From assembly GCA_001592805.2 (NCBI GenBank), contig CP051140.1:3845501-3909500 (forward strand): a stretch of DNA of 64,000 nucleotides, in the 5' to 3' direction. The notes beneath the pieces were generated by a model. The model was not told the origin of the DNA, did not search any database, and saw nothing but the letters and a program-made list of their open reading frames with translations. The translations under genes and the position numbers were made by a program. The number at the start of each line of letters is the position of its first letter. The first letter of the stretch is position 1. Positions 1 to 64,000 of the stretch are shown piece by piece. The stretch is from Peltaster fructicola (Eukaryota; Ascomycota; Dothideomycetes).

Positions 1-12
1 AACAAGAACAAC

Positions 13-1111
13 ATGTCTTCTCAAGGTCTCAAGATCGTATGGGGTGCAGCTGGTGTTCGATCAGACTCTGCATACGGCACACAGGAACAGTTTGACCAGA
101 TAGCAAAAGTTCTCAAGGCTGGTGGATGTGATACTCTTGACACTGCCACACTTTATGGCGAGAGTAGGTGTAGCTCAGTCATGCTTGCATCAGCTACTGA
201 CGATGTCCACTAGGTGAGAAGCTGTTGAGTGAATTTGGCGCGAACAAGGAGTTCACCATCGACACAAAGGCCGTTGGTGGCTTCAACGAGAAGGGCACTT
301 CCGACAAGGAGACTATCATTGCAAACGGCGAGGCCAGCCAGAAGTTTTTTGGCAAGGTGGAGTGAGGATTCTCGTGCTATGTCTCGACATCTGACTGACC
401 CGGCATAGCATCTGGTATCTTCATAGCCCAAGCTATGTGACACCACTTGAGGAGACACTTGAAGGTGTCAACGAGATCTACAAGCGAGGCTTCTTCAAGC
501 GCTTTGGTCTGTCCAATTTCAAGGTTGAAGATGTGCAGAAAGCCTATGACATCTGCAAGGCCAAGGGTTATCCTCTGCCAAGTGTCTACCAGGGCAACTA
601 CAACCCTGTAGCCCGCCTGCAGGAAGACGATTTGTTCCCACTGCTTCGCAAGCTCAACATGGTGAGTGCTGTACCTGTAATCCAATGGCTCTGCTAACCA
701 CCACAGTCCTTCTATGTGTACAGCCCGCTGGCCGGCGGCTTCCTGACCAAGACCAAGCAGGACATCCAGGATGGTAAGGGACGCTTCGACCCAAGCAACT
801 ATATCGGCGAGATGTACTCTGGCCTTTACGCACGTCCTACACTGCTCGAGAGCTTGGCTGAGTGGGAGAGCATTGCCAAGGAGGAGGGCATTCCTCGTGC
901 TGAATTAGCCTACCGCTGGGTCAACTATAACAGCCCTCTCAATGCAAAGTACGGTGATGCGATTATCTTTGGAGCAAGCAGCGTGCAGCAGGCTGAGCAG
1001 ACTCTGGCCGGCTTGAAGAAGGGTCCGTTGAGCGACAAGGCTGTCAAGAGGATTGATGCTATCTGGCAGAACATCAAGCATGAGGCTCCTCGTGACAACT
1101 TGCACAAGTGA
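13..1111 (+). CDS. Aldo-keto reductase, AKR7/aflatoxin-aldehyde-reductase type
   Basis: Predicted cytosolic NADPH-dependent aldehyde/ketone reductase of 318 residues. Four exons are inferred: 13-163, 214-361, 409-661 and 707-1111, with introns of 50, 47 and 45 nt; the frames join exactly and give 957 nt. The start ATG follows an A-rich leader (AACAAC). Visible family marks are LDTATLYGES near residue 45 (catalytic Asp and Tyr of the barrel), WYLHSPS after the second intron (catalytic His), FKRFGLSNF, and the C-terminal cofactor-binding stretch IIFGASSVQQAEQTL. The length matches AKR7 enzymes. The natural substrate cannot be read from the sequence. The gene converges on the erdS gene, whose stop lies about 235 bases downstream. 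The family is secure; the specific aflatoxin-aldehyde role is only a family label. Confidence 0.9.
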
Positions 1112-1346
1112 GTGTTGACGAGCCATCGTAGTAGCAGATATTATGTATGTCATGAACCAACTCTCATCGAAGGATATTAGAGAAGAGTATTACGAGATGT
1201 ATAGCCGGTGTTGTATCTACGTCTTGGTTGGTATCTTCGTCTGGTCGTCATCCTTGATTCCTCCCATGCACCAGTCATCCTTGCCAATAGGCAGCCCACC
1301 GTCGTGGTATACGTCGCAATCTCGAGCACGAGCTTGAGGAAGGCGT

Positions 1347-4300
1347 CTAGACTTTCCCGCCGTCGTCCTCGTCTTCGAAGAAGCTCAGGATGGCACGAAC
1401 ACCACCTGGTCCGAGGCCGTGTGGTGGATAGCATACTAGAATAGATATCAGTAGAGGGTCATGGTTGCCAAGATGGAACTTACCGTATATCGGGTCTTCT
1501 TGCGCACCAAGCTTTTCTCTGAACTCGCTCTTCGCTGTCAGACGCAGCTCCTTCGCGATAGTCTGGTATGCTTTGCTCAGCACCTTCACTCTTGTGCCGC
1601 GCAGGTTGTGGCCAGGCGTGAACTTGGCCGAAGCACCTCCACCGAATGTCACCGACGTGGCGCCCGTGATGGCTGCAGCCTTCAATGCATGCATGACCAG
1701 GTACTCGATAGCACCTGATGGAGCTCCAGGGAAGTCCAGTGAGAACTTCACCTGCCAGCCATGCTCGTGAGAGAGCTGTGCAAGGATGACCAGACCAGCG
1801 ATCTCACCCTCCTTTGTGGTCGAGTAATGGTACTGTCTGTGAGCAACATCCTGCCATGGGTGTACGTCAGTCAAGTGGACCTGCTTGCCCTTTCGTCCTT
1901 TCAACCAGTCGTCGATTCTAGCCTCGACCTTGGTCTTGATGTCCTCAGGGATAGGTTCACCAATTGGGATATCGTGCAGCTTGATGCCCTCCCTTTCGGC
2001 GTGGCGGATCTTCTTCTGAATCTCATTGTCTCGAGCTGCAGGATTATTGCTGGGGTCAAGACGCTGCTCAGCAGCGACTGAGAATGTACGCCAGTCAAAC
2101 TTTTCGGCAAGCGTCGTTTCGCAGTGCGCACCGCATAGCAGCCACAGCGGTTTCAAGTGGCGCTCCTTCTTGATATAACGCAGGTAGCCAGAGATCGTCT
2201 TGAGATACTGCCCTCCGTGACAAAGAGGGTCGCCAACAGTGATTGCAAATCCCTGATGGGGCACGAAGCCAATAGCGGCGCCAGTTGTCTCGTCTCGCCA
2301 ATGCTCGAACTTCGGCTCAAGCCACGACGTATTTGAAGCGTCACCGTAGTTGGCGATAAGCTTCTCGATCGGCTGGAAGTCCATGGCAGCTGTGGCACGA
2401 TCTCGACCCTTCCATGGCGGCTCCAATGTGCTTGCTTCTGGATGTCTGAGTTGCTTGATAGGTGGTGTGTATGGCAGCGATCGAGGATCACGGTGGAACA
2501 TGGTTGCGTGTCGGATGTCACCAAGCTGGAGCAGCAACATCAGGATACGCTCCAGGCCAATACCTCCACCTCCGTGCGGCGGTGCTCCCCATTCGAAAGC
2601 ACTCATGTACTCGTCCATCGTCGAGGGATCCATCTTCATCTTGACCATCTTGTCCTCCAACAGGTCGGCATCGTGAATACGTTGCCCTCCAGACAAGATC
2701 TCCTGGCCACGTAGGAAGATATCAAAGGAGTTGGTGACGCCAGGGTTGGTGGGATCTGGCATTGCATAGAATGGCCGTGCAGAGACTGGGAACTTGTCGA
2801 GGATGTAGTAGTCTGTCTTGTACTTCTCCTTGATCACTTTGCCAAGCTGAATCTCGTCACGAGTGCCCAGGTCCTCATTCTCAGGTAGTGGTTGACCCTC
2901 CTCATTAGTCCAGCCAGTCTCATTGAGCATGCGAATTGCCTCTGCAAATGGCAGAATTGGAGTCTGCTCCAGCCAAACTAGATCCTCATGCGGAAATTGT
3001 CGCTTGACCAACTCGATCTCGGGCTTGTAGTTGCTATAGACGTGAGTGAAGATGGCCTTGAAAGTGCTGTCCAGAGTGCGCAAGACCTCGTGGTAGTGCA
3101 CGTCGATGGCCATCTCAAGATCAAGTCCAGTGAACTCAGTCAGATGTCGATGGGTGTTGCTGTTCTCAGCTCGGAAAACTGGACCAATCTCGAAGACCCG
3201 CCTGAAATCGGCAGACACGCCCATCTGCTTGCCAAGTTGAGGAGATTGAGCCAAGAATGCAGGTCGTCCGAAGTAGTCGACCTTGAAGACGCTTGCACCA
3301 GACTCCGATGCTGCTCCTTGTAGTTTCGGAGTGTGAATCTCGATGAAGCCGAGCGAAGATAGGTGATTGCGGAAAGCCTGGCATATACCAGACTGGATAC
3401 GGAAGATGCCCTGTGAAGAAGAGGTTCTGAGGTCGAGCACACGGCTAGCTTGTCGTGTTCGGTCTGTGATGACATGACGCTTGTCGTCCTTGTCCTTCAG
3501 GTCGATCTTGGCAACCTCTGCCTCGTGTACTGTGAAGGGAAGTGGCTCGTTCGGTTGTCCTTCCACGTGTAGCTCATGGATGTGAATCTCGACGTTGTGA
3601 ATGGACACTCCGAGGACTTCACCCTCCTTCGCCTTTGGCTCCTGGATGACTCCAGACACTCGTGCGATGGTCTCCACGTGCAAGTGTTCTGCCCAGTAGA
3701 GAAAGAACTGCGAAACATTGCCGTGCTCCTGCAGCACACCCTGGATCGTGCTCGTTTGCTGTCGTAGCTCAACGAACATGAGCTTCGCACTCATCTTTCG
3801 GATGTTGTGTAAACGCGCTCTAAAGGTGACGACCTGGCCCACCATAGATGCATTGATCGTGCGAATATCGATGTAGTTATTATCCTTATGAGCGCCGGCG
3901 TAGTTATTGATCGGCAGCACGCCATAGCTCTTCTGTTGATCCTCAGTCTCTTCTTCGTGAGCTCTCTTGATCATGTCCTCTTTGCGCTTCTTGTCAGCCT
4001 CTTTCTTTGCATCAGCATCCTTTTTCTGCTGCTCTCGCTCAACTTGTTTCTCATGTTTGCGTTGCTGGTTCTTGCTCATAGGCTCGCCATCTCTGTTGAG
4101 AGGCAGATCCTCTGTTGAAGAGTGCGAATCATCTGAGCTTGCGCCAAAGGTGAGCCTTTTTCTCAATGCACCAAGAGGGCTATGGGTCGATCTGCGGTGA
4201 TCGCTCGAGACACGACGCTTACTGTCGACTGATCCTCGTCCTTGTGCGTCAAGAGAGGCTCTTGGTGAGGGGCTGGGCGAGGAATTCCTGTCTTTACCGC

Positions 4301-4451
4301 CAAACCTGAGTGGACCAAGCTTGCCAATGCTGCGGTGACGTGTTGGTATGCCTGTGTTGCTATGTTGTACATCTGAGTCGCTTGCAGGGTCTGGTGTTGC
4401 CGAGCCATGGCGAGGCTTGAGACCGCTGAGTGCCTTCTTCAGGCTAGACAT
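1347..4451 (-). CDS. erdS: Ergosteryl-3beta-O-L-aspartate synthase (AspRS-DUF2156 fusion)
   Basis: The protein has about 1018 residues. A polar, Ser/Lys-rich N-terminus with a KKRKEDMIKRAHEEE stretch is followed by an AspRS-like OB fold (about 185-300) and a class II catalytic core. Motif 2 is visible as RAENSNTHRHLTEF and motif 3 as GGIGLERILMLLLQLGDIRH. A DUF2156 (GNAT-like aminoacyltransferase) domain follows from about residue 690. Fungal AspRS-DUF2156 fusions are known to charge tRNA-Asp and move the aspartate to ergosterol; the role here is inferred from that architecture. One intron (1436-1483, 48 nt, GTAAGT...TTCTAG) lies near the 3' end. It has no stop and is a multiple of three, so unspliced mRNA would add 16 residues; spliced, the C-terminus reads PIYVCYPPHGLGPGG, which fits the family. 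Coding exons are 4451-1484 and 1435-1347. The upstream ATG context is ACACCATG. Confidence 0.93.
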   Translation of the reverse strand: MSSLKKALSGLKPRHGSATPDPASDSDVQHSNTGIPTRHRSIGKLGPLRFGGKDRNSSPSPSPRASLDAQGRGSVDSKRRVSSDHRRSTHSPLGALRKRLTFGASSDDSHSSTEDLPLNRDGEPMSKNQQRKHEKQVEREQQKKDADAKKEADKKRKEDMIKRAHEEETEDQQKSYGVLPINNYAGAHKDNNYIDIRTINASMVGQVVTFRARLHNIRKMSAKLMFVELRQQTSTIQGVLQEHGNVSQFFLYWAEHLHVETIARVSGVIQEPKAKEGEVLGVSIHNVEIHIHELHVEGQPNEPLPFTVHEAEVAKIDLKDKDDKRHVITDRTRQASRVLDLRTSSSQGIFRIQSGICQAFRNHLSSLGFIEIHTPKLQGAASESGASVFKVDYFGRPAFLAQSPQLGKQMGVSADFRRVFEIGPVFRAENSNTHRHLTEFTGLDLEMAIDVHYHEVLRTLDSTFKAIFTHVYSNYKPEIELVKRQFPHEDLVWLEQTPILPFAEAIRMLNETGWTNEEGQPLPENEDLGTRDEIQLGKVIKEKYKTDYYILDKFPVSARPFYAMPDPTNPGVTNSFDIFLRGQEILSGGQRIHDADLLEDKMVKMKMDPSTMDEYMSAFEWGAPPHGGGGIGLERILMLLLQLGDIRHATMFHRDPRSLPYTPPIKQLRHPEASTLEPPWKGRDRATAAMDFQPIEKLIANYGDASNTSWLEPKFEHWRDETTGAAIGFVPHQGFAITVGDPLCHGGQYLKTISGYLRYIKKERHLKPLWLLCGAHCETTLAEKFDWRTFSVAAEQRLDPSNNPAARDNEIQKKIRHAEREGIKLHDIPIGEPIPEDIKTKVEARIDDWLKGRKGKQVHLTDVHPWQDVAHRQYHYSTTKEGEIAGLVILAQLSHEHGWQVKFSLDFPGAPSGAIEYLVMHALKAAAITGATSVTFGGGASAKFTPGHNLRGTRVKVLSKAYQTIAKELRLTAKSEFREKLGAQEDPIYGKFHLGNHDPLLISILVCYPPHGLGPGGVRAILSFFEDEDDGGKV

Positions 4452-4896
4452 GGTGTCTCTTGACGTGGGATGATCGCCAGGGGAGGGGCGGCTGTTTTTT
4501 TTTCACTTGCTCAGCGCATTCGCGACCACGATGTCTTGCTACACGACGTCGGACAATAAGAGAAGTCTCAGAAGGAAATCAAAAAGACCACGACGGGCTG
4601 ACAAACGCGCGGTTATCGTCTCGCGTAGTGACAGTGGTTGAAGTTTTAAGCTTGCAAGGACGTAGCATGAATGTTACAGTTGCAAGCAATGTGACGTAAA
4701 TGGTGGGTCGTTCACTGCCGGGCAATTCCTTCTCACCACTGGCGGGCATGCTCGCGCCTTGGCATACCATCATCAGCACGTAGCATAACATTAACAGGGC
4801 ACGCGACCGAGACGATCGCATACATATGTACGATACGAAAGACAGGTCGCAGTCTTCCGGTTCAGCCTGGCGACCATTACCGTGCATGCTCTGATA
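4452..4896. other. Intergenic, erdS upstream region
   Basis: This stretch lies between the erdS start and the stop of the YCII gene, both transcribed leftwards. It holds a run of nine T (4495-4503; an A run on the transcribed strand of erdS) but no ORF with family similarity. It probably contains the erdS promoter and the 3' UTR of the YCII gene. Confidence 0.5.
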
Positions 4897-5375
4897 TCAC
4901 AATGCTGAGCGAGCAGCACTCTTGAACGGGATGATTTGAGCCTATATCTTGTGTCAGACCTGGACACTGAAACAGATACTTCACCCACCTTCTCCCAATC
5001 CCAGACGTTGTTCTCGTTGTAGATGTCCTTCTTTACGATCTCAAGGACGTCCTCCCGCGTGGCTGCCACGACAAGGAGGACACTGCCATTGATGCTGGGA
5101 AGTTTAGATGGCGTTATTGGCTCGTCCAATGTCACGCCTGATCCATGTCAATCCTATGGATGATGTGCTCGCAAGAAGTGTATACTGACCAGCCAAAACG
5201 AAGTTTCCAGCATCAACATTAGGCTTCAAAGCTTCGATATGCTGTCTGGTATTGTGTCAGCTCGAAGCACCGCAGATCCGACCTCTACTGACGGTCTAAC
5301 ACTCATACGTCTTGGTAGAGCATCTTTCAAGTCTGGGAGTATGACGAGCCATTCGGTCTTTGTTGGAGTTGCCAT
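4897..5375 (-). CDS. YCII-related (EthD/YciI-like) small protein
   Basis: This 110-residue protein is rebuilt from four exons: 5375-5289, 5241-5190, 5137-4989 and 4941-4897. The introns are 47, 52 and 47 nt and all have GT-AG ends. The joined frame is exactly 333 nt. It starts MATPTKTEWLVILPD and continues RMSVRPSHIEALKPN, the typical YCII opening in which a conserved His follows RP. The strand turns include VTLDEPITPSKLPSING and SVLLVVAATREDVLEIV, and it ends PFKSAARSAL. YCII proteins are ferredoxin-like folds, some with dehalogenase-like or peroxidase chemistry; most fungal members have no known reaction, so no substrate is proposed. No signal peptide or membrane segment is visible. The short exons make it easy for single-ORF gene finding to miss. 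Confidence 0.85.
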
Positions 5376-6395
5376 GCTGGTGACTGGAGTATGGACGGTC
5401 GATGCAGTTGACTAGGAGACTGCTGATCGAAGTCATTAGTCTGCGCTATCTTTGATATTCAAGAGAGCTCCACCTTCAAGTTCAGGACTACCCAGGACCG
5501 GCATAGTGGCATGATCAGGCCTTATACCATCACGATGGTCACCTTCATGACGCAGCGGTTCAGCTGATTGTCCGTCGAAGGCTTGAGGCTGTCCCTAGTG
5601 CTCTCGCAGCAATGTATCAGACCATCGTGCAGTCTGCTAGAGTTATCCTCGCCTCGATTGCTTCTCACTCTCGTCCAAGCTTGAATGGAGATGATCGGGC
5701 CCAGGTCTGCCGCAACCAGGTCTGTAAATTGGACGAGACCACGCAGACGAAGCGAACGACAGCATGCTGGCGATGAGCAGACCTCTCGAAACACCCTGAC
5801 ATCGAGCAAATCTTCACAGCAATACATGCATGGTAATATGGCTATAGCAGCGGACTTAAACTTCTTATCTCCGCATACTCTCTATGCGAACCACTTCATC
5901 TCGACAGTGCTTCTACGAATGCATCAGCATCCTGACGTATGACTCACAGATGCCTTTGAAGGATCCCTGCAAATATCCTTAGATCGTTGTGGCCATTAGC
6001 TAGACATTCCTTCTAGACCGACTACTCGACCTACTGAAGCTCTCGTACAGACGATCTGCCTCAAGCGGCTGAGGACCCCTCGAGTGACCTGCATCTTCGA
6101 CTCTTAATAAGCACTACATTCTTCATTCCTTCCCAACGACCATTGCGACGTTTCGCGCTCTACCCTACCCCTCGACCACATACCTTTGTCCAAGACTGAT
6201 TCGATTGCATACTGTCATCCTGCTTTCAACCTGAGGATACCTTCGTGCGCCCACTCACAACAGATCAACGATAAGCAAGCATCTACCATACATCGAGAGT
6301 GCTCTGCTTTCTTCCAAGGCAGCAGTGCTCTAGATAGCTTGGGAAGGCGCAGTAAGACCGGGACCCAGCGACACACGACATCTACCACAGCCAAC
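5376..6395. other. Intergenic / long 5' leader of the Zn2Cys6 gene
   Basis: There is about 1 kb between the divergent YCII and Zn2Cys6 genes. Short ORFs exist on both strands but none resembles a protein family. Bases 6186-6395 are open in frame with the downstream regulator, but that stretch has no ATG (it opens with TTG) and a low-complexity, unconserved translation, so I read it as 5' UTR. A pyrimidine-rich stretch near 6115-6180 would suit a fungal promoter. Confidence 0.45.
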
Positions 6396-9094
6396 ATGCC
6401 GGCGAGCCAACCTACTCCTCCATCCTCCACCTCCTCAAACAATGCCTCTCCGAACGACCAGCAATTTCGTGTAGTGCGCAAGCGCAATCGAGTCCCATTA
6501 TCATGCGCGCCCTGCAGACATCGAAAGCTCAAATGCAATCGAGGACATCCATGCGACAACTGCACGAAACGAGGCGACACACAGTCATGTAGCTATGCTA
6601 CGCCGAAGAACCGCAAGGCCAACGCAGCCAACGGCGCAAGTCAGACCCCAGACGACATGCAGAATCGAATAGATAAGCTGGAAGGCATGATATTGTCTCT
6701 GATGGGCCAAGGAGGACAACCAGGAAATGTTGCAGCTGCTCGAGCAGCCATCAATTCGAGCAGAAGCGATAGTATTTCTACTGCATCGGACGCACGATTG
6801 GATGTGGAGGGCGCAGATGTCATACAAGAAGAGCGGGAAGGAGAGGACGACAGTGAGGTCGAAAGAGTTTCTAAGGGTCTAGGCGTCATGAAGATGGACG
6901 GCAACAAGACGATGTATGCTTCAGAATCGCATTGGTATGCCAGTAAGTGCTCTATTTGAACCAGGCAAGCATATCGCTGACAAACATAGTTCTTGCCGAA
7001 GTCAACGAAGTCAAGCAATTCTTTGCCTCCCACAAAGAGGAGCTCAAGCAGCAATATGCGCGGGTCAAGGCCACCACGACACCTGCAGCGTCGTTCCTCT
7101 TACAAGGCGCCAGTGCCAAGGATAAGAATGAACTGCTGTCAGCATTCCCACCAAAAGTCGACAGCGACCGCCTGATCGCAAGATATTTTAATGCTTACGA
7201 CCCTTCAGTTCACGTCATCCATGGTCCATCGTTTCAAACGCAGTACGATGCACATTGGAACGACCCAAACGCCACTTCTGTTGCTTGGCTCGGAATGTGC
7301 TTCGCCATGATGACACTGGCGTTGCAATCTTACCACAGAGCTGGTGACGAGCCTCCAGAGTATAAGGACAGATCGATCGAGCTATCACACGAATATCGAC
7401 GACTGACTGCACAATGCATCATGATGTCCGATATGACACAACCGATCGCACTCATACTTGAAACGCTGATTCTGCACATACAAGCAGAGTACGGCAGGAG
7501 TCGAGATGCAGAGCCTGGCGTACTGCTCATGACGAGTCTATGTGTGCGACTGGCAATGCGAATGGGCTACCACAGAGATCCTGGTCCACATCCCCAGGTT
7601 ACACCATTCCAAGGAGAAATCCGAAGACGAGTATGGGCATTTGTGAGAAAGACAGATCTGCTCATATCGTTCCAATTCGGCATGCCATGTATGATCAGGT
7701 CTGATCAAACGGACACACAACTTCCTCGGAATCTGTACGATGACGAGCTTCACGAAGATATGAAGGCTTTACCGCCATCGAGACCAGCATTCCAGGCTAC
7801 ACCGATGACTTACATGATCGCGAAGAGTAACATAACATATCTGTTTGGCAGAATTGTCGAGCGTGTACAGTCCATCACAGATCCACCATCATACGAGGAG
7901 ACGATGCGATTTGATCGCGAGCTGAGAGAAGTTCGCTCAATGCACCCACAACTTCTGCAGATGCGTTCGTTCAATGAATCAGCACGCGATCCAGCCAATC
8001 TCATCATGCAGCGCATTGGTCTCGAGCTGGTGTACTTGCGATCACTGTTTGTCCTCCATCGACGCTTCATTGCTCGTGGCAGAGACGTCCCTCGATATGC
8101 CTACTCAAGAAGAACATGTATCGATGCCTCCATGGAAATGCTCTCACATCAGGCGACACTACATGAAGAATCACTAGAGCATGGCCGTCTACGCAGCGTG
8201 AAGTGGTACATCTCTTCACTGACGACCCACGACTTCCTGCTGGCAGCTGGACTAGTCTGTCTGGATCTCTATCATGTCTCACAAGCCGAGCGGCGCGCAC
8301 GTCGACAAGGTGGCTCGCAACCGCAGTCTCCATTGTCTACCGAGTTGTACGCCGAAGACAGGAAGCAAGCCATGATCGCGGCAGTCGATCACTGTATAGC
8401 CATCTGGGAGACAATCAAGGATGCCAGCATGGAGGCATACAAGGCATCATCCATGCTCAAGATCCTCCTCGAGAAGATCAAGCGAGCGTTCACGCAAGTC
8501 GATGACTCTCAAGCTCAGCAAACAGCTTCCCAAGATAATAGTTCTTCTGGATGGGGCATACTACCCTTCCAACGATCCTTGATCACCAGGTCGGAAGATC
8601 TGGCCCCAGAGCAGTCTGCTGCTATGACCCTGGGTCTGCTATCTGGTACAATGTCTCCTGGTCCAGGCTTCGGTATGGCTGCGACAGAGAAGATGAACTT
8701 CCCTGCAGGCATGGCTGGCATCCTCAATGACCCGATGCCAGAACGAACGGGTCTAACACCTAACTTTCCCGGTGAGATGCCTGGAAGTGGCTTGACTGGA
8801 GGTGCAAGTCCTTTTGGCATGTTCGGTGTCAACTCGGGTTTCACTGGACTAGAAGCCCTAGGCAATGATGTGGACTGGGTATGTTGAGATATGCTATTGA
8901 TGACCACTACTGACTGTCTACAGAGTGCATGGGACTCGTACATCCAGGGCAATGCCGGGAGCAATGCTATGGACAATCAAATGTGGCCGATGAACGACGT
9001 TCCAGATCTCGCCTCGGTACCACAAGGGACTGCCCAGTCTGGTGCAGGTGTCTTCATGGGAGCCAGCACGCCTGGTGAATCCAGAATGTTATGA
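6396..9094 (+). CDS. Zn2Cys6 transcription factor with fungal_trans domain
   Basis: Sequence-specific nuclear regulator of about 868 residues. Exons are 6396-6942, 6990-8878 and 8924-9094, separated by introns of 47 and 45 nt. The ATG at 6396 (CCAACATGCC) gives a short Ser/Pro/Asn-rich lead into the binuclear cluster, where six cysteines are visible in SCAPCRHRKLKC, CDNCTKRGDTQSC and the following residues (about 38-66). A basic linker and a coiled-coil-like stretch (about 85-100) follow. The central fungal_trans homology region is recognisable by AMRMGYHRDPGPHPQ, FQGEIRRRVWAF and FGMPCMIRSDQTD. The C-terminus is Gly/Met/Pro-rich, as in activation tails. The acidic patch EEREGEDDSEVE precedes intron 1. 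I cannot assign target genes; no cluster of enzymes sits beside it. Confidence 0.92.
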
Positions 9095-9397
9095 TGGAAA
9101 TGATGCATATATGAGGGCGTTTGAGGCGGTAAAATGTGCTTGCAAGCATGATACCACTAGATTCGTGCAATGTTGTAGCGACTACTGTGTACATCGCCAC
9201 TCTTGAAAGAATATAAGCTCCTAGAAACGTTTACCTCAGTGACGTGAGGCCGACATTGGCCCAAGCTCAGGTGTTGCTTATGAATGAACGACGACAGCAT
9301 CCTGCCACCTTTCACATCCGACAAACATCCTTGAACTCCGACCGTCGCGCGCGGACTCCTCAAGCTATTGCACATCCTGCATGCTGCGCCGCACATC
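9095..9397. other. Intergenic
   Basis: This is the spacer between the regulator and YOS9, both on the plus strand. It presumably holds the 3' UTR and the YOS9 promoter. The 30 bases before the chosen YOS9 ATG are open in frame but add only a short unconserved stretch. Confidence 0.4.
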
Positions 9398-10940
9398 ATG
9401 AAGAACTTTTGGGCCTTACCAGCGGTAGTTCGCGTAGCTCTCGTACTCGCAGCTCAACATCACTCCTTCAGCGTCAATGACGACCTACTAGCATATCCCC
9501 AATACCAGATCGACTGGTCAGAGGAATTCGTATCGGAAGCCCTCGCAGAATCAAAGCTCCAATACCGTCAACGACGGAGTCATGAAAACATTGTGCCCGA
9601 GGACACAGGCTCGCATGTCGAACGTTACAAACCGCCTGCAGAGCCGCGAGATAAGAATGAAGCTGGCGACGAGATGTACCACGAGGAGATGATGCTGGAC
9701 GGCCAGCGCTTTCTCTGCGCCATACCGGACATTGCGACCATCAATGACGAATCTGGATCCCATAACGATACCTTGTCGAAAGCAGAGCAGGAGAAAGAGC
9801 TAGCACGGGCGAATGAGCGAGGATGGGAGCTTGTGTCTGGCATGCAGGGAAGCTGTGTCTACTACACGTCAGGCTGGTGGAGCTACAGCTTCTGCTACAA
9901 TGGAGGCGTGAGACAGTTTCATCAGCTTCCTGCAGCACGCGGTATGCCGACGTGGCCTCCAACTGAGGACCCAAGCACTCACGGCTTCTCGCTGGGCAAG
10001 TACACTGGCAGTGATGCCAAGGACGATGGCGTTTCCACACGATCAGCGCCGACGAGGAAAGGTGAGCTTGTGGTTAAGGGCGACACGCGATATCTTGTGC
10101 AGAAGCTGGAGGGCGGTACACAGTGTGACCTTACCGGCGACGAACGTAAGGTCGAGGTTCAGGTAGGGTACTTTCAGATATTGGCGTATCTTGCTAACCA
10201 CATAGTTTCACTGCGACCCATCCGTTGGCTTGGACCACATCTCTCTCATCAAAGAGCTGGCAACTTGCACATATCTCATGGTCATCAAGACGCCGCGACT
10301 ATGCAACGATGTCGCCTTCTTACCGCCACAGAAGGATCAACCGAACGACATCGTCTGTCAGCCAATATTACAACCACATGAGGTCGCCGACTACGAAAAG
10401 GATCTGAGCTTCGTAAAAGAGTCGCTTCGCGTTTCAAAGGAGATACTAGAGGAGGCCAACACCGCCGGCAAAGCTCCAGAGCCACTTCACATCGTTGGAG
10501 AAGTCATTGTAGGCGCACACATGATCGTGCCGAAGGACTTCAAGCTGCAGAAGTCATCCATCGTTGGAGGCAAGGAAACGATCGTCGCTACTGTTGCGAA
10601 ATCAGATGGAGAGGAGCTGTCGAAGGCTGAACTCAACAAACTTGGTCTCAAGGGCCCCAAGGATATGGAGAAGCTGCGGGAGAAGCTCAACAAGATGGCA
10701 GGCGCCAAAGGATGGACGCTGGAGGTCGTCGACACTCCTCGAGGACTTGAGTACCGCGGGATCATCGACGGCGATCCTGAGGAGGACTCGAAGTCGGGTG
10801 ATAAAAAGCCGGGTGATTCAAAGCAGCTCAGTGACGGTCAAAAGAAACCCACAGACGACAGCCAGAAGGCTCCGGCAGATAAGGACGATCCCGATGAAAC
10901 TCAGGGTAGCCAGGAAGAGTTCTACAAAGAAGAACTGTAG
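9398..10940 (+). CDS. YOS9: ER quality-control lectin, OS-9/Yos9 family
   Basis: ER-luminal lectin of ERAD that reads trimmed N-glycans on misfolded glycoproteins and hands them to the Hrd1 ligase complex (family knowledge). It has 499 residues in exons 9398-10162 and 10206-10940, split by a 43-nt intron. The N-terminus MKNFWALPAVVRVALVLAA is a signal peptide. The MRH/PRKCSH domain shows FLCAIP, then GSCVYYTSGWWSYSFCYN and RQFHQLP, then CDLTG, FHCDPS and ATCTYLMVIKTPRLCN, with the paired cysteines and the Gln/Arg/Glu/Tyr sugar-binding pattern. The C-terminal third is charged (many DDSQK/KPGD repeats). The protein ends FYKEEL, a K/HDEL-like retrieval signal matching the HDEL of yeast Yos9. Confidence 0.94.
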
Positions 10941-11479
10941 ATCTAATCACCTTTGCTCATCGACAAGGCAGCCCAGAAGAGTCCTGCATGAGAGGCACGA
11001 AGTTGTGATCCGCATGCTCAACACCACCACAATGATGTCGATCGTCTGGTAGTAGAGCATTCTCATTCGAATAGCATAATACTCACTTGTCACGCGTGCT
11101 TCGGCATCTCTCCACAACCGGTTTTTGACAGTTTCACTAGCGGCAGGGTGATGTGGGTTCATGTCTAGCGTTTATCGGAGCGACAAATTGCCTGCCTCGG
11201 CCAATATGAGCCCTTCTCCTGGCAATCATTGCTTGTACCTCACTGCGCTGGCGATCACTCCAGGAGGGTTGCCACTGGTTCCGGCTGCACTCTGGGCATC
11301 AAACGTCCACCTTTGTTTCACGTTCTGTATGCCGCGACACGTCGCTGAACACTGGTGACGAAACACCTTAAGACCTTGATCTTGGACTGAGAGCATTGGC
11401 GTTCGGCTTCGTCCCTTATATGCTGGCACGGTCTGCTGGTCAGAAAAGGTTCTCCTCGCACAACATCAGCGCCGTCAAC
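10941..11479. other. Intergenic
   Basis: This is the spacer between YOS9 and the Sur7-like gene. No family-like ORF or RNA gene is seen. The bases just before 11480 form an in-frame open stretch (from 11396) that I treat as 5' UTR, because the signal-anchor sequence begins at the ATG at 11480. Confidence 0.4.
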
Positions 11480-12470
11480 ATGCGATTCCTCGCTATCCTG
11501 CCCATCGTGCTGAGCGCGGTGGCACTTATCCTGACATTCCTCTGTGTGTTCGCGGGTAACACCACTGGTTTCATGGAAGACTATGCTCTCATCACAGTAG
11601 GTCAACTGCCCGTGCTGTGATCACATCTGACCATGGCAGCTCAATACTTCAAGGTTCGGCGAGAACATCGTAAACCTCACGAGCAGTAGCAGTAGTAGCG
11701 ACAGCTCGAACGTGTTGCAGAACATCTGGAACGACATCACAAACACAGTCTCGCAGGATATCAACGACGAGATCAATGCAGTGGCCAAGGAGCTCGGTCT
11801 GCGCGACTTCTACAGTCTGCACAGTCTCACATACTGCGAAGGCTACTATGAGCCAGGAGCCATCCCGAACGCAACACTGTCTCGCAGTCAGATCTGGCAG
11901 AACACAACATGGTGCAGTGCGCGTACAGCATTGTTCACTTGGGACCCTCGACAGGAGATACAGAAGCAGCTTAATGCCAGTGGAGCTGGCTACATCGATA
12001 TCACGAAGCTGAACTGGCCAACGCAGCTGGACGACAACATCCACGACATCCAGACCACATTCAAAGCAGCGTTCGTCATCTACTGCATAGCTATAGCCCT
12101 GTTCTTCATTGCGTTCATAACGGCTGTCCTCAGCATCTTTTTCCTTGGACGGATCTGGACTATGGTCAATATCGCTGTCGATACACTGAGCTTTATTGCT
12201 GTGCTCATTGCATCCGCACTGATCACCGCTGTCATGCAGCAAGGAGCCAAGAACATCAATGGATATGGCGAGGAAGTTGGCATCGAAGCATACTACAGCA
12301 GCAAATTCCTGGCCATCACATGGGTTGCTACTGGCCTTGCGTTTGTGGCTAGCTGTGTCTGGTGTGTCGATTGTTGCATAGGTCGTCGAGACAAGCGTGA
12401 CCGCCGGTCGAAACGACTGAACTCATATGAGGATGGTCATCACCTGGCTGATACGAAGGCGTTTAGCTAG
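11480..12470 (+). CDS. SUR7/PalI-family plasma membrane protein
   Basis: Four-span cortical membrane protein of 315 residues in exons 11480-11596 and 11640-12470 (43-nt intron). The first membrane segment is FLAILPIVLSAVALILTFLC. A large extracellular loop follows, with N-glycosylation sequons (NTSRF, NLTSS, NATLS, NTTWC) and paired cysteines (LTYCEGYY ... TTWCSAR). Three more membrane segments lie at about residues 180-205, 213-235 and 255-275. The cytosolic tail is basic (CCIGRRDKRDRRSKR). This architecture fits Sur7/PalI proteins, which organise eisosome/MCC domains or act in pH sensing; which of these applies is not decidable here. The tail is short, which argues against a true PalI/Rim9, where long C-termini are common. 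Confidence 0.88.
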
Positions 12471-13845
12471 ATCGTCATATATATTATGCAGGTCTCCACT
12501 GACGTAGACATGTCTTCCCTTACTGCTGTACCACTGACTTCACTTGGATAAGTTATCGGGAAGCACTTCAGATAGCCATACGGGACGATGTACCACCGAT
12601 CTTGTACTGCTTCGACTGTGCAATGAGGTAGAGATGGTTGAATCGTCGTGAGATCTGCTGGCCAGGTTGTGGCTATGCAGACCTAATCATTTCGCGGCCG
12701 TCTGTCATCTCCTCTGGCTGTGTTGCACCTCTCAACCTCGCCTATCAATGTTGCTCACACCACACCGTCCACTCGATGCTCTGTGGGAACGCTCGCTCGG
12801 GGCCGATGGCCTAGCCATTGTACTGCGTCGGCATTGCCCTTGAGCTCTTCCTTTGACTTGTGCGTCACGCGAGTTCCGTTCGTGGACCGGGTGTCTGTTC
12901 ATGGCGAGTTGCGAATACGCCTGACGACAAGACAGCCTCCGCGATGCCGAATAGCTGTGAAGGCATCGTCGATCTGAAGTCGCAGGTTGCTGGATCAATT
13001 GACACATCGGATTGACCACTCGAGGGTATACCTTGGTGCAGTGCACAAGAGAGATGTACTAAGCATGCCGCAAATGAGTGGCGTTATGTGTCAATCGACA
13101 TGACTATCGCTGTGCTTGCCTTTATCGTATCTCGTCTCTGCTGCTTCAGCTGCCACGTCATATGGCATCACTTTCGTTGCCTACCTTTGTATGCGGCACG
13201 CACTGCTCTATACTAGCTCGTGCTCGCCATTCGACGGAGAAACAGCACTCTTGATGGTAACGAATCCGAAGGCGAAGGATGCCTGGGTGTTCTGGTGATC
13301 ACCATAGCTATTTTGGCAGCATAAGAACGATGTGAAATCCATAGGTTCGACAACTCGTAGTTGTTGGCTTTCGATGGATTTTATGACACGGGATTGAGAG
13401 AATCTGTAGGTAAACACTTTCGAGGCAGAACCGCAAGCTGGGATGCATATTCCTGTGCGACTCTAGCTGCCGGCTCTATTGATCTTACAGTGAGATGCTC
13501 CGAAAACCTGTCTCTAGCCATTGCGGAAAACGGTGCTCATGGTATTGTTGTTGCTGATTAGAGGAGCCCGGCGTTCTGGTTGAACCCCGAATAATCGAGA
13601 TGAAATTTACGTCACGTGACCGAGGATTCAAAATCACTGTCTTGTCTCCAGAGTGCCTTTGCCATACCTATACCACCGTTAGACTCTCCTGCCATTGTGT
13701 AGATCGTGGCCAATGTCCTCAGCTACTCGCCAAAGCCTTGACAGGCTGCAAAGACGTTTCCTAACCTCAAAAAGTCATGATCCTTGCGTAAACCTCTGCC
13801 GACATTTGGTAGAGCAAAAGAACGATCTTTAGCAGTCGAAACGGC
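12471..13845. other. Intergenic, no gene recognised
   Basis: About 1.4 kb with only short ORFs on both strands, none family-like. Stop codons are frequent in all frames. The right end approaches the tRNA gene terminator. I see no repeat or transposon ends. Confidence 0.5.
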
Positions 13846-13851
13846 AAAAAA
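13846..13851 (-). terminator. RNA polymerase III oligo-T terminator of the tRNA gene
   Basis: There is a run of six A on the plus strand, which is TTTTTT on the transcribed strand. It begins four bases past the tRNA discriminator base, the usual place and length for a Pol III stop. It supports the tRNA locus being a functional Pol III unit rather than a dead fragment. Confidence 0.85.
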
Positions 13852-13854
13852 TGA

Positions 13855-14002
13855 TGATGCGAGTGGGATTTGAACCCACGCCCTTTCGGACTAGCGATAT
13901 GTATCTTGAAGAATACCTTAAGCTAGCGCCTTAGACTATGATGACCGTTAGTAAGCGTTAATGGAGGAATTGAATCCCACTCACCCGCTCGGCCATCGCA
14001 CC
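13855..14002 (-). tRNA. tRNA-Leu(AAG): tRNA-Leu(AAG) with two introns, one GT-AG type in the D-loop
   Basis: On the minus strand the acceptor strands are GGTGCGA (14002-13996) and TCGCATC (13862-13856). They form seven pairs, one of them G-U, with discriminator A at 13855. The A box TGGCCGAGCGG (13995-13985) is followed by a 49-nt insert (13984-13936); then TCTAAGGCG resumes, so the spliced D-arm reads the standard Leu form GAGCGGTCTAAGGCG. The anticodon stem is CTAGC/GCTAG, and the loop TTAAGG places AAG at 13919-13917. A 19-nt intron (13915-13897) sits after position 37 and contains CTT complementary to the anticodon, the normal endonuclease-type intron. The variable arm is TCCGAAAGGGC. The T arm GTGGG-TTCAAAT-CCCAC holds the B box. 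All stems are intact; the mature length is 80 nt before CCA. Confidence 0.93.
13936..13984 (-). other. Putative spliceosomal intron inside the tRNA D-loop
   Basis: This 49-nt insert begins GTGAGT, has an exact TACTAAC (13953-13947) whose branch A lies 12 nt from the 3' end, and ends CATCATAG. It lies between tRNA positions 19 and 20, immediately after the A box. Its length and signals match the protein-gene introns of the window, which mostly fall between 43 and 57 nt. Excision exactly restores the consensus tRNA-Leu D-arm. The 5' half of the insert also resembles a T-arm sequence (GTGGGATTCAATTCC against GTGGGTTCAAATCCC), so an origin by duplication from the tRNA itself is possible. Confidence 0.7.
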
Positions 14003-14222
14003 GTTGTATGTGGCAGCGAAAATGATTGCCAATCATGACTTCTGGGCATGCGAGGGGCTCCTGGTAACCCCGAGGAACCGTTCAAGGAAGAATCCAGTGC
14101 ATGTGAAAATTCACCGATGACCAGGGTCCACATCACCCAAACAACAACAAGGGCACGTCGGTCATGCTCTAGAGTGCTGCACAGTGAATACAGAAGACTC
14201 CAGCACCTGCCATCGTCCAGAT

Positions 14223-14669
14223 ATGGATCCTTTGCAAAATTTAGTGAACCTTGAAGAGCAGTACTTTGCGGAGGGGCACGCGCTTGGCATCGAGGACGGA
14301 GCGAAGGCAGGACGTGCTGAAGGCCGACAGTTTGGCATGGAGAAAGGTTTCGAGAAGTTCGCCGAGCTAGGTCGCTTGAACGGCCGCTCAGCCGTCTTGT
14401 CTTTGGAGACACGTTCCAGCGGTAAGCAGGCCGGCAGCGACAGACTGCAAAAGCACCTTGTCAAGCTCAACGAGCTGACTGATATCGAGACCTTGCCGAC
14501 AGCTAACAGCGAGGACGATGTGGCGGAGGTTGACGATCGACTTCGTGAAGTCAATGCTAAGGCGTTGTTGATCTCGAAGATCTCGGGCAGAGCGAGGACG
14601 GGCGACACCACGAAGACAAGCAACGAGCTTGAGGACTTTGGTGGTCTTGGGAAAAAAGCTCATACTTGA
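14223..14669 (+). CDS. LTO1: Lto1/ORAOV1-like protein with Yae1-type deca-GX3 motif
   Basis: In yeast, Lto1 pairs with Yae1 as an adaptor that brings the cytosolic Fe-S assembly machinery to the ribosome recycling ATPase Rli1/ABCE1. The protein here has 148 residues from the ATG at 14223 (MDPLQNLVNLEEQYF); an in-frame ATG at 14184 would add 13 less conserved residues. The deca-GX3 region is clear: FAEGHALGIEDGAKAG, then RAEGRQFGMEKGFEKF and LGRLNGR, with glycines every fourth residue. The C-terminal half is charged and variable. Yeast Lto1 ends in a tryptophan that contacts the targeting complex; this reading ends KKAHT without it, so the true 3' end may lie in a further exon. The gene lies next to the tRNA-Leu gene, head to head. 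Confidence 0.82.
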   Translation: MDPLQNLVNLEEQYFAEGHALGIEDGAKAGRAEGRQFGMEKGFEKFAELGRLNGRSAVLSLETRSSGKQAGSDRLQKHLVKLNELTDIETLPTANSEDDVAEVDDRLREVNAKALLISKISGRARTGDTTKTSNELEDFGGLGKKAHT

Positions 14670-14833
14670 ACAGTCGATCGACAACGAAGAGTTCATGGAA
14701 TCTGTGACGCTCCAGCGACAATAACGGGAAGGTGGTCTCGGTGAGACGGGAACACAACGTTCGATCGGTAATAGGAGCAATAAGCTCCGGGATATCATAC
14801 ATCATTAGCAGTCTGGACGCAAAATACCCAGAC

Positions 14834-16126
14834 CTACTGCACAATCGCTGGAGCAGCCTCAGCTTCGACTTTCGGCTTCTTCAAATCCGGTCCATCCTCG
14901 GCAGCCTGAATGTTGCTCACATCCGCCAATGCCGGACGCTTGACAGTCGTGGGTGGTTTATATGCTCCTCTGTTCGGTTGTGGCATGCCTACACGTCTAT
15001 TCGGATCCGCAGAGGGATTGACGAAGTTGGTGTGAACATTGACAGCAGGGCCGTTCAACCCACCAGATGCAGGGCCCTGTCGATTGAGTGTTGAGATCTT
15101 GATTGGCGCTGATTTCCCAGGGTTTATACCTTGTGTACGTCTGATGCTGGGACTCTCAAAGTGTGGGTCAAACGCCATTGATGCTGTTGGTGGTCTGGCT
15201 TCCGGAGGTTTATCAAGCAAGTCGACTGCTCTACCCGTGATAAAGCCATTCGGGACGTCTGGTGGTGGTTCCCGTGGTGGTGGAGGCATCCAAGTATCCT
15301 TCTCTGTGGGTTCAGTCGTAGCAGGCGTCGGCATTGTGACAGCTCGATGCAATGGAGGCTGTTTGTGCATACTGCGCTGTGGCGAGGCCAACGTCGTGTC
15401 GTTGAAGTCATTATCGTCGAACATGTTCGTTTCAAAATCATCCTCGAAGATTGCCGAGTTCGTACTGGTGGTCCTCTTGGTCCCCTGCGATTCCTGGCGT
15501 GCTTGCGAGTCCTGCCGTTGCTCTGCTTTCTTGACAGGCGCAAAGTCGGTGTGTCTGTGCAGGTTGACTTCGTCCCATTTTGATGGTGCGATCTTGATCT
15601 TCGTGACCTTCTGAAGGTAATCCTTGTCATACAGACAGTTTCCCAGCATGTTGCCAAAGTTGCGCAAGGCTCTCTTCAGTGCGTCGGTAGCAGCCTCTTT
15701 CTTTGCCTTCTCGAAAGCAGCTGCCTTGCCTTTGCAGTTCTCGATGTGCCCGTATCCGATATCCTCGTGATATGTGCCGTCTCGTAGTGTCACCCGCACG
15801 ATCGTGCTCAGTCCGAGCGAGATCTTTCCAGTCCCTACGTGCTCATCGCAGAAGTCGATCTGAACATTTTGAATGGAAGAGCTCCAACCGTTGAATCCGA
15901 ATACATCGTTGGCGAGATTGATGACCTTCTCCGCTGCGAGGTAGTGTACCTTGCCACCTCCTGCGCCTGGTCGAGTAGATATGAACTCAGGACCTAGCTG
16001 CTTGTCGAGGCGGCTCTGCAGTGTTGCGATCTCTTGTGCAGTCCACTCACTTATCCTTGTTACTGGCGGCAGGAATGGATTGATGGATGCTGGTGTCTCT
16101 TTGTGTTGATCGCCGGGCATAGGCAT
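14834..16126 (-). CDS. RAD52: DNA repair and recombination protein Rad52
   Basis: Nuclear recombination mediator that loads Rad51 on RPA-coated single-stranded DNA and anneals complementary strands (family knowledge). The protein has 430 residues from the ATG at 16126 (MPMPGDQHKETPASINPF). The frame is open 17 codons further upstream, but that stretch looks like leader or intron. The conserved N-terminal DNA-binding ring domain spans about 25-200: ATLQSRLDKQLGPEFIS, KVHYLAAEKVINLAND, FGFNGWSSSIQ, YHEDIGYGHIENCKGK, KKEAATDALKRALRNFGN. The C-terminal half is low complexity with a basic tail (LKKPKVEAEA). It is diverged from the N-terminus of KEX1 by about 420 bases. Confidence 0.95.
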   Translation of the reverse strand: MPMPGDQHKETPASINPFLPPVTRISEWTAQEIATLQSRLDKQLGPEFISTRPGAGGGKVHYLAAEKVINLANDVFGFNGWSSSIQNVQIDFCDEHVGTGKISLGLSTIVRVTLRDGTYHEDIGYGHIENCKGKAAAFEKAKKEAATDALKRALRNFGNMLGNCLYDKDYLQKVTKIKIAPSKWDEVNLHRHTDFAPVKKAEQRQDSQARQESQGTKRTTSTNSAIFEDDFETNMFDDNDFNDTTLASPQRSMHKQPPLHRAVTMPTPATTEPTEKDTWMPPPPREPPPDVPNGFITGRAVDLLDKPPEARPPTASMAFDPHFESPSIRRTQGINPGKSAPIKISTLNRQGPASGGLNGPAVNVHTNFVNPSADPNRRVGMPQPNRGAYKPPTTVKRPALADVSNIQAAEDGPDLKKPKVEAEAAPAIVQ

Positions 16127-16544
16127 CGTGCGAACCTGATTGTCAAGGATGTGTAGCGATGAGATGATGTGAAGCACGCGTACCGTGTAGCTAGCGACTG
16201 CCTGCGCTCGGACGTCAAGCGCGCTTTCACGTGATGAAACAAGACGACATCTAAAATCGTGGCTTTGTCCGCCCGAGGCGCCGATGAGCCACCAGTTGCT
16301 ATTTCAGGGTCGAATAGGACGCGTACGATGTTATACAACAATTGCAACACATCTAACGGCAAGCCACATCCGTGACCTTTCATAAGATAATCATCTTCTC
16401 ACGGTCTCTACCTTTCGAAAGTCATCTCTTGTGGTTGATCCCACAACGACTGTCCTTGCTGCAGACCATCACACGATCAACGATATAAAAGAGCTTAGGG
16501 AGCGACTGGACATGTGAAAGAGGCAACATTCAATTTTGTTCAAC
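16127..16544. promoter_or_regulatory. Divergent RAD52 / KEX1 promoter region
   Basis: This spacer separates the RAD52 start (leftward) and the KEX1 start (rightward). A TATAAAA box at 16484-16490 lies about 55 bases before the KEX1 ATG, a plausible core promoter element for KEX1. ACGCG motifs near 16177-16180 and 16213-16222 on the RAD52 side resemble MCB-type cell-cycle elements (ACGCGT-like), but the match is partial. Confidence 0.4.
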
Positions 16545-18417
16545 ATGGCGATCAGGTCGAGTCTGATGCTGGCGCTACTATGGATGTCTACTCTGCTTGC
16601 GCCGGCAATGGCAGACAAGACAGCAGCAGACTACTTCGTGCGCTCACTTCCTGGAGCACCAAGTCCATTACTCAGGATGTATGCCGGTCATGTCGAGGTT
16701 ACGAAAGAGCACAATCGCAACATGTTCTTCTGGCTCTATAAGAATCGACACATTGCAAACAAGCAGCGACTAGTCATCTGGCTCAACGGTGGCCCTGGTT
16801 GCAGCAGTATGGATGGTGCATTGATGGAGATTGGACCATACAGACTCAAGGAGGACGGGACGTTACGGCTGAACGACGGTAGCTGGGACGAGTTCGCGAA
16901 CGTCATGTTCATAGATAACCCGGTTGGTACAGGCTTTAGCTATGTCGACAGCGACTCGTATGTGCACGAGCTAGACGACATGGCAAGCCAGATGGTACAG
17001 TTTCTGGAGAAATGGTTTGCGATCTTCCCAGAGCATCTCCTAGATGACGTGAGTGCCAATATTACTCTTTGAACGTCTGCTGACAGCTTAGATCTACATT
17101 GCTGGAGAATCTTACGCAGGACAGCATATCCCATACATTGCCAAAGCAATCCTCGACCGGAACGCAAAGACTACCAACACCAAGTGGAACCTCAGTGGTC
17201 TTCTCATCGGCAATGGCTGGATCTCAGGCGCCGACCAGTATCCCTCCTATATCAAGTTTGCGAAAGCGAACGGGTTAATCACAGAGGGATCTGATATTGC
17301 GGACAAATTGGACAGAGCACAAGCAGCATGTGATACGACACTTGCAAACGGTGGTAAGGACCATGTCGACGAAGGAGTCTGCGAGAATGTGCTTCAGCAG
17401 TTGCTGCACCTCACAGCAGAAGGCGGCGACTGTTACAACATGTACGATGTGCGGCTGAAGGATACCGTTGGCTCTTGCGGCATGAACTGGCCACCAGATT
17501 TGAAGCAACTGACACCATACCTTCGAAGACAGGATGTCATTCAGGCTCTGCACATCAATCACGACAAGATGACAGGCTGGACTGAGTGTAACAACCAAGT
17601 CAGTGCTGCTTTCAGTCCACGAAACTCCAAGCCAAGCATACAGCTGCTGCCGAGTATCCTCGAGAAAGTGCCTATCGTTCTCTTCTCGGGAGACAAAGAC
17701 CTGATCTGCAACCATCTGGGCACGGAAGAGCTCATCAACAACCTGGAATGGAATGGCGGCAAAGGGATGGAGATATCACCAAACACATGGGCACCACGAC
17801 GAGACTGGAGTTTCGAAGGAGAGCCGGCTGGTATATACCAGGAAGCTCGAAACCTCACATACGTTCGATTCTACAACAGCTCGCACATGGTGCCATTCGA
17901 TTACCCTCGGAGAACGAGAGATATGCTCGACCGTTTCATGGGTGTCGACATAGCAACAATCGGTGGCAAGCCGGCAGACTCGCTAATCGACGGCGAGAAG
18001 GCACCATCCACGTCTGTAGGAGGACATCCAAACAGCACTGTCGCACAAGAAGAAGAGGCGGACAAGCTCGAGAAGGCCACATGGGCAGCATATCGTCGAT
18101 CTGCGGAAGCAGCCCTCCTTGTGCTGATCATTGTGCTTGTAATCTGGGGCTTCTTTTGGCTCCGTGAAAGGAGAAAACGTGCAGGCTACAAGGGAGTCTT
18201 CAGCTCTGATCCCTCAGATGGGCCAGGTCTAGCGAGTGGCCTCGGCCTCGATGGCTTTTCAGGCAGGAAGACCACGCAGGACAGAGACATTGAGGCTGCT
18301 GCCGCGTTTGATGAAGCAGAGCTGGACGACCTGACTTCGCCCTCGAAGACGAGTCATGAGAAATTCATCGATGATGAAGAAGATGAAGCCTCATCGAGCT
18401 CGCGTGGTCGTGTATAG
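16545..18417 (+). CDS. KEX1: Pheromone-processing carboxypeptidase KEX1 (serine carboxypeptidase S10)
   Basis: Late-Golgi membrane carboxypeptidase that removes C-terminal Lys/Arg after Kex2 cleavage. It has 609 residues in exons 16545-17048 and 17092-18417 (43-nt intron). The signal peptide is [21 protein letters not shown]10 marks are [13 protein letters not shown] (oxyanion region), [17 protein letters not shown] (nucleophile Ser, just after the intron), [12 protein letters not shown] (catalytic Asp) and NSSHMVPFD (catalytic His). The luminal part carries N-X-T/S sequons. A single C-terminal membrane segment ([18 protein letters not shown]) is followed by a basic stop-transfer ERRKR and an acidic cytosolic tail ([11 protein letters not shown]), as expected for Golgi retrieval. 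The in-frame sequence upstream of 16545 lacks an ATG. Confidence 0.95.
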
Positions 18418-18674
18418 CATTGGAATAGCAATCGCATTGATTCCTGATATGATGTTCTGAGCGTCTTATGTGTAGTCGTGACCCGAACCTGCTAAATGCT
18501 TCTTGCTATGTCGAGTTGTGATACCGTGATAAGTAGTAGCTGCACGATTACGCTGCTATTTTGCTGAACCGCTTCCTCGGCGTTGCGGGCTTCGAGCTGT
18601 CTCCACCCACAACCACACTTCTGTTGTTTGAGCTTCTTCATAACCACGATGTACTTGTGAAGCGTCTTGTCAAT

Positions 18675-19865
18675 ATGATTGCTACACGTGTGGCGAGATC
18701 GCCAGGATCTCGCTCCTCGCTACTGCTGCCGCAGAAACGATGTCAGTCCACAATAGCTCAGAAGAAGCACCCACGAACAGTTATCTTCTTCCCTGGCCAA
18801 GGCGTCCAAAGGGTAGGCATGGCATCGGACTGGCTAGAGGCGTTTCCACGGACTGTGAAGCCATTCTTTGAACAGGTCGACGAGACGCTCAAGGTTCCGC
18901 TCTCCAAGATGATACAGGACGGACCCAACTCACTTCTCATGGCTACGCAGAATGCACAACCCGCTATCATGGCGACCAGCATCATGATCCTTAGAGTCCT
19001 GGAGCAAGAGTTTGGATTCAAGCTGGCAGACAGGGTTGATGCGACATTTGGACACTCTCTTGGTGAGTTTGCTGCATTGGTCGCTGGTGGCTATTTGCGC
19101 GAGCTGGACGCCCTGCGCCTTGTCAGAAAGAGGGCTGAGGTAATGGAGAGATGCTCAAAAGATGTCAACGAGCCGGTCGGCATGGTCGCACTCGTCTGTG
19201 AAGCTGACCATCTCGGTCCAATGATTGAGGCTATTCATGGCTTTCTCGGACATCACAACGAAGGCCTCAAAACGGACAGTCACTCAGACACAGACATGCC
19301 GGCTTTGCAGCAGGTATCGATTGCCAACTATAACGCCAAGAACCAGATAGTGCTTTCAGGGAGCATAAAGCGTATCGACGAGCTGTTGACACATCTGCGA
19401 CAGTTTGGAGGACACGACCCACGTGCCGTGCGACTGAAGAGCGACAGTCCTTTCCACAGTCCCCTCATGAAGCCAGCGTCAGAGCTGATCACCAAGCTCC
19501 TCTCACAGCCGTCCCACGAAGAGCCAGACAAAGACATGATCATGTGGCCAGGCATCATGCCATGCATCAGCAACGTCACTGCCAGGCCATTTGAAAGCAA
19601 AGAGTCGCTCAAGGAGTTACTGGCCAGACAGTGCGTCGAGAATGTGCTCTGGCATGATAGCATTGTCTATCTGCACAAAGAAGAGAAGTTCCGGAGATGG
19701 ATAGGCATTGGTCCTGGCAAGGTCGGCCGCAACCTTGTTGGTAAAGAGGTAGGCATGAAAGGCGCTGTCAAAGGAGGCGGTGTCTGGGGCCTGTCAGATG
19801 TCAAAGACATCGACTGGATACTACAGGATCTCGACAATACTGAGAATGTTGAGGACGTCGATTGA
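18675..19865 (+). CDS. MCT1: Mitochondrial malonyl-CoA:ACP transacylase
   Basis: Transfers malonyl from CoA to acyl carrier protein in type II mitochondrial fatty acid synthesis, which feeds lipoic acid. It is a single exon of 396 residues. The ATG at 18675 gives MIATRVARSPGSRSSLLLPQ, an Arg/Ser-rich amphipathic presequence ending near KRCQSTIAQ; the frame upstream of it lacks an ATG. FabD-fold marks are VIFFPGQGVQRVGMASDW, NAQPAIMATS, and the nucleophile elbow ATFGHSLGEFAAL with catalytic Ser; later SDSPFHSPLM supplies the active-site His. An insertion after about residue 185 (GHHNEGLKTDSHSD) is common in fungal forms. Confidence 0.93.
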   Translation: MIATRVARSPGSRSSLLLPQKRCQSTIAQKKHPRTVIFFPGQGVQRVGMASDWLEAFPRTVKPFFEQVDETLKVPLSKMIQDGPNSLLMATQNAQPAIMATSIMILRVLEQEFGFKLADRVDATFGHSLGEFAALVAGGYLRELDALRLVRKRAEVMERCSKDVNEPVGMVALVCEADHLGPMIEAIHGFLGHHNEGLKTDSHSDTDMPALQQVSIANYNAKNQIVLSGSIKRIDELLTHLRQFGGHDPRAVRLKSDSPFHSPLMKPASELITKLLSQPSHEEPDKDMIMWPGIMPCISNVTARPFESKESLKELLARQCVENVLWHDSIVYLHKEEKFRRWIGIGPGKVGRNLVGKEVGMKGAVKGGGVWGLSDVKDIDWILQDLDNTENVEDVD

Positions 19866-20038
19866 GAGCTTTGCCGAAAGCAGCGATCTTCTTTGTCCAA
19901 GCTGCAATCATGGCATTTCGCTTTGTCTGCATGTCGACACAATGACCTGGTGCGAGCAGCTTGATGTCAACTTGATCAAGGTCTTACTATCTGAGCGGCA
20001 CGCCGAACAGTCGGAGGTGGCCAAGTCAACCGCCCAGT

Positions 20039-21898
20039 ATGGCACCCAAACGTCCAAGATCAACAGTGGCCCGTACGACACGAGCTAATGTACCTGCCGG
20101 TTACGTATTTGTGCAACTCGACAGGGAACCACCGAGGCCCAAACGCACCAGAATATCTGTCAGGCCGACACGTAAGCAACTGGCGCAGCTCAATGCACAT
20201 GCTGAAGCTGCTCTGAATAACTGGAACCTTCTACAGGCATTGAGAAGAGGTAGAGATCGTGCTCATGTTCAAGCTGCGCTCGAATATCATGATCGACGAG
20301 AACGTCAAGCGCTGAAACAACGACTTCGAGCTCAAGGACAGCAATATCACTTGGGCTTCGCCCAGATCATGGGACAAGCGCAACTAGATAGCAAGGCACA
20401 TATCCTCGGACAACGACAGGCTCATGAGTCAGCTATGTTCCCCACTAAACGGCGTCAAAGTTGGCATACTGCTGTCGATCGCAACAAGTTCAAGGCAGAA
20501 GCTAAGATTCATGCTCAAGCAACACGTGCTGCACTTCTCGCTCGACGGGACGCCACTCGACAAACCGTTGGAGGACCACTGCCACCCTTTCAACCTTCTG
20601 GACCTGAAATCGAGCTGATACCGACAGGTCCAGATCCGTCCGAAGTACATACAAGAGGGAATATGACGCCACGTGAGTATCTCCCCGCGGGCGATGAGGA
20701 AATGTACCTCCGTACATACAAGCAAGAAGTAGAAGGTCCTCGCCTCACAGAAGACCAGGAATATCGCTTCATATGGAGCAAGGGGCAGCTGCTCGGCAGA
20801 GGAGGCATGGGAGCAGCCTTCGGGTATGTCCTTCTCAACCTCGACGATAACCCGGTCGACTTTATCGTTCTCAAGGAGTCGAGGCTCAGCCCCGGGTCAT
20901 GGAACGATATCACACAATGGGTGGGCGATGTGCGTGATGTTCGGCAGCGAAAACACGTTGAGGTCGCTGCAATGGAGAAGTTGGTCCAAGCCGGATCGAC
21001 GACCTATTGCGCCAGAATCAGAAACTCGCTCATGTCAGCGGACACACGTGTTGTCAGGATCGTCATGGATTACTGTCATCATGGCGAGCTCGGAAGATTC
21101 ATCAGCATGTACCAAGATGGGCCACACGAGACCATACCTGAGCCAGTAATATGGGCGGTTACTCATGCTCTAGCCACAGCTTGCCATGCGATGGCATCAG
21201 GATGCGAAACCCAAGGCCAATATCGTGAGGATTGGGTCGAGATCGTGCACAGGGACATAAAGCCTGGAAATATCTTCCTTACCAGAAACACCACGAATCT
21301 CTTTCAAGGGTTTCCTCTACCTGTGCTTGGCGATTTCGGCCTTGCGATATTTACTCATCAGGACGATTCTCTCAATCCTGATGCATATCTTGGACCAGGC
21401 ACTCCTGGTTGGCGACCACCAGAAATGATGTGGTGGCAGAACGGTGACGATCTACGACATGTAAGTCTATCAGTGCCATGGTACTCTGAACATGCTCAGC
21501 ACGAATGATGCTAACAATGGCCTGTATAGTGGACTGTTGGTCGTCTACAAGAGGCTACTAACATCTGGGCAGTCGGCAGGCTACTTATCGAGATGATGAA
21601 TCCATTTCATGGCAACGATGAGTACATGTATCAGCAAGGGCTGACAGACTACAATGCCCCCAATGTTGCACGTAATTCGTACTCCGCCCAACTCAATAAA
21701 CTTGTCGGAGACTGCCTAAAGGTGACGCCTTTGGAACGGTTGTCAGCAACAGAGCTTCTCGACCGGGTCGAGGAGTACACGGGTCTTGGTCAAAATGGCC
21801 AACCAGACCTTGCCCGAGGTATGCGTACGAACGCCAACACAATACAGCAGCAGTGGCCAGATCCGCTACTTGATCAATGGTCACGCGCACACATATAG
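20039..21898 (+). CDS. Orphan serine/threonine protein kinase with a basic helical N-terminal region
   Basis: The predicted kinase has 596 residues in exons 20039-21460 and 21530-21898; the 69-nt intron is longer than most here. Residues 1-200 are very rich in Arg, Gln and Ala (QLNAHAEAALNNWNLL, ERQALKQRLRAQGQQ) and look helical without a known domain. The kinase domain begins near 238. It shows a glycine loop GRGGMGAAFG, an invariant-Lys candidate in VLKES, an intact catalytic loop HRDIKPGNIF and DFGLA, and an APE-like PPEMMWW after GTPGWRP. Catalysis is therefore expected. It resembles the NEK-like expanded kinases of Dothideomycetes, but I cannot name a substrate. There is no signal peptide or membrane span. 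Confidence 0.8.
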
Positions 21899-22863
21899 AG
21901 TTTATGCGTTCAGCAAGAACCCAATGTCAAGTACACTACTACCCAACATACAGGCTTGCTTCTGCGTCTGAGCACTGGCTGTAGCTAGTCGAGTATATAC
22001 CGATGGCATGATACATACACATTGTGATGTCAGCGACTCAAGAAGATGGTCACGGTAGTGTTGCAGGAGAGTATCCGGCGCTGGGAATGACCTCAGCAAT
22101 ACCTGGAGAGCGGATGAGTTCAGATATACCGATTTCGAGACGTTCGCTAGAATTTACAACGATGAACATAACACGAATGTACTATTTGCCTGGACTACGA
22201 CCAGTATACCTCTGCGCGTCTATGCTGTGGACCACTGCTTTCGACAGGTTGGGATTAGGATGATCACTGATGACACTTCCGGCTTCGATAAGTCGAAGAC
22301 ATATCCATACCACCAGCAGGTCTCTTTCAAGGTTAGGACAGCCTAACTCATCGTAGTGAGTTTCCCAAGCTCGTTATCTCAAGGTGCCCAAGCTCATCAT
22401 AGTCGAGGTCAAGTAACTCATCCAGTCTTCAGCGCTGTCAGGGTGCCCTCTACGGTTCTATGCGAGCGACTCTTTGCCACGAAACGACCATTGCAAGACG
22501 GACGCAGGTCACGAAATGAAGAATAACTACTGACCATCTGATGTAGCTGTACGCAAGTGTCTGAAAGGCTAGATCGCTCACATCCACCAGCATCCAATCA
22601 ACAAAACACACTAAACATGCATCATTATATGTACATGTAGGCACACAGCCAACTTTCGTCATCCCAGCCATCGGCATAATCTCATGACCTCAGGTACCGA
22701 CACACGTTGTTTACCTGGATCCACCCGTGTGATCCTGCGATCTACTCAACACTACAGTACTCATTCGCGCGCGAACACCTCGACTCATATCCTACTACAA
22801 CATCTCTGATCGCGAGGTTGCGGCCGCCATGCATGCGCCCGTCGCAATCAAAACATCATAACA
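21899..22863. other. Intergenic, no gene recognised
   Basis: Nearly 1 kb between the kinase and the coiled-coil gene. Short ORFs on both strands lack similarity to known families. A small direct repetition is visible near 22330-22410 (AACTCATC with AGGTC/AGGTG neighbours), too short and imperfect to name. Confidence 0.45.
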
Positions 22864-25220
22864 ATGTCCGACAGGCCGACAGGCACTGCGCTCCAATCAT
22901 TTCTCGAGACGTACGGCACTGCACCCCAAAGTGACACAGGTCACATTCCAGGCAGCATATCGCAATGTTGTTGCGGCAACGCAAGCTGTGCCTATTTGGA
23001 ACACAATCAGAATGCGCTCGACGATTTGGAGCGTGAGCTACAGACGTCCGCCCGTCTGGGACAGGTATGTTCTAGCTAGTTAGTTCAAGATCTGTGCAGA
23101 TGTTATGTGCGACGGGCGCGATGTCTGCGACAGAGCTTGATCAGAGCCCGATCGCATCACCATATGCGCAGATAACGACGATGTCGCGGAAACGAACTTC
23201 GCTAATGGAGTGGTCCTTACAGGCGCTGCTCGTGAGACACGAGACGTACATGGCAGATGCCGAGCAGCAGCGGCAGGCGATGGCCCTGCAGATGGAAGAG
23301 CTGGAGACTGAAAAGAAGAGCTTACAACGGAAGAACAACAGTCTGGTGCAGGAGAATCGTGGCTTGCTGGACCAACTCGAAGCCCTGAACAACGCCGTCG
23401 CAGAAAGCGATGACTCGATCGCGGTACTTCAAGAGACATTGGCTTCAGCACAGCAAGAGACTCAAAGACTTGCCGTCTTAGCTGCACGAAGCGAAAATCT
23501 CGAACGTGAACTGGCGCTCTTCGAGCAGGAACAGGCGACATGGCAGGCTTCACTCACTGCGAAGGAGCAGGCCGAGAAGACTGCTATGCGACGATGGCAC
23601 GATGCTGAGCGGACCCTTGCGAAGCTTCAGGATGAGCTGGAACGCATAGAGCGCGAGTCTAAGGAAGAGCGTGTTCGCCATGATGAAGTTGTCACACGCA
23701 TGGAGAGGCGGCATGCTGTTGAGAAAGAGCTTGTTGGCGCTGCAGACCGACTGAAGGGCAATGCATCATCAGCCAATTCGACTGTCGTCTCACACTTCGT
23801 CAAGGACATCTTGCAGGACAATGCGACCCTCCAATCTGGCATCCTGGAGCTTCGAGAGATGCTGCAGAACTCTAATGAGGAGGTTGAGAAGTTGCGCGAA
23901 CAACTTCAGCTGCATCAGCCTATCGAGGAGAATGAAGAGAGACGACCTGTAGCCGATAGGACAGTCTCTTTGGGTGATGAGCTTATGAAGACGAAGGGAC
24001 AGGAGTTGCATGTGCATCATCACTACCATGCTCCAACTGCTGCACCTCAACGAAGCAATAGTCTACGACGTACGAAGAAGAAGCGCCTTCGGTCTGGCTC
24101 GAGTACATATCTCACACCGAGCTCCTCAGGCCGCAGCACACCACGGTCATCGATCTCGCTTGGGCCAGGTACTGCAGCGGCTATACTTCGACAGACAGCT
24201 GCGAGCTTGCCACAGGACGTGCCTCATCAGCGCTGGCCTTCTCAGTCCTCAGTAGGTCCTACTTACCCTGTCTCTGTCCCAAGCTCGCCTACCACAACGC
24301 ATCGCACTTCATCACTATTCGATAGGGTCTTCAGCGATGCAGGCAACGAGTCAACCAGTCCTCCCACATCCGAAGGTGAGGCGTTCAGCTCGCCGTACTT
24401 CCCACCCACAGAGTCGAGACGAGCATCAGCCTCCCTCAAGTACAGCGCCTCGAAAGGTCATGCTCGTGGATGGGGAGGCGGACCTGGCAAGCAATCCCTT
24501 GACTCGATCCTGGACACAAGCGTAGAAGATCTGCAGCCGCTGGATCAGAACACAGTTGATCACGACGCTATCGAGGAGGAAGTCGAGCATTGGGAAGATA
24601 CAACGATCGAATCGGAAGCACCGGCGTCTGCAGTGGACGACTCTGCCTACAACAACCGACCCTGGCATCGTCCAGCATTACGACGAGCAGCATCACACGA
24701 AAGTTTGTTATCAATATCTGGCATGGACATACACACCTTGAGAGAACGACCATCACAACTTCTCATTCCAAACAGCGGCATCAGCTCCGGCGCCATCGTC
24801 AGCAATTTCCAGGTTCACGCAGCCAAGCCTACGGGCACGACCTCATTTCCTCGCAACAGCCAGAGCATCCTTAGTGGCATGGCCGCAGATCAACGGAAAG
24901 TGTCGGCACCACTTCCAGGGAAGCAGAACTTGACGAAGAAGTCAAGCGGCTGGTTCTTTGGTCGTTGGGGCTCGACGCCTGAGAGCACTGAAGAGCCTGC
25001 TGCACGAGCACCACTAGGTTCACGACGTGCTTCAAGCATAGCAAGCTCCAACAGCGATCGACCGGGATTGACGCCGAAGCCTTCTCAACTCAGGTCGCCA
25101 GGCATCAACCAGCCTGGAGCAATTTTAGGCTTCCTTGCTGAGGCAAAGATATCACATCCACCGGTCGTCAAGTCACTAGATCAAGATGCGCTGACGAAGG
25201 TGCTCGACACTGGCAAATGA
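22864..25220 (+). CDS. Large coiled-coil protein of unknown function
   Basis: The protein has 732 residues in exons 22864-23064 and 23223-25220. The 158-nt intron is unusual for the window, but its removal restores a continuous helix (ARLGQ then ALLVRHETYMADAEQQ). The N-terminal 60 residues contain a cysteine cluster (SQCCCGNASC). Residues of about 70-320 form long heptad coiled coils (LQRKNNSLVQENRGLLDQLE and similar). A His-rich HVHHHYHAP follows, then a basic KKKRLRSGS and a Ser/Pro/Thr-rich disordered C-terminal half. It ends with a short conserved-looking segment (GAILGFLAEAKISHPP). It looks like a cytoskeletal or septum/spindle-associated scaffold conserved in Pezizomycotina, but I do not recognise a named family. 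Confidence 0.82.
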
Positions 25221-25392
25221 AAAGGTCGTAACGTCAAGTCATGACCAGGGCGAAGATTCTCCATTACGGCCGTTCAGACCGACGCTGCATACGCTGCCTC
25301 CCTCTCACAAATTTGATGACTTCAGAACATACGATACCCACAAGATTATCCTTTGTAGATACGACAGCAATACGATACATGAGATCATACTA

Positions 25393-26814
25393 TCACTCTG
25401 TGATCGGCCGCCACATCTTCCGTCCGATGAATCTAGTGACTCCCTCATCGTTGAGCACATCATCAGCTGTTCGACCAGTGACAATGCTTCTCTCAACATC
25501 CCTGCCCATGACGAAGAACGGTTCTGACAACGCAGAGTTCTTCTTGTCAAGTGACAAGAACCAATGACGTTGATGTACAGAGCCGATGGTATTCGTCGCG
25601 CCAGTGTAGGCATTATTCATCCTGATGGAGGCATCTTCATCGCTGTCGGACGCATTTGCAGCGTCCTCATTTAGCTGTTCCTCGACCATATCCTCAGTCT
25701 CGGAGTCAGTCGACTCCGCTCGAGGTGTTGGCACAGATCTTCTTCGAATCTTCTGTCGCTTTCGAGCTGGGTCTCTGACTTGACCTTGATAGTTATTCCT
25801 GGGGAGACGCAGTGAGATGGTATAACCAGTGGGCAGGCGACGGCCGTGCAATCGAAGGCGAATGTGCTTGTCCTGGAAGGCAGCGAACAGCCTTTCGTTC
25901 TGCGAGGAGGGTGGAAGCACATCGATGTTGTCGGGATCAGAGCTCTCATCGTCGGTGGTGCTCATCTTCTTCGCCTCGCGATATGCCAGCACTTCATACT
26001 CCCCGGTGTCCCAGATCAGTAAAGATCCGGTAGCGCGAGATGCTGATTCAATGAGGTTGTTCTCTAGGATGTTAGAAGAGCTTGGGATGCTAGAGAGTGA
26101 TAACCAACCCAGAGGTTGTGGACTCTCGTCTCTATGGCCATGCGATTTGGTCTGGATGACTTCGCATTTCCTGGCAATCCATAAGGTATTGCGAAGCTGA
26201 TGGTACTCGTTTGGCTGAATTGTAGTCTCAAATCATAGTGTACACCTTGTGATGGTGAGTACAAAGTGTAATCGATGCCCGACGTAGCGTAAGACAGTTG
26301 CACTGGTATCCTTGCTCGAGCGATGTGTATGCCCTCGAAAGATTGCTTTGCAGGCTAACAAAGAATGCTGAGCATTACTATGTTCGGACAGCCATATGAT
26401 GTCCTTTCGAAGCGTCACATCAAGGATACTGCATGTTGCTTGGTGCTCCGATGATAGTTACATACCTGATATCGGGTGGTCATGCTGGTGTACCACAAAG
26501 TGGTGGCCATGAGGATTGAGATTTCGTCTATAGAGATCTGCAAACTCTCTGATGCTCAACCTTGGGAGTAAAGGCTGCAAGGTACCTGTATCGCGATAGG
26601 CTGCTTGCAAATGGATTGAGAAATATGCCAGATGATCATCGATCACGACCTGTCCAGCTTCGATGGCAGCTAAAGATGGTCTTTGTGATGGTTGCTGGTC
26701 GGGGTACACTGGTGCAACCTGCTCCCTCTGGCTCTGCTCTGTGTGCGCTTTCCTAGCACGTCTTGCTGGTGGTGGTGATATTGAACGCTCCAGCGAAGCA
26801 CTCTGCCCTACCAT
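25393..26814 (-). CDS. LigD-type DNA 3'-phosphoesterase domain protein
   Basis: The protein has about 385 residues in three exons: 26814-26466, 26245-26109 and about 26063-25393. The introns are about 220 and 45 nt; the second has two near-equal boundary choices. Exon 1 ends HGHHFVVHQHDHPISG and exon 2 opens VHYDLRLQFSQTS, together giving the 3'-phosphoesterase signature. The His and the HYD-R-L metal ligands of bacterial LigD PE are all visible, and the later ETRVHNLW supplies the second conserved His. The rest reads GSLLIWDTGEYEVLAYRE, as in the family, then a basic acidic-linker region (RKRQKIRRRS) and a C-terminal extension with FLSLDKKNSA. In bacteria this domain trims 3' phosphates or ribonucleotides during end joining. 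A nuclear end-cleaning role here is inference. Confidence 0.83.
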
Positions 26815-27268
26815 AGATGTCTATCGAGGCGTATGAGATCGACATCGAATGTGAGACGCTCCTTTATACGTCTTGTGAATTCGTGGCGCCAGATGAAGCG
26901 ATGTGTCAAGACCTGACGTTGATCCCAAATGAAGCTTCACTGAAGTCAATGGATTTTAGTTCTAGATCGAAGCTCGACAAGCGTGACATCATCCAGATGA
27001 CAACTCAACAACACCTGTAGCTCTACATTTAGTGATAGAACGCAAGACGGATTGCTGTATCATTTTCTACCTCACAAAGCGGTCTAGAAACCGTCAAGAG
27101 TCTCCTATCAGGTTTTCTGGCGGAGCTTCACGGATAGCTTACCTCATACTCAGTCAGACATTGCAGCTCAGAGACCACTCGTAGTGGGTGAGCTGCATAC
27201 AACTTTCCAAGTCGCCTCTTGAGCGCTCGACAGTTCTACAATAAAAGAAGACCTCAATTCTCAGCAGG
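26815..27268. promoter_or_regulatory. Divergent promoter region, phosphoesterase gene / acetolactate synthase
   Basis: The region is 454 bases between two divergent starts. A short rightward ORF at 26817-27020 has no family resemblance. The leader just before the acetolactate synthase ATG is A-rich (CAATAAAAGAAGACC), as fungal 5' UTRs often are. Confidence 0.4.
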
Positions 27269-28963
27269 ATGGGAGCAGACAAGAAGTCAGACAAGGTCGC
27301 TCAGATCATCGTCGATAGCATCTACGCTGCAGGTGTCAAAGTCGTCTTTGGAATACCTGGAGCCAAGGTGGACAACATCTTCGACATCCTTCATGACCAT
27401 CCCGAAGTCAAGCTCGTTGTGTGTCGCCATGAACAGAATGCAGCATTCATGGCAGCAGCCACAGGCAGGATCACAGGCATACCAGGTGTATGTATAGCTA
27501 CAAGCGGTCCAGGAGCTGGCAATCTCACCACCGGTCTGGTCACAGCAACCACCGAAGGTGATCCTGTTGTAGCCATTGTTGGCTCCGTTCCTCGTCTGCT
27601 CAGTACCAAGCACACTCACCAGTCTATGCCAGCATTGGAGATCCTGAAACCTACAGCCAAGGAAGCAGTCAGCATTGATGTGGAGGACCAGGCTGCAGAA
27701 GTCATTCTACGATCGTTCCGAACAGCCGCCACAAGTCCCAAAGGCGCTGCAGTGATCAGTCTGCCTATGGATATCGCAGCAAACAGCAGCGATATCCCAG
27801 CATTCCCGGACTCAGCATTCAGGCCGCCTATGTATGGTCCTGCTCCATCTGCAGATATCGAGAAGGTAGCGAAGATGATCGAAAATGCCAAGAGACCAGT
27901 GCTCTTCCTCGGGCAGCGTGCCAGTAGTGGTATCGTGGTTGATGCTGTGCGCAAGTTCTTGAGCTTGCACAAGATGGCGGTAGTCGAGACCTTCCAGGCA
28001 GCTGGTGCAGTTTCGAAGGATCTCGCTCCTGATCTCTTCTTCGGTCGTGTTGGACTCTTCAGGAACCAAACGGGTGACCGCTTGCTCAGCAAGAGTGATC
28101 TCGTCATCACGCTTGGCTATGACCCATTCGAGTACGATGCCAGTGCCTGGAACAGCACCGGCGAGCTCAACATCGTACATATCGACTTTATCAGCTGTGA
28201 CTATGGCAAATACTATCATCCAACCATGGAGCTGCTTGGGTCAGTCAAGGAGAACGTACTGGCACTGACCGCGAAGGTTTCGAAGATCAACAGCGCTTTG
28301 GACGATACATTCTCTCAGGAACTCAAGGCGGAGTTCCACAAGTGGCAAAAAGATGTTGCAAGCGTCAGGCGATCCTCCGGCCTTGTGCATCCGCTGCATT
28401 TCATTCACGAACTGCAGCAGCGGGTATCGAAGGACACAACCGTGTGCGTCGACGTCGGCACAGTCTACATCTACATGATGCGCCACTTCTTTGCCTACGA
28501 GCCACGGAAATTGCTGTGTTCGAATGGACAGCAGACGTTGGGAGTCGGTATGCCATGGGCAATAGCCGCTTCTCTCGCTCAGGAGCCACCTTGCAGCGAA
28601 AAGGTCGTCAGTCTCAGTGGAGACGGCGGCTTCATGTTCTCAAGCCAGGAATTGTCCACGGCGAAGCTGCAGGGTTGTAACATTACCCACTTCATCTGGA
28701 ATGATGAAGCCTACAACATGGTAGAGTTCCAGGAAGAGATGAAATATGGTCGATCGTCCGGCATCAAGCTTGGTGGTGTTGATTTCGTAAAGCTTGCTGA
28801 GGCTTTTGGTGGAAAGGGTCTCCGGATTCATGATTCTAGCGAGATCGAGAAGGTCATGGATGAGGCATTGGCGTACAAGGGATTGTGTCTGGTTGATGTG
28901 AGGATAGATTACAGCCATGCCAAGGATTTGGCAGCCAACCTGATCAAGGACAGTGTTGGATAA
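27269..28963 (+). CDS. alsS: Catabolic-type acetolactate synthase (bacterial AlsS-like)
   Basis: Condenses two pyruvates to 2-acetolactate and CO2 with thiamine diphosphate. It is a single exon of 564 residues. The match to Bacillus-type AlsS runs end to end: VFGIPGAKVDNIFDIL, CRHEQNAAFMAAATGR (catalytic Glu), SGPGAGNLTTGL, GDPVVAIVG, ETFQAAGAVSKDL, FFGRVGLFRNQTGD and LGYDPFEYD. The ThDP motif is GDGGFMFSSQELSTA, then WNDEAYNMVEFQEEMKY. The N-terminus MGADKKSDKVAQ has no mitochondrial presequence, unlike the biosynthetic ILV2 enzyme of fungi. The fungal homologues have presumably come from bacteria (inference). An acetolactate decarboxylase gene lies 16 kb downstream, on the same strand and also intronless. 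Confidence 0.92.
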   Translation: MGADKKSDKVAQIIVDSIYAAGVKVVFGIPGAKVDNIFDILHDHPEVKLVVCRHEQNAAFMAAATGRITGIPGVCIATSGPGAGNLTTGLVTATTEGDPVVAIVGSVPRLLSTKHTHQSMPALEILKPTAKEAVSIDVEDQAAEVILRSFRTAATSPKGAAVISLPMDIAANSSDIPAFPDSAFRPPMYGPAPSADIEKVAKMIENAKRPVLFLGQRASSGIVVDAVRKFLSLHKMAVVETFQAAGAVSKDLAPDLFFGRVGLFRNQTGDRLLSKSDLVITLGYDPFEYDASAWNSTGELNIVHIDFISCDYGKYYHPTMELLGSVKENVLALTAKVSKINSALDDTFSQELKAEFHKWQKDVASVRRSSGLVHPLHFIHELQQRVSKDTTVCVDVGTVYIYMMRHFFAYEPRKLLCSNGQQTLGVGMPWAIAASLAQEPPCSEKVVSLSGDGGFMFSSQELSTAKLQGCNITHFIWNDEAYNMVEFQEEMKYGRSSGIKLGGVDFVKLAEAFGGKGLRIHDSSEIEKVMDEALAYKGLCLVDVRIDYSHAKDLAANLIKDSVG

Positions 28964-29261
28964 GGGTGTAGCAGTACGTGACGAATGTATCGATGAAACA
29001 TCTGCTCGCTGGCAGAGGAATCTTCAGACGTTCCTGATGCAATTATCTTCCAGACGTGTCGTCTTCTCCGTTGGTGGTCCGAGCTCTTCGGAAGTGAAGC
29101 CATCACCAACTTTCTCAATACAGCAGTTCTGAACAACTATCCACCATCTACCAACCACTTCACCGCCGCCATCAACATCAGGATCAAGTCGTAGTCATCT
29201 TCGCGCCGCTTCAACACACCAGCAGACCATATCTCGTGCACAAGACGACGATACGCCCAAC

Positions 29262-29602
29262 ATGTCGTTCCTCTTCAACTCACGACCACAACCAACGAGC
29301 GCTCAGAAGATTGAGGCAGCAGAGGCAGAAATAGAGATGGTTTCCAACATGTTCAACCAGTAAGGCGATGGCTTGTCGCCTTCTCACATCGGCGACTAAT
29401 CAACTGGCGTAGGCTTGTCGAGACCTGCACACGCAAGTGCATTCCACCAGAGTACCGCGAATCCGACCTCAACAAGGGCGAGTCCGTATGTCTCGACCGC
29501 TGTGTGTCCAAGTTCTTCGATGTCAACGTCAAGGTCTCCGAGAAGATGCAGAATCAGGCAGCACAACGACAGGGTGGAGGCGGTGGAATGTTCGGTGCAT
29601 AA
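29262..29602 (+). CDS. TIM10: Mitochondrial intermembrane-space chaperone Tim10
   Basis: Small TIM that with Tim9 escorts hydrophobic carrier and beta-barrel precursors across the intermembrane space. It has 95 residues in exons 29262-29359 and 29413-29602 (53-nt intron splitting a Gln codon). The twin CX3C motifs are CTRKC and CLDRC, spaced as in Tim10, with VSNMFNQLVETC before the first and [12 protein letters not shown] after the second. It ends in a Gly-rich tail GGGGGMFGA. No presequence is needed; import is by the Mia40 disulfide relay. Confidence 0.95.
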
Positions 29603-29749
29603 GTCGGACGAGTTCAGGAAGAGCTGTGCATATGTGTACGATAAGTAAAATGCTCTAGCGAGGTTACTCTAGCGGCATCGAAGAGGATGTCATGTATATC
29701 ATAAAAAAGGACTGCAACAAGCCAACACCTGCAATGCGATGATAAACGC

Positions 29750-31460
29750 TCAAAAGTGCTCTTTCCAGAATCGGAACCTCACTCCGTTCGATGTGGCCTC
29801 CTTGCAGGCCTTTCTGATGCTCTGGGCAGCAGCATTGGGCCCACAGTAGTAGACACCAACATCTGAGCGAGCGCCACGATCCATGCCTGGGAGGTACTTC
29901 TGGTTGAGAATACCATCTCGCATTGCAACCAGCAGCTTGCTGAAGTCAGGTCGACCGAAGTTCGTCCTTGTGTTCAGCTCGGTCAGAGGATCTTTCTCAG
30001 TACCGACAGAGTTGAGCACAATGTTCTGTGCCTGGTCTGCGTCCAGCTTCTGTGTAAGGTAGACATGAATCTTCAAGAACTCCTGCTGCGATCCCACGCC
30101 GGTCATCTGCTGGGACTGAGCCTCAAGCGAGGACAGCAGTGCTTGGAACCACTCAAATGATCTCGTGTCCCTACAGACCCAGATGAATTCGACTCTGCGA
30201 AGACGACGAGGTGGATTTGCAGACATGCGCATGTGCCAGATGTTCTTGAGGATGGCTGCCCACGGAGTGACACCGATACCAGTGCCGATCAGTACAGCGA
30301 CTTCATTCTCGAACACATCCTCGGCTGGTGCTCCGTATGGACCATCGATGCGAAGCTTTGGCATCTCCTGGCCATTCTGGAGTGCAACCTCGTACATACC
30401 CATTGGATCGAGGTCTTCGTAGAGGTTCTGTTGCTCCATGCCGGCTCCGACCGCAGACGCGAGTGCTCGAGTGAAGTCACCAACCTGCCGGACATGGATG
30501 GAGATGTATGGATCAAACGGGCATGACGTGATTGTGAACGGATGCCATTGATGAGCCGATATCGAAGGCACATTGATGAAGATCCACTGTCCAGACTTGT
30601 AGCGCATTGCAGGCTTTCTGAATTGTATCTCGACAGCGTCTACGATAGTTAGTAAGAGGTCGATCGAGCTTGACAGCGCACTCACCGAAAGGATGACGCA
30701 CAACCTTGATGATTTCTGTCGGCTGTCGTGCTCTGATCTCACGGTAGACACGCTCGCCCATGTACAAGACGAAGCCAACGAGTTCCCATCTCCAGCCTTG
30801 GTAGCCAACGCAGTGAGCCCAGAAGTCTTCGCCTGCGAAAGGCGAGTAAGGCTGAACGCTGTCTCGCACAAAGCAGCCTGTAGCATGCGTGTACATGGCA
30901 AGCAGGAACGGGATGAATAGGTGGTGAGTGTACCAGAACGTCTCGAAGCTCTGCTGTCGGATCTTCACATGCGCGGTCGTGTAGATCATCAGCATGCAGA
31001 ACAGCATGATGTGGCCAGTGACACCGCCAGCTTGTGTGTAGTGAATCTGGACTGCAGCCTCTGGTCTGACCTGAGAGCGCTCGACGTTGAAGAAGTTGAC
31101 ATAGTGTGCTGATGTGTGCACGATAGTCCAGATGAGCATTGAGTATGCGACTTGTCGGTGGAAGTACTGGCTCTCATCCAGAGGCAGCCATCGCACATTC
31201 GGTCGGATAATTCTGAGTATATTCCTGCACATGGGCAGTAGAATGAGGAGGATATCTATCGTGAGACATAGTCCTGCGCTCCTCGAGATCCAGACGCTGA
31301 ACGTGAGTGAGTTGAGAGGCGACAATCTAGTGTCGGTGATCTGCTTCCACCATCCGAATATGAAGATGAAGATGTGGAAGCCGTGAAAAATGCCATAGAA
31401 GAGCAGTTTTCTCCAGGTGAGCTGCTTCATGAGCCATGATGGCTCTCGTTGTACTGCCAT
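29750..31460 (-). CDS. noxA: NADPH oxidase A (gp91phox/NOX family)
   Basis: Membrane flavocytochrome that passes electrons from NADPH through FAD and two haems to oxygen, making superoxide for fruiting-body and infection-structure development (family knowledge). It has 554 residues in exons 31460-30686 and 30639-29750 (46-nt intron). The N-terminal half has six membrane segments with haem His candidates in YSMLIWTIVHTSAHYVN and FWYTHHLFIPF. The FAD motif is HQWHPFTITSCP. The NADPH-binding parts are IDGPYGAPAEDVF, AVLIGTGIGVTPWAAILK and YYCGPNAAAQSI. It ends FRFWKEHF, the usual NOX terminus. There is no N-terminal extension or EF hand, so it is NoxA rather than NoxB (longer) or NoxC. Confidence 0.95.
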
Positions 31461-32390
31461 GTGTATCGTTAATCGTCGCGGCCAGCAGGAGATTATTGCA
31501 TATTCAGCAGTTCGTGGTAGTCAGCCTGCTGACGTGGTTAAACGCCGTCTATCCGATATGTGTACAGATCGGGGTTGTGGTCAAGTGTATGGCAAAGGTG
31601 TAAGCATCTTCGCGAAGCACACGTAGAGACCAACACCGTGCAGCAACATCCAACGGTGAATCCTCCTCGGCGGCTCGAGATGGTGATTTGATAGGATCGT
31701 GGAAAGGATTGGCTAATGCTCGCTGGTTACTGGCGCCTCCCGTGCCATGCGATCTCACCCTGCATGCATCATGCTAGTGGCTGCCCAAAGTGTGATGAGC
31801 ATTGGCTTAGAGGGATCTCCTGGTGGTACACCTGGCAGCTTCATCACATTTGCGACCACGAGGCACACGTCGCCTCAACTCGATCATGCGGCGCCATGCG
31901 CTGTGTTTCGATGCCTCAAACAAACACTCTCGTTGGTGTTGTGCTTGCGTTGCTGTTAGGACATGTGTACGTGAAAGAAAGGTTCTCAGGCGACTACCGA
32001 GCCTTGAGTGCAGTAGAACCTTGACTGTCTCCGCACCCGTCAGCCAATGAGATCTTCCAAGCACATCCCGATCGACATCGATGTCTGTGCTTAGCTGCAT
32101 GTGCTTGCAGACCTCTGTCTCCATTCGCAAAGCCTCAGCGCTTAGCACTGAGACCATTGCCCGTCTCGATCACAGAATGCGCAAATCTGTCCGTAAAGGT
32201 GGCATGCTACTCGTGCTTCTGGAGTCTACGGTGATGCTGTCACATTGGCTCCGGATACGTAAAGTATCGATGTCCCGTCTCGTCTTTTCCTCTTGCTCTT
32301 ACAGATCCGCATGGCACTTTCGTTTCTTGCACCCCTCCAGGATGTTATGATCAGATAAGGAGACATTGCTTTCGATCCGGCTATCAAGCA
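31461..32390. promoter_or_regulatory. Divergent noxA / DUF7727 gene spacer
   Basis: The spacer is 930 bases and holds short ORFs only. One Cys/Trp-rich ORF (31716-32024, plus) has no family resemblance and no ATG-context support. The region probably contains both promoters. Confidence 0.4.
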
Positions 32391-32881
32391 ATGGGCAAAC
32401 TTATCAAGAACCACTGGGCGAGGCTCATCGTCATGACTGCTGCAGCTTGTGAGTATATACCGACTATCTGTCGATTGGAGTCTGATACTGGACAGATCAA
32501 ACCGCAGCATCCATCGAGGGCTTCTTCTGGCCTAAGTTCTTCTTCGACTTCCTTACCAAGAACTTGGACGCTGCTGTCAAGCCCGTACCATACCTTCAGG
32601 TCATCAATCTCCTGGTTGCTCTAATCACTCTCGCATATGAATGGCCACTAGGCTTCCTCGCAGGATCGAGGATACATTCGAGCATGATCGTGAGGATGCT
32701 GTGGCTGCCACTAGCAAGTCTCAGCGCCATCCTGCTTTACCAGGCAACGAACCCAGCACTATACTACCTTGTCGCGACAATCGTGTATTATTGGGCGTAT
32801 ATCGAGGGAGAGGTTATATGCGCTGTACCTTGGACACTCCCGAAGAGGGCACCGCGGCCAACAGTGCGCGATAAGGTGTGA
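32391..32881 (+). CDS. Small four-span fungal membrane protein (DUF7727-like)
   Basis: The protein has 147 residues in exons 32391-32448 and 32496-32881 (47-nt intron inside a Tyr codon). It opens MGKLIKNHWARLIVMTAAAY, a basic start and a first membrane segment. GFFWPKFFFDFLTKNLD follows, and then three hydrophobic segments (LQVINLLVALITLAYEWPLG, WLPLASLSAILLYQATN, YLVATIVYYWAYIEGE). It ends in a basic tail. This is a conserved ascomycete protein family; the family number is from memory, so treat it as tentative. The function is unknown. Confidence 0.78.
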
Positions 32882-33729
32882 GGTGGATGGGAAGCCACAT
32901 AAGATGTGGTCAGACAATCACACACTATGATCGAACGAATCACACGACAACACTGGACCGAGATGGCACATCTCACGCATTGCCTACGCAGTGGGAACAG
33001 ACACATCGCTCTGGTGTCTGTCAGGACATGACACCAAAATCGTCTGCTATCAGCATGAGTGCAACAACCAGTACGGCATGACACATGACTTATGGAGCCG
33101 TCCTTACAATGGTGCAGCCACCCTCAATGGCCGTCTCTCATGTCCATGCAGGCATTTGGCCAGAGTCCAGGGAATGGCAGCAAGATCGACAGAGCCGATA
33201 GCTGCCGTTCATGTAGGCAAGGACAGTATGCACTCGAAATTCACCACGACGGTAGAGGGTTGTAACGACATTACTGCTTGCATCGTGTGGAGTGACTCCG
33301 ATCGATCTACGCTCAAGGCCGAGAGCACTTCTTAACACAACAATACCTCTGGCCACGGGAATCGACGTCGAAATCGGCTGTCGCTAGGGATAGGGACGGA
33401 CTGTACTGGCAGGGAGGAGCATCGCACCCACCGGTAGAAAGCTTCCTCGAAACCAGTTATCGCTGTATCAGGGATTGATTGTGACAGCAGAGAGGAGTGC
33501 CGCATGCATTCCATGGTGCTTGGAGCTTGGAGAGTCGAAGGTCAGAGTGCTGGTCAGTCTATTGTACATATCCCAGTTCATGCGGTACTACACACTGCTT
33601 CTGACGTATACGACCTCTTTGTCATCACATAATGCTCACTGTCGAATGAACCTGTGTTAGATATCCTGAAATCAACATAATTACAATCCAAAACACGTCC
33701 TGTTCAATGCCATGACTGTTTTTCTGCTT
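32882..33729. other. Intergenic between convergent genes
   Basis: The region is 850 bases between the membrane protein and ELL, which converge. A plus-strand ORF at about 33079-33335 has a cysteine pair but no family resemblance. Probably 3' UTRs and spacer. Confidence 0.4.
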
Positions 33730-35614
33730 TCATGATTCATTACCTGCATGTTGCCGCTCCGATGCTGCTACGATCTCCTGCTTCATCTCTCTCAGGCGCT
33801 TATGCATGTCTAAGAGCTTCTTAGTCTCCTCTGCACTTACAGCCTCTCCGTTGCATCTTCTCAGCTCGATCGAGTCGTATAGTTTAGCGTATTGTGGATA
33901 GAACAGGTTCTGAAACTTCCTGGCCAGCTCGATGCCTTTTTCGAACGTGATATTGTCGACGATCGACACAGAGCTGTCAGAGCTGCCGCCGTCAAAGAGA
34001 TCCTGTGAGGCGTTCTGACTTGAGCTCGTCGAGGATGTCTTGTGGTGGCCATTGGTATGCATGCCATCGGAAAGCTTGGTCTTGTGTAAGAGCTTGTCCT
34101 GTGAATCAAGGCGTTTGTGCAGCTTTGGGCGGTCTGCATCCACACTTGTGATGGTATCATGGCGCGTACGAGGTGTGGAAGTGATGCCTAGTCCTCTGGG
34201 AGTCTCTACACCATTACGTCGCTGACTGATGCCGCTACGATCTGAGACATCCGATGTATTTCGAGGTCTTGCGGCACCGAGCGGCGATGGCACTGTTGGA
34301 TGTAAGGCTTTCGGAGGCGAGATGTGTGCCTTGGTCTTGGTTGTGCTGTGTATCTTCGGTGTTGTCTTGCCTGCAGTTGTAGATTTCGATACAGGCTTTG
34401 CTTTTGTGTCCTTCGGGGTGCTTGCTTTGGCTAATGGCTTGAGTTGTGTAGCAGACTTGTTAGCGCTATGAGCATCATCATCAGAGCTGACCGTTGGTGC
34501 CTTCTTCGCTGTCGCTTGACGTTTGGCAGGTCTCTCCTGGTCACTGCTGGTGCTATCTCCTGCCTTCCTCTTATTCTCTTTGGTGACGGTCTCTATGCGA
34601 GTCTTCTTTGGATCCTTGGACAGCAGTCGCTCCATGCCACTCTTTTTTGCAGGCAAACGAGGACTACTCGCTTGAGCGTCTGGAGTACTGGAACGATTCT
34701 GGCTAGGTGTGCCAAGGTGAAGTCTCGACAACACTTTCCCCTTGTCGCGCTCTTCCTTAGGCAACAGTAGCTGCCACAATCTGTCAGTCTTGCCGAGTCG
34801 TTGTCTGTCGTAGGCGCGGATGGCGTTGTTGATTGCATCCTGTCTGTCCTCCTGCGTTGTATACTTGAAACGCCAGACATCCAGCTCTTTGCATGCTTTG
34901 TCTCCGAGCGTCCACTTTCCTCCAGCCTGACTGGCAATTGTCTGCAACAGACCCTTCAGCTCTTGAACTGGGATGCGGACCTTGGCGGCCGTATCCTCTG
35001 CCGACAGCGGTCGCATGGCAAGCAGGTGTATAACGGCATGTCGAAGAGCCTTAGCTTTGGTAGATGCTGGGTGTGAAGTTGGTGCTTGCAAGGAAGTGGC
35101 ACCCAATGAAGGACTGCCTACTGTCTTGGCTACATTATAGATTCCACCTCTTTGTAACTGCTTTGCAGCCTCGAATCGATTCTTCGGATCTGGGATGATA
35201 GCCTTTGCTACTTGTGTCTGTGTGGCTTTCTTGTGGTCGCTGATCTCAGCCATGGACTGTTTAAGGGCGAGAAGAGCGTCATCTTGCTCAGCTGCGGTGA
35301 TTTGTGCTCGATGTGATGCGGTGGAGTGAAGTGTGAGATTGTCCTCTGAAATGTGGTATAACTCGTTTGTGAAGGACTCTGGCGTCAGTGTGAGATGCAA
35401 AGATTGCTTGTCATATCGGATAGACTGAAGAAGTCAGCTTTGTCCGCCAGCCATCCTTTCATGTGCTTACTGGAGTCTTGCCAGTTATCAACTGGACAGT
35501 ACTGGCGCGCTGTAGCTCACCAAGTCTTTCATTGGCAAGATTGATAATGATTGCTGAGGTTGAAGTGCTGGTTGGAGCTTGTAATGTCCAACCACTAGCA
35601 GGGATGGAAGCCAT
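33730..35614 (-). CDS. RNA polymerase II elongation factor ELL homologue
   Basis: Nuclear elongation factor that with its EAF partner suppresses Pol II pausing (family knowledge). It has 612 residues in exons 35614-35471 and 35424-33730 (46-nt intron). Exon 1 (MASIPASSGWTLQAPTSTS...) is needed to complete the N-terminal ELL domain; the second exon on its own has no ATG at its start. The winged-helix-like region includes ALRHAVIHLLAMRPLSAEDT and GGKWTLGDKACKELDVWRF. A long Lys/Ser/Pro-rich disordered middle follows. The C-terminal occludin-ELL domain is clear: FEKGIELARKFQNLFYPQYA, then LDMHKRLREMKQEIVAA. N- and C-terminal domains are both present, so the gene looks complete. Confidence 0.88.
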
Positions 35615-36485
35615 GGTTCGCAACCAGCCGAGAATGTGCTACTGTGTACATGAAGCTGTAGGATCGGACCAGGTATATGAGGAAGAGCTGTTCAGAATGA
35701 AATGTTTGTCTACAATGAAGCATCAGTACATGTACCTCACCCAGGTGAACTTCCATGACGTGGGATTGCTTACCAAGGTCACCTATGGACGCTGAGCTAA
35801 ATGTCAATGGTCATATGGGTGGGTGGCGGAGATCCAGCTCCGAATGTAGGCAAGACTGCGAGGCCGTGATCGAAGCACAATAGCGAGAAATGTGAAGTAA
35901 AGGATGTCTGAAAGATGAGCGACAACTCGTGCAGGCAAGTGAGTGAATGGGGATCAAGGTACAAAGCCAGGGCTCTATGTAAACTAGTGGCAGTCCAACA
36001 AGAGCGGACTAGGGAACAGTAAGCCGCGCTGGCTCCATCTACCAGCAGCGGCATGTCACACAGATGCGGTGCATGATCGTACGAACTGACCCTCCTCAGG
36101 ACGAATACGGGCCTCTGGAGGCTGCCTCGTCTCGTCCGGGTAAAGACATGGCTGGCTTGAGGCCTCAAGAGGTTGTTCGCCACCACATTACACAGGTCCT
36201 TCGTCTGCATGCTCTCCTTCAGCCGATCTGCTTTGTCAACCCTAATGCAGCGCTACTGCCCAAGGAAGAACGAGCGTCACCCACGTCAATGGTTTGCTGG
36301 GATGTTGGGTGCCCACTTGAGGAATTGACAAATGCCTTGCAGTGGTGGACTCCAGACTGAGCATGCGTGAGTCGGTGGTACACCGTTTTGGTCGACAGCA
36401 TCTTTGACATAAACCCGTGTCGTAGCAGACGTTGCGATTGGTATGGCTGGCTACTGCTTATGTATATGTAGGCTGACAGCAAGGA
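35615..36485. other. Intergenic, no gene recognised
   Basis: This is the spacer between the starting end of ELL and the stop of LCP5. Two overlapping ORFs (plus 36064-36360, minus 35797-36210) have no family resemblance and the minus one lacks coding-like composition. Nothing else is seen. Confidence 0.4.
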
Positions 36486-37487
36486 TTATCGGCGAAGCTT
36501 CTTGTCAAGACGCTTCCTCTTCACATCGAAAGCACCACCAATACCGTCGTTGCGAGGCCCATCTTCCACAGCTCTCCTCTTCCGGCTCTTGTCCAGTGCG
36601 CTAACCTTACTCTTGTTCCTGGTTAGATCGGTGATCCGGTCGAGGTTCTCGCCTATGCCACGCCATTCCTCACCACCAAATCCACCACGTTCGCGTGCTC
36701 GCTGGGCTTTCTCTTTCTTGAGGTCTCGCGACAAGCGTACAAGGTGTGTCTCCTCGTACTCTCGACGTGCTGCCTCCTCAGCCATAGCTCGAGCATTCTT
36801 GACACCTCGACCGCTGCCTGTGATCGTACTTCCGATACTGGGCTGTGCGACTGGTGCGGTTGAGAGCTCGTTGCTGATGTATTCGTCTACGGTAGTAGAT
36901 CGATCAGGTCGTTTACGGCGCTCTTTCTGATCGAAGTTCGGCATGGCTGTTGCTGAGACTCGTGGAGGTCGATATACACCATCTTCCTTGCTCTTCGCAC
37001 GTCGTGCTGCATTGTCTTCGCCTGTCTCTGCTGCAGCGAACGCCGCTGGATTTGGTCGGTAGGCAAGCTCGTCAAGCTCCTCGTCCTCTTCAGACTCTTC
37101 TGAGCCGTTCTGTTTGGTGATCTCAAACTTTTCCTTCTTCGCAGCCTGCTCGACCTCGTCATTCGCAGCCTTCACAACCTTATCGACCTGGTATTTGATT
37201 CTTTGCTCAAGTGGTCTCACGCCTCGCTCCAGGTATAGTCGTTGCTCGGCGAGCTTCTTGGTGAGCTCAGTGTTGATGTCTTGTACCTCGTCGAACGATT
37301 TGCCCTCCTTGATGCTGCGAACGACAAGCAAGTTGCGTAGTGCCAGACCTTGCAGGTATGAGATGAAGATTTCGTTCTTGACATCGAGTAGACTGATGCC
37401 GTCGTCTGGTACTTGATAGCTGTCGTCAGTCGGTAGCGCCTGTAGCGCTGCGTTGCACGATGTCGCCAGGTCCGTGAGAAGATCCAT
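36486..37487 (-). CDS. LCP5: Lcp5/neuroguidin, Sas10/Utp3 family U3 snoRNP protein
   Basis: Nucleolar factor of the small-subunit processome needed for 18S rRNA maturation. It is a single exon of 333 residues. The Sas10/Utp3/C1D domain covers about 5-110: LLDVKNEIFISYLQGLALRN and LEQRIKYQVDKVVKAAN. An acidic stretch (EESEEDEELDEL), the conserved YRPNPAAF and YRPPRVSATAMP, then the Sas10 C-terminal-like tail with EYEETHLVRLSRDLKKEK and a basic end (KRKRLDKKLRR) follow. Size and order match fungal Lcp5. Confidence 0.92.
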   Translation of the reverse strand: MDLLTDLATSCNAALQALPTDDSYQVPDDGISLLDVKNEIFISYLQGLALRNLLVVRSIKEGKSFDEVQDINTELTKKLAEQRLYLERGVRPLEQRIKYQVDKVVKAANDEVEQAAKKEKFEITKQNGSEESEEDEELDELAYRPNPAAFAAAETGEDNAARRAKSKEDGVYRPPRVSATAMPNFDQKERRKRPDRSTTVDEYISNELSTAPVAQPSIGSTITGSGRGVKNARAMAEEAARREYEETHLVRLSRDLKKEKAQRARERGGFGGEEWRGIGENLDRITDLTRNKSKVSALDKSRKRRAVEDGPRNDGIGGAFDVKRKRLDKKLRR

Positions 37488-37952
37488 GGTTGTTGCAATT
37501 CACTTCACTTCTGAGATTCGTAGAAAAGTTATTGAGCCGCATCGCGCTCGGTCCACTTTGCCAAGCATTGCCGCTCGCAACTTCCTCAAGCTGCTATTAC
37601 TTCCACCAACATTCACCATCACTCTTCATTGCCTTACACTATCGTGGACGACTCTCCATGTCTCTCACGACGTCGAATCCTCGTCTGCGATTCACACGCT
37701 CATCTCCCGCTGTATGACATCCTCGCAGGCATTGTGACGATACTTGCTCTTCGTCGCTAACACGACAACGTTGCTCAATCAACTTAAGGCCTTCCAAGCA
37801 TTACTTGCTCCTCGATCGCTTCACTCTTCGCTTCCTCACTATCTTGCTATGACAAATGCCGTCCTCTCAACGGGTCTAGCACAGTAAGCAAGTTTCAACA
37901 CTCGACGTTGCAACATTTCATTCTGGAACAGCACGGGTAACATCGTGATAAT
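37488..37952. promoter_or_regulatory. Divergent LCP5 / Clr2-like promoter region
   Basis: The region is 465 bases between two divergent starts. It is rich in pyrimidine runs (CTTCACTTCT, TTCACCATCACTC), as in many fungal promoters. No ORF is supported. Confidence 0.4.
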
Positions 37953-39578
37953 ATGGCACGCATCAAATATCTGACGATCGGCGAGCACGTCTCCGACGGG
38001 CTCACATCGAGATGGCCAGCAAAAGACTCTCTCTCCCGCAACGACGACAAGGTTCTGTATCAGGTAGGCAAATGGTTGGCAAGAGACAGACATTTGTCTC
38101 AAAGCAACACTGAGTATAAGCTCAACCAATTCCCAGCTGGTTATGCAGCGTTCGAGAAACCACCTAGGCAAGATGGCACAGGGCAAGTCGATCGCTACAT
38201 ATACGGACATCCTCAAGGATGTTTCGATTCTGCCAAGAAGTTCACAGTCCATCTCCTAGCCATCGAGAGGAACAACCTTGCTGACTGCGAATGCGTTCGA
38301 TGTGGAGGCAAGCATAAGCACAAGAAATCCACCAAGCAGCGATCGTCAACGTTAATCACGCCCAATCAGAGACGTCAACAGAAGCTCGCATCAACGAGTC
38401 CGCTTTCTACCGAGCAAAGACGCGAACAGGCACCGTCACCACTGTCTGATGAGGTCCCACATTCGTCTGACGGAAGCGCCCCGGAGTACTTAGCCGATCA
38501 GTTCGGCCAGCTGGTCGACCGATTGGGTCAGCTTCAATATAAGTTGCCGATCGACTGCGCATTAGAGGAGCCTTCTGTGCCGGTGTGGCTCTACACCATG
38601 GAGACAATAGCACATAGCTTGCGGAAGCTTCAACAACAACCGAGCTATTGTCCTCGCCCTGGTGAGATGGTGCTACTTGCGGCCAACCTGCGAGTCGATG
38701 ACACACTTGTGTAGGATGCAAGTCGTCATCAACTGCTGTGGACACAAGGGAACGATGCAATAAGGTACACTACAGAGTCGGTAATCTGGATGGCTGGCAT
38801 CGTAACAAAGGTTCCTAATCTCAGTGAGCATACTCCAGAGGCCTTATCCGTTCTACCATATGGAATTCATCACAGCATGAGTTCAGACCTATACAAGATC
38901 GAAATACTACAAGGTACAGACGATGTGTCTCGGGTCAGGACTTTCTTTAGGCCACTGCACCTCCTACGACCTTTCGCACTGTGGCGCGATTGCCTCGGCT
39001 CTCTGGAAGCGACTGAACGCCATTCATCCATACAAAAGGCCATAAGCATTGCCAGTACATACTCAATGCTATCAGAGTATTGGGTCAAAGCATCAACTCA
39101 TGGAGTCATGCAAGGGCAAGGCAAGGCCACTTTCTTCTGTCGTGGTATGTTCATCGGCGCGGAGCTCATTGTGAAAGGAGACTGCGTACGAGTTCTTACA
39201 GGCGATCAACAAGATGAAGCAACATGCGATGCACTTATCGTGACCAGTATCAAGGTAATCTGGTCCCGTTGCGCTTCACAAGATGATACGCTCATCTGCG
39301 TGCACATCAGTGGACATGGCCTCACGCTGAATCCATCACAGGCCTTCTTCGATGCCAGCGGTCACCCTGTCCTTGTCGATAGCCAAGAACTACCATCAGT
39401 ACTTCGTACATATGGTCAGTGGTATTGGCGAACCGATCGTACGAACGCAAGATCTAGAATCGAGGTTCCTTTCTCGAAGGTCTTAGGTCGCTACCACGAG
39501 AGCTCTGCACTCATCGCATGGTACGGGACACCTGAGAGGGCAGACACACAGGTCCGTCGTACCGCTGGTCACCAGTAG
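37953..39578 (+). CDS. Clr2-like transcription-silencing protein
   Basis: In S. pombe, Clr2 is part of the SHREC histone-deacetylase complex that silences heterochromatin. The protein here has 523 residues in exons 37953-38710 and 38765-39578; the 54-nt intron (GTAGGA...AATAAG) splits a Val codon, and without it the frame closes early. The N-terminal Clr2 module shows NQFPAGYAAFEKPPR, VDRYIYGHPQG, FTVHLLAIE and a CECVRCGGK knuckle. The C-terminal module shows YCPRPGEMVLLA and, across the intron, ESVIWMAGIVTK, then DLYKIEILQG. The match is to the family pattern as I remember it. The donor and acceptor are not the strongest in the window. Confidence 0.75.
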
Positions 39579-40068
39579 TACTGGGCAGTTGATCGAGACG
39601 ATCAGATCCGCCATGCTTGAGTCGAGACCAGTCCGAGCCTCATCGAACCTTGGGAGATGCGAAGGCAATGCCAGAATGTGTTCGCTATGATCGATTGATC
39701 ACAACGGCTGAGGTGTGTTACGAGTGGAACATTCTATCAAGCGGCAATGAACGATGTAGAGCGAACCTAGGTGCAATAAAAAAACATTCGAAGGCGTGTA
39801 AGCTACAGCTGTAATCAGTGCTACATGCACTCCACGGACTATCATCATGCTTTAACAGTGACACAGCTGAAAACAAATGATTTGAACTTGTTTGCGATCT
39901 CTACGTCGTCGAGGCTCATAGACCACACCGCTGAGGTAAGAAGTGTTCCAACTGTTGAGCCTTATAATGTCTGGTACTCAGCTCGTTCGTGGACGGTCTT
40001 GGATCCTCCCCGATGGTTCCTTGCTTTCCCTGTGCTTACAGAGCATAGAGCTCTCAGATACATCACGA
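39579..40068. other. Intergenic between convergent genes
   Basis: The region is 490 bases and contains an A7 run (39778-39784). Short ORFs only; likely 3' UTRs of the two convergent genes. Confidence 0.4.
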
Positions 40069-41320
40069 CTAAGTGAATGCACCATCAAGATCTTGTCCCA
40101 GCATCTTCATGCTTTCCATGACTGGATAGTCGACGTCGTCGTACAGTTGATCGAATAGATCATCGTTATTGGTGGCGACTGGTGTGCTACTGTGCTCGAC
40201 GGCCATCGCAGATAGACCAGGAATGAGGTCGTCTTGCTGGTTGACTACAGGTACGACGCTGGCAGTCTTCCTGGAAATTGCTGAACGGAGATGCGGGTGA
40301 ACAAAGTCGGATTCTGGGAGAGGAATATTCTCAGGCTTCGTATCAGACAATCTGGTTCTAGAAATGGTCAGTGTACCGGATGGAGCTGAGCCAGACATGC
40401 CGGCGGGCATGCTGGGTCTGCGAGGGACAAACGATCCTGGCTTTGCGGTAGATTTCTTAGTCGTTGAAGGTGCGTTCGGATGAGGTAGACCACCAGCGTG
40501 CTTATTGCCACGTTTACCACCTCGTCTACGATTGCCGCCGTTGGAGTTGCCTCGCTGCATGTTGTTGGTCTGCTTGGCTCCGTTTGTCGCAGGCTTGTTG
40601 TTCCATGAGAAGTTGGCGTTTGACGTCTTAAGCTCCTCGATGAAGTGCTTTTGTGTCGGTTCCTGACCATGCTCGACATTTTGCGCTGACTGCTTTTCCG
40701 CATTGGCCTCTACAGACTCTGCTGGCTCGTCGTATGGCCATAGTATGGCACCATCGCGGCAAGTAGCAAGGGCCGACCATTCGTTCTGCGAGGCTGGTGC
40801 TGCTGTATGAGATGAGCCCGTTGTCATTACGAGCTCATCTGCGTTCTTTCGGTCAATTCGCTCTGACATGCTCCGGTTCATTGCTACTGTATGTGCTAGC
40901 ACTGGGTCGACAGCAAGCTCCTCAGGGAGGAAGTCGATTTGCAAGCATGTATGCATTGACCCTGTTGAGACTGACTTGTCAGCATATGTTGCTGAGTCGT
41001 TTATCTTCTCCTCGTCGCGAGAGTGCTCTGACTTACCTGATGTCCCGTCGCGCTGCTGAACATCGATGCGAATGACTGCAAACTCTTGATCTTCCATACA
41101 GTTTGCGAGCAGAGTAGAGAATGCGAGTAGTAGCCTAGCAAGGAGTTGCCAGACGAAGAGGAAGATGATTGTCAGTATGACAAGGCAGATCAGCATAAGA
41201 AGTGCCAGGAAACCAGCTGCAACGCGCGTGATATAGTGACAAACGATATGGAAGCTGATCTATCAGATACTGTCAGTAGATGTGGTGTTGCTTGCCCTCT
41301 GAGAGACTCACTTCTGTCAT
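40069..41320 (-). CDS. Membrane-anchored protein with disordered, RG-rich tail; unknown function
   Basis: The protein has about 399 residues. A 9-nt first exon (41320-41312, encoding Met-Thr-Glu) is joined over a 52-nt intron (GTGAGT...TGATAG) to 41259-40069. The second exon continues ISFHIVCHYITRVAAGFLAL and runs into a long hydrophobic stretch (LLMLICLVILTIIFLFVWQL), giving one N-terminal anchor. The remaining 340 residues are polar and probably disordered. They include SWNNKPATNGAKQTN, a basic GNRRRGGKRGNKHAGG patch that could bind RNA or acidic lipid, and a C-terminal acidic motif (DDLFDQLYDDVDYP). No catalytic motif is present, and I do not recognise the family. The tiny first exon is inferred only from splice signals and an in-frame ATG. 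Confidence 0.65.
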
Positions 41321-43048
41321 GATGTTGCGTCTGTAAAGCTGTTGTTGATGTAAGATTTCTGAAGTGTTGAGGAAAAAGCACCAGCCAAGACGTGTGGGTA
41401 TGCTTGTTTGGGAAGGCGCGCAGCACGACATCACCTGTCATGTGCGCTTACGCCGGAGCAGAGTGCAGACTCAACCCATAAGTGCTGTGCAGCAGTACGG
41501 CAGGCCCCCGATACGACTATTGGGCTCTACAACGATGTGCTCGCCACCGCGTTAGGGAGCAGCATCGAGCACGCTCAGTAATCATTGTGGCATCCCATGA
41601 ATGGCTATACGGTTCTGTGACGACTTACTTGCTTGAGTGGTAGGTAACACCTACGTGTGAGCTGACCACTGATGATCATATCCCAAGAACAGCCATCTGC
41701 TCTGCAATAACATCCTAGCTTGATCGGCAGGGACACCTTCGAGGGAGCTGAGGACATGCTATGATATCCCAGAAGCAGCTATGAGAGTCTGTTACGACAT
41801 GCTTGCTTCAGTAATAGGGAACAGCGGCACTGGACACCGTCAAAGCTGCTTACACTGTAACGATGTCCCCATGATGTCCATACATAGCGGCGATAAGGCT
41901 GCCCATCGATGACTCAGGAGCGACTCAGAAAGATGTACGAGATGTCTCTGACCTGCTCTGAATAGGCTGTCTGCTAAAGCAATTATCCAGTTTGTCGACG
42001 TGCGAGAGTTGATAGATTGCTTATGGACATATTGGGATCGCCGTACCGCCATACCAGCAGGGAGATCTGGAGGCTGTTAAGAGCATAATGACATCCCCAT
42101 TATGGCGATGTGCGGTGATGAAGAGACCTTTCAATGATGTTAGGGACTTAGAACGAGATACCCATCGCGACGATATCCGGCAACGAGGTATCTTGCCATT
42201 GATGCCAGGAACTCGCAACAACGACTTCCCTGTCCTGGCGATGTGTGACGTCCAAGGGAACTAAGTTACGTTGACTGAGATTGACTCCCGAGGACACCAT
42301 GCTGGTGAGGTCGATATTTGCAGCCGATGAAACCTCGGCTGACCAAGACAGGCAAGCAATGCGTTTGAACTCCACCACATTCGAAGCTGAGACAACTTGA
42401 CACACTTCGTACCTTGCATTGACAGCGGCAGCTTGACACTCTTGTCTCCGCATATCATGCACTCCGCATGCTTGTTGCAAAGGTTAAGTGGTCCAGTCTC
42501 GATTGGTAGCCTCGACTGGCGACATCTCTAGTCAATAGAGCGATGAGCTCCTGGCCAGATGTTGAAGCAGCAGCATGTTCCACCGTAGCAGGACCAGTCC
42601 ATGATAGCTGACACTGGTCATAGACATACGTACTGCGACTTCGGCCGAGCTGGTAAATGGATCGCTTCCTCGAAGCAGGACGAGTCGGTATCCGGGGACG
42701 ATCCCATACCCATCCAGCTCCGCAGTGCTTCAAATGTATGTTACGACATGATCAGGATCGATTGTTGGTGAAGCAGGGATTGCAATGTCTCGAGGAAGCT
42801 CTAGCTGGCTCGACCAGCGCAAAACATCCCATATTGGGCATGTAAGGTCGTGAAGCAAGACTTCACCCACGTCGGCGTGATTGACACCTCGGATCGAGTA
42901 GCTCTGCGTGTGTAACAGGATGGGCGAGCCCAATCTTGTGGATATAAGTATGAGCAGCTCTGCCTGCAGTTGACCGTTCATCAGCTCGAGCAGCAAGACA
43001 AGCAACCTCTTCAAAGCACCGACTCTTCAGCGAAAAGACTTATCGAAG
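41321..43048. other. 1.7-kb gene-poor region containing a decayed repeat tract
   Basis: No gene is recognised between the membrane-anchored orphan and the small secreted peptide. The left half holds a degenerate tandem repeat (separate entry). The right half (42300-43048) has several short ORFs on both strands without family resemblance. It ends with the promoter of the secreted peptide. Confidence 0.5.
41520..42260. repeat. Degenerate tandem repeat, unit about 85-90 bp
   Basis: Units starting near 41591, 41680 and 41765 share the order ATCCCA..GAA..GC.AT, then TCTG..A..AC, then GCTT.A and GG.A..ACA, with starts 89 and 85 bases apart. The first and third also match strongly over ACGAC..(A)CTTGCTT, at an offset of 174. 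Weaker copies appear near 41865, 42090 and 42170 (ATGTCCCC, ACATCCCC, ATATCCGG starts). Most differences between units look like C/T or G/A changes. This is compatible with repeat-induced point mutation but not proven by eye. The array has no ORF or transposon ends. Confidence 0.5.
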
Positions 43049-43357
43049 ATGAAAGTCATTGCGCTTTTCGCTCTGCTCGGCTTGGCTGCTGCCGTTCCAA
43101 CTCCTCAGGATACCTCATCTCTGGAGGCTCAGTTGTCTGCATTCTTGCAGTCACTCTCTGCCAGTGGTAAGTGAGCTCGTACTTGTCAGAACCTAATGCT
43201 AATGTTCTCTCAAGGCAGCGCTGTAAGATGATCGACCAAGGAAACCATCCTTGACTAACACTCACAGAATGGCAACTCTCCTTCCGCCACCGGCAACACT
43301 CTCGTCTTGCCAAGCTCGATTGTCTTCGACCCAGTGATCGGTGGAGCCAGCCAGTAG
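43049..43357 (+). CDS. Small secreted peptide precursor with an 8-nt exon
   Basis: The protein has 71 residues in three inferred exons: 43049-43166, 43215-43222 (8 nt) and 43268-43357. The introns are 48 and 45 nt (GTAAGT...CTCAAG and GTAAGA...TCACAG). The 216-nt joined frame closes on TAG. The signal peptide MKVIALFALLGLAAAVP is ideal. The mature part is Ser/Gln-rich (SSLEAQLSAFLQSLSAS), then GNSPSATGNTLVLPSSIVFD, ending IGGASQ. It has no cysteines, so it is not a classical disulfide effector; it could be a cell-wall or surface peptide. Retaining either intron stops translation soon after the first exon. Confidence 0.7.

Positions 43358-64000: not shown

Follow-up and report, generated by a model that had tools for sequence, protein, structure and literature searches.

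A tRNA-Leu(AAG) gene of Peltaster fructicola contains, in addition to a canonical tRNA intron, a second insert with the signals of a spliceosomal intron. Judged from the sequence, this insert is very probably a U2-type spliceosomal intron in a functional tRNA gene of the Pol III type, one of 11 such genes found in the genome. The reading draws on the anatomy of the gene, on the tRNA structures that are restored when the inserts are taken out, on the recurrence of the arrangement across genes and on the likeness of the inserts to protein-gene introns.

Anatomy of the interrupted tRNA-Leu(AAG) gene

The gene was found in a 64,000-nucleotide stretch of contig CP051140.1 (the whole stretch that was analysed, defined as “the window”). 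A sequence-only reading of the window had described a structurally intact tRNA-Leu(AAG) with a 19-nt intron at 37/38 and a second, 49-nt insert between positions 19 and 20. Our cloverleaf parse agrees on the tRNA and its 19-nt intron, and the insert was placed at 13984-13936 correctly to the base. Its GTGAGT start, exact TACTAAC with the branch A 12 nt from the end, and CATAG end were all seen as described. The parts of the locus, in window coordinates, are:

13855..14002, minus strand: tRNA-Leu(AAG) gene, with one canonical and one spliceosomal-type intron (sequence, cloverleaf parse)
13985..14002, minus strand: 5′ exon, 18 bases, mature positions 1-19, with GAGCGG at its 3′ end
13985..13995, minus strand: presumed A box TGGCCGAGCGG, intact, adjoining the insert on its upstream side
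13936..13984, minus strand: spliceosomal-type intron, 49 nt, site 19/20, GTGAGT...CATAG
13979..13984, minus strand: 5′ splice site GTGAGT of the insert
13947..13953, minus strand: branch site TACTAAC of the insert, branch A at 13948, 12 nt before the intron end
13916..13935, minus strand: middle exon, mature positions 20-37, beginning TCTAAGG and ending with the anticodon AAG and G37
13897..13915, minus strand: canonical tRNA intron, 19 nt, site 37/38, TATTCTTCAAGATACATAT
13855..13896, minus strand: 3′ exon, mature positions 38-73
13866..13876, minus strand: presumed B box GGTTCAAATCC
13846..13851, minus strand: T6 run, 3 nt past the gene

The two boxes are assigned by the usual consensus, and the T6 run is presumably the Pol III terminator.

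With the insert removed, the gene parses as a full cloverleaf with an anticodon stem CTAGC/GCTAG, a loop TTAAGG and a variable arm of 11 nt. ARAGORN called a Leu tRNA only when the insert had been deleted, and the anticodon was then shifted by one, to TAA. The earlier statement that removal restores the tRNA is borne out by both results. We read the anticodon as AAG because this keeps position 26 and five Watson-Crick stem pairs, and because Leu(TAA) is already represented by another gene (L012). For the unspliced gene ARAGORN gave a false Arg(CCT), and no Rfam family matched at E = 1 or better. A scan of the window with Rfam at the gathering score and with ARAGORN in bacterial mode gave no match, as expected because the gene is interrupted. 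In a genome-wide DNA search, the only match in the 19-Mb genome to the gene including its insert was the gene itself.

Elsewhere in the window, an ORF at 1347-4451 fuses a class II tRNA synthetase (Asp/Lys/Asn type) with an LPG_synthase_C domain; it resembles the fungal lipid-modifying fusion of aspartyl-tRNA synthetase. One window gene has its best named protein matches in Zasmidium, Recurvomyces, Pseudocercospora and Baudoinia, at 76-77% identity.

The tRNA gene set of the genome

The genome totals 18,987,130 bases, divided among five contigs that range from 2.77 to 4.89 Mb. The genome report (PMC7181583) describes P. fructicola as an ectophytic Dothideomycete with 18.99 Mb in five telomere-to-telomere chromosomes (2.77 to 4.89 Mb; N50 3.68 Mb; GC 51.95%), from a nanopore assembly polished with ~256x Illumina reads. 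It gives a median protein intron of 50 bp and, from tRNAscan-SE, 44 tRNA genes in all; where its main text mentions tRNAs, tRNA introns are not among the subjects (PMC7181583).

A genome tRNA search combined with pattern searches turned up 44 tRNA genes, no two of which share an anticodon; 11 of them have inserts of the kind described above and 33 do not. Canonical introns at 37/38 occur in 34 of the 44. The nuclear tRNA set is thus near-minimal and rich in introns. The expected number of anticodons is 46; the genome searches did not turn up genes for Asn(GTT) and Val(AAC), which enter no total, and the set is to this extent incomplete.

The genome-wide RF00005 search yielded 380 candidates, 63 of which were scored, giving 28 matches. 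Absent anticodons were then sought by pattern searches, whose candidates were followed in part. One search returned 27 places (11 read by eye, the others being known tRNA genes) and another 26, which were judged from the printed match (two were fetched; L103 was kept and L104 rejected). Further searches gave 90 places (five examined), 12 (nine read, three already known), 8 (three examined), 7 (two), 3 (one) and 86 (two), and for one search the first 100 of 165 places were considered, those 100 including none on C4 or C5 (two examined). The candidates dismissed by eye were L031, L034, L037, L051, L052, L053, L055, L085, L087-L092, L094, L100, L102, L104, L105, L109, L110 and L112. In viral contigs, a 16-base exon-intron junction pattern was matched at 25 places, 0/25 with a B box within 220 bases, and these matches were taken as chance.

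Eleven interrupted tRNA genes

The genome-wide tRNA searches brought the total to 12 inserts in 11 tRNA genes. They are distributed from the acceptor stem through the T-loop, and none of the 12 is at 37/38 (positions derived by hand from the parses):

Pro(CGG), L107: insert at 4/5, within the acceptor stem
Ile(AAT), L111: insert at 17/18
Leu(AAG), window gene: insert at 19/20
Pro(AGG), L042: insert at 24/25
Glu(CTC), L108: insert at 29/30
Ser(CGA), L029, reverse strand: inserts at 39/40 and 40/41
Ser(GCT), L101: insert at 43/44
Gln(TTG), L047: insert at 51/52
Arg(TCT), L025: insert at 52/53
His(GTG), L106: insert at 57/58
Arg(TCG), L028: insert at 59/60

Nine of the 11 genes also carry a canonical intron at 37/38. 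In Ser(CGA), two spliceosomal-type inserts lie one base apart beside a canonical intron of 10 bases. If this two-insert reading is right, the gene possibly has a one-nucleotide exon that needs stepwise splicing. Alternatively, insert 1 is part of a longer canonical intron, at the cost of one stem mismatch (score 24.0 versus 25.7). As read from the parses, the acceptor stem of Arg(TCG) contains four wobble pairs, and those of Pro(AGG) and Pro(CGG) contain one mismatch each.

The inserts of His and Arg(TCG) split the B box. If these two genes are transcribed, their recognition by Pol III must tolerate or bypass the split. A T4 run starts within 8 bases of the gene in nine of the 11 interrupted genes, and at +35 in His and +28 in Glu(CTC). 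Among 26 other tRNA genes, a T4 run was within 8 bases in 19, only beyond 20 bases in three, and absent within 70 bases in one.

An assembly error, named earlier as something that could undo the Leu(AAG) finding, is unlikely at these sites, because 11 separate loci are involved and the telomere-to-telomere nanopore assembly was polished with Illumina reads.

Splice signals in the inserts

The 12 inserts are 48-54 nt long (median 50.5), and all of them start with GT[AGT][AGT]G[TC] and end with AG. The branch site is CTRAY in 11 and TTGAC in one, and its A lies 10-14 nt before the insert end; such a branch site, in a pattern set after inspection of the inserts, arose in 2.9% of interior shuffles. 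In the window, the two strands together contain 13 matches to the strict donor/branch/acceptor motif, likewise set after inspection (0.10 per kb of strand); the locus flanks, 488.8 kb without de-duplication, contain 35 (0.07 per kb). Some of these background matches will be real introns. At these rates, chance would put ~0.1-0.2 strict motifs into the 1650 bases of sense strand of the 11 genes, where 12 were seen.

The inserts also look like the putative protein introns of this genome in their format, because the motif is enriched in GT-AG pairs that join long ORFs. In the window, the general motif is present in 130 of 21,632 GT-AG pairs of 40-80 bases. For pairs that join two ORFs in the window, where each overlapping pair and each reading phase is a separate count, it is present in 14 of 366 (at least 240 bases), 8 of 148 (at least 300) and 6 of 28 (at least 450). 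The Leu(AAG) insert had been likened in length to protein-gene introns, and its 49 nt, as well as the median of the 12, may be set beside the published protein-intron median of 50 bp (PMC7181583).

Restoration of tRNA structure by removal of the inserts

Every 40-60-base stretch was removed in turn from each gene, and the 1103-2189 products of each test were rated as cloverleaves by a scoring scheme that we devised; each Ser(CGA) test started from the gene without its other insert. In all 12 tests, no product outscored the GT-AG deletion. This deletion was the sole top scorer in five tests, those of Arg(TCT), Gln, His, Pro(CGG) and Glu. Ties occurred in the other seven: 31 for Leu, 1 for Pro(AGG), 2 for Arg(TCG), 151 for Ser(GCT), 5 and 2 for Ser(CGA), and 24 for Ile. 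In Pro(AGG) and Ser(GCT), a different GT-AG deletion was among those that tied. GT-AG deletions numbered 6-21 of 1491-2898 per test. The cloverleaf scores of the 11 genes were 15.2-24.0 before removal and 23.4-26.1 after it, and those of the 33 insert-free genes were 21.4-26.5. With these ties and the weak points noted above, exact removal restores the structure of the host tRNA, doubtfully so for insert 1 of Ser(CGA).

ARAGORN called all 11 genes after removal versus five before. Among the spliced genes, the anticodon of Leu was shifted and Pro(CGG) was named Ser; among the unspliced genes, six were missed and four of the other five were misidentified. In unspliced form, five of the 11 genes, the window gene not included, matched the Rfam tRNA model at E up to 1, and four of these five also exceeded its gathering score. 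Minimum-energy folds of the mature forms were cloverleaf-like for Leu, Arg(TCT) and Arg(TCG), and not cloverleaf for Gln, His, Ser(CGA) and both Pro tRNAs. We give these folds little weight, because unmodified tRNAs often misfold in folding predictions.

Alternative explanations

Ectopic tRNA introns that are cut by the tRNA splicing endonuclease have been described from red algae and nucleomorphs. In Cyanidioschyzon merolae they are found in the D-loop, anticodon arm and T-loop, and in the Guillardia theta nucleomorph many are without a defined bulge-helix-bulge (PMC3978253). We consider it highly improbable that the inserts reported here are of this kind, although canonical introns are common here (in 34 of the 44 tRNA genes located). 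All 12 inserts combine GT, a branch site and AG within 48-54 nt, whereas none of the 34 canonical introns, with borders set at 37/38 (nine in insert genes and 25 in others), is GT-AG, and their lengths range from 7 to 69 nt. In a simple count of bulge-helix-bulge elements, the outer helix was complete at all nine canonical sites tested versus three of the 12 inserts. A complete central helix was present in none of the 12 inserts and at none of the canonical sites tested and does not discriminate by this count, which also found no insert with all three helices complete. Removal by the endonuclease is disfavoured because the inserts have strict splice signals and, by this simple count, no common bulge-helix-bulge geometry.

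There are two further explanations. The interrupted genes could be pseudogenes killed by intron-like insertions, with intact copies or other tRNAs supplying the cell, and this we find scarcely credible. Two of the genes have a split B box, and the genome searches scored or listed part of the candidates, so an intact copy may have been missed. However, one gene per anticodon was found, with no intact duplicate among the candidates examined, and a second intact Leu(AAG), which had been named as grounds for rejecting the finding, was absent among the candidates scored or listed genome-wide. By the usual decoding rules, the other located tRNAs cover the codons of His(GTG), Ile(AAT) and Glu(CTC) poorly or not at all. 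Pseudogenes are also unlikely to retain full cloverleaves, and 12 of 12 precise GT-AG insertions with a branch site are not expected of them; the published tRNA total, moreover, is just 44 (PMC7181583). With no duplicates found and structure preserved, the pseudogene explanation is disfavoured. A mobile, introner-like element could also have spread recently into tRNA genes, the inserts being its copies. This would be an account of their origin only and is compatible with spliceosomal removal. The number of insertions (12, in 11 genes) points to a recurring process, and the Pro(CGG) and Ile(AAT) inserts have their first nine letters in common, but we judge a recent spread very unlikely: among the 12, no pair aligns beyond nine letters (best E ~0.065), direct border repeats do not exceed 3 nt (1-4 equivalent deletions), with no target-site duplication, and the Leu gene with its insert, the only one searched against the genome, had no other DNA match.

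Predicted processing of the precursors

If the inserts are spliceosomal introns, the Leu(AAG) precursor would be transcribed with both introns. To excise the insert, the spliceosome would recognise its GUGAGU, UACUAAC and final AG, and the 19-nt intron at 37/38 would be excised by the tRNA endonuclease and the ends joined by the ligase. The spliceosome would probably act first, in the nucleus, and the endonuclease later. For Pro(CGG), splicing would come ahead of 5′ leader cleavage, because the first exon would otherwise be four nucleotides. The suggestion of the sequence-only reading that a tRNA precursor with a spliceosomal intron would also need the tRNA endonuclease gains support from these sequences, with ten more genes alike.

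The interrupted tRNAs are probably needed by the cell, because no second copy of any of them was found among the candidates examined. It is likely that the spliceosome is compulsory for about one quarter of the tRNA species (11 of the 44 located), at sites across the whole molecule. Nine precursors would then use two unrelated splicing machines, and Ser(CGA) would need a spliceosomal step on either side of a one-nucleotide exon as well as an endonuclease step.

Relation to known introns

Among small structured RNAs, U6 and U3 are said to be alone in being known for frequent interruption by an intron (PMC5832005). Like the introns of fungal U6 snRNA and U3 snoRNA, the inserts combine GT-AG borders and a branch site in a small structured RNA, and U6 is also a Pol III transcript. 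Unlike in those systems, the hosts here are 11 tRNA genes, and the U6 of this genome is uninterrupted: we looked for an intron in it and found none, the gene being a single contiguous match of 101 bases (C5:1564325-1564425). Fungal U6 introns have reportedly been gained several times, and the U6 gene of Schizosaccharomyces pombe is reported to have one. Canonical nuclear tRNA introns share nine of the 11 host genes with the inserts but differ from them in that they are not GT-AG, vary in length, are located at 37/38 and are removed by another enzyme. Spliceosomal introns are known in the nuclear rRNA genes of ascomycetes, where they likewise interrupt a non-mRNA, non-Pol II gene, though one for rRNA and Pol I rather than for tRNA and Pol III. 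Interruptions of tRNA outside 37/38 are known in archaea as well. C. merolae and the G. theta nucleomorph resemble P. fructicola in having such interruptions, a compact genome and few tRNA genes. The interruptions in C. merolae are explained by a bulge-helix-bulge and the endonuclease, and most of the red-algal and nucleomorph ones by bulge-helix-bulge cutting (PMC3978253), whereas the inserts reported here have splice and branch signals.

Splicing of tRNA and splicing of mRNA are presented as separate systems, and a review of 2026 still takes the former to work independently of the spliceosome (PMC13149111); passages of PMC6461891 and PMC11782384 contain nothing contrary. Among the papers listed from the full-text literature (judged by titles and abstract openings, with subscription journals and preprints outside it), we found no report of spliceosomal introns in nuclear tRNA genes. 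Dual processing of a tRNA precursor by spliceosome and endonuclease, of which the sequence-only reading knew no description, is apparently undescribed there too. To the extent of the literature searched, what is new here is the kind of host gene, not the kind of intron.

Programs for tRNA annotation can misread or miss such genes, as ARAGORN did with the unspliced set. If the reading is true, many tRNA genes, probably single-copy, would depend on the spliceosome, which would break the separation between tRNA splicing and mRNA splicing. The spliceosome would have to accept folded Pol III transcripts, and the genes would offer a natural test of intron gain outside protein genes. Translation in P. 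fructicola would then be directly dependent on the machine that splices its mRNA.
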